Source of the DNA: Patescibacteria group bacterium
GTDB lineage: Bacteria > Patescibacteriota > Minisyncoccia > Minisyncoccales > JAHCRE01
NCBI GenBank assembly: GCA_020148025.1
Contig: JAHCRH010000004.1
Span: 1 to 52,453 of the forward strand
Length of the DNA stretch: 52,453 nt
Direction of reading: 5' to 3'
Made by a program: the position numbers and the translations under genes. Shown here one piece after another: positions 1-52,453 of this stretch (position 1 is the first letter of the stretch; each line of letters opens with the position of its first letter). The notes under the pieces were generated by a model that worked only from the letters and a program-made list of their open reading frames with translations, did not search any database and had not been told where the DNA came from.

Positions 1-1284
1 GAAAAGTACAATTACAATGTTACGGTCTTTATTGTTTTCGTCTAAAAAACGAAATATAAAAAGAGCGGTCTCTTTGGCTTCAGGAAGGAAACCGGTCTTT
101 CCGCCAAGAAAAGTTGAATCATTAATAAAGGTGTTTTTATTCCAGAAATTTTCGATTTCAAATTGAATTTCTCCAAAACTCCGGACTGTCTTCCCTTTTG
201 TAATTTCCAAAAGCGGAGGCCGATTATAAAATATATATCTTGCTAAATAAAAAAGGTCTTGAGCGCTGGAAACATTTTCTGGATCAAAACCACTGGGACC
301 AACAAAATTTGTCTGCTCCATCAAAATCGCCTTTGCTTTCTCATTCATTAATCTAATGGTTTTTTCTCTTCCTAAAAAATAACTAAGGATTTCAGCTGCA
401 TCGTTTGAGGATTCAATCAAAAGAGGATAAAACAGCTCAACAATCCTAAATCTCTTTTCAGCCTCCAATCCTTGAGTTGAGCCGTAAGCCTCGAGCATTT
501 CCGACGTTACCAAAATAGATTTTCTTAAATCGACATTTTCAGCCACTACGGTCGCAGTCATTAATTTTGTCAAAGAGGCTATTGAAAATTGTTTTGGGGA
601 ATCTTTTTCAGCAAAAACAAAACCTGAAGCAAGATCAGCCACCAAGTAACTCTGAGCAGAAACTTCTGGGAACTCAGATAATTTTTCCTTAGGATATTCA
701 TAATTATCTTTCTCTTTATCTATCACCAAAACAGGCATATCTAATTCGGTCAGCTCATAAATGACTTTTGCATTTTCATCGCTCAAACGAAGACAACCCC
801 CTGATATCGAAGAATCGAGCTTCTCTCCCCCAGGATAATAGGGTTCCCCATGGAGATAATACTTTCCGTAATAGCGAAGAGCGTGGGGCATATAAACATC
901 TGAGACAACCGAAAAGCTGAGTTTATTCCCAGAAATAATCCGATATAATCCAGCCGCTGATCCACCCCAACCCTGAGGATCTCCTTTTGTCAAAATAGGA
1001 AATTCCTGTTTTAAAAGACCATTTTGCCAAATTCTTACTTTCATTTCGGAAAGATTTACTTCAAGAAAATCTACCTTTGATAAAATAAAATTCTTTTTTA
1101 TGTCTTCTAAGTTTTTTAAGTAATAAGGTTCTTCTTTAGCCGATGAAGTTTCCTCTTTTTCGATGGGTGAATTTGAAAATTGAGGTTCAATAATTATTTT
1201 TCGAGGAATAAACAAAGAAAAAGAAAAGAAAGCTAAAAAAAGAAAAAGGCACAAAATTAAAGTGCCAAAAATAATTTTTTTCAT
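1..1284 (-). CDS. L,D-transpeptidase / D-Ala-D-Ala carboxypeptidase fusion (3' end outside window)
   Basis: A reading frame of 428 codons runs from ATG at 1284 to the window edge without a stop, so the C-terminus is missing. Residues 1-28 form an N-terminal membrane anchor or signal peptide. Next comes a YkuD-type L,D-transpeptidase domain with the HG (LHGEPYYPGG) and catalytic SISGGCLRL signature. After it is a PBP5-like serine D,D-carboxypeptidase with SxxK (SIASLTKLMTA), SxN (SSNDAAE) and KTG (GGKTGF) motifs. Both domains act on peptidoglycan stem peptides outside the membrane. Combining a 3,3-crosslinker and a D-Ala trimming enzyme in one chain is the inference; each domain assignment is motif-based. 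The gene starts 9 bp after the metK stop, so the two are probably cotranscribed. Confidence 0.85.
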   Translation of the reverse strand, partial: MKKIIFGTLILCLFLFLAFFSFSLFIPRKIIIEPQFSNSPIEKEETSSAKEEPYYLKNLEDIKKNFILSKVDFLEVNLSEMKVRIWQNGLLKQEFPILTKGDPQGWGGSAAGLYRIISGNKLSFSVVSDVYMPHALRYYGKYYLHGEPYYPGGEKLDSSISGGCLRLSDENAKVIYELTELDMPVLVIDKEKDNYEYPKEKLSEFPEVSAQSYLVADLASGFVFAEKDSPKQFSIASLTKLMTATVVAENVDLRKSILVTSEMLEAYGSTQGLEAEKRFRIVELFYPLLIESSNDAAEILSYFLGREKTIRLMNEKAKAILMEQTNFVGPSGFDPENVSSAQDLFYLARYIFYNRPPLLEITKGKTVRSFGEIQFEIENFWNKNTFINDSTFLGGKTGFLPEAKETALFIFRFLDENNKDRNIVIVLF

Positions 1285-1293
1285 ATATCGATA

Positions 1294-2466
1294 TCAAAGC
1301 AATTTAAGTAATTCTTTAATCTTATCTTTTTTCTCCCAGGTGAATTCTGGTATCTCTCTACCAAAATGGCCAAAACAGGCTGTTTTTCTGTAAATTGGAC
1401 GTAAGAGATTTAGTTGTTTAATAATTCCACTTGGTGATAAATCAAAAATTTTAGGAATTATTTTTAATAGTCTTTCTTCTGAAACTTTACCGGCTCGCCC
1501 TGAGCCGAATTTATTCTGGTTCAGGGTTCCAAAAGTATCAATGCTTATTTCTGAGGGTTCTGTACCACCAATCACATAGGATAATCTAACCTGACATCTC
1601 TCAGCCAAATTAGCTGCCACAATATTTTTGGCAATATAACGAGCCATATAAGCTCCTGTTCTATCAACCTTTGTCGGGTCTTTCCCAGAAAATGAGCCTC
1701 CGCCGATTGGAATATCAGGGCCGTAAGCATCAACAACATTTTTTCTCCCTGTCATGCCTGTGTCAGAAACTGGACCACCGACAACGAAGGGGTAAGCAAC
1801 GTAAAATTTTGTCCTTTTATCAAGAAGATTACCACAAACTGGCTTAATTACTTTTTCAATAATATCTTTTCTAAGTTGGTGTGGAGAAATATTGGAATCG
1901 TGTTGAGCAGCGATTATTACATTATCTGCTCTCTTTACTTTCCCATCTTCATATTCTAATGTTATCTGAGATTTTCCATCTGGTCTTAAATAAGGTAAAA
2001 TTTTCTTTTTTCTAACTTCGGCCAATCTCATTACTAATTTGTGGGCTAACATTATTGGCAAAGGCATTAACTGAGGAGTTTCTTTACAAGCATAACCTAT
2101 CATTGAGCCTTGGTCACCTGCTCCCTGTCTTTTTGTTGCCGTTTTCTTTACTCTCTTGGCAATATCTGGAGATTGTTCAGCAATTGTATTTAAGACAGCC
2201 ACTGTTCTGAAATCAAATCCATATTCAGGTTTTGTATAACCAATTTCTTTTATTACTTTTCGAACTAAATTATTAGTGTTTATCCAGGCTTTAGTAGTAA
2301 TTTCTCCGCCAACAATTACATAACCTTTGCTAACAAAAACTTCACAAGCTACTCTGGCAAATTTATCTTGCTTTAAAATCTCATCTAAAACAGCATCAGC
2401 AATCTGATCTGAGACCTTATCCGGATGACCAGAACAGACCGATTCTGAAGTAAAAAATTTTTTCAT
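1294..2466 (-). CDS. metK: S-adenosylmethionine synthetase
   Basis: It makes S-adenosylmethionine from ATP and methionine in the cytosol. The 390-residue protein has the N-terminal [12 protein letters not shown] motif, [16 protein letters not shown], and the phosphate-binding [16 protein letters not shown] near residue 260. The start ATG overlaps the DUF763 stop by 4 bp, which suggests translational coupling. Around residues 314-324 ([18 protein letters not shown]) there are about eleven extra residues compared with the usual DTFGTGKVSE. They correspond to an imperfect palindrome in the DNA. The family identification is certain; that the extra residues are a secondary insertion is inference. 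Confidence 0.97.
1498..1526. repeat. In-frame palindrome inside metK
   Basis: Arms CCCTGAGCC and GGTTCAGGG (one G-T wobble) enclose an 11-nt loop. The palindrome coincides with residues that other MetK proteins lack. The 3' flank still reads GKVSEERL, so the frame is kept. Confidence 0.6.
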
Positions 2467-3611
2467 ATTTTAAAACTTTGAATTAATCTTCTTTGAGCTT
2501 CGATTTTTTCCCTTTTTATTATTTTACTCTTTTTAATTCCTCTTTCCAAAATTTCTATAGTTTTATCATAAGTCCCTCTACTGACCGGATAGGGTGTGCC
2601 ATCCTTCCCTCCCACACAAAATGAATATCTGGCCGGATCCTCATAGGATGGGTTTGCTCCATAAATTATTTCTGAAACTAGAGATAAAGCCCTAATTGTT
2701 TTAGGCCCAACGCCTTTTAATGATAGAAGTTGCTCAAAATCCTCGGGCTGTTGCTGGCTGGCAAAAAAGATAGTTTTTTCAAGTCTTTTAAGATCGAACT
2801 TTTCTTTCAAAATAGGATGCCAATAAAATTCGATCTCTCTAAGCTCCATTAAAGTAAAATTTTCCGGTTTTTGTTTTCTTAACGAAATATCATTGGGTCT
2901 TCTCAAAATCATTTTAAGATCTCTTAAAAAAATTTTGGGTTCTTCTCTAACTAGTTCCGTTGAAATTTCTTTATTTTCTTTGCTTTCTTTTGCGGTCAAA
3001 TTTAAGGGCTTTGTGCGAACATCGGAAATAATCCCCGAATGGGGAAGCTCTGTAAAATTTTGCAAGCTTGAAGAAAGCCAATGATAACGCCGAGCTTTTT
3101 GATAATCAGTATTCATCCCTTGCTGAATCACTGACCACTGACCAGATTTTGTAAAAATCAAGTTATGGTGATAAATTTGAAAACCGTCTTGTAAACAAGA
3201 ACTATCTACTTTTGCCGAGATTTTTGAAGCATAAATAAGTTTATCAATCTGCCTCAGTGGCAGACCCAAGAACTCTCCCCAATTTTGAATCTGTTGGGGA
3301 GTTTTTCTCGAAGTTTTTCCTTTACCGCCACAAATGAAAATACCCAATTCATTTTCTAATCCTCTTAATCCTTCTTTAAGAGCCCCCATGGTAATGGTAG
3401 TTGTCCCCGAAGAATTCCAATCCATTCCTATCACGCAACTTAAACTTTGAAACCAAACTGGATCGCTTAATCTTTTTAAAAATTCTTCTACTCCGAATTC
3501 TTCTACAATAGCTAAAACTATTCCTCTCGAAAGTCTTTTCATCCTTTCGAAAAGCCAATAAGGGCAACGACCATAATCTAATGGAATTGTTGCAATGCCA
3601 ATTCTCGGCAT
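2463..3611 (-). CDS. DUF763 family protein
   Basis: This 382-residue protein begins [20 protein letters not shown], which matches the usual start of DUF763 (a PLH/DYGR-x-PxWLFERM motif). It contains the PHSGII segment and an HhH-like stretch [17 protein letters not shown] near residue 300, which hints at DNA binding. The family is widespread in archaea and CPR bacteria and its function is unknown. I prefer the internal ATG at 3611 over an upstream ATG at 3629 because homologues start there. A TAAAAT box lies 8 nt before 3611 with almost no leader. It overlaps metK by 4 bp. Confidence 0.8.
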
Positions 3612-3627
3612 ATTTTTAAATTTTAAC

Positions 3628-3649
3628 AAAAAACTGGCTTTTTAGCCAG
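3628..3649 (-). terminator. Intrinsic terminator after the NIF3 gene
   Basis: On the minus strand CTGGCT, a four-A loop and AGCCAG are followed by six T. It lies between the NIF3 stop and the DUF763 start and separates the two transcripts. Confidence 0.8.
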
Positions 3650-3699
3650 CTGGCTGAGGAAGATAGCCTTCCGCAGATTAATTAACATAGATAAAAACC

Positions 3700-4650
3700 T
3701 TATTTGTTTCGTGAAATCCGAGTGAGACCACTACAAGGAACAATTTCAATTCCTCTTTTTTCCAACTCATCTAAAAACAAATTAACCCCCAAAGAATCAG
3801 AGCTTATGTGCCCTGCGATAACTACATTAATGTGGGCGGCCTCGGCTTCTTTTTTATGTTCTTCTGAAATATGCATACCAACAATTGTTCCAATTCCGGC
3901 AATGGCCATTTTCTCATAAAGTTTTGAAGAACCCTCGGTACCTCCAGTTATTTCAGTAATGGCAATCTTACCACATCTCCTTTCTTTATCTCCAACAAAA
4001 ATTTTTGGCCCTGCTCCAAATTTCATTGCTTCTTTATATTCCGGGATTTCTTTAAAAAGATTTAATAAATCCTCAATTCTCATCAAACTGTCTTCTTTTT
4101 CGACCTTATCTTTTAAAAATTTAGCAGATAAGTTATCGCAGGCAGTATGCAAACACATTAAATTAAATCCCAAAATTTTAGCTACATCAACCGTTCTCTG
4201 ATGATTAGCGGCATTTACTCCCCGAGCAACTTCTGAAATCCTTTCTTTCATTAAACCTTCAGCAATATTGATCGGCACCCCATATAAATTTAAGACATCG
4301 CATTGTAATTCCATCACATCAGACAAATGAGCTAAGCCCTTTCCTAATGGGTGATGAGAAATTATTAAATCTATTCCTCCAATTTCTTTTGCCAATAAAA
4401 TTTCAGCTGGCTCAATGTCAATTCCAACTAAAATCTTTTTTATTTCTTTATCCTGGGCAATATGTAAAATTCTTGAATCTAAATAAGGACTCTCTAGAGC
4501 CTCCATATCGAATTCCTTTTTCTCTTTTTCAGTTAATCTCTCGTATTTTTTCCTTTTCCTTTTCAAAAGTCTTTCTATTCCTTCTTTTCCTCTAAAATCA
4601 GCTTCAATGCCCATTTTTATTGCCAAATTGTAAATCTCTTTTATTGTCAT
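3700..4650 (-). CDS. NIF3-like metal-binding protein (YqfO family)
   Basis: The 316-residue protein carries the NIF3 metal-binding motif IISHHPLGKGLAH near residue 115 and a C-terminal half with GMHISEEHK and VVIAGHISSDS, which supply further metal ligands. The family is often annotated as GTP cyclohydrolase I type 2, but the biochemical role is not settled. Residues 20-50 are a charged helical insertion (KRKRKKYERLTEKEKKEF) before the core fold. It is monocistronic or the last gene of its transcript, with a terminator directly downstream. Confidence 0.85.
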   Translation of the reverse strand: MTIKEIYNLAIKMGIEADFRGKEGIERLLKRKRKKYERLTEKEKKEFDMEALESPYLDSRILHIAQDKEIKKILVGIDIEPAEILLAKEIGGIDLIISHHPLGKGLAHLSDVMELQCDVLNLYGVPINIAEGLMKERISEVARGVNAANHQRTVDVAKILGFNLMCLHTACDNLSAKFLKDKVEKEDSLMRIEDLLNLFKEIPEYKEAMKFGAGPKIFVGDKERRCGKIAITEITGGTEGSSKLYEKMAIAGIGTIVGMHISEEHKKEAEAAHINVVIAGHISSDSLGVNLFLDELEKRGIEIVPCSGLTRISRNK

Positions 4651-4676
4651 TTTTCTTTAATTTTTAGAAATTTTTT

Positions 4677-4771
4677 GTAAACCCCGTTAGAAAGTTTATT
4701 TTTCTTGTGTTGCTATTTTTTTATTTTCCTTATTTTTCCCTTGAACTGCAGGCTTTCTAACGGGGTAAAGC
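4677..4771. repeat. CCCCGTTAG palindromic element, copy 1
   Basis: Arms CCCCGTTAGAAAG and CTTTCTAACGGGG are separated by about 55 nt and flanked on both sides by the direct repeat TAAA. The left arm lies just beyond the stop codon of the small basic gene, the right arm inside it. The same arms recur in uvrB, in pnp and at 26.05 kb. Confidence 0.75.
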
Positions 4772-4884
4772 TCTAAAATTAATTTTTCCTGTTCTTTTAA
4801 ATCCAAAACCTCCCGGCGAATCCGAGCTTTTTCCTTGCGGATGAATTTTCTTAGAGACTTTGGTAATCTCTTTCTCCGAATCAT
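4696..4884 (-). CDS. Small basic protein of unknown function
   Basis: This 62-residue, strongly basic protein begins MIRRKRLPKSLRKFIRKEKA and looks helical throughout. I do not recognise a characterised family; it is not ribosomal protein S21. Its C-terminal third (YPVRKPAVQGKNKENKK) is encoded by one arm and the loop of a palindromic repeat, so the original gene may have ended nearer residue 40 and been extended by the element. No clear Shine-Dalgarno is seen. It sits alone between NIF3 and rtcB. Confidence 0.6.
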   Translation of the reverse strand: MIRRKRLPKSLRKFIRKEKARIRREVLDLKEQEKLILELYPVRKPAVQGKNKENKKIATQEK

Positions 4885-4965
4885 AATCTCGATTTCTAAA
4901 ATAAAAATGTAAGAGAAGTTTCTTCATTTATATTTTCGATTTTAAGATTTAATTTTAGCTATTTA

Positions 4966-6408
4966 TTATTCTCCTTTAATTACTGCCGAAGGTACTAATT
5001 TTGCCACTTTTTTTGACAAACCTGCTTTATGAACAACTTCTACTACTTCATCAACATTCTTGTAAGCCATTGGTGCTTCTTCAGCAATTCCTCTCATTGA
5101 CCAACATTTGATGATAATTCCTTTGGATTCTAACTCTCTGACAACCCTGTGTCCCGAGATCTTTCTTACGGCTGCCCGCCTTGACATTGTGCGTCCTGCA
5201 CCGTGGCAAGTTGAATAAAAGGCTTTTTCTCCTTCCTTTTGACCAACCAAAACATAAGATGCAGTACCCATTGAACCTGGGATCAAAACAGGTTGACCAA
5301 CTTCCCGGTATTTTTCGGGAATTTCAGGATGACCAGGCGGGAAAGCCCGAGTAGCTCCCTTTCGATGAACAATGACTTCAGTTTCCTTTTCGTTAATTAC
5401 ATATTTTTCTTTTTTAATAATGTTATGGGCAACGTCGTATAACAGTTCAAGTCTTTCTCTTTCCCCCAATATTCTTTTCCAGGCTTTTCGAATATAATGG
5501 GCAATCATATACCGATTGGCCCAAGCATAATTTGCAGCAGCAGCCATAGCTGCAAAATATGTCTGACCTTCTGGAGAGTTAAATGGAACGCAAGCAAATT
5601 CTCTATCTGGCACCTTTATTTTGTATCTATACATAGCAGGAATCATTGTTCTCAAGTAATCAGTACAGACTTGGTGACCAAGTCCTCTGCTGCCGGTATG
5701 AATCATTAATACAATTTGATCTTTAAATAAACCAAAGTTTTCAGCGACTTTTTCATCAAAAATCTCTTCGACTCTTTGGATCTCCAAGAAATGATTTCCC
5801 GAGCCGAGGGTTCCAACCTGGCCCCTCCCTCTATTTTTAGCATGATTTGAGACAGTCGAGGCATCTGCCCAATCTAACTTTCCACTGGCCTCACAATCTT
5901 CAACATCTTCGTTCTCTCCGTAGCCTTGTTTTAATAAAACATGAGTTCCTTGCTCTAAGATTTTATTAATTTGAGAAATATCTAATTTTATTTTTCTTCC
6001 TCTCCCCAAACCTGAGGGAATTTCTTTTTGAATCTCAGTGGCTAAATCTTCTAAGCGAGGTTTGATTTCTTTTTCCGAATGTTCTGATTTCAATAGTCTC
6101 ATACCGCAGTTGATGTCATAACCACAAACTCCAGGTGAAATAACACCTTCTTTGGGATTGATTGCCGCTACTCCCCCAATTGGACTAGCATAACCTTCAT
6201 GCATATCCGGCATGCCCAGGGCGTATTTTTGAATTCCGGGTAAAGTTGAAACGTTCACTATCTGCTCAAGAGATTTATCTTTAAAACTTTCTTCTAACAT
6301 TTTTTCTGAAACATAAGCTCTAGCTGGAACTCTCATATCAGGCCTAAAACTCTTTGGAATTTCCCATAAATAATCTGTAATTTTTTTAAAATTTTGCTTC
6401 GTAATCAT
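4966..6408 (-). CDS. rtcB: RNA-splicing ligase RtcB
   Basis: It joins RNA ends with 2',3'-cyclic phosphate or 3'-phosphate to 5'-OH ends, using GTP and Mn2+. The 480-residue protein shows the metal-binding GYDINCGMRL (D98, C101), GTLGSGNHFLE, HTGSRGLGH, and the HGAGR motif with the guanylylated His at about residue 402. The KGATRAFPPGHPEIP segment is also typical. The length matches archaeal-type RtcB. Archease, its activating partner, lies about 1 kb upstream on the same strand with only a SIS-domain gene between. This supports a working RNA repair or tRNA-splicing pair. Confidence 0.96.
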   Translation of the reverse strand: MITKQNFKKITDYLWEIPKSFRPDMRVPARAYVSEKMLEESFKDKSLEQIVNVSTLPGIQKYALGMPDMHEGYASPIGGVAAINPKEGVISPGVCGYDINCGMRLLKSEHSEKEIKPRLEDLATEIQKEIPSGLGRGRKIKLDISQINKILEQGTHVLLKQGYGENEDVEDCEASGKLDWADASTVSNHAKNRGRGQVGTLGSGNHFLEIQRVEEIFDEKVAENFGLFKDQIVLMIHTGSRGLGHQVCTDYLRTMIPAMYRYKIKVPDREFACVPFNSPEGQTYFAAMAAAANYAWANRYMIAHYIRKAWKRILGERERLELLYDVAHNIIKKEKYVINEKETEVIVHRKGATRAFPPGHPEIPEKYREVGQPVLIPGSMGTASYVLVGQKEGEKAFYSTCHGAGRTMSRRAAVRKISGHRVVRELESKGIIIKCWSMRGIAEEAPMAYKNVDEVVEVVHKAGLSKKVAKLVPSAVIKGE

Positions 6409-6447
6409 ATAGGTATTTTGATTTTAAACTAAATTTGCTTATTTGTA

Positions 6448-6473
6448 AATAAAAAAGCGCCTTTTGGGCGCCT
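6448..6473 (-). terminator. Terminator after the SIS gene
   Basis: On the minus strand AGGCGCC, a CAAAA loop and GGCGCT are followed by TTTTTTATTT. It lies between the SIS stop at 6518 and the rtcB start. Confidence 0.85.
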
Positions 6474-6517
6474 AAATGGAGCTTGAAAGAGAATTAAAGA
6501 AACGACGAGGAGGTTTT

Positions 6518-7108
6518 TTATTCTACATTGAGATGGCCTTTCTCTAAATCCTTTTCTGCTTTTCCTTGCATAACTGCTAGCTGGATAGCTATACTATCTA
6601 AGACTACCATTGCGAAGTCCTCGAAACCAGTTCCTAATGGAAGCACCGGCTCTCCCCTCATTCTTATTTCTGTATAACTCAAAGATGTATCTATCTTTTT
6701 CGACCTATCGGGAATAATGAATTTTATATGTGCTGTCCTTGCTAAAGTCGATTTAATGTTAGAAGTCACTGCAATCACTTTTGCTCCAATATCTTTTGCC
6801 GTTGCTGCTTTCTTAGTCTCATGTTCTCCAGACCTCGAAACGACAATGAACAAATCGCCTTTTTTGACTGGTGGAGTCGTGGTTTCTCTTAAAACCCGGA
6901 CGTCGTAGCCTAAGTTACGTAATCTCACTGCAAAACACTCGGCCTTCTTACCTGACCTTCCCAAGCCGGTAAGAAAAACCGTTTGTTCGAAGTCAACAAG
7001 CGCTTCTACTACTTCGAATATTTGGTCATCATCTATCTCTTGGTCAATCATCCACCTGAGCATTCTTCGTATTTCTTCTTTCACTTCTTTGGCAATTTCT
7101 TTTGTCAA
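6518..7108 (-). CDS. hxlB: SIS-domain sugar-phosphate isomerase, 6-phospho-3-hexuloisomerase-like
   Basis: The 196-residue single SIS domain contains FLTGLGRSGKKAECFAVRL and IVVSRSGEHETKKAA, the two sugar-phosphate-binding loops, plus PLGTGFEDFA, all close to the archaeal and methylotroph hexulose-phosphate isomerase family. That enzyme converts 3-hexulose-6-phosphate to fructose-6-phosphate in the ribulose monophosphate route. No hexulose-phosphate synthase is visible here, so the substrate is inferred only. The start is TTG at 7108, because an in-frame stop lies just upstream; AAAGGAAG stands about 10 nt before it. Confidence 0.75.
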   Translation of the reverse strand: MTKEIAKEVKEEIRRMLRWMIDQEIDDDQIFEVVEALVDFEQTVFLTGLGRSGKKAECFAVRLRNLGYDVRVLRETTTPPVKKGDLFIVVSRSGEHETKKAATAKDIGAKVIAVTSNIKSTLARTAHIKFIIPDRSKKIDTSLSYTEIRMRGEPVLPLGTGFEDFAMVVLDSIAIQLAVMQGKAEKDLEKGHLNVE

Positions 7109-7220
7109 AGAACATCATCTTCCTTTTTCTATTGTAAAATTTCAGCTTTTAAATGTCAAATGTCGCTCCACTCTCTCTCGTTTCGCTCAAGCGGTCGCTA
7201 TTGGCAACCTTCGCTCCGCT

Positions 7221-7370
7221 CCTTAGACACCCACGGTTTCTAATGTTTTCGCCTTCTCGCCTCCTCTTCGCCGAGGCGAAGCGGGCGGCGAAAGCCTGTT
7301 TTCCTATACGGGGACGCCACCCACCCTCCACCCTCCCGCTTCGCGGGCCCCTCAATCCTCCCGACTCCTC
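7221..7370. repeat. GC-rich composite repeat, copy 1
   Basis: This 150-bp GC-rich block lies between archease and the SIS gene. It includes a degenerate TTAGAAACC/GGTTTCTAA hairpin, a CGCC...GGCG hairpin, and a tail with CCACCCTCC, CTTCGCGGG and CCTCCCGACTCCTC. It recurs at 9211-9315 (partial) and 38891-39006. A minus-strand open frame (7149-7355) exists only because the repeat has no stops. Confidence 0.8.
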
Positions 7371-7388
7371 CTTTGACTTTTTAATATC

Positions 7389-7796
7389 CTAGATATCAAA
7401 AAGCACTGTTGCTCCCCAGGTTCTGTCTTTTTTTTGACGAATGTCTAAATCGTGATGGGTGACTGCTTTAATATCTTCACCAAATCTTTTAACTTTCTGA
7501 CCAATTAATTCTCCTTCAATTCCAATCTCTGTAAATTTAGCAAATTTGGCATTAAAATAGATTTCTTTATTGACCTGACCTAAATAAAGAGCCTCGCTCA
7601 GAAAATCAACCAAAAGAGCTGGAAAATCAAGAGATTTTATTTTAATTTTTCTTCTTATTTTCTTTTTACTTTTAATTTCAGCCTTTTGATTCTCAGCCAT
7701 TCCAAAAAGCATATTTAAAAAAAGTTCCTCTTTTGTTCTCCCAAAGGCTCTAATTTTTAAATCAGCTTTATGTTCTAAAATTTCAAATTTTTTCAT
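7389..7796 (-). CDS. Archease
   Basis: Archease speeds guanylylation of RtcB and broadens its cofactor use. The 135-residue protein begins MKKFEILEHKADLKIRAFG, and the C-terminus has VTHHDLDIRQ and the WGATVLFDI end typical of the family, with the conserved D/H metal ligands. Its start overlaps the murE stop by 4 bp, so it is translated from the murE message. Placement near rtcB supports the functional pairing. Confidence 0.9.
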   Translation of the reverse strand: MKKFEILEHKADLKIRAFGRTKEELFLNMLFGMAENQKAEIKSKKKIRRKIKIKSLDFPALLVDFLSEALYLGQVNKEIYFNAKFAKFTEIGIEGELIGQKVKRFGEDIKAVTHHDLDIRQKKDRTWGATVLFDI

Positions 7797-9121
7797 AATT
7801 TTTCAAATTCTTCTTTAACTATTTTTCTGTCATCCCAACGTATTTTTTTACCGCTGGCGACACACATCCAGGGCTCGCAGCCCTTGCCGGTAATAATTAC
7901 TGTGTCTCCCTTTCTCACTAAGTTGAGGGCTTTCTTTATAGCCTCTCGGCGATCTGAGATTTTATAAAAATTGGAGGTTGGAAATTGAGATTTGGAAATT
8001 CCAGATTTTATCATTGATAAAATCTGGAATGGATCTTCGTCATAAGGATCTTCATTAGTAATAATAATTTCATTACAATATTTAGCAGCGAGTTCTCCCA
8101 AAACCGGTCTTTTCCATTTATCCCGTCCACCACCACAAGCCCCCAGGACACATATCATTCTTGTTTCTTGTTTCTTGTTTCTTGTTTCTTGAATGATTTG
8201 GTAAACTTTTTCTAAAGCAGCAGGAGTGTGGGCGTAATCAACAAAAACCTTAAAGGGGCTTTTAATTACTATTTCCATTCTGCCTGGAATTCCTTCAATT
8301 TTTTCTAAAGCTGATTTACAAGTTCCCAAATCAATTTCCTGGGACAAGCCAACGCAAATTGCTGCCAAGGCATTGTAAATATTGAATTCACCTAATAATT
8401 TAAGATTGAATTCCTCCTCTTTTAGAGAGAATCTTATTCCCGAATGTAAAACCTGGACATTTTCGGCTTCAATTACAGAGGCCCGTCCTCTGTAAACTTT
8501 TTTTTGGGGGGGGGTTGTAAATCCTATTTTTTTATCAGCTGGAAAATTCAAAAAATATTCTGTATTTTCATCATCTAAGTTAACAATGTTAACTTTTTTT
8601 ATTTCTTTATCATTCAAAATTTTGACTCTAGACTTTAGACTTTGGAATAGTTTTCCTTTTGCTTCCCGATATTTTTCAAATGAGCCGTGAGCTTCAATAT
8701 GCTCTGGGGTCAAATTAGTAAATACGACTATATCAAAATCAATAAATCTATGGCGATGTTGTTTGATTCCTTCAGAAGTCACTTCCAAAACAACATATTG
8801 ACAATTGGTATCTAAGGCTTCTTTCAAAAATCTCTGAAGCCGCAAGCGACCGGGCATAGTCATTTTTAAGATATTTGACCAAATCTTCTGTCCAATTTTA
8901 AATTTTATAGAAGATAGAGAAGCAACTTTATATCCTGCCTCTTCTAAAATCTTAGTTGTTAAATTAACCACTGTAGATTTACCACTGGTACCGGTGACAC
9001 CAATGATAATCATTTTTTTTGAAGGAAATCCATATAAAAAAGCACCTAAGGCAGGAAATAGAAAGTGATACCAATCGATTAAAAAAGAGGGGACGAATTT
9101 TCGGAAAATATTAAAAATCAT
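7793..9121 (-). CDS. murE: Mur ligase, MurE-like
   Basis: An ATP-dependent cytosolic ligase that adds the third amino acid to UDP-MurNAc-dipeptide. The 442-residue protein has the P-loop GVTGTSGKSTVVNLTT near residue 45, LEVTSEGIKQHR, FTNLTPEHIEAHG, VDYAHTPAALEKV and GACGGGRDKWKRP. The MurE amino-acid selectivity loop is NEDPYDEDP instead of the DNPR of diaminopimelate enzymes. The N-terminal substrate domain is very short. I start at ATG 9121 (MIFNIFRKF); the longer frame to 9325 only reads through a repeat. Three repeat-derived insertions lie near residues 209-216, 310-321 and 363-374. Confidence 0.88.
   Translation of the reverse strand: MIFNIFRKFVPSFLIDWYHFLFPALGAFLYGFPSKKMIIIGVTGTSGKSTVVNLTTKILEEAGYKVASLSSIKFKIGQKIWSNILKMTMPGRLRLQRFLKEALDTNCQYVVLEVTSEGIKQHRHRFIDFDIVVFTNLTPEHIEAHGSFEKYREAKGKLFQSLKSRVKILNDKEIKKVNIVNLDDENTEYFLNFPADKKIGFTTPPQKKVYRGRASVIEAENVQVLHSGIRFSLKEEEFNLKLLGEFNIYNALAAICVGLSQEIDLGTCKSALEKIEGIPGRMEIVIKSPFKVFVDYAHTPAALEKVYQIIQETRNKKQETRMICVLGACGGGRDKWKRPVLGELAAKYCNEIIITNEDPYDEDPFQILSMIKSGISKSQFPTSNFYKISDRREAIKKALNLVRKGDTVIITGKGCEPWMCVASGKKIRWDDRKIVKEEFEKL
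7998..8030. repeat. Perfect 15-bp palindrome inside murE
   Basis: ATTCCAGATTTTATC and its exact complement are separated by ATT. It encodes part of a segment (SMIKSGISKSQFPTSNFYKI) that looks low-complexity and inserted before the conserved DRREAI. Confidence 0.7.
8160..8195. repeat. Heptamer tandem repeat inside murE
   Basis: Four head-to-tail copies of the 7-mer TTCTTGT are read on the minus strand as QETRNKKQETR. Copy-number change of a 7-mer would shift the frame. Confidence 0.75.
8473..8495. repeat. TTACAGAG palindrome inside murE
   Basis: Arms TTACAGAGG and CCTCTGTAA enclose CCCGT. The same element lies in rsmA at 28552-28574 with loop ACGGG, the reverse complement, so it sits there in the opposite orientation. 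It encodes VYRGRASV. A T8G9 run follows at about 8498-8514. Confidence 0.75.
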
Positions 9122-9210
9122 TTGCCTGAAATGTCGCTCGCCCTCTCCAGCCTTCGGCTGGCGCTCCCCGCCAACATCTTTGAAGTTGTGGCGGATCGCT
9201 TCGGACTCGC

Positions 9211-9315
9211 TCCTTAGAAACCCTCGGTTTCTAACGTTTTCGCTTTCTCGCCTCGTCTTCGCCGAGGCGAAGCGGGCGGCGAAAGCCTGTTTTCCTACAC
9301 GGGAAAACGCCCACC
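9211..9315. repeat. GC-rich composite repeat, copy 2 (partial)
   Basis: It lies between ruvA and murE. It shares with copy 1 the CTCCTTAGAAACC...GGTTTCTAACG hairpin, the CTTCGCCGAGGCGAAGCG block and GAAAGCCTGTTTTCCTA. The tail differs: a CGGGAAAAC...GTTTTCCCG inverted repeat replaces the CCACCCTCC part. Confidence 0.75.
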
Positions 9316-9355
9316 GTTCACACACAGCCCAGTTTTCCCGACCCTTTTCTGATTT

Positions 9356-9925
9356 TTAGGTCTTGCCACCTAAAAACTTTAAGGCTTCTTTTATTTTCTC
9401 TTCAGTATTTTTTATTTCTTTTGAGATTTTGGATAAGGCCCATTTTACTTTTTGAGGAGGGAAGCCAAGATTTATTAAGGCCTGAAAGGTTTCGTCTTTC
9501 AAAGCTTTTGTTTTAGGCATCGCTTTTTTAATTTTTCTTGAGAGTTCAAGGATAATCATCTGAGCCTTTTTCTTTCCGATACTAAAGATTTCTTTGAGAA
9601 TTTTTTCATCCTCTTTCTCAATTGCCTCTTTTATCTTTTCAAAAGGAGCAATTGAGGAAATCTCCAGAGCAGCTTTTGGACCAATACTAGGAATTTCGTC
9701 TAAAAACTCAAAGAATTTAACCTCCTCGAAATTTAAAAACCCATACAAATCTAAAATGTTCTGCCTCACATTAAGAAAACAAAAGAGCTTGAGAGATTCG
9801 CCAATTTTTGGTATCTTTAAAAGAGTCTTTTTGGATAAAAAAACTTTATAACCTACTCCTCCAACATCTAAAATTATAAACTTCTCTCCTTTGAAGATAA
9901 TTTTCCCTTTTAAATAACTTATCAT
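9356..9925 (-). CDS. ruvA: Holliday junction branch migration subunit RuvA
   Basis: RuvA binds four-way junctions and loads the RuvB motor. The 189-residue protein begins MISYLKGKIIFKGEKFIILD, has the OB-fold domain with VGGVGYKVFLS, the HhH region FLDEIPSIGPKAALEI, and the C-terminal domain III that contacts RuvB (ALINLGFPPQKVKWAL). ruvB is in this window at 18.9 kb but not adjacent. Divergent from uvrB, so both DNA-repair genes share the 9926-9981 intergenic space. Confidence 0.93.
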   Translation of the reverse strand: MISYLKGKIIFKGEKFIILDVGGVGYKVFLSKKTLLKIPKIGESLKLFCFLNVRQNILDLYGFLNFEEVKFFEFLDEIPSIGPKAALEISSIAPFEKIKEAIEKEDEKILKEIFSIGKKKAQMIILELSRKIKKAMPKTKALKDETFQALINLGFPPQKVKWALSKISKEIKNTEEKIKEALKFLGGKT

Positions 9926-9946
9926 TAGTTTATTATATCACGCAGT

Positions 9947-9973
9947 CTCCAAAATCACGAAGTAATTTGGGAG
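9947..9973 (+). promoter_or_regulatory. Leader hairpin holding the uvrB ribosome binding site
   Basis: CTCCAAAATCAC pairs with GTAATTTGGGAG (10 of 12 positions) around a GAA loop. The Shine-Dalgarno GGGAG is the outer part of the 3' arm, 8 nt before the uvrB ATG. A near-identical hairpin precedes rpsT, so it may be a translational control element or a shared repeat. Confidence 0.6.
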
Positions 9974-9981
9974 TAATCGTT

Positions 9982-12051
9982 ATGTTTAAGTTGTATTCAA
10001 AATTTAAACCAACAGGAGACCAGCCCCAAGCAATTAAAGAATTAACGCAAAATCTAAAAGCTGGGATAAAGCACCAGGTTTTATTAGGAGTGACTGGATC
10101 AGGAAAAACCTTTGTAGCGTCGAACGTTATTGAGAAAATTCAAAAACCGATTCTTGTCATATCGCACAATAAGTGCCTGGCTGCTCAGCTTTATCAAGAA
10201 TTTAAGGAATTTTTCCCAGACAACGCCATCCATTATTTTGTCTCCTATTATGATTACTATCAACCCGAAGCCTATATCCCCCAAACTGACACCTATATTG
10301 AAAAAGATGCCAAAATTAATAAAGAGATTGATAGATTGAGACATGCTGCTGTCCAGGATTTATTAACTAGAGAAGATGTTATTATTATCGCTTCGGTCTC
10401 TTGCATCTATAATATTGGATCGCCTGAGTCTTACCAAAAGGTTTCTTTAGAAATAAAAACCGGTAAAAAAATAAAAAGAAAAGGGTTTCTTTCCCATTTA
10501 ACAAATTTACAATACCAAAGAAATGATATAGATTTTAAACCAGGAACCTTTAGAGTTCGAGGCAACATCATTGATATTTTTTTAGTAACTGGAAAAGAGA
10601 TTTTAAGAATTGAATTTTTGGGTGACGAGATAGATAAAGTTTTTACTACAAAGGCATCTTTGGAACCAAAATTTACAATTTGCAATTTAAAATTTAAAAT
10701 TTATCCGGCCCATTTCTGGATCACCCCCCGGGAAAAATTGGATATTGCTATTGAGAATATAAAATTGGAGCTACAAGATCGATTAAGAGAACTAAAAAAA
10801 GAAAAGAAGCTTTTAGAGGCTCAGAGATTGGAACAGAGGACAAACTGTGATTTGGAAATGTTAAAAGAAACAGGTTTCTGTCATGGAATTGAAAATTATT
10901 CAAGACACTTGGAATTTAGAAAACCGGGGGAGGCCCCTTTCACTCTAATTGATTACTATCTTCACCCCGTTAGAGAAGATTTCTCTAACGGGGCAAGGGA
11001 TTTCCTAATCTTCATTGATGAATCCCACCAGACTTTACCTCAACTCCATGGAATGTATAATCAAGATAAGTCAAGAAAAAAAAACCTAATTGAGTATGGC
11101 TTCAGGCTCCCCTCGGCTTTAGATAATCGCCCCTTAAAATTTGAAGAATTTGAGAAAAAAATTAATCAGGCCCGCCCAAATTTTGATAGAGATTCACGAT
11201 TTCGTCCAACAAAGAAAAGTAAAAAATTGGGCGGGCAGGTTGTTTATGTTTCGGCAACGCCAGCTAAAGAAGAAAGAGAAAAAGCCCTTCGACAAGCTCG
11301 GGGTAAAGCCGGGAAAAAATATATTGTCGAACAATTAATAAGACCAACTGGACTTTTAGAACCTTCAGTTACAATTAAACCAATTAAAAATCAGGTTAGA
11401 GACTTAATTGAGGAAGTCAAGAAACAAGTTGCCAAAAAGCAAAGGACCTTAGTTTTAACTCTAACCAAAAGGTTGGCCGAGGAATTGGCCGATTATTTAG
11501 CTGAAGAGGGGATTCACGCTAAATGGCTTCATGCCGAAGTGAAAACTTTGGAAAGACCTCAAATTCTTAAGGACTTGAGGGAAGGAAAATATGATGTTTT
11601 AGTTGGAATTAATCTTTTAAGAGAAGGGTTGGATCTTCCAGAAGTAGCCCTGGTGGCAATTTTAGACGCTGATAAAGAGGGATTTTTAAGATCAGGAACA
11701 ACTTTAATTCAGATAATGGGACGCGCCGCCCGCCATATCGAAGGCCAAGTAATTTTATATGCGGATAAAATCACAAAATCAATGAAATTGGCTATAAATG
11801 AGATAAAAAGAAGGAGAAAAATCCAAATAGAATATAATGAAATTCACAATATCATTCCCAAACCAATTATTAAAGAAATAAGAGATTGGCCTTTCGTTTC
11901 AAGAAAGAAGGAGATAAAGGCCGAGTTTGGAAAGATCGGCGATGTAAAACTTTTAGAGAAAGAAATGAAAAAAGCCGCCAAGAATTTAGACTTTGAAAGA
12001 GCGGCAGAAATCAGAGACTTGATCAGAGAGACAAAATCTGGTAAAAAATAA
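9982..12051 (+). CDS. uvrB: Excinuclease ABC subunit B
   Basis: The DNA helicase-like damage verifier of nucleotide excision repair. The 689-residue protein has Walker A GVTGSGKT (residues 36-43), VSYYDYYQPEAYIP, IDESH, VSATPAK, IRPTGLLEP, and a C-terminal UVR domain (EKEMKKAAKNLDFERAAEIRDL) that binds UvrC. ATG 9982 is chosen over the upstream TTG at 9967 because GGGAG lies 8 nt before it. Three stretches are extra against typical UvrB: LHPVREDFSNGA before FLIFIDESH, about 25 residues between KKINQ and VVYVSATP, and ALRQARGKAGKK before YIVEQ. The first two match palindromic DNA. Confidence 0.95.
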   Translation: MFKLYSKFKPTGDQPQAIKELTQNLKAGIKHQVLLGVTGSGKTFVASNVIEKIQKPILVISHNKCLAAQLYQEFKEFFPDNAIHYFVSYYDYYQPEAYIPQTDTYIEKDAKINKEIDRLRHAAVQDLLTREDVIIIASVSCIYNIGSPESYQKVSLEIKTGKKIKRKGFLSHLTNLQYQRNDIDFKPGTFRVRGNIIDIFLVTGKEILRIEFLGDEIDKVFTTKASLEPKFTICNLKFKIYPAHFWITPREKLDIAIENIKLELQDRLRELKKEKKLLEAQRLEQRTNCDLEMLKETGFCHGIENYSRHLEFRKPGEAPFTLIDYYLHPVREDFSNGARDFLIFIDESHQTLPQLHGMYNQDKSRKKNLIEYGFRLPSALDNRPLKFEEFEKKINQARPNFDRDSRFRPTKKSKKLGGQVVYVSATPAKEEREKALRQARGKAGKKYIVEQLIRPTGLLEPSVTIKPIKNQVRDLIEEVKKQVAKKQRTLVLTLTKRLAEELADYLAEEGIHAKWLHAEVKTLERPQILKDLREGKYDVLVGINLLREGLDLPEVALVAILDADKEGFLRSGTTLIQIMGRAARHIEGQVILYADKITKSMKLAINEIKRRRKIQIEYNEIHNIIPKPIIKEIRDWPFVSRKKEIKAEFGKIGDVKLLEKEMKKAAKNLDFERAAEIRDLIRETKSGKK
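10965..10993. repeat. CCCCGTTAG palindromic element, copy 2 (in uvrB)
   Basis: A perfect 13-bp palindrome (CCCCGTTAGAGAA and its complement) with a GAT loop, translated as HPVREDFSNG. The sequence after it, DFLIFIDESH, is normal UvrB, so the element is in frame. Confidence 0.8.
11170..11236. repeat. Inverted repeat insertion in uvrB
   Basis: Arms GCCCGCCCAA and TTGGGCGGGC (extended by TTTT/AAAA) lie 47 nt apart and are edged by CAG on each side. They bracket about 25 residues absent from typical UvrB proteins between KKINQ and VVYVSATP. Confidence 0.6.
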
Positions 12052-12064
12052 AATGTATAGTGGT

Positions 12065-12092
12065 CTCCGAAATCGCTGAAAGCGATTTGGAG
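12065..12092 (+). promoter_or_regulatory. Leader hairpin holding the rpsT ribosome binding site
   Basis: CTCCGAAATCGCT pairs with AGCGATTTGGAG (12 pairs, one bulged G) around a GAA loop. GGAG in the 3' arm is the Shine-Dalgarno, 8 nt before ATG 12101. The design and sequence repeat the uvrB leader. Confidence 0.65.
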
Positions 12093-12100
12093 TGATATAT

Positions 12101-12373
12101 ATGGCAATTAAAAAATCAGCTAAAAAAGCTATCCGGCAAAGCTTAAAAAGAAAAGTTAGAAATTTGATCTACAAAAGGAAAATAAAAAGCCTTTTAAAAA
12201 AGGCTAAAAATTTACTTTCTCAGAAAAAAATTGAGGAAGCTAAATCGCTTTTGCCTCAAATCTACAAAATTTTAGATAAGGCAGCGAAGGTGGGGGTGAT
12301 TAAAAAAAATACTGCCGCCAGAAAAAAATCGAGAATTACTAAGTTAATTAAAAAATCAGTTAAATCTCAATAA
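12101..12373 (+). CDS. rpsT: 30S ribosomal protein S20
   Basis: A 90-residue basic helical protein, MAIKKSAKKAIRQSLKRKVRN, with the C-terminal KKNTAARKKSRITKLIKK typical of S20, which binds 16S rRNA. ATG 12101 is preferred over GTG 12092 because the latter lies inside the Shine-Dalgarno. The last 14 bp overlap the 3' end of holA on the other strand (convergent genes). Confidence 0.93.
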   Translation: MAIKKSAKKAIRQSLKRKVRNLIYKRKIKSLLKKAKNLLSQKKIEEAKSLLPQIYKILDKAAKVGVIKKNTAARKKSRITKLIKKSVKSQ

Positions 12374-13292
12374 GCAGCATCTCTAAGGCTGACCTTGGAT
12401 CCATTTTTCCAGTTTTAATATTCAAATCTGCCTGAAAAATCTTTTGGTAGATTTTTTTTAATTCGTCAAATTTAAACTTATTTGCTAGAAAATAACTCTT
12501 CCTAACAACGAAAGGGTGGAGATCAACCTTTTTAAAAATCATATTTAGAGATTTCCCGCTCTCAATAAGATCTTTGACAATTAAAAGATTGCGAAATTGA
12601 AAATTTATCATTGCCAAAAGATAAGAAGGCGAATCCCCTTTTTCTAGATGTTTCTTTAGTAATAAAAGAGCTTCTTTTTTATTTTTGGCAGCTATAGCAT
12701 CAATTGTTTTAAAAATATCGGTTTCGATTTTGGGCTTAACCAAAACTCTAACATCCTCTTTTTCAATTTTCTTTTTATTTTTGTAATTAACCAACTTTTT
12801 TATTTCATTTGCCATCTGCCATAAGTTATTGCCAACAGAATCCAAAAGCAAGTTTAGAGCGGATTCATTAATTTTAACCGAATATCTCTTAAATTCTCTC
12901 TTTACCCAATTCTTTAAAGATTTCCCTGTTAACAACTCGAAGTTCTGAGATTTCCCAGATTTTTTTAAAAGCTTAAAGAGCGACCTCCTTTCATCTATTT
13001 TTTCTTCATAAAACAAAATTATATCTTTTGATTTTGAGAGATTTTTAAAAAAACTTGAAAAATCATTTTCAATCTTTGAGTTAAAAAAAACGTTCTTTAA
13101 AACCATTAATTTTTTCTCATCAAACATTGCAAAAGAGCGAAAAGAATCTCGAAAATCTTCAAAGCTATCTTTTTTAAAATCGAAATACTTCAAGTTTAGT
13201 CCACTTTTGTGGATTTTTTTATAATGTTTGATAATTTCGTTCAATTTTTGAGAAGACCTATAAGCATCTTCTCCATAAAGAAAAATAATCAT
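12360..13292 (-). CDS. holA: DNA polymerase III subunit delta
   Basis: The clamp-loader subunit that opens the sliding clamp. The 310-residue protein starts MIIFLYGEDAYRSSQKLNEI, the usual HolA opening, and continues with FDFKKDSFEDF, the QMANEIKKL three-helix region, and RSALEMLLIEI at the end. I use ATG 13292; the longer frame to 13379 overlaps mutM. It starts 2 bp after the mutM stop, so mutM-holA form an operon. The clamp itself (dnaN) is at 40.9 kb. Confidence 0.88.
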   Translation of the reverse strand: MIIFLYGEDAYRSSQKLNEIIKHYKKIHKSGLNLKYFDFKKDSFEDFRDSFRSFAMFDEKKLMVLKNVFFNSKIENDFSSFFKNLSKSKDIILFYEEKIDERRSLFKLLKKSGKSQNFELLTGKSLKNWVKREFKRYSVKINESALNLLLDSVGNNLWQMANEIKKLVNYKNKKKIEKEDVRVLVKPKIETDIFKTIDAIAAKNKKEALLLLKKHLEKGDSPSYLLAMINFQFRNLLIVKDLIESGKSLNMIFKKVDLHPFVVRKSYFLANKFKFDELKKIYQKIFQADLNIKTGKMDPRSALEMLLIEI

Positions 13293-13294
13293 AA

Positions 13295-14239
13295 TTATAA
13301 CTTTTGACAGGCAGGGCAAAAATGAGCGCTTCTTCCTGCTAATTTTATCCTTTTTATTTTTTGACCGCAACGGGGGCATTTTTCACTCTCTCGGCGATAA
13401 ACTTTCCTTTCTTTCTCATAATATCCTTTTTGGCCAGAGGGTATTCTAAAATCGGAGATCGATGTTCCTTTTAATCTAATGGCTTTTTTCAAAATCTTTT
13501 TCATTGCCTGAAAAACCCTCTTCAATTCATTTTTATTTAATTTTGAAACATCTTTAAAAGGGTGAATTTTTGCTGTCCACAAAATTTCATCTGAATAAAT
13601 ATTGCCAATTCCGGCAATAACAGTTTGATCCATCAAAACTTGTTTGATTTTGCCCCGCCTTTGGCGAGGCTCGCCTTTGGCGGCTTTTTTCTTAGTCAGA
13701 ATTTCCTCAAATTTTTCAAAAGTAAAATCTTTTTCTAATGGTTCAGGACCCAAATTTTTCACTTCTTCTGATTTCTCTAATTCCTTAGTGTTCCATAATT
13801 CTACTTTGGCAAATTTTCTCAAATCAGAAAGGGCTAACATTTGACTATTATCAAAAGTAAATAGCAAGTGGATATAGGTATTAATTTTTTCTTCCAGAGG
13901 TCCTTTAAATTTCGGTCTCCAATATCCACTATCTAAAAGGGGCCCACTTTCGCGGGAGGGTGGTGGGTGGGTTGGAGTCCAATATCCAACTAAAAGATGC
14001 CCGGTTAGTTTTTGATGAATCAATAAGGTTTTGTTATCAGTAAGATCAAAAAGAATATTTTTGCCTTTCCTTCTAACTTTTTTAATTTTTCTTCCTTTAA
14101 TTTCTTTTTTAAATTGCGCGAAATTTTTAGGTTTTTTCACTTGTTTTTCGAAATCTGACCAAGCATCAATAAAGGTCCTTCCAAGGACCTTTTTATTTAA
14201 ATCTTTTACAGTTGTCTCAACTTCAGGAAGCTCAGGCAC
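13295..14239 (-). CDS. mutM: Formamidopyrimidine-DNA glycosylase
   Basis: It removes oxidised purines such as 8-oxoguanine and nicks the abasic site. The 314-residue protein begins MPELPEVETTV (catalytic Pro2, Glu3), has HLLVGYW, IAGIGNIYSDEILW, and the C-terminal zinc finger CPRCGQKIKRIKLAGRSAHFCPACQ. Two stretches exceed the usual length of about 275: TPTHPPPSRESGPLLDSGYW near residues 84-103 and KAAKGEPRQRRG near 185-196. Both match repeat families also found in tsaE, pilB and yebC. Catalytic and zinc residues are intact. Confidence 0.95.
   Translation of the reverse strand: MPELPEVETTVKDLNKKVLGRTFIDAWSDFEKQVKKPKNFAQFKKEIKGRKIKKVRRKGKNILFDLTDNKTLLIHQKLTGHLLVGYWTPTHPPPSRESGPLLDSGYWRPKFKGPLEEKINTYIHLLFTFDNSQMLALSDLRKFAKVELWNTKELEKSEEVKNLGPEPLEKDFTFEKFEEILTKKKAAKGEPRQRRGKIKQVLMDQTVIAGIGNIYSDEILWTAKIHPFKDVSKLNKNELKRVFQAMKKILKKAIRLKGTSISDFRIPSGQKGYYEKERKVYRRESEKCPRCGQKIKRIKLAGRSAHFCPACQKL
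13655..13683. repeat. GGCGAGGCTCGCC-type palindrome in mutM
   Basis: A nested palindrome: CCGCC, TTT, GGCGAG, GCTCGCC, TTT, GGCGG. The 13-nt core GGCGAGGCTCGCC also occurs once in yebC and twice in pilB. It is in frame. Confidence 0.75.
13919..13990. repeat. GGGGCCC/GGGTGG repeat in mutM
   Basis: Core CTAAAAGGGGCCCAC, then CGCGGGAGGGTGG and GGGTGGGTTGGAGTCC, flanked by direct CCAATATCCA copies. The same block is in tsaE (16993-17070) in the opposite orientation relative to the gene, and related sequence is in the GC-rich intergenic repeats. Confidence 0.75.
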
Positions 14240-14244
14240 GTTTT

Positions 14245-14328
14245 TAGGGATTCAGGGTATAGGGTTTAGGAAATTAGTCAAAAAAATAAAAATTCACTAA
14301 ACCCTAAAAACCTAGACGCTAAACCCTA
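14245..14328. repeat. Inverted CTAAACCCTA/TAGGGTTTAG repeat
   Basis: The gap between the response regulator stop and the mutM start holds ATAGGGTTTAGG, about 25 AT-rich nt, then ACTAAACCCTAAA and a further CTAAACCCTAG. It can form a hairpin and may end the regulator transcript; no T-run is evident. Confidence 0.6.
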
Positions 14329-14332
14329 GTCT

Positions 14333-14701
14333 TTACTCGAGGGCAGCTTTGATTTTATCGATAATCTCCCGGGGAGTAAAATGGGCCTTAATCAAATAAT
14401 CGACTGCTCCCATTTTAAGTCCTCTTTCAACATCCTCTCTCTGACCTAGATTAGACAAAATAATTACTGGGATTTTAGCTAAGTCTGGGTTTTCTTTCAT
14501 CCTGGATAAAACTTCAAAGCCATCGATTCCTGGCAAAATAAGGTCGAGTAAAACCAAATCAGGTTTTTCCTCTCTAACTTTTTTTATACCTATTTCTCCA
14601 TCAATCGCCTCTAAAATCTCATACCCCTCTTTGGTGAGTTTTTGAGCCATCAAATCTCTGAGAAATTTATCATCTTCAATGATTAAGATGGTTTCTGGCA
14701 T
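14333..14701 (-). CDS. Single-domain response regulator
   Basis: The 122-residue receiver domain has the acidic pair E9/D10-D11, phospho-accepting D53 (VLLDLILPG), S83 and K105 (YLIKAH). There is no output domain, so it would signal by protein contact, as CheY-like proteins do. It lies directly downstream of a histidine kinase on the same strand (56 bp gap) and is very likely its partner. The pilB ATPase lies about 3 kb further along, but any link to pilus control is speculative. Confidence 0.92.
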   Translation of the reverse strand: MPETILIIEDDKFLRDLMAQKLTKEGYEILEAIDGEIGIKKVREEKPDLVLLDLILPGIDGFEVLSRMKENPDLAKIPVIILSNLGQREDVERGLKMGAVDYLIKAHFTPREIIDKIKAALE

Positions 14702-14757
14702 AATTTTAGCCGCGTCATCCGCTGGTTATTTTAGTTTAAAACAATTTTTAAAATTTT

Positions 14758-15810
14758 TCAAACTTTTTCCACAGGGAGAGTGAAATAGAAGGAAGTTCCT
14801 TTATTTTCTCGGGATTTAAACCAAATTTTCCCCTTATGGGCTTCAATAATGTTTCTTGTAATAAATAAACTAAGGCCAGTCCCTTCTGTTCCCATCCTGA
14901 TTACATTAGCCCCTCGGAAAAACTTTTTGAATACTTTTTTTTGTTGATTTTTAGGAATCCCCACGCCGTCATCTTCAATTTTAAACTCGATTTCCTTTCT
15001 TCGACCTTTCAAAGAAATAGTTACTTTCCCACCAATTTTGATATAACTAAGAGAATTTCCAAGAAGATTTTGGATGGCCAACTTAAGTTTTTTAACATCA
15101 CCAAAAATTTTTGATAATCGCTTTTCTGGTTTTTTAAATTTAAACTTTATCTCTTTTCTTTTAATTTCCTTTTTATAAGAATTAATTGCTGATTGAACAA
15201 TTTTCTCAATTTGCAAAAAAGCAGGTTCACAAATATACTTTCCTTCTTCAATCCTGGTCACCATTGAAAGATCTTTAACTAAGACGATCATCCTTTCATT
15301 GCTATGATAAATCTTTTCAAGAAAATCTTTTTGTTTTTTGTTTAACTTTCCCATTTCTTCTTCCAAAAGAATTTTTAATCCCCATTTGATTGCAGAAAGT
15401 GGTGTTCTAAACTGATGGGCAGCTAAAGAAATAAATTGAATCTTCATTCTCTCAATTTCCTTCTCCCTAGTGATATCATCCAAAATAACTAAAGTTCCAA
15501 CCTTTCTTCCTCTTCTTAAAACAGGGAAGCAAAAAACTTCCAAAATGAGATTTTTCCCAATTTGAACTTCTCTCTGAAAAATTCTTCTAAGTCTTTTTCC
15601 AAAAAGATTAAGCAGAGGTTTTAATTTCAGAAATTTAGTCAGTTCTGAAATTGATTTACCAATTATCTTTTTAGCTCTAACATTTAGAGAATCTTCAGCC
15701 AGAGGATTAATCAAAAAGAGCTTGTTCTTCTTATCAAAAAACAAAAGACCAAGGGGGAGGTGGTGAAAAATTTCCAAAATTTCATTTTTTTCTTCCTTAA
15801 CTTTAGTCAT
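14758..15810 (-). CDS. Cytosolic sensor histidine kinase (PAS, HisKA, HATPase)
   Basis: Residues 10-115 resemble a PAS domain (LPLGLLFFDKKNKLFLINPLA ending in LVILDDITREKE). The H-box is SLAAHQFRTPLSAIKWG near residue 133, followed by an N-box NLLGNSLSYI, G1 DDGVGIP, F-box VFKKFFRG and G2 GTGLSLFI, where the usual GLGL is GLSL. No membrane segment is visible, so it senses a cytoplasmic signal. Together with the downstream receiver it forms a simple two-component pair. Confidence 0.9.
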   Translation of the reverse strand: MTKVKEEKNEILEIFHHLPLGLLFFDKKNKLFLINPLAEDSLNVRAKKIIGKSISELTKFLKLKPLLNLFGKRLRRIFQREVQIGKNLILEVFCFPVLRRGRKVGTLVILDDITREKEIERMKIQFISLAAHQFRTPLSAIKWGLKILLEEEMGKLNKKQKDFLEKIYHSNERMIVLVKDLSMVTRIEEGKYICEPAFLQIEKIVQSAINSYKKEIKRKEIKFKFKKPEKRLSKIFGDVKKLKLAIQNLLGNSLSYIKIGGKVTISLKGRRKEIEFKIEDDGVGIPKNQQKKVFKKFFRGANVIRMGTEGTGLSLFITRNIIEAHKGKIWFKSRENKGTSFYFTLPVEKV

Positions 15811-15858
15811 TTTAAAATTTCATTCACAATTCTATCTTAACAGAAAATCTAAAAAAAT

Positions 15859-16761
15859 CTAATTGGGCAGTCGTTCAATCAGACTATAAAATTCAAGGTC
15901 TTTTAGAATTTGGGTTACCTTTTCTTTATTATATTTTTTCCATTCAGATTTTTTAAAATCGAAGTCAATTTCAACATCCTTTTTAATCTTGGCTAACATC
16001 TTTGAAAAAAAAGCCTGATCTTCGTATTCCAGTAACACTTTCCTCAAATGGCTTTTTAATTTTTTAGTTTTTTCGCTTTTTTCTTTTAATTCCTTGTAAA
16101 GATTTTCGAGAGTTTTAAATTCCTGGAGAAGTTTTATCGCTGTTTTTTCGCCAACTCCGGGAACCCCGGGAATATTATCTGAAGGGTCACCCTTTAAGCC
16201 CCTGAAGTCAATTAATTGAGAGGGTTGAAGATTGTACCTCTCTTTGACTGCTTTTTCATCATACAAGATTGTGTCTTTCACTCCTTTTCTTAAAGTATAA
16301 ACTTTAGTATGAGGATCGACTAGTTGCAAAGTATCTAAATCGCCACTCAAAATAATGGTTTCAATTTCAGGAATAATTTGTTTTTTGGGGGCTAATCTGG
16401 CAATAGTCCCAATGAGATCGTCGGCTTCAAAACCTTCTTTTTCAAAAATTGGAACGTTAAAGGTTTTTAAAATTTCTTTTATTTGGGGAATTTGTTTGTA
16501 AAGTTCATCCGGAGCTTTTGGCCTGGTAGCTTTATACTCTTTGAATTTTTGGTGACGGAAGGTTGGAGCTGGTAAATCAAAGGTGGCGGCAATAAAATCT
16601 GGTTGAAGCTCGCGAAGAGCTTTTAAAAAAACTAACAAGAATCCATAGATAGCATTAACTAACTCTCCTTTTTTAGTAGTTAAATGAGGTAAAGCGTGAT
16701 AGGCCCGATGAACCAAGGCATTACCGTCAATAACAATTAAACGCTTTTTTTTATTCTCCAT
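15859..16761 (-). CDS. Stand-alone 5'-3' exonuclease (PolA N-terminal-like)
   Basis: The 300-residue protein has the flap nuclease fold of the PolA N-terminus: LIVIDGNALVHRAYHALP, AATFDLPAPTFRH, FEADDLIGTIA, ILSGDLDTLQLV and DFRGLKGDPSDNIPGVPGVGEKTAI (helix-hairpin-helix). No polymerase domain follows, so it is a free nuclease for primer or flap removal rather than a complete PolA. ATG 16761 is used because homologues begin near KKRLIVIDGN. The gene ends in a normal stop, so it is not an evident truncation. Confidence 0.9.
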   Translation of the reverse strand: MENKKKRLIVIDGNALVHRAYHALPHLTTKKGELVNAIYGFLLVFLKALRELQPDFIAATFDLPAPTFRHQKFKEYKATRPKAPDELYKQIPQIKEILKTFNVPIFEKEGFEADDLIGTIARLAPKKQIIPEIETIILSGDLDTLQLVDPHTKVYTLRKGVKDTILYDEKAVKERYNLQPSQLIDFRGLKGDPSDNIPGVPGVGEKTAIKLLQEFKTLENLYKELKEKSEKTKKLKSHLRKVLLEYEDQAFFSKMLAKIKKDVEIDFDFKKSEWKKYNKEKVTQILKDLEFYSLIERLPN

Positions 16762-16789
16762 ACTTTTCTTTTGACATAAATGCACGGCT

Positions 16790-17311
16790 TCAACCCGTGT
16801 ACTTTAAAGTGATTTTCCGGGTATGTTTGTCAATAAAGTTGAATTTAATCAAAATTGTGCTCTTGGGTAAAATTGTTCGGATGCGATCTGCCCATTCGAT
16901 AGTGACAATATTTTTGGGATCAGAGATAATTTCTTTAAAACCTAAATTTAAAATTTCTTTTGGCTTTTTAATTCGATAACAGTCAATGTGAATTAGATAT
17001 TGGACTCCAACCCACCCTCCGCCCTCCCACTTTCGTGGGCCCCTTTTAGATGCTGGATGTTGGATTTTAAACTTCTTCATTATGACAAATGTAGGGCTTA
17101 AAATCTTCTCTTTAATTTTCAAACCTTTGGCAAAGCCTTGCAAAAAAGTGGTTTTTCCTCCCCCCAAATCTCCGATTAGACCAAAAACTAAAGCCCTTTT
17201 TCTCGAGGTTTTCAAAAATTCTCCAGCCAAAATTTTTCCTAATTTTTTAGTTTGATAAGGGGTTTTGGTCAGAATTTTAAATTTCTTAATTTTTTTAAAA
17301 AATTTGACCAT
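16790..17311 (-). CDS. tsaE: tRNA threonylcarbamoyladenosine biosynthesis ATPase TsaE
   Basis: TsaE is the ATPase that supports TsaB/TsaD in making t6A37 on ANN-decoding tRNAs. The 173-residue protein has Walker A GDLGGGKTTF near residue 50, SPTFVIMKKF, HIDCYRI and the late VTIEWADRI. About 22 residues (IQHPASKRGPRKWEGGGWVGVQ) are inserted between KKFK and YLIHIDCYRI, exactly where the GGGGCCC repeat lies. The insertion falls in a loop before the HIDCYR motif. tsaB and tsaD are not in the window. Confidence 0.9.
   Translation of the reverse strand: MVKFFKKIKKFKILTKTPYQTKKLGKILAGEFLKTSRKRALVFGLIGDLGGGKTTFLQGFAKGLKIKEKILSPTFVIMKKFKIQHPASKRGPRKWEGGGWVGVQYLIHIDCYRIKKPKEILNLGFKEIISDPKNIVTIEWADRIRTILPKSTILIKFNFIDKHTRKITLKYTG
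16993..17070. repeat. GGGGCCC/GGGTGG repeat in tsaE
   Basis: On the minus strand it reads TCTAAAAGGGGCCCAC, then GTGGGAGGGCGGAGGG, TGGGTTGGAGTCC, edged by ATCC/ATATC repeats. It is homologous to 13919-13990 in mutM but reversed relative to the host gene, so a different reading frame is used. Confidence 0.75.
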
Positions 17312-17360
17312 TTTTAAAAAATGAGCTAAACTACTTATATCTTAGCCGATTCTAAAAATT

Positions 17361-18737
17361 ATGGAAGAAGTCCGCCCAAGAATTAGTAAAGAGATAGAGA
17401 TTTCTCCAACCAAATTAGCTGAGATTCAAAAAGAGATTAAAAATATCCCCGAATTTAAGAAAAAAATTGAGGAATTTTTGACAGGGAGAGTAGGTGAACT
17501 TTTAGAAATTATTTTGGGAGGAGCAATTTCTCTTGATGCCTCAGATATTCACATTGAACCTGAGGAAAATCAGACAAAAATTCGTTTGAGAGTTGACGGA
17601 GTATTGCAAGATGTTTTAGTTTTCCAAAAAAAAATTTATAAAACTCTTCTTTCTCGAATTAAACTTCTCTCTGGAATTAAATTAAATATTACTGACCGTC
17701 CCCAAGATGGGCGTTTTTCAATTTTATTAGATGAAACTCCCCGCCCTAAGGGGGCGAGGCTCGCCGAGGCGGTCCGCCCTAACAAAGGGCGAGGCTCGCC
17801 AGGGGCGGCAATAGAAATTAGAGCATCGGCTCTGCCAGCTGAATACGGAGAATCAATTGTGATGAGAATTTTAGACCCAAAAAGTTTGATTGAAATTGAA
17901 GCTTTAGGCTTAAGAAAAGATCTATTGCAAATTTTCAAAAAAGAAATCAAAAAACCAAATGGAATGATCGTTGTTACTGGACCAACGGGTTCGGGTAAAA
18001 CCACCACCCTTTATGCCTTCTTAAAGAAAATTCATCAACCAGAAATTAAAATCATCACTATTGAAGACCCAATTGAATATCATTTGGAAGGGGTATCTCA
18101 AACTCAGGTGAATCCTAAAAAAGGATATGATTTCGCCTCAGGTTTAAGATCAATCATGAGGCAGGACCCTGATGTGGTTTTGGTTGGAGAGATCAGGGAT
18201 TTAGAAACTGCTCAAATCGCTCTTCAGGCTGCTCTAACCGGTCATCTAGTTCTAACCACTTTGCATACTAATGATGCTGCCGGTACAGTAGCCAGACTCC
18301 AGGCTTTAGGAGAAAAACCAGTCAATATAGCACCTGCCATCAATATGGCCATTGCTCAAAGATTGGTTAGAAAAGTTTGTCAAAATTGTGTTAGATTTGT
18401 TCCTATTTCTTCAGAATTATTAAAAAAAATAAAAAAAGAACTCAAAGTTCTTCCTAAGAAAATAAAAATCCCTGAATTGAAAGAGGGATTAAAGATTCCT
18501 CAGGCTAAAGGTTGTAAAGATTGTAATTTTACCGGTTTCAGAGGTCGAATCGGGATTTACGAATCTTTTTTTATTGACGATGAAATGGAAAAATTTATTT
18601 TGACCTCGCCTTCAATTTCCGCTTTAAGAGAATTAGCCACAAAAAAAGGAATGATTAGCATGTATTGCGATGGGTTAATAAAGTTCCTTAAAGGAATTAC
18701 TACCCTAGAGGAGGTGGAAAGGGTAACTGGAGAATAA
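17361..18737 (+). CDS. pilB: Type IV pilus assembly / secretion ATPase (PilB/GspE family)
   Basis: The cytosolic hexameric motor that drives pilin polymerisation or DNA uptake. The 458-residue protein has ASDIHIEPEE, Walker A GPTGSGKTTTLYAF near residue 210, the Asp box ITIEDPIEYH, Walker B RQDPDVVLVGEIRD, the His box LVLTTLHTNDA, and zinc-binding CxxC pairs (VCQNC, CKDC). The N-terminal domain is short. Around residues 128-151 (TPRPKGARLAEAVRPNKGRGSPGA) there is an insertion made of GGCGAGGCTCGCC-type repeat. No other pilus genes are nearby. Confidence 0.92.
   Translation: MEEVRPRISKEIEISPTKLAEIQKEIKNIPEFKKKIEEFLTGRVGELLEIILGGAISLDASDIHIEPEENQTKIRLRVDGVLQDVLVFQKKIYKTLLSRIKLLSGIKLNITDRPQDGRFSILLDETPRPKGARLAEAVRPNKGRGSPGAAIEIRASALPAEYGESIVMRILDPKSLIEIEALGLRKDLLQIFKKEIKKPNGMIVVTGPTGSGKTTTLYAFLKKIHQPEIKIITIEDPIEYHLEGVSQTQVNPKKGYDFASGLRSIMRQDPDVVLVGEIRDLETAQIALQAALTGHLVLTTLHTNDAAGTVARLQALGEKPVNIAPAINMAIAQRLVRKVCQNCVRFVPISSELLKKIKKELKVLPKKIKIPELKEGLKIPQAKGCKDCNFTGFRGRIGIYESFFIDDEMEKFILTSPSISALRELATKKGMISMYCDGLIKFLKGITTLEEVERVTGE
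17740..17808. repeat. Double GGCGAGGCTCGCC-type element in pilB
   Basis: Two tandem copies of a CCGCCCT...GGGCGAGGCTCGCC unit encode PRPKGARLAEA and RPNKGRGSPGA. The core matches mutM and yebC. The frame is preserved. Confidence 0.75.
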
Positions 18738-18869
18738 AAACCCTGGGGTGGGGGGCTAACTTAGGTTTTAGGAACGCAAAGTTTAGAATCTTTCCGAGGA
18801 GCGGTCTCGCTCTCGCCAAGCCGTCCGACTAAGAAAAATTCCAAGCCCCCGGCCTCAGGGTTTACCAAC
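18738..18869 (-). ncRNA. Probable structured small RNA between pilB and ruvB
   Basis: A consensus promoter on the minus strand (18876-18904) faces a stretch of about 130 nt with no open frame. The expected transcript begins with TGGTAAACCCTGAGG, folds into a long closing helix (AAACCCTG and GGGGGCT pairing with AGCCCCCC and CAGGGTTT), has an inner CTTAG/CTAAG helix and a GGAAAG/CTTT...TTCC hairpin, and ends CAGGGTTTTTATT like an intrinsic terminator. I looked for SRP and tmRNA signatures and did not find them; the shape vaguely recalls 6S RNA, but this is not shown. Confidence 0.6.
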
Positions 18870-18875
18870 ATTTCA

Positions 18876-18904
18876 ATTATAGCAAATTATTAAAAATTTG
18901 TCAA
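18876..18904 (-). promoter_or_regulatory. Consensus promoter for the 18.7-kb small RNA
   Basis: On the minus strand TTGACA (18904-18899), a 17-bp spacer, and TATAAT (18881-18876). Both boxes are perfect. It is divergent from ruvB. Confidence 0.8.
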
Positions 18905-18921
18905 GCCCCAACAATAAAACT

Positions 18922-19932
18922 ATGCCAAAACTTACTTCTCCCCTCCCTACTGAAGAAGATAAAGCTTTAGATTTAACCTTAAGACCAAAAACTTGGTCAG
19001 ATTTTGTTGGTCAGGAAAGATTAAAAAGAAATATTAAAATAATCATTGAAGCAGCAAAAAAAAGAAAAGAACCTTGCTGCGAGCACCTTTTATTTTACGG
19101 AGGAAGCGGACTTGGTAAGACTTCACTTGCTCATATTGTAGCTAAAGAGATGGATGCGGATATCCGAGTTACCTCGGGTCCGGCTATTGAAAAGGCGGGA
19201 GATTTAGCCGCCATTTTAACTAATCTTAAGGAAGGGGAAGTTCTTTTTATTGATGAATTTCACCGGATGAATAAAATTTGTGAAGAGTATCTTTATCCGG
19301 CAATGGAAGATTTTAAATTAAATCTAATTTTAGGTAAAGGGCCGATGGCCAGAACAATGGAATTGAAAGTTCCCCGATTCACTTTGATTGGAGCAACAAC
19401 CAGACTTGCTCTCCTAAGCTCTCCTCTAAGGTCTCGATTTGGAGCAATTTTTCAACTCAATTTTTATAAAATTGAAGATATTGAAAAGATTATCCAAAGA
19501 TCGGCTGAGATTTTGAAAGTAGAAATTGAACCAGAAGCTGTCAGCATCATTGCCAAGAGATCTCGCTTTACTCCCAGGGTAGCTAATCGACTTCTAAAAA
19601 GAGTAAGAGATTTTGCCCAGGTTGAGGGAAAAGGAATAATTACAAAAGAGATTGCCAAATCTGCTTTGGAGTTCTTGGAAGTTGATGAAATGGGTCTGGA
19701 ACTCGGAGATCGACGCATTTTAGAGGCAATAATTAAAAAATTCAATGGAGGGCCAGTTGGACTTCAGGCAATAGCGGCAGCAGTTTCAGAGGAAAAAGAC
19801 ACAATTTTGGATATCTATGAACCCTACCTAATGCAACTCGGGTTTATCGAAAGGACCCCCCGGGGAAGAATAGTATCTAGTTTGGCCTACAAGCATTTAA
19901 AAATCTCTGGCAATCAAAAAAGGTTGATATGA
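18922..19932 (+). CDS. ruvB: Holliday junction branch migration ATPase RuvB
   Basis: The AAA+ motor of branch migration. The 336-residue protein has [16 protein letters not shown], Walker [12 protein letters not shown] (family usually GPPGLGKTTLA), Walker [11 protein letters not shown], sensor [19 protein letters not shown], and the winged-helix C-terminus [19 protein letters not shown] 18922 (MPKLTSPLP) is preferred to TTG 18898, which overlaps the divergent small-RNA promoter. ruvC is not in the window and ruvA is 9 kb away. Confidence 0.95.
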
Positions 19933-20144
19933 GAAAAATTTTTCCTTCTTAATTACTTTATGGATGGGTTAGAATCTTTTTGAGAATTAAAATAAGATTC
20001 TACCCTTGCCGGCTGGACCTGACGCCGAGGAAGAATGGATTGTCCCCACAAAACAACATTTTCTGTATTCGTAACTACTCAATTACTTCCTAAGAATGAA
20101 GCGAGAAAGTTGAGTTTATCTAAAGTATGAGTTAGAAAAGAGCT
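19933..20144. other. Intergenic region between ruvB and the array
   Basis: No gene seen. A hairpin at 19966-20005 (GGGTTAGAATC with GATTCTACCC) may end ruvB transcription. The rest is unremarkable except a weak inverted pair CTCAATT/GTTGAG near 20090-20115. Confidence 0.5.
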
Positions 20145-20161
20145 CGCCCAAGAGCCGCCGC

Positions 20162-20190
20162 TTGACAAACCTTTTATCCGAATATATACT
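20162..20190 (+). promoter_or_regulatory. Promoter of array unit 1
   Basis: TTGACA, 17-bp spacer, TATACT. The preceding GCCCAAGAGCCGCCG resembles the boundary block at 24444-24484. Confidence 0.8.
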
Positions 20191-20218
20191 ACAAATACTT
20201 AAAAGGAGGTGAAGCTAA

Positions 20219-20626
20219 ATGCCGGTTATTACTGTATTGGGAGTTCCTTCCACATGGAATCAGATAACACCAAATGATATTAAGAGATATCGTGAAAAAT
20301 TACTGAACGCTGTTCTATCAGTTAAGGAGTTGAAACTAACACCAGAACAAATCTCGATTTTCTGTCTACCAGAAAAAAGAGAGGATTGGGCTGAAGACAA
20401 AGAAGAAACCATAGTCATCTTCGTTGACGGTCTCTTTGAAAAGCCAGAGAGAACTAATCAAGTGAGGAATAGACTCGCAGAGAACTTAGGAAAAGCGACC
20501 GAAGATTCATTCCCCCAGTTTTTAGTTGAGTGTTTCGTCAAACCACCATTCAATCCAGAAGTAGGTTTCTGGACATCAGCCAAGACAGAAGAACCTTCAG
20601 AAAGAGCAAGCGAAATCAGCGATTAA
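20219..20626 (+). CDS. Array gene 1, possible tautomerase-fold protein
   Basis: The 135-residue protein starts MPVITVLGVPSTWNQ. A processed Met followed by Pro and a short beta strand recalls the catalytic Pro of 4-oxalocrotonate tautomerase-like proteins, and the alternation of helix (KRYREKLLNAVLSV) and strand (ETIVIFVDGLFEKP) is compatible with that fold. I cannot confirm the family. AAGGAGGTGA precedes the ATG by 8 nt, an ideal ribosome binding site. It has its own promoter and a terminator at 20648-20680. Confidence 0.75.
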   Translation: MPVITVLGVPSTWNQITPNDIKRYREKLLNAVLSVKELKLTPEQISIFCLPEKREDWAEDKEETIVIFVDGLFEKPERTNQVRNRLAENLGKATEDSFPQFLVECFVKPPFNPEVGFWTSAKTEEPSERASEISD

Positions 20627-20647
20627 TCAAAGCTCTTTAATTCTCAT

Positions 20648-20680
20648 AGAGGCAGAATCTCATTGTTGCCTCTCTTTTTT
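20648..20680 (+). terminator. Terminator of array unit 1
   Basis: AGAGGCA and TGCCTCT around a 12-nt loop, followed by CTTTTTTTATTT that runs into the boundary block. Confidence 0.85.
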
Positions 20681-20720
20681 TATTTCCGCGCCGCCCCGAG
20701 AGTTTTTCTCGGGGTTTTGG
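20672..20720 (+). repeat. Array boundary A
   Basis: CTCTTTTTTTATTTCCGCG, CCG, then hairpin CCCCGAGAG, TTTTT, CTCGGGG, then TTTTGG. Hairpin at 20694-20714. Confidence 0.85.
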
Positions 20721-20730
20721 TTTTATACAC

Positions 20731-20758
20731 TTGACAAGGTTTTAGTTAGAAAGATAAT
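20731..20758 (+). promoter_or_regulatory. Promoter of the array RNA unit
   Basis: TTGACA, 16-bp spacer, GATAAT. Expected start near 20765. Confidence 0.75.
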
Positions 20759-20764
20759 AGAAGT

Positions 20765-20995
20765 AGAGGGAGTCACTCTTTGGGACAATAAAAATAACTA
20801 ACCGTCCTCGGATGACTAATGTCTACGAGGCGCCCATAACAAAAGGGCCACAGAGATTCTCTCACGGCTATATTTAAAAAACCAATCGTTACTGTCCCAA
20901 AGAGACTCTCTCTCACATCTCATTTAGAGATGAGAGTAGCACCTTAACAAACTTACATAATAGTTATGGCACACACCCGTGTGCCTCTTTTTTTT
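20765..20995 (+). ncRNA. Structured non-coding RNA in the array
   Basis: This unit has promoter and terminator but no credible gene. The transcript of about 230 nt closes with a long helix: GAGTC plus CTCTTTGGGACA (from 20771) pairs with TGTCCCAAAGAG and GACTC (to 20908). Inside, CCGT/ACGG encloses three hairpins: CCTCG/CGAGG, GCCC/GGGC and AGAG/CTCT. After the closing helix comes CATCTC-ATTTA-GAGATG, then the terminator GGCACAC-ACCC-GTGTGCC with eight T. A 21-codon ATG frame at 20812 has no ribosome binding site. I do not recognise an RNA family. Confidence 0.7.
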
Positions 20996-21035
20996 ATTTT
21001 CGCTCCTCCAGAGAGTTTTTCTCTCGGGGTTTTGG
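20985..21035 (+). repeat. Array boundary B
   Basis: CTCTTTTTTTTATTTTCGC, then hairpin AGAGAG, TTTTT, CTCTC, GGGG (21010-21029). The left hairpin arm has diverged from CCCCGAGAG. Confidence 0.8.
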
Positions 21036-21047
21036 TTTAGCCGTCCA

Positions 21048-21076
21048 TTGACAAAATTTTATAAAGATATATTATT
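21048..21076 (+). promoter_or_regulatory. Promoter of array unit 3
   Basis: TTGACA, 17-bp spacer, ATTATT. Confidence 0.65.
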
Positions 21077-21104
21077 CAAATTAGGAAAATAAGGAGGGGT
21101 AAGA

Positions 21105-21341
21105 ATGAAAGCTTTTGGCCTGGAAAGAGAAAAATGGTGGTCAAACCTACGTGAAGATATGGGAATGGTGGTCACTGCAGCATCTGAAGACGAAGCTCTT
21201 GAGAAAGTGGCTGGAAAATTTAATGGTAAAGTAGAGGCTAATTCTAATCAGGGCAAGTTCGTTTCTCTTCCTCAAAAACACCCAGATTCCAAGGACTACC
21301 AGCCGTATATCTATTTAGCCGAAAAAGGACTCATTGCCTAG
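21105..21341 (+). CDS. Array gene 3, small protein of unknown function
   Basis: The 78-residue protein MKAFGLEREKWWSNLREDMG is soluble, with no membrane segment or known motif that I recognise. The middle AASEDEALEKVAGKFNG looks like a helix that might pack on a small alpha/beta fold. AAGGAGG lies 7 nt before the ATG. Promoter and terminator (21383-21419) are its own. Confidence 0.75.
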   Translation: MKAFGLEREKWWSNLREDMGMVVTAASEDEALEKVAGKFNGKVEANSNQGKFVSLPQKHPDSKDYQPYIYLAEKGLIA

Positions 21342-21382
21342 CTCTTTTAATAAACGACTAATTGCAGAACGAATTTCTTTAA

Positions 21383-21419
21383 AGGTGCTAAATTCACAAG
21401 AATACGGCACCTCTTTTTT
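21383..21419 (+). terminator. Terminator of array unit 3
   Basis: AGGTGC and GCACCT with an 18-nt loop, then CTTTTTTATTT. Confidence 0.75.
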
Positions 21420-21453
21420 ATTTCCGCCGCCATCCCGAGAGTTTTTCTCGGGG
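21411..21453 (+). repeat. Array boundary C
   Basis: CTCTTTTTTATTTCCGCCGC, CAT, then CCCGAGAG, TTTTT, CTCGGGG (hairpin 21434-21453). Confidence 0.85.
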
Positions 21454-21465
21454 AAGCCGTTGCTC

Positions 21466-21494
21466 TTGACATGATTCAGAATAAGGCATACAAT
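21466..21494 (+). promoter_or_regulatory. Promoter of array unit 4
   Basis: TTGACA, 17-bp spacer, TACAAT. It covers the first codons of the longest open frame, so the true start must be downstream. Confidence 0.8.
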
Positions 21495-21521
21495 ACAGAT
21501 AGTAAAAATGGAGGGATCGGA

Positions 21522-21989
21522 ATGGGCGAGCTTTCCATATTTTCAGAGAAAGACTCTCTTGTTAAAATACACGCGGTAGCACTAAAGAAGTTAATAGTTC
21601 AATCGGCTGCTGAGATAATTAATGCCTGCGATAGTCATAATCCTGTCAAGATAAAGTTCCCTAACTCAAAAACTGCTAAGATATTAGCAAAAGACCTACA
21701 GTGGAGTTTCCGCGGTTTTGTTGATGGCCTTGCGACTAAAGCAGATCTAATTCTGGCTTATGTAAAAGCCATCGTTGATGCAGAAGGAGAATCAAAGTTA
21801 GCAACAGCACTGAAACAAAGAGAGGTAATACTAATTAGAGAAGCACTTGAAAGATTTCAAAAATGGAAAACAGAGTATTGCGAGGAGAATCGGCGGATTC
21901 ACGGCAAAGAATGGGCCAAAGGCGTAGAACTTTATAATAAAGATTGGACCGAACTAAACAAAAAATTCAGCGCTCTATTCTGGAAATAG
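21522..21989 (+). CDS. Array gene 4, helical protein of unknown function
   Basis: The 155-residue protein MGELSIFSEKDSLVKIHAV is predominantly helical and charged, with a long helix in the second half (LKQREVILIREALERFQKWK). I do not recognise a family. An open frame begins at 21471, but that lies inside the promoter; GGAGGG at about 21511 sets ATG 21522 as the start. The terminator CCCGAGG/CCTCGGG at 22011-22033 follows. Confidence 0.75.
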   Translation: MGELSIFSEKDSLVKIHAVALKKLIVQSAAEIINACDSHNPVKIKFPNSKTAKILAKDLQWSFRGFVDGLATKADLILAYVKAIVDAEGESKLATALKQREVILIREALERFQKWKTEYCEENRRIHGKEWAKGVELYNKDWTELNKKFSALFWK

Positions 21990-22010
21990 AACATTATACA
22001 ACTTCTATAT

Positions 22011-22033
22011 AACCCGAGGCCTCGGGTTTTTTT
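22011..22033 (+). terminator. Terminator of array unit 4
   Basis: ACCCGAGG directly followed by CCTCGGGT and TTTTTTATTT. Confidence 0.85.
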
Positions 22034-22070
22034 ATTTCCGCGCCGGCCCGAGAGTTTTTCTCGGGGTTTG
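22026..22070 (+). repeat. Array boundary D
   Basis: GTTTTTTTATTTCCGCG, CCGG, then CCCGAGAG, TTTTT, CTCGGGG (hairpin 22047-22066). Confidence 0.85.
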
Positions 22071-22073
22071 ATG

Positions 22074-22082
22074 TGATATAAT
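22074..22082 (+). promoter_or_regulatory. Extended -10 promoter of array unit 5 (leaderless)
   Basis: TGATATAAT is an extended -10. It ends 7 nt before the ATG, so transcription would begin at or beside the start codon. The -35 position falls in the boundary hairpin. Confidence 0.65.
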
Positions 22083-22089
22083 CTGTTAT

Positions 22090-22299
22090 ATGAAAGATAA
22101 TTATCAAAGAAGCATTATAAAATCAATAAGTTGGAGATTCGTCGCAACATTAACGACAATGATAATAATATTTGCCTTCACAGGAAAGATTATGCTCTCT
22201 CTTGGAGTCGGTTTTTTTGAAGCAATCTCAAAAATCATTCTTTACTATATCCACGAACGGTTCTGGAATAAGATTAGTTGGGGGCAACTCCAGGTCTAA
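22090..22299 (+). CDS. DUF2061 membrane protein
   Basis: The 69-residue protein matches DUF2061: RSIIKSISWRFVATLTTM, a second membrane segment SLGVGFFEAISKIILYYIHE, and the closing HERFWNKISWG. It is a two-helix inner-membrane protein of unknown function, often linked to sulfur-assimilation loci elsewhere. It has no Shine-Dalgarno and looks leaderless, unlike the other array genes. It is the only array protein I place in a named family with good confidence. Confidence 0.85.
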   Translation: MKDNYQRSIIKSISWRFVATLTTMIIIFAFTGKIMLSLGVGFFEAISKIILYYIHERFWNKISWGQLQV

Positions 22300-22328
22300 A
22301 ACAGGTTCTAATCGTCCACTAGGGGAGC

Positions 22329-22358
22329 CGCGCGCGGGCCCGAGAGTTTTTCTCGGGT
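22329..22358 (+). repeat. Array boundary E
   Basis: Lacks the T-run; GCCGCGCGCGGG leads into CCCGAGAG, TTTTT, CTCGGG (22339-22357). It is preceded by ACAGGTTCTAATCGTCC, which recurs as ACAGGTTCTAACATCGTCC at about 24937 before boundary J. Confidence 0.8.
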
Positions 22359-22368
22359 AGGTCCGCTG

Positions 22369-22397
22369 TTGACAGGTTTTAGGATATTTGTTAGAAA
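22369..22397 (+). promoter_or_regulatory. Promoter of array unit 6
   Basis: TTGACA, 17-bp spacer, TAGAAA (weak -10). Confidence 0.55.
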
Positions 22398-22430
22398 AGA
22401 ATAGTTGTTTAAAAATCACGGTGAGTTAAA

Positions 22431-22937
22431 TTGAATAAAGAAGGATTTAGACTTGAAAGACATGCTCAACTAACATCGCATGGGAGAAGAGCCGTAGAGA
22501 GATTCTTGAAAAGTATGGAAGAGGAAGGAAAACCTCCTTCGGTTATCCAAAAAAGCGTAGTTTTAGAATTCCTGCAGCTACACGAAGAAACCATAGATAC
22601 AAGGATACAGCCAGAGAAAAGATTCAAAGACATACTCAGAAGGATGGCTGAAGAGCGAGAATTACCATTACTTGTGTTTGAGTATCTGTTCAGAGAGAGC
22701 GCCAAAAGTGTCTTATCTGCCGTTGAAAAGAAAGAAACTGACATTATTTTAACGAGAGACCAAATCACTGCCCTTCAAGAGGTTATAGAGGTTTTAAAAG
22801 GAATATGTGACCACTGCGGTGGAGAAGGAGAGGTTCCGTTAGGCGAAGGAGTTCAAAAAAAGACATGCCCTAAATGTAAAGGTGCCGGAGAGATTAAGCC
22901 CAAAGGAATTGACGCAGAAGAATTCGAAAAATACTAA
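22431..22937 (+). CDS. Array gene 6, helical protein with DnaJ-type zinc-finger half
   Basis: The 168-residue protein has a helical N-terminal 120 residues and ends with CDHCGGEGEVPLGEGV and CPKCKGAGEI, two CxxCxGxG motifs that form one zinc site as in the DnaJ cysteine-rich domain. No J domain is present, so this is not DnaJ. Such modules bind zinc and sometimes unfolded peptides. The start is TTG at 22431 with GGTGAG 6 nt upstream. The terminator is at 22937-22966. Confidence 0.75.
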   Translation: MNKEGFRLERHAQLTSHGRRAVERFLKSMEEEGKPPSVIQKSVVLEFLQLHEETIDTRIQPEKRFKDILRRMAEERELPLLVFEYLFRESAKSVLSAVEKKETDIILTRDQITALQEVIEVLKGICDHCGGEGEVPLGEGVQKKTCPKCKGAGEIKPKGIDAEEFEKY

Positions 22938-22966
22938 GAGACAAAACCCCATTGTCTCTTTTTTAT
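22937..22966 (+). terminator. Terminator of array unit 6
   Basis: AGAGACAA and TTGTCTCT around ACCCCA, then TTTTTATTTT. Confidence 0.85.
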
Positions 22967-23002
22967 TTTCGGTCGCCCCACCCCGAGAGTTTTTCTCGGG
23001 GT
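22956..23002 (+). repeat. Array boundary F
   Basis: CTCTTTTTTATTTTCGG, TCGCCCCA, then CCCCGAGAG, TTTTT, CTCGGGG (22981-23001). It abuts the next -35 box. Confidence 0.85.
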
Positions 23003-23030
23003 TGACTTTTAGATTAGGGTTTGATAGTAT
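23002..23030 (+). promoter_or_regulatory. Promoter of array unit 7
   Basis: TTGACT, 17-bp spacer, TAGTAT; the -35 follows the boundary hairpin without a gap. Confidence 0.65.
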
Positions 23031-23053
23031 AAATCGTAAAAAGGAGGGATTAA

Positions 23054-23365
23054 ATGAAAGCATTTTTGCTCTTTAATGTGGGAATCAATGGAATGGAGAC
23101 AGAATTCGTAGTTCTCACAAGTTCTCCTGAAGAACTTGTGAAGATGTGCGGTGGTTCTTTAGTAAAAGGCGTTCTTACCGATGCACCCTTAAGATGGAAA
23201 GTGGATGCGATATGTCTTCCAAAAGATTTCACTCCCAAGAAGGGCTTCGAAGCTCTTAAAAAGATTTACATAGCAAAGTCAAGTTTCACTACAGGAGGAA
23301 AGACCTTATACTTTAAGGAAATTCCTATATTAGCAGACGGTGAAGTTGCCATCTTGACCCCATAG
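23054..23365 (+). CDS. Array gene 7, small protein of unknown function
   Basis: The 103-residue protein MKAFLLFNVGINGMETEFVV looks like a small alpha/beta domain (strand, turn, strand, then the helix SPEELVKMCGG). It shares the opening MKAF with array gene 3 but no further clear similarity. AAGGAGGG precedes the ATG. Its own promoter and terminator (23366-23395) flank it. Confidence 0.75.
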   Translation: MKAFLLFNVGINGMETEFVVLTSSPEELVKMCGGSLVKGVLTDAPLRWKVDAICLPKDFTPKKGFEALKKIYIAKSSFTTGGKTLYFKEIPILADGEVAILTP

Positions 23366-23395
23366 GAGCGTTTCAAATCTTAACGCTCTTTTTTA
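23366..23395 (+). terminator. Terminator of array unit 7
   Basis: GAGCGTT and AACGCTC with a 9-nt loop, then TTTTTTATTT. Confidence 0.85.
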
Positions 23396-23432
23396 TTTCC
23401 CGCCGCCCCGAGAGTTTTTCTCTCGGGGTTTT
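23386..23432 (+). repeat. Array boundary G
   Basis: CTCTTTTTTATTTCCCGCCG, then CCCCGAGAG, TTTTT, CTCTCGGGG (23406-23428), then TTTTG. Confidence 0.85.
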
Positions 23433-23445
23433 GTTCGTGCAGGAC

Positions 23446-23475
23446 TTGACAAATTTAGAATTAATATGATATAAT
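23446..23475 (+). promoter_or_regulatory. Promoter of array unit 8
   Basis: TTGACA, 18-bp spacer ending in TGA, TATAAT. Near-perfect consensus. Confidence 0.85.
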
Positions 23476-23498
23476 TGAAGATGTAAAAGGTGAGGATA

Positions 23499-23789
23499 GT
23501 GGAATATTATGTAGTAGATGATGTTGGAGGAGGGCAGCAAACGAAAGGAGTGCTCTTAGAAGTAGTTAGGGACCGGAAACCCGAGCTGCCAACTAAACAT
23601 ATGATATTGGTAGACGTAGGAGTTCACTGCAGTGAAGCATCGCCTGGTCTTTATCGAAAAAAGATAAAAGCAACCTTCTATGAGGAAATCGTCGTCTTTG
23701 AAAAACCTGATGGAACAGTCTTAATCGTGCCTTCTGATCTCGAGAAAAAAAATCGAGCAAAAGTCCTTAACTTCTTAACCACTCCGTAA
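23499..23789 (+). CDS. Array gene 8, small protein of unknown function
   Basis: The 96-residue protein begins MEYYVVDDVGGGQQTKGVLL if the GTG at 23499 is used, which sits 5 nt after AGGTGA. A GTG at 23490 would overlap that ribosome binding site. The sequence looks beta-rich (ILVDVGVH, ATFYEEIVVFE, GTVLIVPSD). No family recognised. The terminator is at 23798-23828. Confidence 0.7.
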   Translation: MEYYVVDDVGGGQQTKGVLLEVVRDRKPELPTKHMILVDVGVHCSEASPGLYRKKIKATFYEEIVVFEKPDGTVLIVPSDLEKKNRAKVLNFLTTP

Positions 23790-23797
23790 AGTCTTTC

Positions 23798-23828
23798 GGG
23801 CAGACTCTAAATGCCCTCTTTTTTTATT
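23798..23828 (+). terminator. Terminator of array unit 8
   Basis: GGGCA and TGCCC, then TCTTTTTTTATT. Confidence 0.75.
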
Positions 23829-23926
23829 CTAAATAGCTAACAATCCTCTTATTTGTCCTAACAAAACCTCAGGATCCTTCACAAGCTCCACCCACTCAAA
23901 AGTTCGAAAATCGTCCCACCCGGGGA
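23829..23926 (-). pseudogene. Possible gene remnant in the array
   Basis: On the minus strand the stretch between terminator 8 and boundary H reads LPGWDDFRTFEWVELV followed by KDPEVLLGQIRGLLAI and a stop. It looks like a protein C-terminus but has no start, promoter or upstream domain. The longer open frame to 24089 runs through the boundary and the neighbouring gene, so it is unlikely to be real. Family unknown. Confidence 0.3.
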
Positions 23927-23962
23927 GCTTTTTTATTTCCGCCCGCCCCTGCCTTCGGAGAG
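23927..23962 (+). repeat. Array boundary H (variant)
   Basis: GAGCTTTTTTATTTCCGCCC, GCCCCTGCC, TTCGGAGAG. It lacks the TTTTTCTCGGGG half and resembles boundary I, so the inverted unit is bracketed by two like variants in direct orientation. Confidence 0.7.
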
Positions 23963-23982
23963 CTATCACCTTAATTTTTATT

Positions 23983-24013
23983 AAAAAAAGAAGCCGAGCA
24001 TTGAACTCAGCTT
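23983..24013 (-). terminator. Terminator of the inverted unit
   Basis: On the minus strand AGCTGAG, a TTCAATG loop, CTCGGCT, then TCTTTTTTT. Confidence 0.8.
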
Positions 24014-24366
24014 GAAATCTTTGAGCATTTTCTTGGTTTTTCAACTTTGTAAAGAACTTTCCAATAGACACTCCACACGCATATCCCAAATAGCTTGTCT
24101 TCAGTTATAGAATCTTTTTCTTCGGGACTTTTTTTGATGGAGTCATTCTTCGAAGACGCGACTTCAGAACAATAAGAAAGAGTCACCTGTATACTAGGAG
24201 GAGCACTCTTAATCGATACAACCTTCGCTTCTCTGAAATGAGGACACGACGGACATTGTTTTTTCTGCTGGATAATGTTTCCTGAATATCTGCTCTCATA
24301 TTTTCCTCTTTTATATCTGCCTGTCTTTGGGTTAAATACTATCTTTATTGGTTCGTTTGTAGTCAA
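24007..24366 (-). CDS. Array gene 9 (inverted), cysteine-containing protein of unknown function
   Basis: The 119-residue protein (MTTNEPIKIVFNPKTGRYKR) has a CPSCPHF motif near residue 38 and further cysteines (SYCSE, GICVW, KCSK) that could bind metal. No family recognised. The start is TTG at 24366, supported by AAAGGAG 10 nt upstream and a TTGACA promoter at 24411-24439 on the minus strand. It is the only array gene in reverse orientation, back to back with array gene 10 across boundary I. Confidence 0.7.
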   Translation of the reverse strand: MTTNEPIKIVFNPKTGRYKRGKYESRYSGNIIQQKKQCPSCPHFREAKVVSIKSAPPSIQVTLSYCSEVASSKNDSIKKSPEEKDSITEDKLFGICVWSVYWKVLYKVEKPRKCSKISS

Positions 24367-24410
24367 AAACTCAAATCTCCTTTATTAATGCCTTATTGAG
24401 AACTATTTAT

Positions 24411-24439
24411 AATTTAGAAAATTATCTTAGATTTGTCAA
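24411..24439 (-). promoter_or_regulatory. Promoter of the inverted unit
   Basis: On the minus strand TTGACA, 17-bp spacer, TAAATT. Confidence 0.7.
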
Positions 24440-24443
24440 AAAG

Positions 24444-24484
24444 GAGCTTTTTTATTTCCGCCGCCCTGCCCTGAGAGCCGCCGA
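24444..24484 (+). repeat. Array boundary I (variant)
   Basis: GAGCTTTTTTATTTCCGCCG, CCCTGCCCTGAGAGCCGCCG. The end matches the left edge of the array (AGAGCCGCCG at about 20151). Confidence 0.75.
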
Positions 24485-24485
24485 T

Positions 24486-24514
24486 TTGACAAACTTTTCA
24501 ATAAGGTATATGAT
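24486..24514 (+). promoter_or_regulatory. Promoter of array unit 10
   Basis: TTGACA, 17-bp spacer, TATGAT. Confidence 0.8.
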
Positions 24515-24539
24515 GACAGCGTAAAAGGAGGGTGAAAGA

Positions 24540-24860
24540 ATGAAACTTTGTTGGGTAGGTTTTTGGGACAGCATTAAAGAATACGGTGCATACATACTAG
24601 AAACTATAAAGACAGGAGAACCAGAGCTACGAGGATTCGGAGCCACATCAGATCTTGCCAAATTAGCTGCAGAAATCAAACAGTTAGTCAAGCAACATCC
24701 TAAAGAAGGCATAGCCATAAGATACGAACCGCCAGGGACTGATATCGTTACTATGTGGGGCGATGGTTCTATAACTCTCAATAGCGCAGGTAAGGACTTT
24801 CGAGCTCTTAACCCAGAAGAGATTGCCCAGTTCCGTAAGGCATTCTTAGAAGTTCAATAA
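24540..24860 (+). CDS. Array gene 10, small protein of unknown function
   Basis: The 106-residue protein MKLCWVGFWDSIKEYGAYIL continues with a helix (SDLAKLAAEIKQLVKQHP), then strands (GIAIRYEPPGTDIVTMWGDG), and a final helix. No family recognised. AAAGGAGGGTGA lies before the ATG. Terminator at 24897-24921. Confidence 0.75.
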   Translation: MKLCWVGFWDSIKEYGAYILETIKTGEPELRGFGATSDLAKLAAEIKQLVKQHPKEGIAIRYEPPGTDIVTMWGDGSITLNSAGKDFRALNPEEIAQFRKAFLEVQ

Positions 24861-24896
24861 ACATAGCTTTTTTCTTTCTTTTTTCTTCAAATTTTT

Positions 24897-24921
24897 GAGG
24901 CTTCATGCCTCTTTTTTTATT
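24897..24921 (+). terminator. Terminator of array unit 10
   Basis: GAGGC, TTCAT, GCCTC, then TTTTTTTATTT. Confidence 0.85.
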
Positions 24922-24936
24922 TAATCTCCCACCAAA

Positions 24937-25027
24937 CAGGTTCTAACATCGTCCGTCCCTCGGAGCAGGCTAGTGCTCGGTTCGAGCGACCGAGCCGCTC
25001 GCCCCGAGAGTTTTTCTCGGGGTTTTA
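24937..25027 (+). repeat. Array boundary J (right edge)
   Basis: ACAGGTTCTAACATCGTCC, a CTCGGTTCGAGCGACCGAG hairpin, then CCCCGAGAG, TTTTT, CTCGGGG (25002-25022). The gene remnant begins directly after it. Confidence 0.8.
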
Positions 25028-25044
25028 TATAAGATTTGCTATAA

Positions 25045-25611
25045 TTTAACAAGATAGATTTTGAATGGATTGAGATTTTTAATAAAAATGGTTTTGAGAT
25101 TAATCTTTCTGATTGGGAAATTAAAGATACTATAGGTAGAACTAAAACTTATACTTTTCCAAAAGGAACGAAAATTTTAGCCAATGGATTTTTGGTTCTT
25201 AAAAGACCTATTACAAAAATTACCTTAAATAATAACGGCGATGGAGTATTGCTTATTCAGCCAGATGGAAAAATTACTGACGAAGTCAGTTATGAAAAAG
25301 CGTCTCATGACCAACCTTATAATCGAGTAGAATCTGGTTGGGTTTGGGACAATAATTTAACCCTTGGTTCCCAAAATATTATCCCAGTTTCAATTTTAAA
25401 ACCTGAAAAAGAAACTGAGGAAGGAAAAACTCAAGAATCTACTAGTGAAAAAGAGTTGGCAGCAATTGGCGAGCAAATCCCCAAAAAGATTTCTTCTTTT
25501 CTTCCTTTATTAATTGCCTCAGGAATTGCTATTTTCTCAGGGATAACTATTTTGATTCTCAAAAAAACGATAACCCGTCTTCGCTCGCCAAAGTTTCCGA
25601 GAGAAATTTAG
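25045..25611 (+). pseudogene. 5'-truncated lamin-tail-domain protein
   Basis: The frame opens after a stop at 25042 and reads FEWIEIFNKNGFEINLSDW, the interior of a lamin-tail (LTD) domain, then QPDGKITDEVSYEKAS, a Ser/Glu-rich linker and a C-terminal membrane helix FLPLLIASGIAIFSGI with a basic end. LTD proteins normally start with a signal peptide and a V.INEI strand; both are missing, and no ATG precedes the domain. Boundary J lies about 20 bp upstream, so the array or a rearrangement seems to have removed the 5' part. A TTG at 25192 could start a shorter peptide but would cut the domain. Confidence 0.7.
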
Positions 25612-25628
25612 ACGGGTAGAAACAAAAA

Positions 25629-25664
25629 AGCTCCGCAAATTTCTTGCGAAGCTTTTTCATTCCC
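25629..25664. terminator. Bidirectional terminator
   Basis: AAAAAGCTCCGCAA and TTGCGAAGCTTTTT around ATTTC; T-runs on both strands. It serves the lamin-tail remnant and the zinc-finger gene. Confidence 0.75.
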
Positions 25665-25701
25665 CGTAGTATAAATACGGTTAACCACTGGGCAGGCTGG
25701 A

Positions 25702-25884
25702 TTAGCGACTGAATCTTTGAGCTCTTCTTTTAGCCCAACAATCCCGGCAATAAATTGGTCTGTCTGGTGACGGTTCGAATGGGAGTTCAGGTATTTCCTT
25801 TCCACAGTCAGCACATTTCCAGTCTCCCTTAAACATCTTTCGGGGAGGAAAGTCCCTTCCCGATTCAAATTTTTTGAAGGCCAT
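25702..25884 (-). CDS. Small CxxC...CxxC zinc-finger protein
   Basis: The 60-residue protein MAFKKFESGRDFPPRKMFKG contains WKCADCGKEIPELPFEPSP and IYCRDCWAKRR, a two-CxxC zinc ribbon of a type common in CPR and Chloroflexi genomes (CxxC-x17-CxxC family). The function is unknown, presumably nucleic-acid or protein binding. ATG 25884 is preferred over 25893 because homologues begin near the FKKF segment, but either is possible. Confidence 0.75.
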   Translation of the reverse strand: MAFKKFESGRDFPPRKMFKGDWKCADCGKEIPELPFEPSPDRPIYCRDCWAKRRAQRFSR

Positions 25885-25892
25885 GATACTCA

Positions 25893-26340
25893 CGGATTTT
25901 CACAAATAAGCCACGAATACTATAGATTAGTGTTATTTGTGCTAAATTCGTATAGATTTCCGAAATAAAAATTAAAAGCGACCTTTTTGATGCTTCGGTA
26001 AACTCAACATCATCCTGAGCCTGCCGAAGGATGACTTTTAAGTCGCTCTACCCCATTAGAAATTTTTGATTTCTGTATTAGGTTATTATATTAGAGGTTT
26101 GTCCGATACAGACTAATATTTTTAATTTCTAACGGGGTCTACTTATCTGAGCCTTCAATTTATTCGCCTTTGGCGAAGGAATCTTCAGCGAAGCTGAATA
26201 TTTTGATAATTAAAGACTTACCTAAGATACCTCGACTTATACGTCTACCCCCGTAAGTAGAGAAATTTCTCTCTCACCACGGAGTCTATAGTTATTATAA
26301 TTGTTGTCCTTAATAAGTCAAGCGGGCATACCAATCTCGA
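25893..26340. other. Repeat-rich intergenic region
   Basis: No gene seen. It contains AGCGAC/GTCGCT arms (25977-26045) enclosing a CATCCTGAGCCTGCCGAAGG palindrome, the CCCCATTAG element, TTCGCCTTTGGCGAA and TTCAGCGAAGCTGAA palindromes near 26160-26195, an ACTTAC/GTAAGT pair near 26216-26260 and GAGAAATTTCTC. No promoter with a gene or RNA signature stands out. Confidence 0.6.
26047..26141. repeat. CCCCGTTAG palindromic element, copy 3
   Basis: Arms CCCCATTAGAAATT and AATTTCTAACGGGG with a loop of about 60 nt. The flanks are TCTA on both sides, a 4-bp direct repeat differing from the TAAA of other copies. Confidence 0.75.
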
Positions 26341-26370
26341 AACCGAATTCTCAATATCTCTTATGTATGT

Positions 26371-26406
26371 TCCCGCTGCCCCGAGGGTTTTTCTCAGGGT
26401 TTTTTA
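26371..26406 (+). repeat. Outlying array boundary K
   Basis: CCCGCTG, then CCCCGAGGG, TTTTT, CTCAGGG, TTTTTTAT. It is a diverged copy of the boundary hairpin located 1.3 kb right of boundary J and about 45 bp before the comM remnant. Confidence 0.7.
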
Positions 26407-26443
26407 TAGACCATACTTTCTCAATTTGCTAAAGTTTGAGAAT

Positions 26444-26655
26444 ATGCCGTCAAAAGTTTTCTCAGCTGCCATCGTAGGACTGAATGCTCAAGTCATTGAA
26501 GTAGAAGTTGATACTTCTTATGGGTTAAGAGTTTTTAATATGGTCCTTTTAGTTTCCTAAAAGTCGCTAGAACTATTGCCGATTTGGCTAATTCTGAGAA
26601 GATAATTTTTGACCATTTAGCTGAAGCCCTGATGTACAGAATTAGAGAGGATTAA
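26444..26655 (+). pseudogene. Remnant of comM (YifB, Mg-chelatase-like ATPase)
   Basis: ATG 26444 starts MPSKVFSAAIVGLNAQVIEV followed by EVDTSYGLRVFNMV, the characteristic N-terminus of the ComM/YifB family. A stop follows at about 26558. Directly after, in the next segment, VARTIADLANSEKIIFDHL and AEALMYRIRED match the ComM C-terminus. The roughly 430 codons between, with the AAA+ core, are gone. ComM helps natural transformation by branch migration in other bacteria, so its loss could matter for DNA uptake. Confidence 0.75.
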
Positions 26656-26727
26656 AAAAAACGGAGAACAACGGAGAACAGTTCTCGGCCAACTACGATT
26701 GGGAAGAAACAAAAAACCGTTTTTATT

Positions 26728-26765
26728 AAACGGTATTTAAACCCCATAGAAGCCGCGCTATGTTT
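26728..26765. terminator. Terminator region between comM remnant and peptidase
   Basis: ACCG...CGGT around TTTTTATTAAA (26717-26733), then CATAGAAGCCGCGCTATG followed by TTTTTTT. Confidence 0.5.
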
Positions 26766-26767
26766 TT

Positions 26768-27775
26768 TTATTTTGCAAATGGGTTTCTGGCACCCCTTAC
26801 CTCAAAGTGAAGATGGCAACCAGCAGGACCTGCGGGAATAGTATATCCGCTATAGCCAGTGTAACCAATCTTGTCGCCTTGAAGTACATTCTGGCCAGGA
26901 CTAACTAAAATTTTTGAAAGATGGCCATAAACAGTAACTATTCCATTGGGGTGCTCAATTCTAATGAAATTACCGGAAATTCTTCCGTAACCCGTTTTCT
27001 GAACCAAACCACCGGCTACTGCATAAATTGGTTCGCCGCATTTCCCATTACTAAAATCTATGGCATTGTACCAGTGAAGTCCTTGAGTAATTCGACAAGG
27101 AGAAGGAATTGGGCAGATAAAATAACTTGAAGCTACGGGAATTTGCGCAACGGTATAGCTCCGAGAAGGCATCACTCCATCGGGAATTATTAAAATATCT
27201 CCAATAAAGATATCCTCTCCGGAAAGCTCATTAAGGGAAATAATTTTATCAAATTCTGCTTTGTAATCTTGGGCAATCTCGCTTAAACTCTCTCCTTTCT
27301 GAACATGATGGACCACCCCAGAAACTGGCAAAATAATTAGTTTTTGGCCAGGTAAAATTTTAGAATTTTTATTTAAATCATTAGCCCATAGCAAAGTATC
27401 TAAAGAAATTTCAAAATCAGCAGCAATATTCCAGAGACTATCACCTGATTGAACGCTATATTCAATAATTTCTCCTCTAACTTCTGGTCTAGAATCACCA
27501 ATTAAACTTCCTAAAACTTTTGGAGTGACCGTTAGTGGAGGAGAAGCTGCCCTTAGACTATTTTTTTGGACAAAAAACAAATTAGGAGATTCAACAAGAA
27601 AACTTTCTCCTGAGCCCAAAAATAAATTTTGACTAGTAATTGAGGAATTTAATTTGGCAGTTAAAGTTTTTTCTAAAATTTCAGGTTTTGATAGAAAAAC
27701 TAAAATCAGAAATAAAATAATCGAAATTATTCCTACATAAAAGAAGGGGTCCTTCGAGGATCCTTTAGGAATCAT
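26768..27775 (-). CDS. LysM and M23 peptidase, membrane-anchored
   Basis: The 335-residue protein has an N-terminal membrane anchor (residues 12-28), two LysM repeats (YSVQSGDSLWNIAADFEIS near 106 and HHVQKGESLSEIAQDYKAEF near 156) and an M23 lysostaphin-like domain. The zinc motif GLHWYNAIDFS, the late YGHLSKI and HLHFEVR supply the metal and catalytic histidines. It should act outside the membrane as a peptidoglycan endopeptidase, or as a regulator. All key residues appear present. It is divergent from rsmA. Confidence 0.92.
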   Translation of the reverse strand: MIPKGSSKDPFFYVGIISIILFLILVFLSKPEILEKTLTAKLNSSITSQNLFLGSGESFLVESPNLFFVQKNSLRAASPPLTVTPKVLGSLIGDSRPEVRGEIIEYSVQSGDSLWNIAADFEISLDTLLWANDLNKNSKILPGQKLIILPVSGVVHHVQKGESLSEIAQDYKAEFDKIISLNELSGEDIFIGDILIIPDGVMPSRSYTVAQIPVASSYFICPIPSPCRITQGLHWYNAIDFSNGKCGEPIYAVAGGLVQKTGYGRISGNFIRIEHPNGIVTVYGHLSKILVSPGQNVLQGDKIGYTGYSGYTIPAGPAGCHLHFEVRGARNPFAK

Positions 27776-27924
27776 CCTTTTGAATCTTATTTTAAATTTT
27801 TGAAGTAATTTAGGAATAGATTTGGAGATTAAAATGTCTCTTTAAAATCTATAAGATTCGTCAATGGAAGTCAAGGGTCTTTTCCACAGGCCAAATTTTG
27901 TTAGAGTTTCAGGAAATATCTGGT

Positions 27925-27930
27925 TATAAT
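27925..27930 (+). promoter_or_regulatory. -10 box of rsmA, leaderless
   Basis: TATAAT is followed by TAAATA and the ATG at 27937, so the message should begin at the start codon. Confidence 0.65.
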
Positions 27931-27936
27931 TAAATA

Positions 27937-28773
27937 ATGAGCTTAACTTCGAAATCGCTAATTAAAGATTTACTTAAAAAATATAAGGCTCGTCCTCTGA
28001 AAAGACTTGGCCAGAATTTTTTGATTGACAAATCGGTTCTCCAAAAAATTATCGAATCCGCCAATCTCCACTCAAAAGATATTGTTTTAGAAATTGGACC
28101 AGGAGTTGGTATTTTAACTCAAGAAATAACTAAAAGAGTCAAGAAAGTCATTACCATAGAAAAAGACCAAAAGATGGTTGAAATATTGAAAGAAACTCTA
28201 AAGGATTTTAAAAATATAGAAATTATCCAAGAAGATGTTCTCAAGTCTAATATCCAAAATCTAATATCTAATATCCAATACAAAATCGTTGCCAATCTAC
28301 CCTATTACATCGTTTCCCCAGTTATCCGAAAATTCCTCGAACTGCCAGAGGCCCGGCCTCTGGAAATGGTTTTAATGGTACAAAAAGAGGTGGCCCAGAG
28401 AATTTGTGCCAGACCTCCTAAAATGAGCATCTTGGCAGTTTCGGTTCAATTTTATGCGAAACCAGAAATTATCTCTTTTGTTTCTAAAAAATCTTTCTGG
28501 CCTCAACCAAAAGTTGATTCAGGCATTGTTAAAATCACTCCCAAAACAACTTTACAGAGAACGGGTCTCTGTAAGCTGTTTTTTAAAATTGTAAAAGCGG
28601 GGTTTTCACATCCTAGAAAACAGATTGTCAATAATTTATCAAAAATGCTAAAATTAAATAAGGAAAAAATAAGAAAATGGCTTTTGAAAAATGGAATTGA
28701 ACCAATCCAGAGAGCTGAAACTTTAACCGTAAAAGATTGGCTTAAATTAACCAGAAATTGGTACAAAATTTAA
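27937..28773 (+). CDS. rsmA: 16S rRNA adenine dimethyltransferase RsmA (KsgA)
   Basis: It dimethylates A1518 and A1519 of 16S rRNA late in 30S assembly. The 278-residue protein has LKRLGQNFLID, the SAM-binding EIGPGVGILTQEI, IEKDQ, VANLPYYIVSPVI and FWPQPKVDSGIV, plus the C-terminal SHPRKQIVNNLSK. Two palindromes lie within the gene and code for ELPEARPLEM and LQRTGLCKLF. The frame continues, so the enzyme is probably active. Confidence 0.95.
   Translation: MSLTSKSLIKDLLKKYKARPLKRLGQNFLIDKSVLQKIIESANLHSKDIVLEIGPGVGILTQEITKRVKKVITIEKDQKMVEILKETLKDFKNIEIIQEDVLKSNIQNLISNIQYKIVANLPYYIVSPVIRKFLELPEARPLEMVLMVQKEVAQRICARPPKMSILAVSVQFYAKPEIISFVSKKSFWPQPKVDSGIVKITPKTTLQRTGLCKLFFKIVKAGFSHPRKQIVNNLSKMLKLNKEKIRKWLLKNGIEPIQRAETLTVKDWLKLTRNWYKI
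28345..28363. repeat. CCAGAGGCC palindrome in rsmA
   Basis: CCAGAGGCC and GGCCTCTGG around a single C; perfect 9-bp arms, in frame. Confidence 0.65.
28552..28574. repeat. TTACAGAG palindrome in rsmA
   Basis: TTACAGAGA and TCTCTGTAA around ACGGG. It is the inverted counterpart of the murE element at 8473-8495. Confidence 0.75.
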
Positions 28774-28782
28774 AATTTATGC

Positions 28783-28788
28783 TACTAT
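28783..28788 (+). promoter_or_regulatory. -10 box of the pilin-like gene, leaderless
   Basis: TGC followed by TACTAT is an extended -10, and only AAATAA separates it from ATG 28795. Confidence 0.55.
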
Positions 28789-28794
28789 AAATAA

Positions 28795-29508
28795 ATGGCA
28801 GGCTATAAAAAAATTTCCATTGTTTTTCTTTTAATGATTTTTTTATCTTCTGTTTTAGTTGATTTTTCCTTTGCCGCTGAAAGAGAGCTTGAAGTTCCAA
28901 TTCCGGGACTGGAAACGACTACCCTTCCGGTTTTACCAGATTATATAGGGGCTATTTACAATTTTGCCTTGATGATTATTGGCCTGGTTTGCTTTGGAGC
29001 CTTGATTTACGGTGGAATTCGCTATTTGACTTCAGCTGGTAAACCGGCTGCTATGTCTGATGCTAAAGATCAAATCTTTTCGGCCTTGTTAGGTTTAATT
29101 ATCCTATTTTCTTCTTATCTAATTTTAACTACCATTAATCCTGAGTTAGTGATTTTGAGCGAGTCACCGAAAGAAACCGTAAACTGTACTGAAGACGCTG
29201 ATTGCCCTTCGCAGGCTTGCGTAGGAGGAAGATGTAGCCAATCGGGCGATGATGCATGTATCCAAGATGCTGATTGCCCTCCCCTGGTCTGTACAGAAGG
29301 ATTCTGTAGTGCTTTGTCGGGAGGTGGCTGGACAAGCTGTTCATCTTATTTTATCTCTAACGACTGTACAAATGCTAATTGTAAATGGTGTCCTGTCTGT
29401 TCAGGAACCTCAATAAACCAATGGAAAGTTGATAAATGCGTTGATGCTGTAACAGACTGTGGATATGTTTGTGTGGTAGGAGAGTGTGGAGCGGAGACTT
29501 GCGACTGA
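28795..29508 (+). CDS. VirB2/TrbC-like pilin with cysteine-rich tail
   Basis: The 237-residue protein has a signal peptide (residues 1-27, ending SFA-A) and two membrane helices (YNFALMIIGLVCFGALIY and LLGLIILFSSYLIL) separated by a YLTSAGKPAAMSDAKDQI loop, the CPR pilin-like pattern. About 110 further residues hold some 20 cysteines, with repeats DADCPSQACVGGRC and DADCPPLVCTEGFC. The disulfide-rich tail would be extracellular. It heads a cluster with the VirB6-like gene and probably supplies the pilus or channel subunit. Confidence 0.7.
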   Translation: MAGYKKISIVFLLMIFLSSVLVDFSFAAERELEVPIPGLETTTLPVLPDYIGAIYNFALMIIGLVCFGALIYGGIRYLTSAGKPAAMSDAKDQIFSALLGLIILFSSYLILTTINPELVILSESPKETVNCTEDADCPSQACVGGRCSQSGDDACIQDADCPPLVCTEGFCSALSGGGWTSCSSYFISNDCTNANCKWCPVCSGTSINQWKVDKCVDAVTDCGYVCVVGECGAETCD

Positions 29509-29529
29509 TACGGATGGTGAGGGTGATTC

Positions 29530-29841
29530 TTGTATAACATGAGCTTTAGTAAATATCTAAAAAGAATTCAAAATTTACCTTTAGCTAAAAGGAAAATTAT
29601 TTTCTGGGCAATAATAATTACCTTTGGATTAATCCTATTTGCTTTCTATATTATAAATATCCAAAAAAAAATAAAAAATTTTCCAACCGAAAAATCTTTA
29701 AAAGAGTTGAAATTACCGGAACTTCAAGAAGAACTGAAAAAATTACCGAAATTTGAGGTGGAAGAGGAAATAAAAGAATTTAAAGAAAATATTGGGGAAA
29801 TAGAAAGATTAATTGAAGAAACTGAGAAAAAAGAGAAATAA
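29530..29841 (+). CDS. Single-span membrane protein with coiled coil
   Basis: The 103-residue protein has a basic N-terminus (SKYLKRIQNLPLAKRK), one membrane helix (IIFWAIIITFGLILFAFYII), and a charged helical tail (KLPELQEELKKLPKFEVEEE). No family recognised. It lies 21 bp after the pilin-like gene and 62 bp before the VirB6-like gene, so it may be an accessory subunit of the same apparatus. Confidence 0.7.
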   Translation: MYNMSFSKYLKRIQNLPLAKRKIIFWAIIITFGLILFAFYIINIQKKIKNFPTEKSLKELKLPELQEELKKLPKFEVEEEIKEFKENIGEIERLIEETEKKEK

Positions 29842-29903
29842 AATTAAAACCAAGGTTTTAGGTATTAATAACTAAATTAACCAAAAAATCTTTAATGAAT
29901 TAA

Positions 29904-31931
29904 ATGAATAAAAAAATTAAAAATTTTTTCTCGATTTTTAGTAAATTAAGTGAAAAAGGGTTATATCTGGTTCATCTCCTAGATAAACGAAGTTTATGGT
30001 TTGGAGCTCTTTTATTTTTTGTTATTTTTGGTCTGGTTTTTTCTTCTCGACCAGCCTTGGCGCAAATCCCTGAGCTTGGTTGCGGGTGGGGCGATGTAGG
30101 TTGCGCTGCAGCGAATTTCATCTTAAGCGTGATGATCAAAATTGTTGTATTAATCTCTTTTGGAATCCCGCTTCTTATAAGCGCTTTGTTTGTGGGGATT
30201 GTGAGTCTGATTTTGGGCTGGATTATTAGCCCTGATTTTATATCTCTAAAATTCACTCAAAATCCCTTTGTTGACATTGGTTTGTCTATCACTCGAAATT
30301 TTGCTAACATGGGTTTTATCATCTTTCTGGTGGCAATTGCTTTAGCAACTGCTTTAAGAATTAGGGAATATAAAGCCAAAAAGACTCTACCAACTTTAAT
30401 ACTGGTTGCCTTGCTCATCAATTTTAGCCCTGTCTTTTGTGGATTTATTATTGATGCTGCTAACATTGTAATGAATTTTTTCTTAACTGGTATTACAGGA
30501 CTGACCGGTTTTATAAATTTCCTTACTAGCGCGGGCCAAAGCGTCTGGAACCTCCTTATTTCAAGTGGTTTTGATGTCTGGGCGAATATAGCTGCCGCAA
30601 TGCAGATTATAATTATGATAGTTTTTAATTTTTTTGCCGGATTTATTTTTATTCTCTTTTCTGCTCTTTTTATAATGAGATATATTATGCTCTGGATTTT
30701 GGTTATTCTTTCGCCAATTGCCTTTGTTTCCTATATTCTACCAATAACAAGAAGAGGGAGAAGTCTTTTGAGTTGGAGAACTTGGTGGCAGCAATTAGTT
30801 GCCTGGTCTATTATCGGGATAATTGCTGCTTTTTTCCTTTATTTAGGATTTACTATGATTAGTATGATTAATGCTGACCCTAGTAGTGTCGTTACTTATC
30901 CTAATCTATCAGGACTTGGTCTGATGAATAATATCTTACCATATCTTATTCCTTTGGTTTTGTTATGGATTGCCTATGATCAGACAAAAAAGACTTCTGC
31001 TATGTTTGCCCGGGAGATTATTGAAATGCCAGAAAAAGCAGCTAAAGCAGCGGTGATGACGGCAGCAATAGCAGCAACAGCTGGAGCAGCAGGGGCAGCC
31101 GGAGGGGCATTGAAAGCAATGCCAGCAGCGATTGGAAAATTAGGCAAGAAAATGCAAAAATATGGTACTGCCCATCCCGGTACATTAAGAGGTACGCTAG
31201 CTAGAGGAGTAGGGACAGCTGTAACCTATCCAGCAGAATGGGGAAGACGAAGGATAGAATGGGCTGAAAAAAAAGCAGAAGAACATCCGAGGTTCGCAAA
31301 AATGGTTAAAGGAGCAGGAAAAGGTCTAAAGGCAGCCCTTTGGGAACACAAAAAAGAAGAAGAAGGCAGAGAATTAACACCAGAAGAAATAGAAAGTGGA
31401 TATGTAATACAAGAAGGAAAAAGGGGGAGAAAATTGACACCAAAGGAAATGGAAAAGAAACGAACGATAAAAATAATTATAAAACCAGGAGTTATAATCC
31501 CTACAAAAGAAGCTTTAAAAACGGTAAAAGAAGGTGTCAAAACTGCCTGGAAAGATTTTATAAAAAAAAGAGGGGCAGTGATACCGCTAAAGAAAGAAAG
31601 GGACATAGAGAAAATAGAAAACGCAATAGCAAAAAAGGAAAGGGAGGAAGCGCTAACGGAAGATGAGCTAAGAGGATTGACAGAAACACTAAGAAAAATA
31701 TGGGAAGAGCAGGGAAGAGAACCAACTTTAAGAGAATTGCGAGAGGAACTAAATAAAATAAGGAAGGAGGTAGAACAAAAACGACCATCAGCGCCGCCAC
31801 CGCCAACAGCCCCGCCAGAAAAAAAACCAAAAGAGGAAAAACCACCTGAAAAAAAGAAAAAACCAAAAGAAAAGAAACCTACTGGTCCGCCACCAGAAGA
31901 AATTGGCGAAACTGGAATGAGAAAAGAATAA
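29904..31931 (+). CDS. VirB6/TrbL-like polytopic membrane protein
   Basis: The 675-residue protein has a signal-like helix, then about seven membrane helices to residue 360 (including IVVLISFGIPLLISALFVGI and MLWILVILSPIAFVSYILP). An Ala-rich segment follows, then a long charged cytosolic tail ending in a Pro/Lys-rich stretch (PPPPTAPPEKKPKEEKPP). The membrane part matches the TrbL/VirB6 inner-membrane channel subunits of type IV secretion systems. The tail is far longer than in classical VirB6. The terminator is at 31936. Confidence 0.8.
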   Translation: MNKKIKNFFSIFSKLSEKGLYLVHLLDKRSLWFGALLFFVIFGLVFSSRPALAQIPELGCGWGDVGCAAANFILSVMIKIVVLISFGIPLLISALFVGIVSLILGWIISPDFISLKFTQNPFVDIGLSITRNFANMGFIIFLVAIALATALRIREYKAKKTLPTLILVALLINFSPVFCGFIIDAANIVMNFFLTGITGLTGFINFLTSAGQSVWNLLISSGFDVWANIAAAMQIIIMIVFNFFAGFIFILFSALFIMRYIMLWILVILSPIAFVSYILPITRRGRSLLSWRTWWQQLVAWSIIGIIAAFFLYLGFTMISMINADPSSVVTYPNLSGLGLMNNILPYLIPLVLLWIAYDQTKKTSAMFAREIIEMPEKAAKAAVMTAAIAATAGAAGAAGGALKAMPAAIGKLGKKMQKYGTAHPGTLRGTLARGVGTAVTYPAEWGRRRIEWAEKKAEEHPRFAKMVKGAGKGLKAALWEHKKEEEGRELTPEEIESGYVIQEGKRGRKLTPKEMEKKRTIKIIIKPGVIIPTKEALKTVKEGVKTAWKDFIKKRGAVIPLKKERDIEKIENAIAKKEREEALTEDELRGLTETLRKIWEEQGREPTLRELREELNKIRKEVEQKRPSAPPPPTAPPEKKPKEEKPPEKKKKPKEKKPTGPPPEEIGETGMRKE

Positions 31932-31935
31932 TAAA

Positions 31936-31965
31936 AAAGAGAGTTGGGCAAGCCAACTCTTTTTA
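31936..31965. terminator. Bidirectional terminator
   Basis: AGAGTTGG, GCAA, CCAACTC with TTTTTATTTTTT after it and an A-run before; it serves the VirB6-like gene and the convergent SPFH gene. Confidence 0.85.
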
Positions 31966-33105
31966 TTTTTTGGATTTCTTTTCTCTTCTTTTTGAAACTT
32001 CAGTGAAAATACCTGCTATCCTAGCAATAGTTGGGCTTATTCCCATTACTTCACCTGTTAAGAACAAACTTCCGGTGGTAGCGAGGGTCTCAAGCACATC
32101 AAGTTCATAGGCTTTTCTCAATGCATCTTTTTCAGGATAGCCAGTCTCAACTAATCTTTCTTTTGTCCGCCTAATCGATTCTGTTCTTAAGGTAGCTTCT
32201 CTCATTGCTTCAAAAACCGCTGCCTCAGCTCGGCGTCTTTCCTCAAGTGGTCTCTGACGAGCTTTAATTACGCTTTCATCTAAACCGAATTCAGCAACAA
32301 CTACCCGATGGATTTCCTTGATTCCTCTTTTTTTGGCTTCTCTTTTCAAATCTTTAAATTCTTTTTCAAGGCGCTTGTGGCCTGCAAGGCGGATTTCTAA
32401 TTCCTTTTTTTTCTTCTCGCTTTCCTCCTTAAGAAGTCTATAGACTCGAGCTCTTGCCTTCTTCGGACCCTTATCAATCTCTTCCTGGAATATTTCAATT
32501 TCCCTCTTAATCTCTTCTAGTTGGTTTTCTGTTAGTTCCGGTGCTTCTTTTAATCGCTCTATTAGATTTCCACGAGCCCTTCCTTCGTCAAGGGCTTCCT
32601 TTATTGACAGAGTATTAAGATAACCCCGGATTATCGGTTCTATTGTGTCCTCTATCCACTTGGCCCAATTTCTCACCTCATAAATTGCATCTTCGATCTT
32701 CTTTTCATCAAGTTCAACATAGCTTTTTGGATCTTTGAGAGTAGCCGAGCCATCACGGAAATCGATTTTCGGTTGAGTAGCAAAAATTGGGACAGGCTGT
32801 TCCCATAACCGAGGTTTTGCCCGAACTGTCTCAATAAAAGGAATCATCCACCTTAAACCTGGCTTCAGTTTCCTTTGATATTCTCCAAATCTCTCGATAA
32901 TCCAAACTTCTGGTTTTTGAACAATTTTGAGACCACTGAGAAGAATTGCAACAATAAACAGCAATACCCCTAAGACTCCAATAGCGAATCCGAAGAATCT
33001 AAATATCCAACCACCGAGGCAAATAACACCAGCAAATCCAACAAGCCAGACTATTGTACTGATGAAGCTATCCAATTTTTCTATCTCGGGCTTTTTCTCT
33101 GCCAT
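31963..33105 (-). CDS. SPFH / band 7 family membrane protein
   Basis: The 380-residue protein has two N-terminal membrane helices (residues 16-60), then the SPFH domain (VQKPEVWIIERFGEYQRKL, LKPGLRWMIPFIETV, IKEALDEGRARGNLIERL), with a charged coiled coil of about 90 residues inserted in its second half (LTENQLEEIKREIEIFQEE). These proteins scaffold membrane microdomains and often regulate proteases. It has its own strong promoter and GGAGGTGA before the ATG. It interrupts the secretion cluster in the opposite orientation. Confidence 0.85.
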   Translation of the reverse strand: MAEKKPEIEKLDSFISTIVWLVGFAGVICLGGWIFRFFGFAIGVLGVLLFIVAILLSGLKIVQKPEVWIIERFGEYQRKLKPGLRWMIPFIETVRAKPRLWEQPVPIFATQPKIDFRDGSATLKDPKSYVELDEKKIEDAIYEVRNWAKWIEDTIEPIIRGYLNTLSIKEALDEGRARGNLIERLKEAPELTENQLEEIKREIEIFQEEIDKGPKKARARVYRLLKEESEKKKKELEIRLAGHKRLEKEFKDLKREAKKRGIKEIHRVVVAEFGLDESVIKARQRPLEERRRAEAAVFEAMREATLRTESIRRTKERLVETGYPEKDALRKAYELDVLETLATTGSLFLTGEVMGISPTIARIAGIFTEVSKRREKKSKK

Positions 33106-33200
33106 TTCTTTTCACCTCCATCCTTATTTAGTTTTTAAAGACGGGGAATCTTTAATTTTCCCCGCTTTTTAATTATATTATATTAAAATATTTTTGTCAA
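33106..33200 (-). promoter_or_regulatory. Promoter and hairpin leader of the SPFH gene
   Basis: On the minus strand TTGACA (33200-33195), 17 bp, TATAAT (33077 offset: 33177-33172). The leader contains GCGGGGAA...TTCCCCGTC, a hairpin, then GGAGGTGA before the start. The hairpin has no T-run long enough to be a clear terminator. Confidence 0.7.
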
Positions 33201-33229
33201 TAGCTACATACAAGCCTTTGCTATAGAAA

Positions 33230-33433
33230 TTATAATTTAAATATATCCTCTTCTCCGGCAAGGAGAAGAAGGATATCGATTAACCACCAAATACCAAGAC
33301 CACCGAAAGTAACTAATTTTAAAATTCCAGTGAAATAGGCTCCACGATAAAAACGGTCGAGTCCACACCATCCCAAAAAAATAGAAAGAAAAAGAGTAAC
33401 TAATGGATCTTTTTCTCCCGATTCTTCTTCCAT
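33230..33433 (-). CDS. TM2-domain membrane protein
   Basis: The 67-residue protein has the TM2 pattern: a helix VTLFLSIFLGWCGLDRFYRG followed by the second GILKLVTFGGLGIWWLIDIL with the DRF motif between. Function unknown. TATTTT at 33440-33445 with TTGAAA 17 bp upstream leaves only six nt before the ATG, so the message looks leaderless. Confidence 0.85.
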   Translation of the reverse strand: MEEESGEKDPLVTLFLSIFLGWCGLDRFYRGAYFTGILKLVTFGGLGIWWLIDILLLLAGEEDIFKL

Positions 33434-33562
33434 AGTACTAAAATAACAAAAAGAGTGAAAAATTTCAAGTTCTCTTTATATTCTTTTTATGTCATAATTA
33501 ATAGACTAATCTTTACGAATATTTTTACAAAAACTTAATAAAATGATAAAATATATCTAATA

Positions 33563-34003
33563 ATGCCAAAAGAAAATATGCCAGAAAAAATATCAAATGA
33601 AATCCTGAAAGAACTTGTGAAATTAATCGAGTCTGAAGATACGGCTTTAGAAATTACTAGGATTTGTTTTGAAAATGGAGTAAAAGAAGAAGAAAAGATT
33701 AGAGAAATAGGTTATCAGACTGGGCGAGTTTTGCTTGGTGATTTGTCTCCCGAGGAACTACCAAAAATTCTGACAGAAAAGGCGAAGCTTTCTTCTTTCT
33801 TAGCTGAAAAGATTGCCCGGGAAATTAATGAGTCAATTTTTAATCCAGTGAAAGCGAATTTGGAAGAATTATATAAAATTGAAATAGCTCCATCAGCTGG
33901 AGTTGTTCCTTCTGTTCCAAAAACTGCTATACCAGAAGAAAAACCAACTCCACCAAAAGCAGATATCTATAGAGAGCCTGTTGAACAACCTGAAACTGAA
34001 TAA
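33563..34003 (+). CDS. Conserved-looking protein at the start of the VirB4 cluster
   Basis: The 146-residue soluble protein has a helical body (LKELVKLIESEDTALEITR; GYQTGRVLLGDLSPEELPK) and a Pro-rich acidic tail (PEEKPTPPKADIYREPVEQ). Not recognised. It is 10 bp upstream of the PrgI gene and so belongs to that operon; TGATAAAAT lies 10 nt before the ATG. It may be a cytosolic partner of the secretion machine, but this is inferred from position only. Confidence 0.7.
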   Translation: MPKENMPEKISNEILKELVKLIESEDTALEITRICFENGVKEEEKIREIGYQTGRVLLGDLSPEELPKILTEKAKLSSFLAEKIAREINESIFNPVKANLEELYKIEIAPSAGVVPSVPKTAIPEEKPTPPKADIYREPVEQPETE

Positions 34004-34013
34004 TTAAAATTCT

Positions 34014-34433
34014 ATGGAATTTACTGTTCCTCAATTTATTGAAAGGGAGCCAAAAATAGTCGGGCCTCTCACTTTTAAACAGTTTATTTTCGTTGCCGTA
34101 GCTGGAGGCGCTTGTTTTTTTCTTTATTTTTTTATTGGCAAAAAAAATCTCCCTCTTTTTATAATAATCGCCGTAATTTTAATGGGAGGATCCTTAGCTC
34201 TTTGCTTTTTGAGAATTAAAGGTTATACCTTGCCAATGATCATAAAAAATTTCTTTGTCTATTCAGTCTCTGCTAAAATTTTTCTCTGGAGAAGAAAAAT
34301 TGTGTCACCTAAATTTAAAAAAGTTGAAAGATTTGAAAAGGCAGAGGTTGAAGAAGGGGCTACATTAAAAATGGCTAAAAAAAGCCATCTACAGAAATTA
34401 TCAACCCAGGTAGAAACCAGGACAATAAAATAA
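34014..34433 (+). CDS. PrgI family membrane protein
   Basis: The 139-residue protein starts MEFTVPQFIEREPKIVGPLT, typical of PrgI, with two membrane helices (FIFVAVAGGACFFLYFFIG, LFIIIAVILMGGSLALCFL) and a basic C-terminal tail. PrgI is the VirB3-like partner of the VirB4 ATPase in Gram-positive conjugation systems and CPR genomes. Its place two genes before virB4 fits. Confidence 0.88.
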   Translation: MEFTVPQFIEREPKIVGPLTFKQFIFVAVAGGACFFLYFFIGKKNLPLFIIIAVILMGGSLALCFLRIKGYTLPMIIKNFFVYSVSAKIFLWRRKIVSPKFKKVERFEKAEVEEGATLKMAKKSHLQKLSTQVETRTIK

Positions 34434-34484
34434 TTTTGGGAGGCAGAGAGACAGGGGAGGGACAGTCCCTAATCCATTAAACTT

Positions 34485-35132
34485 ATGCCAAGAATACCCA
34501 CACAACAATTTTTAGAAATTGAGCAAATCAGAGAAGGGGTGCTTGTTTTAAGAAATAAGACCTTAAGAGGAATCCTGATGGTTTCTTCTTTAAATTTTGC
34601 TTTAAAATCTGAGGAAGAGCAGACTGCCATTCTGTATCAATTTCAAGAGTTCTTGAATTCTTTAGATTTCTCTTGCCAAATTCTTATCCAAACCCGAAGA
34701 TTAAATATTACCGGTTATTTAGATAAATTGAAAGACCTTGAAGAAAAACAAGAAAATGAACTCTTAAAAATTCAAACTAAAGGTTATCGCGAATTTATTG
34801 CCGGAATGATAAAGGGAGGAGCAATTATGACGAAAAACTTCTTTATTATCATTCCTTTTCACCCGCCCCCTTTGGAAATCCAAAAATTTGTGGGTAAAAA
34901 AAAGCCCTCTGAAACCCAAAAAGTTCCAACTTTGACCGAGGAAACCTTTCAAAGACATAAAGGCCAGCTCTGGCAGAGAATGGAGTTTGTTGCCCTGGGA
35001 TTAAGAAGGTGTGGTCTCCAAGCCATTCCTCTAATTACTCCTGAACTAATTGAGCTTTTCTGGAAATTCTACCATCCAAAAGAAGCAGAATTTGGTTATT
35101 ATCCTGAAATTCCTCCAGAACTTGCCCAATAA
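34485..35132 (+). CDS. TraC-like N-terminal domain protein
   Basis: The 215-residue protein (MPRIPTQQFLEIEQIREGVL, SLNFALKSEEEQTAILYQFQ, LQAIPLITPELIELFWKFYH) matches the stand-alone TraC-like domain that precedes virB4 in many Parcubacteria clusters. The VirB4 N-terminal part seems to be split off here as a separate gene. It lies between PrgI and virB4 in the same direction. Confidence 0.75.
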   Translation: MPRIPTQQFLEIEQIREGVLVLRNKTLRGILMVSSLNFALKSEEEQTAILYQFQEFLNSLDFSCQILIQTRRLNITGYLDKLKDLEEKQENELLKIQTKGYREFIAGMIKGGAIMTKNFFIIIPFHPPPLEIQKFVGKKKPSETQKVPTLTEETFQRHKGQLWQRMEFVALGLRRCGLQAIPLITPELIELFWKFYHPKEAEFGYYPEIPPELAQ

Positions 35133-35214
35133 AAATCATACTAACATTTAAACATATTAACATTTAAACAGAAATTAAATTGGAATTGTTCAGATGCCTA
35201 AATCTTAAAATAAT

Positions 35215-37014
35215 ATGAAGTTTCCATTCCTCAAAAAAAAGAAAAAGGAAATCGAAATTCCCAAAAAAATATTTGAAGCAGAAATCCTCAAGGTAAGTGA
35301 TATTATTGCCCCTTCTTCAATTGAAATTTCCCAGAATTATCTGAAATTGGGAGAGAAATTTGCCAGAAGTTATTTTATTTTTTCTTATCCAAGATACTTA
35401 AGCACGGCCTGGCTTTCTCCAGTCATAAATTTAGATATTCCTCTAGACATTTCCTTTTTCGTCCATCCAATTGAGACGGGAACGGTTTTGAAGCAACTGG
35501 TGAAAAGGGTGACTGAAGTTCAATCAGAAATTATGGAAAGGGAGGAAAAGGGTCTTGTTCGAGATCCAGTTTTGGAAACTGCCTTCCGGGATTTGGAAGA
35601 GTTGAGAGATAAACTTCAGACCGCCCGAGAAAAGATGTTTAAATTTGGCCTTTATCTCACTGTTTATCTCGATAAAAAAGAAGATTTTAGGAATATTGAA
35701 ACTACTCTTCGTTCAATCCTTGAATCCAGATTGATTTATATTAAACCAGCTCTTTTTCAACAGCACGAAGGATTTATCTCCACTTCTCCTTATTGTTTGG
35801 ATCGACTTCTAATCCATACTCCAATGAATACTGAACCCCTTTCTTCTGTCTTCCCTTTTATTTCTTTTGATTTAAGCTCTAACGAGGGAATTTTATATGG
35901 AATCAACAGGCATAACAATTCTTTGATTTTGTTTGACAGATTCAGTTTAGAGAATGCGAACTCTTGTCTTTTTGCTAAGGCGGGCAGCGGGAAATCGTAT
36001 TCTGTCAAATTGGAAGTTTTGCGTTCTCTGATGTTGGGAGTTGACGCTATTATAATTGATCCTGAAAACGAATATGAATTCTTATCTGATGCTGTTGGTG
36101 GTTCTTTCTTTAAAATTTCTCTAGCCTCTCCCAATCATATTAATCCTTTTGAATTACCACCCCCTAGAGAAGACGAAAAACCAGAAGATGTTTTAAGGTC
36201 AAATATCATAAACTTGGTCGGTTTGTTAAGGATTATGTTGGGCGGTCTAACTCCAGAAGAAGATGCCATTATTGATAGGGCGTTAAGCGAAACTTATGCC
36301 GCCAAAGACATTACCCCTGAATCTGATCCCTCTCTCTGGAAAGAAAACCTTCCTCTAATGGAAGATTTAGAAACAGTTCTGGGAACTATGGAAGGGACTG
36401 AATCCCTAGTAAGGAGGTTGCAGAAATTTACTAAAGGAGCTTACGCTATATTTTTCAACCAACCATCGAATATCTCAATGGAAAATAAAATGGTTGTTTT
36501 TGGAATAAGAGACATGGAAGAAGAGTTAAGACCAATGGCCCTTTATATAATTTTGAGATACATTTGGAAGACAGTCAGAGCTACTCTTAAAAAAAGAATT
36601 TTAATTGTTGATGAGGCCTGGTGGTTAATGCAATCGGAAGATGGAGCTTCATTTCTTTATGGAATTTGTAAGCGGGCAAGAAAATATTGGTTGGGAGTAA
36701 CAACTATCACCCAGGATATTGGAGATTTTATGAAATCATCTTATGGCCAACCAATTATTACCAACTCTTCTTTGCAACTCTTATTAAAGCAATCACCAGC
36801 CACAATTGACATTGTTAAAAAAACTTTTCTTTTAACTGAACAAGAAAAATATATGTTGTTGGAGGGAGCAGTGGGTGAGGGATTATTTTTCGCCGGGCAG
36901 AAACACGTTGCTATAAAAGTAGTTGCTTCTTATGCTGAGGATCAGATAATCACCACTACTCCTGAAGAAGTTTTAAAAATAAGAAAAGCTAAAAAAGAAT
37001 TAGCTGGAGACTAA
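35215..37014 (+). CDS. virB4: VirB4-family type IV secretion ATPase
   Basis: The 599-residue protein has Walker A AKAGSGKSYSVKLEVL near residue 258, IIDPENEYEFL, Walker B RILIVDEAWWLMQ near 466 and TQDIGDFMKS. It is the motor for pilus biogenesis and substrate transport. The family is normally around 800 residues; here the N-terminal part is short, consistent with the separate TraC-like gene upstream. No coupling protein (VirD4) or relaxase is in the window, so this may be a DNA-uptake, secretion or pilus machine rather than a conjugation system. Confidence 0.92.
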   Translation: MKFPFLKKKKKEIEIPKKIFEAEILKVSDIIAPSSIEISQNYLKLGEKFARSYFIFSYPRYLSTAWLSPVINLDIPLDISFFVHPIETGTVLKQLVKRVTEVQSEIMEREEKGLVRDPVLETAFRDLEELRDKLQTAREKMFKFGLYLTVYLDKKEDFRNIETTLRSILESRLIYIKPALFQQHEGFISTSPYCLDRLLIHTPMNTEPLSSVFPFISFDLSSNEGILYGINRHNNSLILFDRFSLENANSCLFAKAGSGKSYSVKLEVLRSLMLGVDAIIIDPENEYEFLSDAVGGSFFKISLASPNHINPFELPPPREDEKPEDVLRSNIINLVGLLRIMLGGLTPEEDAIIDRALSETYAAKDITPESDPSLWKENLPLMEDLETVLGTMEGTESLVRRLQKFTKGAYAIFFNQPSNISMENKMVVFGIRDMEEELRPMALYIILRYIWKTVRATLKKRILIVDEAWWLMQSEDGASFLYGICKRARKYWLGVTTITQDIGDFMKSSYGQPIITNSSLQLLLKQSPATIDIVKKTFLLTEQEKYMLLEGAVGEGLFFAGQKHVAIKVVASYAEDQIITTTPEEVLKIRKAKKELAGD

Positions 37015-37016
37015 AA

Positions 37017-37042
37017 TAAAAGGAGCTTAGCTCCTTTTTCTG
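37017..37042 (+). terminator. Terminator after virB4
   Basis: AAAAGGAGC, TTA, GCTCCTTTTT. A second inverted pair AAAACCCTG/CAGGGTTTT (37056-37083) follows and may serve khpB on the other strand. Confidence 0.8.
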
Positions 37043-37106
37043 ATAATTAACAATTAAAACCCTGATACGAAGACAGGGTTTTAAAATACAAAAATCCTAT
37101 CGGGTT

Positions 37107-37568
37107 TTAAGGATAGGGTTTAATCACTACCTTTCTTTCTGGTTCCTGACCAATGCTTTCGCTAGTAACGTCTTGACGGTCAGCTATTTCCAAATGAATA
37201 ATTCTTCTTTCATAAGCTGGCATAGAAGATAAAATCCTTTCTTTTTTTGTTAAAGCAACCTCATCAGCAATTGAGCGAGCCATCTCTTTCAGGTATTCAA
37301 TTTTTCTCTTTTTATAATCATTGATATCCAGATCAATAAAAAAAGTTTCTTTAATTTTTCTTCTTAAAATTACCCTTAGAAGGCGCTGAATCTCCAACAG
37401 AGTCTGTCCTCCTTCTCCAATCAGAATCTGAGGTTTTTCCGTTCTCAAATTTATAGATAAAGTTTCTTCTTTCTGGGACGAAGATTCAATTTTAACATCA
37501 ATCGTCATTTTTCTAAAAAATTCCTCAATCTCCGTTTTAATTTTTTTAAGATCGTCTTGATTAAGCAT
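37107..37568 (-). CDS. khpB: KH and R3H domain RNA-binding protein KhpB (Jag)
   Basis: The 153-residue protein has a KH domain with the GxxG loop (ILIGEGGQTLLEIQRLLR near residue 50) and a C-terminal R3H domain (YLKEMARSIADEVALTKKE, MPAYERRIIHLEI). The N-terminal Jag linker domain is absent. KhpB binds RNA and affects cell division and envelope growth in Gram-positive bacteria. It overlaps yidC by 8 bp in the conserved origin cluster. Confidence 0.92.
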   Translation of the reverse strand: MLNQDDLKKIKTEIEEFFRKMTIDVKIESSSQKEETLSINLRTEKPQILIGEGGQTLLEIQRLLRVILRRKIKETFFIDLDINDYKKRKIEYLKEMARSIADEVALTKKERILSSMPAYERRIIHLEIADRQDVTSESIGQEPERKVVIKPYP

Positions 37569-38286
37569 GGCTTGGTTTTTTAAAAATTAAATATTGTTGC
37601 AAAATTGAAAATAAAGCAGTTATTATCCAATAAAGACCGATAGCAGCTGGCAATCTCCAGAGAATTAAAACTGTAAAAATTGGAAAAAAATAAAGCGTTT
37701 GTTTCTGCATCATTACGGAAAATTGGGCCATTTGGCCTTCTTCTTTTTGAACTTTTGAAGTTTTGGGAGTAATCATCTTTGTCTGGATAAACTGAAAAAT
37801 GCCAGCAAGAATTGCTAAAATGAGCAAGGGCTGACTAAGATTTATTATTCCAAAAAAGGTAGGGTCAATTTGACCGGGATTAGGAACAAAATAATAAAGA
37901 TTGATCATCTCTTCAGGAACTAATCCTCTACGAAACACTTGATAGAGAGCAAACAAAATCGGAAGCTGGATTAATAAAGGCAAACAACCGGAGAAGGGAT
38001 TAATTTTTTCTTTCTGATAAAGTTCCATCATTGCCCGAGTCTGCTTTTCTTTATCATCTTTGTATTTCTTTTGAATTTCCCGAGTTTTGGGCTGAAGCTC
38101 TTGTAAAATTTTCTGAGATTTAATTGCTTTAACTCCTAAGGGATAAAATAAAACTCTGATTAAGATTGTCAAAAGAATTATCGCTATTCCAAAATCCTGG
38201 CCAGGCAAATATTGATAAAGCAAAATTAGAATATTAAATAATGGCTTGTATAAGATTAAATTGAAAAGATTAATAAAAAACTCCAT
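37561..38286 (-). CDS. yidC: Membrane protein insertase YidC
   Basis: The 241-residue protein lacks the large periplasmic domain, as in Gram-positive YidC. It has the N-terminal hairpin region (LNLILYKPLFNILILLYQYL), the conserved IILLTILIRVLFYPL with the intramembrane Arg, LQPKTREIQKKYKDDKEKQ, and four further membrane segments. No lipobox is seen. It inserts membrane proteins with or without the Sec translocon. It lies between khpB and yidD. Confidence 0.95.
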   Translation of the reverse strand: MEFFINLFNLILYKPLFNILILLYQYLPGQDFGIAIILLTILIRVLFYPLGVKAIKSQKILQELQPKTREIQKKYKDDKEKQTRAMMELYQKEKINPFSGCLPLLIQLPILFALYQVFRRGLVPEEMINLYYFVPNPGQIDPTFFGIINLSQPLLILAILAGIFQFIQTKMITPKTSKVQKEEGQMAQFSVMMQKQTLYFFPIFTVLILWRLPAAIGLYWIITALFSILQQYLIFKKPSHA

Positions 38287-38290
38287 AATT

Positions 38291-38500
38291 TTAAGGTAAA
38301 TCTAGACCGCCCCGATTCCAGGGATGACATCTCAACACCCTTTTCATTCCAAGAAACAAACCTACGAATAAACCGTGTTTTTCGATTGCCAAATAGAAAT
38401 ATTGGGAACAGCTTGGATAAAACCGGCAAGTTCTTCCAAAACCTTGAGAAACAAATTTCTGATAAAATTTAATTAAATTAAGAATTAAAATTTCTAACAT
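38291..38500 (-). CDS. yidD: Membrane protein insertion efficiency factor YidD
   Basis: The 69-residue protein has the YidD signature [20 protein letters not shown] followed by [12 protein letters not shown] and the closing [13 protein letters not shown]. It lies one bp from rnpA and 4 bp from yidC, the usual rnpA-yidD-yidC order. Confidence 0.95.
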
Positions 38501-38501
38501 T

Positions 38502-38840
38502 CTAAATTATTTTTGCCTTACTAAAAAGTTTATTTATTATTTCTTCAATCTCCCAAAAATCTTTATTTTCCAAACCCGTTTGGGCAATTAAAATAAGATC
38601 GAATCCTTTCTTGATTCTCTTCAACTTCATGCGAATTAATTCTCTTAATCTTCTTTTAATTCTATTGCGCAAGGTTGCCTTTTTTGAAATTTTTCCTCCG
38701 ACAATAAAACCAAAACGGGTCTGATTTAAATTATTTCTGATCATCTTCAAAACTAAAAAATCTTCTTTGAATCCCTTCCCTCTTTTAAAAACCAAATCAA
38801 AATCCTTTCTTTTTTTAAGCCGATTTATCTTTGCTAACAT
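38502..38840 (-). CDS. rnpA: Ribonuclease P protein component
   Basis: The 112-residue basic protein begins [20 protein letters not shown] and has the RNR motif in [18 protein letters not shown]. It aids the RNase P RNA in 5' tRNA processing. The gap of about 200 bp to rpmH, usually a few bp, is filled by a GC-rich repeat. Confidence 0.95.
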
Positions 38841-38890
38841 CTTGGAACATAGTCGCTCGCCTTCGGCTTGCGATAAACTGAACTATGTTC

Positions 38891-39006
38891 TTTAGAAACC
38901 CGCGGTTTCTAACGCTCGCCTTCGGCTCGCTGTTTTCCTACACGGGGACGCCACCCACCCTCCACCCTCCCGCTTCGCGGGCCCCTCAATCCTCCCGACT
39001 CCTCCT
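38891..39006. repeat. GC-rich composite repeat, copy 3
   Basis: TTTAGAAACC-CGC-GGTTTCTAA, CGCTCGCC...GGCTCGC, then CTGTTTTCCTACACGGGGAC, CCACCCTCCACCCTCCCG, CTTCGCGGG and CCTCCCGACTCCTCC. The last 80 bp are almost identical to 7290-7370. It separates rpmH from rnpA. Confidence 0.85.
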
Positions 39007-39010
39007 GTGT

Positions 39011-39041
39011 TGTATAGGAAACCTTCAATTTCTTATACAAA
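39011..39041. repeat. TTGTATAGGAAAC palindrome, copy 1
   Basis: TTGTATAGGAAAC, CTTCA, ATTTCTTATACAA: imperfect 13-bp arms just past the rpmH stop. A second, perfect copy is at 42221-42252. Confidence 0.75.
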
Positions 39042-39044
39042 AAT

Positions 39045-39179
39045 TTAAACGGTTAATTTCCATCTACCTTTTCTTCTCCGCTTAGCCAAAACTCTTCTTC
39101 CTCCTTTTTTCTTCATTCTTTTTCTAAAACCATGGGTTCTTTTTCTCTTTTTTTTCTTGGGACGATAGGTAATTGACAT
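39045..39179 (-). CDS. rpmH: 50S ribosomal protein L34
   Basis: A 44-residue protein reads [20 protein letters not shown] and ends [17 protein letters not shown], the invariant L34 pattern. It is too short for many gene callers. It sits divergent from dnaA across the presumed origin, as in most bacteria. Confidence 0.97.
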
Positions 39180-39424
39180 AATTTAGATTTGAGATGTTAG
39201 ACTACGACCCACCCACTACCCTTTAGCCCGCCCTCTCACCCCAAAATAGTGATTTTTTAAGATTAGCAAAGAGTATTTCAAAAGTCAACTTTTAGTTTTT
39301 TTCTAAAATCTAAAACTCAATATTCGGTATCTAAATTCCACAATCTATCCCCAGCTTATTAACAAATTTTCTTTTTTTATTTAATTTTCTTCTAGTTTGA
39401 CATATGGTATAATCTCTAAAGAGT
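39180..39424. other. oriC: Probable replication origin region and dnaA leader
   Basis: An AT-rich gap between divergent rpmH and dnaA. The rpmH side holds CCCACCCACTACCC related to the GC-rich repeats; the dnaA side is T-rich. Only degenerate DnaA boxes are visible (TTATTAACA near 39357, and TTATCCCCA at 40878 between dnaA and dnaN). TGGTATAAT at 39405-39413 is an extended -10 leaving about 5 nt before the dnaA ATG. Confidence 0.6.
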
Positions 39425-40774
39425 ATGAATCACGAAGAGCTCTGGCAGGCAGTCCTTGCCCAAATCCAATTAAATATTTCTCAAGCTAATTTCGCCACCT
39501 GGTTCAAGAACACCAGAATCCTTGGTGAAAAAGAAGAAGAGGTAATAATCTCTGTTCCCAACTCTTTTGCCAAAGAGTGGCTCGAGAACAAATATAACAA
39601 GCTGATTTTTAAAATTTTACATAGTTTAGATGAAGAGATTAAGGGAATAAAATATGAAATAGGTAAAACCGGTCTAAAGGTTTTTAAAAAATCTTCCTTG
39701 CCTATTCTAGAAACTGACCAACTTGAATTCCCAGAATTCAAAATCGATAAGGAAACTAATCTTAATCCTCGTTATACTTTTGAGAATTTTGTGGTAGGTC
39801 CCTTTAATGAACTCCCCCAGGCAGCTGCCTGGGCAGCAACAAAAAATCCTGGACTTGTTTATAACCCCCTATTTATTTATGGAGGAGTTGGTTTAGGTAA
39901 AACCCATTTACTCCAAGCTATTGGTAATGAAATTGTTAAAAATTTTCCTAAGAGAAGAGTAAAATACATTCCCTGCGAAAAATTTACTTCCGGAATCATA
40001 AACTCAATCAGGAACCACAGCGTTGAAAGCTTTAAGTCAAAGTATCGAGCAATTGACATTTTAATCATTGACGATGTTCAATTTTTGGCTGGGAAAGAAA
40101 AAACTCAAGAAGAGTTCTTTCATATCTTCAATGCTTTGTATGAGAAAAATAAACAAATAATCCTCTCTTCTGATCGATCGCCAAAAGCCATTCCAGCTTT
40201 GGCCGAGAGATTAAGGTCCCGTTTTGAAGGAGGAATGATAGCTGACATCTCTTTACCTGATTTTGAAACAAGAATAGCCATTCTTAAAACTAAGGCCCGA
40301 GAAAAAAGAGTTGATTTTTCTGATGAAGTTTTTTCCTACATCGCTACAAAGATCCGAAAAAACATAAGAGAGCTGGAAGGGGCCCTGAATAGATTAATAG
40401 CTCACCAGAAATTAAAAAAACAGCTTCCGGATATCGAAACTACTAAAAAACTCTTAAAAAAGATAATCATCTCTCCAGTTAAGATAACCACTCCCAAAAA
40501 AATAATTCAGGCAGTCGCTGGATTTTATGATCTCAAGGAGAGAGATCTTCAAAACTCCTCTCGAAAAAAAGAAATTGTCAAACCCCGTCAGATAGCAATG
40601 TATTTATTAAGAGAAACGTTAAAATGCTCTTATCCCTTTATTGGTAGAAGATTTGGAGGAAGAGATCACACCACCGCCATTCACGCTCACGGAAAAATCC
40701 TCAAGGAATTAGAAAAAGATGAAAATCTTAGAGAGGAAATCAACTTAATAAGACAGAGGGTGCTAAGTGTCTAA
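39425..40774 (+). CDS. dnaA: Chromosomal replication initiator DnaA
   Basis: The 449-residue protein has domain I (LWQAVLAQIQLNISQANFAT), a short linker, the AAA+ domain with NPLFIYGGVGLGKTHLLQAI near residue 152 and LIIDDVQFLAGKE, RLRSRFEGG, and the DNA-binding domain with FGGRDHTTAIHA. It binds DnaA boxes and melts the origin. dnaN follows in the same direction with a 140-bp gap. Confidence 0.97.
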   Translation: MNHEELWQAVLAQIQLNISQANFATWFKNTRILGEKEEEVIISVPNSFAKEWLENKYNKLIFKILHSLDEEIKGIKYEIGKTGLKVFKKSSLPILETDQLEFPEFKIDKETNLNPRYTFENFVVGPFNELPQAAAWAATKNPGLVYNPLFIYGGVGLGKTHLLQAIGNEIVKNFPKRRVKYIPCEKFTSGIINSIRNHSVESFKSKYRAIDILIIDDVQFLAGKEKTQEEFFHIFNALYEKNKQIILSSDRSPKAIPALAERLRSRFEGGMIADISLPDFETRIAILKTKAREKRVDFSDEVFSYIATKIRKNIRELEGALNRLIAHQKLKKQLPDIETTKKLLKKIIISPVKITTPKKIIQAVAGFYDLKERDLQNSSRKKEIVKPRQIAMYLLRETLKCSYPFIGRRFGGRDHTTAIHAHGKILKELEKDENLREEINLIRQRVLSV

Positions 40775-40914
40775 GTCATAGAAGAAAAAGAGGATAAATC
40801 TTCGACTAAAAGATATTCCCGATTTTTCAACAGTCTTTCCTTCGAGTAAAATCAAATCTATTCATCTCATAAAAAAATTATCCCCAAAACTAACAATAAT
40901 AATAAAATATAATA

Positions 40915-42045
40915 ATGAAATTAAAAATATTACAAAACAAACTAAAAAAAGGTCTTAGTATTGTAGAAAGAATTTCCGTAAAATCTCTAACCTTACCAAT
41001 TCTTAATAATATTTTAATTAAAGCTGAAAAAAATTTTCTAAATCTTTCATCTACTGATTTAGAAATAGGAATTAAATGGTGGGGTTTAGCAAAAATTGAA
41101 AAAGAAGGGGTAATCGTCGTTCCGGTTAGAGTTTTTTCCAATTTTATTGGGCTTCTACCTGAAAAACCAATAAATTTAAAAGTTGAAAAACAAACCTTAA
41201 TTATTGAATCAGAAAAATATAGTACTAAAATTAAAGGTTTCAATCCTGAGGAATTTCCTATTATTCCTCAGATTACCGAAGGAGAATCCATTGTTATTGA
41301 TGGTCCTTCTTTTTGCCAAGGTTTAAATCAAGTTATCCAGATACCCATTCTTTCTTCAGCTAGACCGGAAATCTCAGGAATTTATTTTTCGTTTCAAAAA
41401 GATCTAATAAAGATAGTGGCTACCGATAGTTTTCGTTTGGGAGAAAAAAAACTTTTTTTGAGAAAAACTCTTCCTCTTCATCGGGAATATTCTTTAATTT
41501 TGCCTCAAAAAGCTGCTAAAGAAATAATTAATATTTTTAGTGAAAAAGAGGAGAAGCTTAAAATCTACTTTTCAGCTAATCAGATTTTATTTGAATCTCT
41601 AATGGAAGAGACTTCTCATCCTGAGATTCGACTTATCTCCAGATTAATTGAAGGTGAATATCCAGATTATCAGGCTATCTTCCCCAAGAAATCTGAAACC
41701 CAAATTATTCTGAAAAAAAATGAATTTTTAAATCAACTAAGAACAGCCAGTCTTTTTGCCTCTAAAATGAACGAAGTGAGGTTAAAAACGGATATCAAAA
41801 AAGGAGAAATTGAAATTTTTAGTCAGAATCCTGATTTAGGAGAATATCGTTCTTTTCTTCCTGGAAAAATAAGCGGAAAAGAGATAGAAGTTTCTTTTAA
41901 CTATCGATTTTTGGTTGACGGTCTTTTGAATATAAAAAGTTCAGAGGTGCTTTTTGAGTTGAATGGGGAAGAAGGACCCTCCATCCTGAAACCAGTTGCT
42001 GATCCAAGCTATATTTATCTGGTTATGCCCATTAAGGGCACATAG
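40915..42045 (+). CDS. dnaN: DNA polymerase III sliding clamp (beta)
   Basis: The 376-residue three-domain clamp begins MKLKILQNKLKKGLSIVERI and ends YIYLVMPIKGT, a typical DnaN terminus. Middle motifs include ATDSFRLGEKKL and LIEGEYPDYQAIFPK. It encircles DNA and tethers the polymerase. TAAAAT at 40903-40908 with six nt to the ATG suggests a leaderless message. recF does not follow. Confidence 0.96.
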   Translation: MKLKILQNKLKKGLSIVERISVKSLTLPILNNILIKAEKNFLNLSSTDLEIGIKWWGLAKIEKEGVIVVPVRVFSNFIGLLPEKPINLKVEKQTLIIESEKYSTKIKGFNPEEFPIIPQITEGESIVIDGPSFCQGLNQVIQIPILSSARPEISGIYFSFQKDLIKIVATDSFRLGEKKLFLRKTLPLHREYSLILPQKAAKEIINIFSEKEEKLKIYFSANQILFESLMEETSHPEIRLISRLIEGEYPDYQAIFPKKSETQIILKKNEFLNQLRTASLFASKMNEVRLKTDIKKGEIEIFSQNPDLGEYRSFLPGKISGKEIEVSFNYRFLVDGLLNIKSSEVLFELNGEEGPSILKPVADPSYIYLVMPIKGT

Positions 42046-42262
42046 GCACTCGCTTTGCTCGTGAGCTATTCCGCCCTAATTTTGCAAAGTAATATTAGGG
42101 GCGACACACTCGCTCGCCTAAAGGCTCACTCGGGGCTATTCGCCCACTGTGTCGCAAGGCTTTTAACGAAATCTTTTCTAATCTCTCGCCCCTATCTATT
42201 TGGATGGCAGAATTAGAGCGGGTTTGTATAGGAAACTTTCAGTTTCCTATACAACAAGTTAA
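42046..42262. other. GC-rich repeat region after dnaN
   Basis: No gene seen. Nested inverted pairs include CGCCCTAAT/ATTAGGGGCG and GCGACACA/TGTGTCGC with CTCGCC-type sequence between, then the perfect TTGTATAGG palindrome. No clear T-run terminator for dnaN. Confidence 0.55.
42221..42252. repeat. TTGTATAGGAAAC palindrome, copy 2
   Basis: TTGTATAGGAAACT, TTC, AGTTTCCTATACAA: perfect 14-bp arms. It lies between dnaN and the dciA remnant; copy 1 is on the far side of dnaA. Confidence 0.8.
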
Positions 42263-42585
42263 GTTGCACTACTGAGTAAATGTTTAAAAGAACAAAGGTG
42301 TTTCAGAAAAAAAAGAATTGAAAAATATGGTTTTAAAAATGAACTTTTGGCCATAAGAATTCTTAATCTTCGGGAAAAAGTAATAAAGGAAAACCCGTCT
42401 TTCAATAAAAAAGCCGGTTTTTTTTTGAAAACTCAGCCAGTTTTATTTAGAAAAGGAATTTTATTTATTAAAGTTCCAAACCCTACTTTTTTCAGGAATT
42501 AAAATTTTCCGAAACAGAAATAATAAAAAATCAGCAATTTCCCTTCCAAACCTTATTTAAAAAAATTGTTTTTAAAGTTAATTAA
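42263..42585 (+). pseudogene. DciA-like (DUF721) gene remnant with frameshift
   Basis: One frame reads RIEKYGFKNELLAIRILNLR followed by FLKTQPVLFRKGILFIKVPN and PTFFRN then stops; the next frame resumes QELKFSETEIIKNQQ to a stop at 42585. The joined sequence has the layout of DUF721/DciA proteins, which load the replicative helicase and often follow dnaN. A one-base change in a T-run near 42491 and the lack of a start codon suggest decay. A sequencing error could explain the shift but not the missing start. Confidence 0.6.
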
Positions 42586-44533
42586 AGTCTTTTGAGGCTT
42601 TTAACAAAACCCTTTCCATAACCTGGTGGAAGATTGGTCCGGCTACCGATACCCCCGGCGCTTTTTGCATCGGAGAATTATCATTGTTACCTGCCCAAAC
42701 CCCAACTACAACTGAGGGGGTATAACCTATAGTCCAACCGTCTCTATAATTATCGGTTGTTCCGGTCTTAACAGAAACCTGAAATCCCTCAAAATAAAGG
42801 GGGGATCTTGGGCCAAACATTGGAGCTCGGGCCTCATTATCAGACAAAATATCATTGATTAACCTGCAAATCTCAGTCTCCAAGACTCTTTTTGGAATTT
42901 TTTTATTTTCCTCAATTATGTTTCCTTCCGAATCTTCGATTCTCAGAATAGCTGTTGGTGTAACCTTTAAACCCTCAGTAGCAAAAACTCCATAAGCTGA
43001 GACCATGTCCAATAATTTTACTTCCCAACCCCCAAGAACAATTGAGGGATAATAGGGAGACTTTAAAGTAGTAATTCCTAGTTCCTTGGCAGTTTTGACT
43101 GAATCTTCTAAACCAACATTCATATCTTCTAATCCGGCTAAATCCCGGAGAACTTTAATTGAAGGGACATTTATTGATTGAGCCAGAGCCTCTCTAACGG
43201 TTACCTCTCCTCGAAATTTTTCATCATAATTTTGAGGAATGTATTCTTCACCACCCCAGACCCCAAAATTTGTCTCTTCATCAATTAAAATTGTTTTATC
43301 ATCATAACCTTTTTTAAAGGCAGTGGCATAAACAAAGGGTTTAAAGGCTGAACCCGGCTGTCTTTCCATTAAACTAACGTTAGGATAGGGCTCAAAAAGA
43401 CAACTTTTCCCAGGAATATTGCTTCCAGCAATACAACCTTCAGGATAAGGATCTGAGAACCAATTTTTAGATCCAACCATAGCCAAGATTTCTCCAGTTT
43501 TCGGGGAAATGGCAACTAAAGAAGCATTGAAGGCTTGATATTTTTCATTGATTTTCACCCTTTCCTCAACTATTTCTTCAGCTAACTGTTGGAGTTCCCA
43601 ATCCAAAGAAGTATAAACTCTCAACCCTTTTTCTTTTAAGAAATCTTGGCTATAGCCTTTTTTTTCTAAATATTCTCTAACATACATTACAAAATGAAGG
43701 GCTATTTCTGGGTAATTTTCAGCAAATTTTATCTCTTCTTTTTGGGCCTTTTCTTTTTCTTCATTTGTAATGTATCCTAAAAGTTCCATTCGATTTAAAA
43801 TATAGTCTTTTCTAGTCAATAATTCATCCAAATGCTTTCCAAACAATGGAGAGAGATAACTCGGGGCTTTAATTAAAGAAGCTAAAAGGGCGGCTTCGGA
43901 TAAAGAAATTTCAGAAACTGATTTATCAAAATAACTTTGGCTGACTTCTTCAACTCCATAAAGATTGGGTCCGAAAGGAACTTGGTTTAAGTACCATTCC
44001 AAAATCTGATCTTTAGAATATCTTCTATCCAATTCTAAAGTTAAAATAATTTCTCGAATTTTTCTTTCTAGAGTTTTTTCTTGAGTTAAAAAAGAAGAAC
44101 GGATGAGTTGTTGAGGAATAGTTGAGCCACCCTGGACTGGCTTGCGTAATTTTAAATTAGCCAAAAGAGCCCGGCCTATTGCTTTTGGGTCTATTCCAAA
44201 ATGATGATAAAAATTAGTATCTTCAGCAACAACCACGGCCTCTCTTAAATAGGTAGGAATCTTTTCTAAAGGAACAATTTTTCTTTTCTCTTCACCATAA
44301 ATTTCATATAAAAGAATTTCTCCTGATCTGTCATAAATCTTAGTTGATTGAATAATCTCTCTTTCCAAAAATTTTTCTGGCCGGGGAAGATCTTTAGCAT
44401 AATAGATAAATAAAAAAAGACCGCCTAACAGAAAAATTAGGAAGAAAAACCCCAAAAGTTTTAAGATTAAAAAAAATTTCTTCTTTTCCTTCTTTTTCAA
44501 AAAAATACCTCGATAATATTTTCTTCTTGGCAT
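42578..44533 (-). CDS. Bifunctional penicillin-binding protein 1A-type
   Basis: The 651-residue protein has one membrane anchor (residues 20-45), a GT51 glycosyltransferase domain (VVAEDTNFYHHFGIDPKAIG, GGSTIPQQLIR, LEWYLNQVPFGPNLYGVEE) and a transpeptidase domain with SxxK in QPGSAFKPFVY, SxN in SINVPS and KTGT in SVKTGTTDNYRDG. It polymerises and crosslinks peptidoglycan. All catalytic motifs are intact. Its 3' end overlaps the dciA remnant by 8 bp, convergent. Confidence 0.95.
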   Translation of the reverse strand: MPRRKYYRGIFLKKKEKKKFFLILKLLGFFFLIFLLGGLFLFIYYAKDLPRPEKFLEREIIQSTKIYDRSGEILLYEIYGEEKRKIVPLEKIPTYLREAVVVAEDTNFYHHFGIDPKAIGRALLANLKLRKPVQGGSTIPQQLIRSSFLTQEKTLERKIREIILTLELDRRYSKDQILEWYLNQVPFGPNLYGVEEVSQSYFDKSVSEISLSEAALLASLIKAPSYLSPLFGKHLDELLTRKDYILNRMELLGYITNEEKEKAQKEEIKFAENYPEIALHFVMYVREYLEKKGYSQDFLKEKGLRVYTSLDWELQQLAEEIVEERVKINEKYQAFNASLVAISPKTGEILAMVGSKNWFSDPYPEGCIAGSNIPGKSCLFEPYPNVSLMERQPGSAFKPFVYATAFKKGYDDKTILIDEETNFGVWGGEEYIPQNYDEKFRGEVTVREALAQSINVPSIKVLRDLAGLEDMNVGLEDSVKTAKELGITTLKSPYYPSIVLGGWEVKLLDMVSAYGVFATEGLKVTPTAILRIEDSEGNIIEENKKIPKRVLETEICRLINDILSDNEARAPMFGPRSPLYFEGFQVSVKTGTTDNYRDGWTIGYTPSVVVGVWAGNNDNSPMQKAPGVSVAGPIFHQVMERVLLKASKDFN

Positions 44534-44608
44534 AAAAATACAATAACATAAATTTTAAGTTCAGTAAACCTTGTTTTTTTATTAAAAAGTGGTAAATTAA
44601 AAGAAATT

Positions 44609-45817
44609 ATGGCAAATCAAGATCTAAAAACTGAAGAAGCTTTAACTAGATGGGTAGATAAGATTTACCCTTCAAAAGAGGATTTTAAAAGAATATTAAG
44701 ACGAAAAAAGAAGTTAACCATCTATCACGGAATAGATCCTACCGTTCCTTGTCTTCATTTAGGGCATTCGACTAATTTTTTTCTTTTAAAAAAATTTCAA
44801 AAATTAGGACACAGAATTATTCTTCTCATTGGAGATTTTACTGCTCAGATTGGGGACCCTACTGGAAAATTAACTACTCGGAAAGCTCTAACTAAAAAGC
44901 AAATTTTGGAGAACTGCAGGACTTACCAAAAACAAGCTGAAAAGATTTTAAATTTTAAATCTAAGAAAAACCCAGTAGAATTAAAATTTAATAGCCAATG
45001 GTTAAGTAAATTGAAAATGGAAGAAATCATTAAATTAGTTGCTAATTTTACCCATGGCCAAATAATCAAAAGAAATATGTTTCAAGAAAGATTAAAGAAA
45101 AAACAAGAAATCTATCTCCATGAATTTTTATATCCTTTATTTCAAGGTTATGACTCGGTAGCCATGGATGTCGATGCTGAGGTGGGAGGGACTGATCAGA
45201 CCTTCAATATGTTAATAGGAAGAGATCTAATGAAAATTTATAAAAATAAAGAAAAATTTGTAATTACCACTCCTCTTTTAATCAATCCAAAAACAGGTAG
45301 AAAACTGATGTCAAAAACAGAAAATTTTATTGCTCTAGATTATCCTCTAAATGAAATGTATGGTCAAATAATGGCCTTGCCAGACGAGGTTCTAATCGAT
45401 TGTTTTAAATTATGTACCGAAATCCCGCTGAAAGAAATTAAAGAAATAGAGAAAAGCCTAAACCGAAAAAAAGTTAACCCCCGAGATTTAAAAGCAAGAT
45501 TGGCCAGAGAGATAGTCAGTATTTATCATGGTAAAAAAGAGGCTCTGAAAGCCGAAGAGGAATTTGATAGAGTTTTTAAGGAGAAAAAAATGCCATCGGA
45601 AATTCCTGAAATTAAACTTAGGGCGAAAAGGCTTCATATTCTTGACTTGTTAACTAAAACAAAATTAGCCCGATCTCGATCAGCGGCTAAAAGATTGATC
45701 TTGCAAAGAGGAGTTAAAATTAATAATGTAGTTGAAAAAGATTGGCAGAAGGTTATCAAAATAAAGAAAGAGATGATAGTGCAGGTAGGGAAAAGGAAAT
45801 TTCTGAGGCTGATTTAG
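44609..45817 (+). CDS. tyrS: Tyrosyl-tRNA synthetase
   Basis: A class I synthetase of 402 residues. It has the HIGH-like LHLGHST, the tyrosine pocket and VGGTDQTFNMLIGRDL, the KMSKS-like KLMSKTENFI, and a C-terminal S4 domain (KLARSRSAAKRLILQRGVKI) for tRNA binding. TGGTAAATT lies 10 nt before the ATG, so the leader is very short. Confidence 0.95.
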   Translation: MANQDLKTEEALTRWVDKIYPSKEDFKRILRRKKKLTIYHGIDPTVPCLHLGHSTNFFLLKKFQKLGHRIILLIGDFTAQIGDPTGKLTTRKALTKKQILENCRTYQKQAEKILNFKSKKNPVELKFNSQWLSKLKMEEIIKLVANFTHGQIIKRNMFQERLKKKQEIYLHEFLYPLFQGYDSVAMDVDAEVGGTDQTFNMLIGRDLMKIYKNKEKFVITTPLLINPKTGRKLMSKTENFIALDYPLNEMYGQIMALPDEVLIDCFKLCTEIPLKEIKEIEKSLNRKKVNPRDLKARLAREIVSIYHGKKEALKAEEEFDRVFKEKKMPSEIPEIKLRAKRLHILDLLTKTKLARSRSAAKRLILQRGVKINNVVEKDWQKVIKIKKEMIVQVGKRKFLRLI

Positions 45818-45876
45818 TAAACCCCGCCCCCTGCGCTATATGTGATTCATTAAGCTTAGAGGGCGGGGTTTAATTA
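45818..45876. terminator. Long-loop bidirectional terminator
   Basis: AAACCCCGCCC and GGGCGGGGTTT enclose 33 nt. It separates tyrS from the convergent poly-Glu ORF. Confidence 0.7.
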
Positions 45877-45990
45877 TTAGAATTCTTCTTCTTCTTCCTC
45901 CTCCTCCTCCTCCTCTTCTTCTTCTTCCTCCTCTTCCTCTTCTTCTTGATTAACAAAAGGAGTTAAAATTTCATCTTCTAAATAAAACAT
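45877..45990 (-). CDS. Poly-glutamate microprotein (possible)
   Basis: A 37-codon frame reads MFYLEDEILTPFVNQ, then 21 Glu and a final Phe. GGAGG lies about 15 nt before the ATG, further than usual. The GAA/GAG run (45880-45944 as TTC/CTC on the plus strand) could also be a simple repeat without a product. It is followed by the shared terminator, which favours transcription. Confidence 0.45.
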   Translation of the reverse strand: MFYLEDEILTPFVNQEEEEEEEEEEEEEEEEEEEEEF

Positions 45991-46087
45991 ATCTCTCAGA
46001 TTTAACCTCCATCTCTGCTCAGTTTAAAGATAGAGATTTATTTAATTTATTCAATCTCGACCTTTTAATTAAAACTATTATAGAGAA

Positions 46088-46122
46088 TCAAAAAGGCCCG
46101 TCAAGTTCCGAAGGCCTTTTTA
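46088..46122. terminator. Bidirectional terminator
   Basis: AAAAAGGCC and GGCCTTTTT around CGTCAAGTTCCGAA, between the poly-Glu ORF and the nuclease-like gene. Confidence 0.75.
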
Positions 46123-46181
46123 AATCTTTTTTGGGAAATAAATAAGTTAAGACGATTGCTAAAACATCTTCTGATTTTGAA

Positions 46182-46478
46182 TTAACATATTTTGATAATT
46201 TTAAATTCTTTCTTTTTTTTAGAATATCCCCACACCTTAGTTGGAATCTTCAGTTTATTTTTGGCAAAAAACTTTTCTATTTTTCTCTTCCTAGTTGATA
46301 AATTAGAAATAGTTGTAAGTTGAATAAATTTTATTTGTTTTCCTTTTATACAAATTAAATCGGCAATTCCCAAAATGTCTGTATGGTGATAGCGAGTTTT
46401 AGGAGAAAACCAACAAATCCAGCCTTCATTAGTTAATTTTTTTAGTGCTTTCTTTCTAATCTCAGCTTCTTTTGGCAT
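46182..46478 (-). CDS. Small PD-(D/E)XK-like nuclease-fold protein
   Basis: The 98-residue protein (MPKEAEIRKKALKKLTNEGW, DILGIADLICIKGKQIKFIQ) has the helix, DhhGxxDhh strand and hIQhT strand of Holliday-junction-resolvase-like restriction folds, with a Gln-x-Thr in place of the usual Glu-x-Lys. The assignment rests on pattern only. It is small, so it may be an inactive or DNA-binding variant. It lies downstream of yebC. Confidence 0.5.
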   Translation of the reverse strand: MPKEAEIRKKALKKLTNEGWICWFSPKTRYHHTDILGIADLICIKGKQIKFIQLTTISNLSTRKRKIEKFFAKNKLKIPTKVWGYSKKKKEFKIIKIC

Positions 46479-46527
46479 AGCTTAATTTTATTTAAATAAA
46501 TTATTTTATCTCCAATATTAAAGATAA

Positions 46528-47295
46528 TCAGACCTTTAAATTAGAGTAAATTTCTTGAACCGCTTCATTGTCATCTAAAGCCGCAAAAAGTTTTTGACAG
46601 GCTATCTTATCTTTTTCTTCAATTTCCAATTCCTCTTTAGCTACCCAGTCTAGGGAAGCAGACTCTGTTTTAATTCCTTTATTTTCTAAAATTTTCTTAA
46701 TCTTTTCTAATTCTTCAGGTTTTGTATAAACGTCCAAAAGATCCCGCCCTTGGCGAGGCTCGCCCTCATGGGCGGCGTCATGCCAATAAATATCTTCAGC
46801 TCCTGCCTCAATCGCTAATAGTTCTAACTTTCCTTTATCTTTTAGATCTTCAATTTGCAATTTAGAGTCTACAGTTACACACCCCTTTCTTTCAAACATC
46901 CATTTCACTGCGCCTGGACTGACTAATTTTCCATTATGCTGATTTAAAATTTGTTTAATTTCACTTAGAGTTCGATTTTTATTATCGGTAATTCCTTCGA
47001 TAATGATTGCAATTTTACTCGGGCCATAGGCCTCGAAAAGCACTTCCTCTAATACTGCTCCTTTTAACTCTCCAGTTCCTCTTTTGATGGCTCTCTCAAT
47101 ATTTTCCTTCGGAATATTAAACTCCTTAGCCCTCTCAATACTCAAGCGTAATTTAGGATTGGTTTCAGGGTCGCCACCCTTTTCTCTAGCGGCAATTGAA
47201 ATCATCCGAGAAAGTTTCGAGAAAATCTGCCCTCGTTTTTTATCAGTAATTTCTTTTTTATGTTTTATTGTTCGAAAATGGGAATGGCCACTCAT
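46528..47295 (-). CDS. yebC: YebC/TACO1 family regulator
   Basis: The 255-residue protein has MSGHSHFRTIKHKKEITDKK, the EAYGPSKIAIIIEGITDNKN motif, and PGAVKWMFERKG, standard for YebC. Homologues regulate transcription or relieve ribosome stalling on polyproline; the coiled-coil gene in this window is rich in such stretches. Around residues 173-184 (DAAHEGEPRQGRDLL) is an insertion matching the GGCGAGGCTCGCC element. Confidence 0.95.
   Translation of the reverse strand: MSGHSHFRTIKHKKEITDKKRGQIFSKLSRMISIAAREKGGDPETNPKLRLSIERAKEFNIPKENIERAIKRGTGELKGAVLEEVLFEAYGPSKIAIIIEGITDNKNRTLSEIKQILNQHNGKLVSPGAVKWMFERKGCVTVDSKLQIEDLKDKGKLELLAIEAGAEDIYWHDAAHEGEPRQGRDLLDVYTKPEELEKIKKILENKGIKTESASLDWVAKEELEIEEKDKIACQKLFAALDDNEAVQEIYSNLKV
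46743..46775. repeat. GGCGAGGCTCGCC-type palindrome in yebC
   Basis: CCCGCCC, TT, GGCGAGGCTCGCC, CTCAT, GGGCGG. The frame is maintained and the flanks return to normal YebC sequence (DVYTKPEEL). Confidence 0.75.
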
Positions 47296-47382
47296 ATTTT
47301 TATTCCTTCTTTTAAGTATAATTTATCCCATTTGCTGGCTTGATGATAATTATATTTTTTATTTCTTTCCTATAGTCAAACT

Positions 47383-47763
47383 TTATTTTTTTTGACACTT
47401 TATACAAAATCTTGTTTCAGGAAAAATTTTTAATCTCCTCACACCAATTCGTTTTCTACATTTCTCACAAATTCCATATTTCTCTCTTTTCATCTTTTTT
47501 AAAGCTAATTCAATGTTTCGAAGTTTAATTTCCAGGTTATATTCAATCGGTAACCTGGCGCTATATTCTTCAACTTCATCAGTTGCTTTTTCTAAAGCTG
47601 CTCCCCCAACTTCCCCATCAAAAAGAGGAAAGCGAGTATCCCAATCTCCTTTTAATTTTTTATCTTTTTTAGCAAATTTTTTTAGCTCCTTTTCAACTGA
47701 GGTTTTTTCTTCTTCCAATTTTAATTTTAATTTCTGGAGAAGTTTTTGAGATATTTCAGCCAT
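47383..47763 (-). CDS. TraR/DksA-type zinc-finger protein
   Basis: The 126-residue protein has an N-terminal coiled coil (LLQKLKLKLEEEKTSVEKEL) and a C-terminal C4 zinc finger (YGICEKCRKRIGVRRLKIFP then TRFCIKCQKK). DksA proteins enter the RNA polymerase secondary channel and modulate transcription with ppGpp. The canonical DksA coiled-coil tip DxxDxA is not evident, so the label is by fold. It lies 6 bp from the downstream end of the coiled-coil gene. Confidence 0.85.
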   Translation of the reverse strand: MAEISQKLLQKLKLKLEEEKTSVEKELKKFAKKDKKLKGDWDTRFPLFDGEVGGAALEKATDEVEEYSARLPIEYNLEIKLRNIELALKKMKREKYGICEKCRKRIGVRRLKIFPETRFCIKCQKK

Positions 47764-47769
47764 GTTTTT

Positions 47770-49335
47770 CTAAAATCTACCTTTAATGAACCAATACCAT
47801 AAAAAGAAGAGAGTCGTTAGAATTACTACAACTAAGGTTAACATTATCACTCGAGTTAGAAACTTCTCAAACAGAGGAGGTCTTTGAGGAAGAGGCCGAA
47901 TAACTAGCTCTTCAATTTTTTCTTTGGGTTTTAAAACTTCCTCAGGTTTTTCTTCTGGTTTGACTTTTAATTTCTCTAAAAATTTCCTTCTTTCTTCTTC
48001 TCCTTTTTTGGATACCTTCAATCTTTCCAATTCTTCTTTAAGTTTCTCTTCAACTGGTGGAGGAGCTGGTGGTTTAGGCGGTGGTGAGGGTGGTTTTGGA
48101 GCTGGAGGTACTGGTGGCGGTGATGGTTTAGGTGGTGAAGGCGGTGCTTTAGGTTTCTCCTCAATTGTTGGGCGTACAGCTACTTCTACTGGTGCTGGTA
48201 GCGGAGGAGGTGGTTTGGGTGCTGGAGGCACCGGTGGTTTTGGCGGGAGAGGCGGCTTTTTTATTAAACGGTCAATCTCCTTAATTTCTTCCCTGAGAGC
48301 TTTTTCTCTATCTAATAATGGTTGATATTTTAGATTGATTTCTCTTTTTTCCTCTTTTATTTTATTTCCTTTAATATTCAACTGCCATTTTCTCCCTTCA
48401 AATTTTCTTCTTTTTTCTTCAGTCTCCCACCTCTCCTTTTCTATTTTTCTTCTTTCGACTAAATCAAGAACTGCTTCTTCTTTTTTTTCAATCTCAGTTA
48501 TTCTTTGCTCAACCCCCCTTTCTTTTATTAGAATCTCGGCTAAATTTCTTCCGATCTCCTCTTTCCTTCCGGTAAGTTCTGTCAATTTCATTCTAAAAGG
48601 TTTTCCTGTAGCCAGAACTGAAGAGAGTTCTTTTTCCAATTCTAGCTTTCTTTCTTCCAATTCTATCTCTTTTTCTCTCTCTGAGATTTCTTCCTCTCCT
48701 TTTTTTAGCTCTTTTATTGCCCTCAAGATTTTTTGAGATCCCAAATCAACCTCCTTTATTTTATTTTTGATTGTCTCAATTTCGTCTTCGAGCTTCCATC
48801 TCTCAGCCTCAATCTTTTCTCTCTCCCTCTCAATCTCCCATCTTTCTCGTTCAATCACTTGTTTTTCGGCAAAGGAGACTGCTTTTCTCTCTTTTTCTTC
48901 AACTTCCGCTTTCTTTTTTTCAATCCCCTTTTCTTCTTCTAAGATTGGTTCAAGGTTCTTCCTGAGTTGGCTAATTTCTTCTAAATATTGAACCTTCCTT
49001 TTTTTAAAAAACTTCCTTTGGTCAACAAGGTTGATAGTTTTTTTTCCAATTTCACTTCTTTCTTTTTTGAGACTCTCTTTCTCTTCCGTCCCTCCACTTA
49101 TTAATTTGATTTTTTGTTTCTCTTCAGCTTTTTTTCCTTCCTCTTCTTTCTCTAGGATTTCAGCCCTTTTTCTTTCTTCAGTTATTCTCTTTTTAATTAA
49201 TTCTTTCTTTTCTTCAATTTTCAAAGCAGCAATTTTTTCCTTTTCTCTCCGGGCCTCTTCCTCTTTTAATTTCTCAATATCTTTCCTCATTGTCCTAAGC
49301 TCCTCTCTTTTGAAAAATTCTTTTTTCTCTGGCAT
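47770..49335 (-). CDS. Coiled-coil, proline-rich, C-terminally anchored protein
   Basis: The 521-residue protein has a charged coiled coil (residues 1-350, Glu/Lys/Arg rich), a proline-rich stretch (PPLPPKPPVPPAPKPPPP and further repeats to about 425), a second short charged helix, and a C-terminal membrane segment (VIMLTLVVVILTTLFFLWYW) with a short basic end. It is therefore tail-anchored with a cytoplasmic rod. No family recognised. It is followed by the TraR-type gene and preceded by pnp on the same strand with a gap of 7 bp. YebC-type or EF-P-type help may be needed for the proline runs. Confidence 0.75.
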   Translation of the reverse strand: MPEKKEFFKREELRTMRKDIEKLKEEEARREKEKIAALKIEEKKELIKKRITEERKRAEILEKEEEGKKAEEKQKIKLISGGTEEKESLKKERSEIGKKTINLVDQRKFFKKRKVQYLEEISQLRKNLEPILEEEKGIEKKKAEVEEKERKAVSFAEKQVIERERWEIEREREKIEAERWKLEDEIETIKNKIKEVDLGSQKILRAIKELKKGEEEISEREKEIELEERKLELEKELSSVLATGKPFRMKLTELTGRKEEIGRNLAEILIKERGVEQRITEIEKKEEAVLDLVERRKIEKERWETEEKRRKFEGRKWQLNIKGNKIKEEKREINLKYQPLLDREKALREEIKEIDRLIKKPPLPPKPPVPPAPKPPPPLPAPVEVAVRPTIEEKPKAPPSPPKPSPPPVPPAPKPPSPPPKPPAPPPVEEKLKEELERLKVSKKGEEERRKFLEKLKVKPEEKPEEVLKPKEKIEELVIRPLPQRPPLFEKFLTRVIMLTLVVVILTTLFFLWYWFIKGRF

Positions 49336-49342
49336 ATGTTTT

Positions 49343-51535
49343 TTAATACCTCTTTTTAAATCGAGGTGAGACTTTTTTTATTGCTTTTAACGATAAATTT
49401 ATTCTTCCTTGTTCGTCAATAGAAATTACTTCAACTGAAACAATATCACCAATTTTTATTACTTCCTCAACTCTTTTTATTCTTCTCGGAGCTAATTGAG
49501 AAATATGAAGGAGACCTTCTTGGCCAGGCAGAATCTCGATAAAAGCTCCAAAATCTAAGATTTTCTTCACTTTGCCTTGGAAAGTTTCTCCCACCTTAAT
49601 TTCCCTGGTAATATTTTTTATCCAGCTGATTGCCTTTTTGGTTGCTTCCTCTTTCTCTGAAGTGACATAGATGAGGCCTGACGGTTGAACATCTATTGAG
49701 ACTTCACACTTTTCAATAATTTCATTAATCACTTTTCCTCCCGGACCAATTACTTCTCTAATTTTTTCCGGGTTAATCTGAAGAGTTAAGGTTCTGGGGG
49801 CATAAGGCGATAGTTCCGTCCTCGGTTTTGCTAGAACTCTTCCCATTTTTTCCAAAATTCGAAGCCGAGATTTTTTACCTCTTTCTAGTGCTTTTTTAAA
49901 GATTTCTTTGGTAATCCCCTCAATTTTCACATCCATCTGTATAGCGATTATACCCTTTTTTGTCCCAGCTATTTTAAAATCCATATCTCCATGATGATCT
50001 TCTGGTCCTTGAATATCGGTTAAAATTTTGTAATTTTTCTGAGCTTGAGTTTTTGGGGAAGAAGATTCCTTTTCTGCCATCAGACCAATAGCAATTCCAG
50101 CAGCTGGCCTTTTTATTTTTATTCCAGCATCCATTAGGGCTAAAGAGGAACTTGAGACCGAAGCCATTGAAGTTGAGCCATTAGAAGAAAGAATTTCAGA
50201 GACCACCCTTATTGTATAAGGAAATTCTTCAAAACTGGGAATTAGGGGGAGTAGGGCTCGCTCCACTAACATTCCATGACCAATATCCCTTCTAGCTGGT
50301 CCCCTCAAAGGTCTTATTTCTCCAACTGAATAAGGAGGAAAATTATAATGATGCATAAATCTTTTTTTACCAACAATTTCCATCCCTTCTAATAATTGAA
50401 CATCTCTTGGAGCTCCTAAAGTTAAAATAGACAGGGCTTTAGTTTGGCCTCGGCAAAAAAGGCCAGAGCCATGGCTTCGAGGTATTAACCCCACTTCACA
50501 ATGAATTTCTCTCATTTCGTCTAAAGCCCGGCCGTCAGACCTCTTTTCATATTTGAGAATATTTTTATGGACTAATCGATTAATTTCTTCTTCAAAGAAA
50601 TTCCGGGCATACCTTGTTTTTTCCTGGCCAGGATATTTGCCTTCGATAAAGTAAGTCAACTCTTCTTTTAGTTCGTTAACCTCTTCCATCCGGTCTTTTT
50701 TTTCTTTTTGATAAACCCCGTTAGAAATCGAAGATTTTCTAACGGGGTAAAGAGCTTCTTCTAATTTATTTCCTAAAAATTTTTTGGTTTCTTTTTCCAA
50801 TTCCAGATCTTTTGGAGGAGTTTCAATTAACAATTTTTCCTTGCCGATTTTTTTTGAAATTTCTCTTTGGAAATCAACCAGTTTTTTTAGATGTTTTTCG
50901 GAAAACTCTAAAGCTCCCAAAATTGAGCTTTCCTCGAGCTCTTCAAAATTTCCCTCAATCATATTAATTAAGACGTCTCCATCTTTCTTGCCACCGGCTA
51001 AAACAAGCTCCATTTCGCTTTTTTCTCTTTCTTCGTAAGTCGGATTTAAAATAAATTGGCCGTTTATTCTACCAATTCGAACTACAGCTATTGGTCCTTG
51101 CCAGGGAATATCAGAAATTGAGAGAGCTAAAGAAGCAGAGATTAGGCTTAAAATATCAGGGTCATTTCTTTCATCCCAGGAGAGGACAGTAGCAATTACC
51201 TGAACCCCTCGTTTTAAATTTTTTGGGAACCTTGGTCGAATAGCCCGATCAATCAGCCTTGAATTGCAGATTGCCTCGCCTGAAGGCCGGGTTTCTCTCC
51301 TAACATAACGAGATCCTCGGATCTTTCCGGCAGCATAATATCTTTCCTCATAATTAACGGTTAAAGGGAAAAAATCAACTTCCTCTCTATCATATTTTGA
51401 CATCACACAGGTAGTTAAAACTAAGGTGTCGCCCAACCTTATAAGAACATCAGAATTTGCCTGTTCGGCTAAATTCCTAATTTCAACTTTTAATTCCTTT
51501 CCTGCCAGATCTAATTTAAATTTTTGACCTTTCAT
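49343..51535 (-). CDS. pnp: Polyribonucleotide nucleotidyltransferase
   Basis: The phosphorolytic 3'-5' exoribonuclease of mRNA decay. The 730-residue protein has two RNase PH domains (FPLTVNYEERYYAAGKI; EILSSNGSTSMASVSSSSLA), a KH domain (IREVIGPGGKVINEIIEKC) and an S1 domain (GETFQGKVKKILDFGAFIEI). Residues 264-276 (YPVRKSSISNGVY) are an in-frame copy of the CCCCGTTAG element. It overlaps the NYN gene by 4 bp. Confidence 0.97.
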   Translation of the reverse strand: MKGQKFKLDLAGKELKVEIRNLAEQANSDVLIRLGDTLVLTTCVMSKYDREEVDFFPLTVNYEERYYAAGKIRGSRYVRRETRPSGEAICNSRLIDRAIRPRFPKNLKRGVQVIATVLSWDERNDPDILSLISASLALSISDIPWQGPIAVVRIGRINGQFILNPTYEEREKSEMELVLAGGKKDGDVLINMIEGNFEELEESSILGALEFSEKHLKKLVDFQREISKKIGKEKLLIETPPKDLELEKETKKFLGNKLEEALYPVRKSSISNGVYQKEKKDRMEEVNELKEELTYFIEGKYPGQEKTRYARNFFEEEINRLVHKNILKYEKRSDGRALDEMREIHCEVGLIPRSHGSGLFCRGQTKALSILTLGAPRDVQLLEGMEIVGKKRFMHHYNFPPYSVGEIRPLRGPARRDIGHGMLVERALLPLIPSFEEFPYTIRVVSEILSSNGSTSMASVSSSSLALMDAGIKIKRPAAGIAIGLMAEKESSSPKTQAQKNYKILTDIQGPEDHHGDMDFKIAGTKKGIIAIQMDVKIEGITKEIFKKALERGKKSRLRILEKMGRVLAKPRTELSPYAPRTLTLQINPEKIREVIGPGGKVINEIIEKCEVSIDVQPSGLIYVTSEKEEATKKAISWIKNITREIKVGETFQGKVKKILDFGAFIEILPGQEGLLHISQLAPRRIKRVEEVIKIGDIVSVEVISIDEQGRINLSLKAIKKVSPRFKKRY
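50714..50749. repeat. CCCCGTTAG palindromic element, copy 4 (in pnp)
   Basis: CCCCGTTAGAAA and TTTCTAACGGGG around TCGAAGAT, flanked by direct TAAA. It encodes YPVRKSSISNGV in the helical linker between the two RNase PH domains. Confidence 0.8.
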
Positions 51536-52035
51536 CTTTTTAAAAGATATTTTTCAGGATTTCTTTCTAAATCAATGAATTCATCAGCCATTTCTTTTAG
51601 CCGTAAAGATGTCGTTTTTCCAAAAGCAATAATCTCTGTCCTTTTCCCTTGATTTTTTAGATATTCAACCAGAGCGACAAAATCACCATCTCCAGAAGCC
51701 AAAACTAAAGTATCAACACCGGGAGCTATTCTAATGGCATCAATAACTATCCCCACGTCCCAATCAGCCTTTTTTAAACCCCCATAAAATTCCTGAAGGT
51801 TTCTGACCCTGGTTTCAATTCCCAATTTAGTTAAAGCTTCAAAAAAAGGTTTTTCCTCTCCGGTTTTCGTTCTGACAACATAGGCAAAGGCTCTAATTAG
51901 GTTTCTTCCACCCACCGCTAACTTCAAAATTTCTCGGAAATTAACTCTGGCCCGATAAAGATTTTTTGCCGAATGATAAAGATTCTGGACATCGATTAAG
52001 ACGGCTACTCTTTGACCAATGTGTTTGATTATCAT
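51532..52035 (-). CDS. NYN-domain (LabA/DUF88) protein
   Basis: The 167-residue protein has VAVLIDVQNLYHSAKNLY, the acidic motif WDVGIVIDAI and LVLASGDGDFVALVEYLKNQG, the PIN-like NYN nuclease pattern with conserved Asp residues. Such proteins are predicted or known ribonucleases. Its position directly before pnp and after rpsO suggests a role in RNA metabolism; the order rpsO-NYN-pnp is compact (gaps of 1 bp and -4 bp). Confidence 0.88.
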   Translation of the reverse strand: MIIKHIGQRVAVLIDVQNLYHSAKNLYRARVNFREILKLAVGGRNLIRAFAYVVRTKTGEEKPFFEALTKLGIETRVRNLQEFYGGLKKADWDVGIVIDAIRIAPGVDTLVLASGDGDFVALVEYLKNQGKRTEIIAFGKTTSLRLKEMADEFIDLERNPEKYLLKR

Positions 52036-52036
52036 A

Positions 52037-52303
52037 CTACTTTTTGAGACCTATTTTTTTAATAAGAAGATTATATCTCTTCTCGTCCTCCTCTTTTAAA
52101 TAATTTAGCAATTTTTTTCTTTGAGCCACCATTTTTAAAAGTCCTCTTTTTGAATGGAAATCCTTAGGATGTTTTTTTAAATGTAAAAGCAATCTTTTTA
52201 TTTCTTCAGTTAATAACGCAATCTGGACCTGTGGCGATCCAGTATCTATCTCATGAATCTTATACTTTTTAATCAGTTTTGATTTCTCTTCAGGGGTGAG
52301 CAT
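52037..52303 (-). CDS. rpsO: 30S ribosomal protein S15
   Basis: The 88-residue protein has [20 protein letters not shown] and [20 protein letters not shown], the S15 signature. rpsO-pnp is a conserved pair; here the NYN gene is inserted between them. The promoter should lie in 52304-52340 but none is convincing. Confidence 0.96.
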
Positions 52304-52335
52304 TCTGATTTTATTTTACAATAAATTCAAAAAAA

Positions 52336-52425
52336 TAAAAAGCCAAAATTGGCTCTGTACCCCCAGCAGGAGTCGTCCCGTGATAAACACGGGACGCCCT
52401 GTGTTAATCACAGGGCGAACCCTAA
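52336..52425. repeat. Tandem hairpins at the window end
   Basis: AGCCAAAATTGGCT (52341-52354), then CGTCCCGTG, ATAAA, CACGGGACG and CCCTGTG, TTAAT, CACAGGG in a row. No gene seen. They may be terminators or another palindromic repeat. Confidence 0.6.
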
Positions 52426-52453
52426 CACCCCGTTATTTTAACTTTAACGTTTT

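Follow-up and report, generated by a model that had tools for sequence, protein, structure and literature searches.

The array of small genes at positions 20145-25027 of the window, the 52,453-nucleotide stretch of Patescibacteria DNA that we analysed, is probably a set of non-autonomous cassettes, now worn, that belong to a family of large serine recombinase (LSR) elements found throughout the Patescibacteria. Single units of this kind have moved repeatedly, with their ends at a short core and an att arm that equals the 3' end of an LSR gene; LSRs integrate at tRNA-Asn with an exchange of their C-terminal tail; and the array splits a gene for an LTD-domain protein. These patterns suggest that cassettes are integrated by an LSR acting in trans, and that junctions without an att half-site arose through later losses.

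The array comprises ten small units, nine open reading frames (ORFs) and one RNA, and every unit carries a promoter and a terminator of its own. The original prediction had correctly described the units as self-contained, and its count of nine units with eight genes is revised here. Promoter-like pairs (10-12/12) lie 5' of most units (23446, 20162, 20731, 21048, 21466, and 24486, and 24439 on the minus strand for the inverted unit), and terminator-like sites number 16 compared with 5.1 in shuffles. On the plus strand, unit 1 (20162..20626) consists of a promoter and a 135-aa ORF (20219-20626), and unit 2 (20731..20998) of a promoter, a strongly folded RNA (z -7.5), and a terminator; this RNA had no Rfam match and no relative among 196 genomes. 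Units 3 and 4 contain ORFs of 78 aa (21105..21341) and 155 aa (21522..21989), followed by a 69-aa DUF2061 membrane protein in unit 5 (22090..22299; PF09834, 1.5e-17), a 168-aa zinc-finger-like ORF in unit 6 (22431..22937), and ORFs of 103 aa in unit 7 (23054..23365) and 99 aa in unit 8 (23490..23789). Unit 9 is inverted, with a 119-aa ORF on the minus strand (24007..24366), and unit 10 returns to the plus strand with an ORF of 106 aa (24540..24860). The single RNA unit, the single inverted unit, and the mostly unrecognised proteins of 69-168 residues are all as first described; DUF2061 was the only Pfam family assigned among the array proteins, and searches of the cargo against NCBIfam, PHROGs, and PADLOC gave no match except weak zinc-finger ones for unit 6.

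The claim that the same block separates almost all units was borne out for most boundaries. The hairpin CCGAGAGTTTTTCTCGG is present at eight of them, as six exact copies (20696, 21435, 22048, 22340, 22983, and 25004) and two variants (21009 and 23408; shuffles at equal tolerance give 0.1), and a TTTTTATTTYCGC-type block occurs at 20677, 20991, 21415, 22029, 22960, 23930, and 24449 (1.5 expected with one mismatch allowed). Boundary blocks on the plus strand span 20675..20717 (with hairpin and no att arm), 20990..21032 (variant hairpin), 21414..21456, 22027..22069, 22962..23004, and 23387..23429 (longer hairpin). Two boundaries lack the hairpin, 23928-23963 and 24440-24485, the latter (24440..24485, plus strand) reading GGAGC-TTTTTTATTTCCGCC..CTGAGAGCCGCCG. 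Two others, 22302-22361 and 24937-25025, lack ATTTCCGCC and carry GGTTCTAA..TCGTCC..GGAGC instead, a sequence that the original prediction had not singled out. The source genome, G000, holds 19 exact copies of the hairpin, and without exception they lie at the left end of a unit of this kind. A role for the hairpin as part of the LSR 3' coding frame was rejected, as the distances between hairpin and P arm show no preference among the three frames (24/24/21 of 69).

Adjoining many of the hairpins, three of them in the window, is the motif AGGTTCTAACATCGTCC-n6-GGAGC, which matches the 3' end of an LSR gene, with attP inside the gene. It also matches the 3' end of tRNA-Asn, the integration site of these LSRs and the place where the cassette arrays of other genomes sit. 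The half-sites in the window, all on the plus strand, lie at 22302..22361 (GGTTCTAATCGTCC..GGGGAGC, slightly deleted, together with the hairpin), 23900..23928 (AGTTCGAAAATCGTCC-CACCCG-GGGAGC), and 24937..24965 (CAGGTTCTAACATCGTCC-GTCCCT-CGGAGC, the best preserved of the array). On the same strand at 24966..25025 is a stem like that downstream of tRNA-Asn, with a hairpin/terminator, and its sequence AGGCTAGTG is also found after tRNA-Asn in genomes G000, G001, and G012. The minus strand of 23832..23927 encodes a displaced LSR C-terminal tail (LPGWDDFRTFEWVELVKDPEVLLGQIRGLLAI), constituting the P arm, which matched an intact recombinase at its native C-terminus (47% over 32 aa, E 2.7e-6).

The att motif had 218 matches in 51/100 relatives, compared with 8 for the reversed pattern, and also turned up in public genomes, in 28 named stretches that are mostly from Patescibacteria. 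In the viral collection the motif occurred on one contig, and no close relative of the LSR was found. Among att sites gathered by DNA, coding was supported only for the TAAAATCG/GAAAATCG (DDFRT) types, which were open in 10/11, and not for the commonest type, TAACATCG, which has no long open tail. A test of codon positions was set aside where the tails had been collected by protein search, a biased sample, and a reading of the six variable bases before GGAGC as acceptor signatures of the donor species' tRNA was dropped, as these bases are LSR codons (W-L-P-x-x-D-D-V/F-R-T). Six to seven of the ten boundaries in the window have no att half-site and most of these share TTTTTTATTT|CCGCC, so that explaining the array by LSR cassettes needs an extra step.

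Outside the window, an intact LSR at locus L201 (PF00239, PF07508) ends in WLPQWDDFRTLGW..., and the DNA of that end is the att motif, while a 92% identical LSR beside tRNA-Asn has its tail swapped, from the same point, for tRNA-antisense codons (WLRRQDSNLRP). Whole LSR elements at tRNA-Asn (L256 and L258) carry the LSR body and its tail at opposite ends, and cassette arrays lie behind tRNA-Asn at L207, L208, L140, and L146. An LSR is present in 135/290 relatives. None over the cut-off was found in G000 (91% complete), G001, G002, G012, or G081, nor in the array, so we infer the movement of the cassettes, and the enzyme may have come from elsewhere, been lost, or gone unassembled.

The insertion site of the array as a whole is also one used by LSRs. 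On its left is ruvB (18898..19932, plus strand; homologs 92% in G001 and 80% in G002), which the LTD gene adjoins in G002 and G007. The left half of the split LTD2 domain (..LPAGPDAEEEWI; 20000..20042, plus strand) ends in GAATGGATTG (20033-20042), and the right half (25063..25611, plus strand; PF00932, 7e-10) begins with the same sequence (25063-25072) as a direct repeat. In G002 the LTD gene is uninterrupted, representing an empty site, and in G014 and G020 LSR genes end at the GAATGGATTG codons; for these two elements the left junction was not found within 10 kb. After the left core, some 30 open codons (20043..20134, plus strand; RMDCPHKTTF..SKV) may be a displaced recombinase tail, as suggested by the open frame; no homolog of it was found.

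Several units recur singly at other loci or in other genomes. Unit 6 has a 79% copy at another G002 locus with unrelated flanks, the homology running from the -35 box to the terminator. Unit 9 has a 65% homolog in G001 with unrelated neighbours, likewise flanked by att and hairpin, and unit 10 an 86% copy elsewhere in G000 (contig C15) with unrelated flanks and an att-less right end. G092 was not counted as an independent genome, its contig C22 being essentially identical to G000 C15, probably through mis-binning. A cassette from outside the window is common to G002:C19 and G000:C2; the homology runs exactly from CCGCCGCC-hairpin to P-arm-core, with GGAG(C)/CGAGC at both ends, and the sequences diverge on both sides. 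Finally, a carboxypeptidase cassette shows 95% DNA identity between G002 and G081, which belong to different families and have RpoD proteins that are 72% identical.

In the mechanism that we propose, an LSR gene would carry attP within its own 3' end, and integration at the 3' end of tRNA-Asn (core GGAGC) would strand the last ~10-35 LSR codons at the opposite end of the element. A cassette would then consist of core, terminator hairpin, promoter, gene, terminator, and an LSR-tail P arm with core, with no LSR, the hairpin presumably shielding the cassette promoter from read-through. Cassettes would accumulate behind tRNA-Asn and also at secondary sites; the array in the window would occupy an LSR site inside the LTD-domain gene and would have worn, keeping its att half-site at three boundaries and losing it at the others.

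Other explanations were weighed against these data. It had been predicted that an unknown integron-like enzyme recombines at the palindromic boundary, and the hairpin is indeed the commonest shared element of the array, has a patchy distribution among genomes, as a mobile element would (7/100 relatives carry it), and, with the block, is all that the att-less boundaries here contain. However, the shared G002/G000 cassette ends exactly at the adjacent core and not at the hairpin, other hairpins (AATCGCC..GGCGAT, CCCGAGCC..GGCTCGGG) replace it at core sites, a terminator-like hairpin lies 3' of the core at 39/78 sites compared with 1/78 random places, and hairpin boundaries are found after genuine tRNA 3' ends. 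Several different terminators, the hairpin among them, serve beside the attachment site, and a palindromic cross-over is very unlikely; what survives of the original prediction is a cassette system outside classical integrons, in which units with promoter and terminator recur singly in new contexts. That prediction had regarded a genome-wide, ordinary terminator as evidence against itself, and the block proved to be both genome-wide and terminator-like, while limited to cassette left ends. Genes might therefore lack any dedicated mobility, the hairpin being a standard terminator, and be rearranged by recombination, homologous or illegitimate, between repeats; T-runs and hairpins do form short direct repeats, and such rearrangement may well produce att-less junctions. 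The patchiness of the hairpin, the cassette-sized transfer between families, and the LSR-derived arms at unit ends with insertion at LSR sites make this quite unlikely.

It is also unlikely that the units are decayed remnants of tandem full LSR elements or prophages, each left with one gene, rather than moving cassettes. tRNA-Asn does harbour LSR elements of 7-8 kb whose ends are those of the cassettes, and L146 contains a decayed LSR followed by small units, but many units share a compact anatomy with promoter and gene intact, and one small unit shares its right end between two loci, a pattern that in-place decay would not produce. A Xer-type tyrosine recombinase acting at dif-like sites, as in pdif modules, is extremely improbable. 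In a PF00589 search, most genomes had a single Xer-like gene and G012 had none; no array lay beside those examined, contrary to the expectation of a tyrosine recombinase next to other copies of the block; the att arm corresponds to LSR genes and the 3' ends of tRNAs and not to a XerC/XerD site.

If LSR-mobilised cassettes are the correct explanation, they would account for how very small, reduced genomes acquire and swap orphan genes, through a compact cassette economy based on serine and not tyrosine recombinases. Patescibacteria are tiny, host-dependent bacteria. The att motif provides a searchable handle on mobile cargo across the group, the '..RQDSNLRP'-like C-termini of Patescibacteria recombinases would be explained as tRNA read-through, and the att/LSR pairs supplied here are directly testable. 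More tentatively, with confidence a little short of even, we suggest a Patescibacteria analogue of the integron built on a serine recombinase, with tRNA-Asn as platform, LSR tail plus core as recombination site, self-expressing single-gene cassettes circulating between families, and the enzyme provided in trans by phages or larger elements. No earlier description of such a system was found in the open literature searched, a search that mostly did not extend to subscription papers.

As in integron cassettes and CALINs, one-gene cassettes stand in tandem between related recombination sites, in fixed orientation with exceptions, and carry mostly orphan genes that are patchy between genomes. In contrast to integrons, no IntI-type tyrosine integrase lies next to the array (PF00589 search), near-consensus promoters precede most units where integron cassettes are usually promoterless, and the site is an LSR attP half plus a tRNA-like core; whereas attC has R''/R' boxes of the form RYYYAAC...GTTRRRY, the aligned sites share AGGTTCRAA..TCC and GAGC, with a right end that lacks GTTRRRY. 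The resemblance to LSR elements and prophages of the phiC31/Bxb1 type includes attP/attB sites that have a short core in common, insertion at the 3' ends of tRNAs, a Resolvase-Recombinase-Zn ribbon enzyme, a P arm at unit ends (three sites in the window) that equals the LSR 3' end, and a short core that flanks the array (GAATGGATTG) and the shared cassette (GGAG(C)/CGAGC) on both sides. Unlike those elements, the cassettes are about 0.3-1.5 kb and lack the Resolvase + Recombinase enzyme, and attP lies inside the 3' end of the enzyme gene, so that the tail is exchanged on integration. The SCC elements of staphylococci use ccr serine recombinases at the rlmH site and span tens of kb, whereas the units here are single-gene, occur at tRNA-Asn, the LTD gene, and other sites, and have no ccr or other serine recombinase in the array; in both, serine-recombinase elements pile up in tandem at one site, recombinase-less copies included.

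Ten small units lie at 20145-25027: a structured RNA and nine ORFs encoding 69-168 aa. Almost all are on the + strand, and each is preceded by a promoter-like pair and followed by a terminator-like stem. An array of small units is real, as the original prediction held, but not its count of nine. The boundary block, predicted to be shared by almost all units, was likewise upheld in part: the hairpin CCGAGAGTTTTTCTCGG recurs in six exact and two variant copies (expectation 0.1 in dinucleotide shuffles of the window at equal tolerance), but two boundaries lack this hairpin and two lack ATTTCCGCC. The RNA unit (20763-20985; -74 kcal/mol, z -7.5 against shuffles) folds into a long, interrupted hairpin that contains inner stems, and had neither an Rfam match nor a relative among 196 genomes. 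Unit 6 (22431-22937) ends C-terminally in a CxxCxGxG-type zinc-binding stretch with weak-score likeness to DnaJ, anti-TRAP and phage Q-like proteins, while 24956-25030 resembled Rfam anti-hemB below threshold (33.1 bits, E 6e-5, gathering 49.5), a match driven by the T5-loop terminator hairpin. A further hairpin variant, CCGAGGGTTTTTCTCAG, is found 1.4 kb downstream of the array, at 26381-26397.

The units are mobile. In G002, a relative of the same family, a 79% homolog of unit 6 sits at a different locus, with homology that begins at the -35 box, extends as far as the terminator and ends there; beyond G002, the 290 genomes gave only weak zinc-finger matches. The sister genome G001 carries a 65% homolog of unit 9, and a second copy of unit 10 (86%) is present on a different contig of the source genome (G000), both with unrelated flanks; of the unit 10 copies one carries an att half-site and one does not. 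Outside the window, G002 and G081 share a carboxypeptidase cassette with 95% DNA identity; the two genomes belong to different families, and their RpoD proteins show 72% identity. The cleanest view is a 168-aa cassette common to G002:C19 and G000:C2, homologous from the CCGCCGCC-hairpin through the P arm (displaced recombinase tail sequence) and CGAGC core and divergent beyond on both sides, giving the order core, hairpin - promoter - gene - P arm + core. Since the hairpin is not required to define the end of this unit, the palindrome does not stand as the recombination site. Separately, about 10 kb was essentially identical between G092:C22 and G000:C15:38000-50000, across different families, probably through a mis-binned contig.

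CCGAGAGTTTTTCTCGG occurs in 19 exact copies across the source genome and patchily in 100 relatives (22 in G002, 3 in the congeneric G001, 8, 4, 3 and 1 in four others, zero in the remainder). Oriented alike, the copies share surroundings. On the right there is usually a promoter and a small gene; on the left stands a gene terminator carrying ATTTCCGCC, AAACAGGTTCTAACATCGTCC-n6-GGAGC or the 3' end of a genuine tRNA (tRNA-Gln in G000:C22; tRNA-Arg-tRNA-His pairs in G000, G002 and G012). Several hairpin types occupied the post-core position, and a terminator-like hairpin followed the core within 90 bases at 39 of 78 sites versus 1 of 78 random places. Most likely the hairpin stops transcription coming from the tRNA or preceding cassette; a frame test rejected it as part of a recombinase reading frame. 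The interval from the tRNA-Arg-tRNA-His pair to htrA, a second hotspot with hairpins, held differing small genes in four genomes (L066, L090, L076, L078).

The att motif AGGTTCTAACATCGTCC gave 218 matches in 51 of the 100 relatives (8 for the reversed pattern), and its exact 20-base version was found in 28 stretches of public genomes, nearly all of them from Patescibacteria. Small-gene arrays lie between such sites in Colwellbacteria, Parcubacteria BM507 and others, preceded by tRNA-Asn in G012, G081, UBA6532 and BP7.bin63. When sites from the window and from other arrays were aligned with the recombinase attP, an element end and tRNA-Asn genes, GTTC and GAGC were invariant.

Several motifs extend on the reverse strand as a LPGWDDFRTFEWVELVKDPEVLLGQIRGLLAI-type peptide (in the window, 23832-23927), which matches more than ten other cassette ends and the natural C-terminus of an intact large serine recombinase (LSR) in G267 (47% over 32 aa, E 2.7e-6), placing the LSR attP inside its own 3' end. 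Resolvase and Recombinase domains are present in this protein, together with a weak match to a Zn ribbon. Its 92% identical counterpart in G376 instead terminates in WLRRQDSNLRP, which is encoded by the antisense strand of tRNA-Asn, and the two genes diverge at TGGCTCC (= GGAGCCA). Among the best 30 recombinase relatives 11 adjoin tRNA-Asn and others Gln, Ser, Leu and Trp tRNAs, and two complete elements (L256, L258) end as predicted, with tRNA-Asn and recombinase body at one end and the displaced tail opposite. LSRs are widespread in the order, occurring in 135 of 290 genomes; none scored above cut-off in G000, G001, G002, G012 or G081. The intact-tail recombinase of L201 adjoins terminase-like genes and ends ~140 bases from rpoD, the vicinity of tRNA-Asn in other genomes, and possibly belongs to a prophage that displaced tRNA-Asn or to one without it.

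The gene after ruvB is intact in G002, with two LTD domains. In the window its second LTD domain is split (..LPAGPDAEEEWI ends at 20042, ..FEWIEIFNKNGF starts at 25063), with the direct repeat GAATGGATTG on both sides of the array. LSR genes in G014 and G020 end in exactly these codons; the window array thus occupies an LSR attachment site, and the LTD-domain gene is apparently an attachment hotspot. Two different serine recombinases, from genomes of different families (L202:7625-9304, L203:8835-10469), are inserted in identical LTD-gene codons. In G001 (L121:1-700) a tRNA-Asn-like end cuts the first LTD domain, with a different cassette behind it, where the contig stops.

Att half-sites are kept at three window boundaries (22302, 23900, 24937); at most others TTTTTTATTT is joined to CCGCC. 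As the CCGCC left end follows a core elsewhere and TTTTTTATTTCCGCC directly follows the core at several sites, att loss between T-runs is plausible at the att-less boundaries. An LSR supplied in trans would move the cassettes. No prior description of the system was found in the open-licence literature. The window array looks like a worn example of a counterpart, built on serine recombinases, to integron cassette arrays: in operation it resembles a cassette array, yet by membership it is not an integron, its units being non-autonomous relatives of LSR elements.

Follow-up and report, generated by a model that had tools for sequence, protein, structure and literature searches.

A cassette-borne family of structured RNAs with a constant frame and a hypervariable core in Patescibacteria

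What is encoded by a transcription unit that is carried in a cassette array and contains no credible gene? This question is raised by a unit in the window analysed here, a stretch of 52,453 nucleotides from a Patescibacteria group bacterium. The array that holds the unit is flanked by genes that we take, from their translations, to encode a RuvB-like and an M23-peptidase-like protein. Its other units hold small ORFs equipped with promoters and terminators of their own, and among the array proteins scanned only one had a Pfam family above the cut-off, DUF2061. A sequence-only reading had proposed that the unit carries a stable, structured non-coding RNA. As an explanation of the whole, we consider it probable that the unit (member A) is a gene for a structured ncRNA of about 230 nt with a shared scaffold and tail and a variable core. 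The features of the unit and its boundaries are as follows.

20695..20714, + strand: array boundary hairpin CCCGAGAGTTTTTCTCGGGG, 5′ of the unit (repeat search)
20731-20995, + strand: complete transcription unit of member A, promoter to terminator
20731..20758, + strand: promoter, with −35 TTGACA (20731-20736), a 16-bp spacer and −10 GATAAT (20753-20758)
20764..20995, + strand: structured non-coding RNA gene, member A (fold, covariance models)
20766..20787, + strand: closing helix, 5′ strand (20766-20774 plus 20777-20787, CA bulge 20775-20776)
20788..20893, + strand: hypervariable core, a three-hairpin multi-branch unlike all other members
20894..20913, + strand: closing helix, 3′ strand, pairing with the 5′ strand
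20916..20932, + strand: second hairpin, loop AUUUA (stem 20916-20921/20927-20932)
20937..20951, + strand: conserved box TAGCACCTTAACAAA, 15 bases, unpaired in predicted folds
20968..20995, + strand: intrinsic terminator (GGCACAC 20968-20974/GTGTGCC 20979-20985, then T8 20988-20995)
21008..21027, + strand: array boundary hairpin, degenerate copy, 3′ of the unit (repeat search)

The −35/−10 promoter was found just upstream of the start that had been assigned to the unit, and the three-hairpin multi-branch, the hairpin with the AUUUA loop and the strong terminator are all present as described. The closing helix is present as well but is longer than the 17 bp originally counted: it comprises 20 bp (9 + 11) with a two-base CA bulge and encloses the multi-branch. 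An unpaired UAGCACCUUAACAAA stretch sits between the AUUUA-loop hairpin and the terminator. The minimum free energy of member A is −74.3 kcal/mol, compared to a mean of −43.4 kcal/mol (sd 3.9) for dinucleotide shuffles (z −8.02; 0 of 200 shuffles). The longest plus-strand ORF within the unit is a 21-codon frame (MTNVYEAPITKGPQRFSHGYI) without a ribosome site, consistent with the view that no credible gene is present.

To relate the RNA to known families, the comparison with Rfam that the sequence-only reading had called for was run. Member A reached the gathering score of none of the 4227 families, and what matched at a permissive threshold (E ≤ 5) did not exceed chance; at the related loci, only tRNAs reached the gathering score. 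The long closing stem, the single transcript and the strong fold are reminiscent of 6S RNA. However, the family described below has a multi-branched variable core instead of a stem with one central bubble, and its extra hairpin, unpaired box and terminator lie beyond the closing stem. No covariance match to 6S RNA was observed, even at the permissive threshold, and for this reason and for want of a single central bubble, identity with 6S RNA was rejected.

We are highly confident that member A belongs to a small and real family of ncRNA genes. Eight members (A–H) were identified in five genomes from two families and one order of Patescibacteria: A, B and C in the genome of the window (G000), D in G001, E in G002, F in G012, and G and H in G058. 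B and C were found on contig C15 of the same genome from short DNA-search matches, and D was found in a sister species through the conserved box. A first covariance model, built from A–D, was searched against 247 genomes of the order; its training sequences scored 131 bits (B), 102 (D), 89 (C) and 83 (A). With this model, E scored 68 bits in a genome outside the training set, and F gave a weak match. G was found by a more sensitive run and inspection. A second model, built from the 3′ part of A–G, gave 67 and 64 bits for its training sequences G and F, respectively, and 35 bits for H, which was not used in training (E 0.0013, a rough value given the short-calibrated models). The presence of a promoter and a closing helix of its own confirms H. 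The family shows matches to models R1 and R2, a promoter, a closing helix starting at +1, an unpaired box and a terminator, and when about 420 kb were scanned separately for the combination of promoter, closing helix and terminator, A, C, G and H were among the 11 matches.

Comparison of the members shows a common predicted frame, which consists of a sigma-70-type promoter, the closing helix, an unpaired box (UAGCACCUUUAACAAA-like) and an intrinsic terminator. The same −35/−10 layout precedes all eight members a few bases before the transcript start, and all eight end in a terminator. In each of them, the first transcribed bases pair with the strand just 5′ of the 3′ tail. Fold z values, from one run over the whole family, range from −2.3 to −6.9. 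The box is unpaired in all predicted folds and conserved in sequence, and the terminator is also conserved in the family. The AUUUA-loop hairpin is present in A, B, D, E and F, damaged in C and absent from G and H.

The sequences of the closing helix differ by lineage (GAGGGUUUCUUUGGGA/UCCCAAAGAAACUCUC in the D-like members, GGAGGGGGCUU/AAGCCCCUUUCC in G, GGUAGGGGG/CCCCCUACC in H). When the pairing energies of own 5′ with own 3′ strands were summed over the family, this assignment was the lowest of 40,320, and own pairing also ranked first among the 24 assignments whenever one first-family member was combined with F, G and H. The closing helix thus covaries, the 3′ strand of the same member being the best partner of each 5′ strand. 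The covariation rests on eight members with at most four independent helix sequences, and the weak helix of F (−10.1 kcal/mol) adds little to it. The covariance check proposed for this locus therefore upholds a stable non-coding RNA as one unit of the array. The competing suggestion that the 21-codon frame is the conserved part was refuted, the frame being private to A. It is likewise extremely unlikely that the unit encodes a small peptide: short frames ending in the UAA of the box occur in B (24 codons), E (48) and F (39), whereas A, C, D, G and H have no comparable frame ending there, and the 21-codon frame of A has neither a counterpart nor a ribosome site.

Constant complementary ends around a variable interior are also known from other RNAs. 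In retron ncRNA (msr-msd), complementary ends (a1/a2) enclose a variable region, and the members could by analogy be retron-like or otherwise reverse-transcribed RNAs whose ends close a variable template. Reverse transcriptases were detected in G012 and, on another contig, in G000. However, no RVT_1 gene was found in G001, G002 and G058, the incomplete genomes that carry D, E, G and H, so that three of the five carrier genomes are without a detected reverse transcriptase, and none was present among the window-array proteins scanned. We regard a retron-like RNA as barely conceivable. Bacterial Y RNAs have the same design of a constant terminal stem plus a variable module, and a Y RNA-like scaffold would present its constant stem to the Ro60 protein. 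Here the likeness is one of design only: a TROVE-domain protein was detected in none of the five genomes, with a positive control genome, and no Rfam match was obtained. We give this explanation next to no chance.

The interior of the RNA behaves differently from its frame. The 3′ parts of A–E are 77–92% identical (z 9–20 vs shuffles), and the cores of the same members resemble one another no more than shuffled sequences do (ten pairs, lowest p 0.010). The cores of B, C and D are unrelated although these members occupy the same chromosomal place in one genus. Across the members, core length varies from 48 to 155 nt. Taken together, the cores fold slightly better than shuffles (summed Z −3.8, A being the clearest case) and are therefore not plain filler. 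Pairing of the core of A with the tails of B and C was not significant (p 0.11 and 0.085), and no target or binding partner of the RNA was found. The variability of the core could reflect a loosely constrained spacer and not a recognition element.

The box and terminator also form a module 3′ of a protein-coding cassette (L017 11403-11486, − strand, 41.8 bits; ORF L017:11479-11829), and a weak module was found at L017 8334-8423 (+ strand), 3′ of ORF L017:7990-8343. Because the module also follows a coding cassette, the box need not be specific to the RNA function, and box and terminator may be a general 3′ module. These two positions, together with the unrelated cores, would fit an explanation in which box and terminator are the generic 3′ end of a cassette and the RNA units are stripped coding cassettes with an unconstrained filler as core. 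We consider this rather improbable, as compensating changes keep the closing helix, the cores are more folded than shuffles and two families retain the gene at a single chromosomal position.

The box itself suggests another function. A trans-acting antisense sRNA could pair through the box (CACCUU) with Shine-Dalgarno regions of mRNAs and block translation, while helix and core only stabilise the RNA. The conserved sequence of the box and its unpaired state in all folds are in line with this, and a cassette-borne trans-acting sRNA is known from integrons: sRNA-Xcc1 of Xanthomonas, which shares its cassette with symE and resides in a true integron with attC and IntI (PMC12444791; PMC8876359 ref. 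96). sRNA-Xcc1 and the family of member A are alike in being small non-coding RNAs whose cassette array is under the control of a tyrosine recombinase. Member A differs from sRNA-Xcc1 in being the sole element between its terminator hairpins and in matching no known RNA family, and the recombinase close to its relatives is of the Xer-like type. Against 39 start regions with a Shine-Dalgarno motif, taken from the surroundings of array hairpins, RNA copies and the recombinase, the predicted pairing of the box did not exceed that of shuffled boxes (z +0.37 and +0.23). Moreover, conservation of the box reaches beyond the CACCUU core, and the identical box type follows the coding cassette in L017. 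An antisense function of this kind is thus unlikely. The sequence-only reading had suggested a regulator, an anti-phage RNA or a toxin/antitoxin part, and these roles found no support: no toxin neighbour recurs, the family is absent from phage and plasmid collections, and the anti-Shine-Dalgarno regulator is unsupported.

The chromosomal setting extends the earlier picture, as the RNA of member A is present in further copies and most copies lie beside an Xer-type recombinase elsewhere in the chromosome. The RNA is located in a variable array between uppS and the gene of an Xer-type tyrosine recombinase in G000 (B, C), G001 (D), G002 (E) and G058 (H). For F, the contig end carries sequence resembling that preceding the recombinase in G001. 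Member A resides in the separate cassette array of the window, away from the uppS-recombinase place. The recombinase scored 80 bits with TIGR02249 (integron integrase; cut-off 265) and 219 with XerC (cut-off 335), and XerD was also below its cut-off. It thus fails the family cut-off for an integron integrase and, judged by its protein sequence, is Xer-like without being assigned to one class.

Two kinds of repeats accompany these loci. The CCCGAGAGTTTTTCTCGGGG hairpin occurs in 34 copies in G000 (≤3 mismatches) vs 0 in the reversed control. It is found at unit boundaries in the window (20695-26399) and in nine other contigs of G000, and also in G001, G002 and G012 and once in G040. TTAATATTGTGCGACATT recurs on both sides of the Xer-type recombinase in five genomes and is often followed by a CCGTTAG..CTAACGG hairpin. 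One copy is near the recombinase promoter and others are beside small genes. The copies are at the following positions.

L067: TTAATATTGTGCGACATT at 4303, 5132, 6580
L017: TTAATATTGTGCGACATT at 6084, 7594, 10027, 11947
L138: TTAATATTGTGCGACATT at 3387, 5606, 6750
L140: TTAATATTGTGCGACATT at 12534, 14353
L141: TTAATATTGTGCGACATT at 3003, 4419, 5444

This arrangement is an integron-like or dif-module layout in Patescibacteria. B and C begin directly after a TTAATATTGTGCGACATT site, so that blocks of site, RNA and ORF may be mobile units. In attC, a variable interior likewise lies between complementary conserved ends, and with a tyrosine recombinase as neighbour the inverted repeat of the members could matter as a DNA hairpin, folded as a recombination site, and not as RNA. 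This is very improbable, given that promoter and terminator are kept with the helix, on the same strand, in all members, and that separate repeated candidate sites exist in the form of the TTAATATTGTGCGACATT sequence and the CCCGAGAG hairpins.

We also searched for the family in wider collections. The genomes are few drafts, and the larger searches used strict filters, so that some weak members may have been missed; a pattern search with a limited gap for the closing helix was unhelpful because the core is too long. Among 384 genomes drawn from the class, no member was found beyond the genome of the window, two weak matches being judged chance by their context. In viral contigs of IMG/VR, the pattern of box and terminator gave 0 matches and the box alone 20, all chance by context, and phage and plasmid records contained no family member. 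A pattern scan of GTDB r220 matched the family only in JAHCRF010000006.1 (= G001); three further matches were unrelated and due to chance. The exact box in G038 (L007, L034) lies within gene leaders without a closing helix and was not counted as a member.

Several side observations were made. In G038, at L007 1501 and in L034, the box appears as TAGCACCTTAA(C/T)AAA in two gene leaders, and the L034 copy can base-pair with the ribosome site that follows it (AGGAGGTG). A hairpin in G022 (L079 1501-1572, GAGATTTTCTTTGGGCAC..GTGCCCAAAGAAAATCTC, GAGATTTTCTTTGGGC..) nearly matches the closing helix of the family and is without box or matching promoter. On contig C2 of G058, a unit of promoter, closing helix and terminator without a box (GAGGGGGA..UUCCCCCUC; L152 1905-2063, + strand) adjoins a tRNA and is a possible relative of the family. 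About 700 nt past member H, a promoter is followed by about 350 nt of hairpin-rich sequence (L140 10047-10430, + strand) in which no plus-strand ORF, tRNA, tmRNA or Rfam match was found; this is possibly a second new RNA.

From comparative sequence analysis we conclude that these genes form a new family of cassette-borne structured RNAs with a constant frame and a hypervariable core, whose function we infer as follows. Closing helix and terminator would provide a stable scaffold, and the unpaired box would be bound by one common partner, either a protein or an RNA. The changing core would act as the specificity element, so that each copy binds or titrates a target of its own, and gain of a new cassette would place a new core on the same handle. 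Taken jointly, scaffold, common partner and specificity element are a tentative proposal. It goes further, and seems quite improbable to us, to regard the family as an RNA counterpart of a hypervariable receptor, with a constant handle, cores that are replaced or diversified between copies, and copies that are gained and lost in recombinase-linked cassette arrays. If this receptor-like reading were true, the recognition RNAs of each cell would form a changing repertoire, directed for example against phages.

No literature on structured noncoding RNA in Parcubacteria was found, and structured RNAs of Patescibacteria appear to be little studied. It is unusual for an RNA family to combine a fixed frame with core turnover inside a single genus. 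The RNA family gives a direct test of whether the cassette arrays of these tiny genomes carry RNA functions. Should the core serve as a recognition element, the family would represent a new way to store diversity in RNA.
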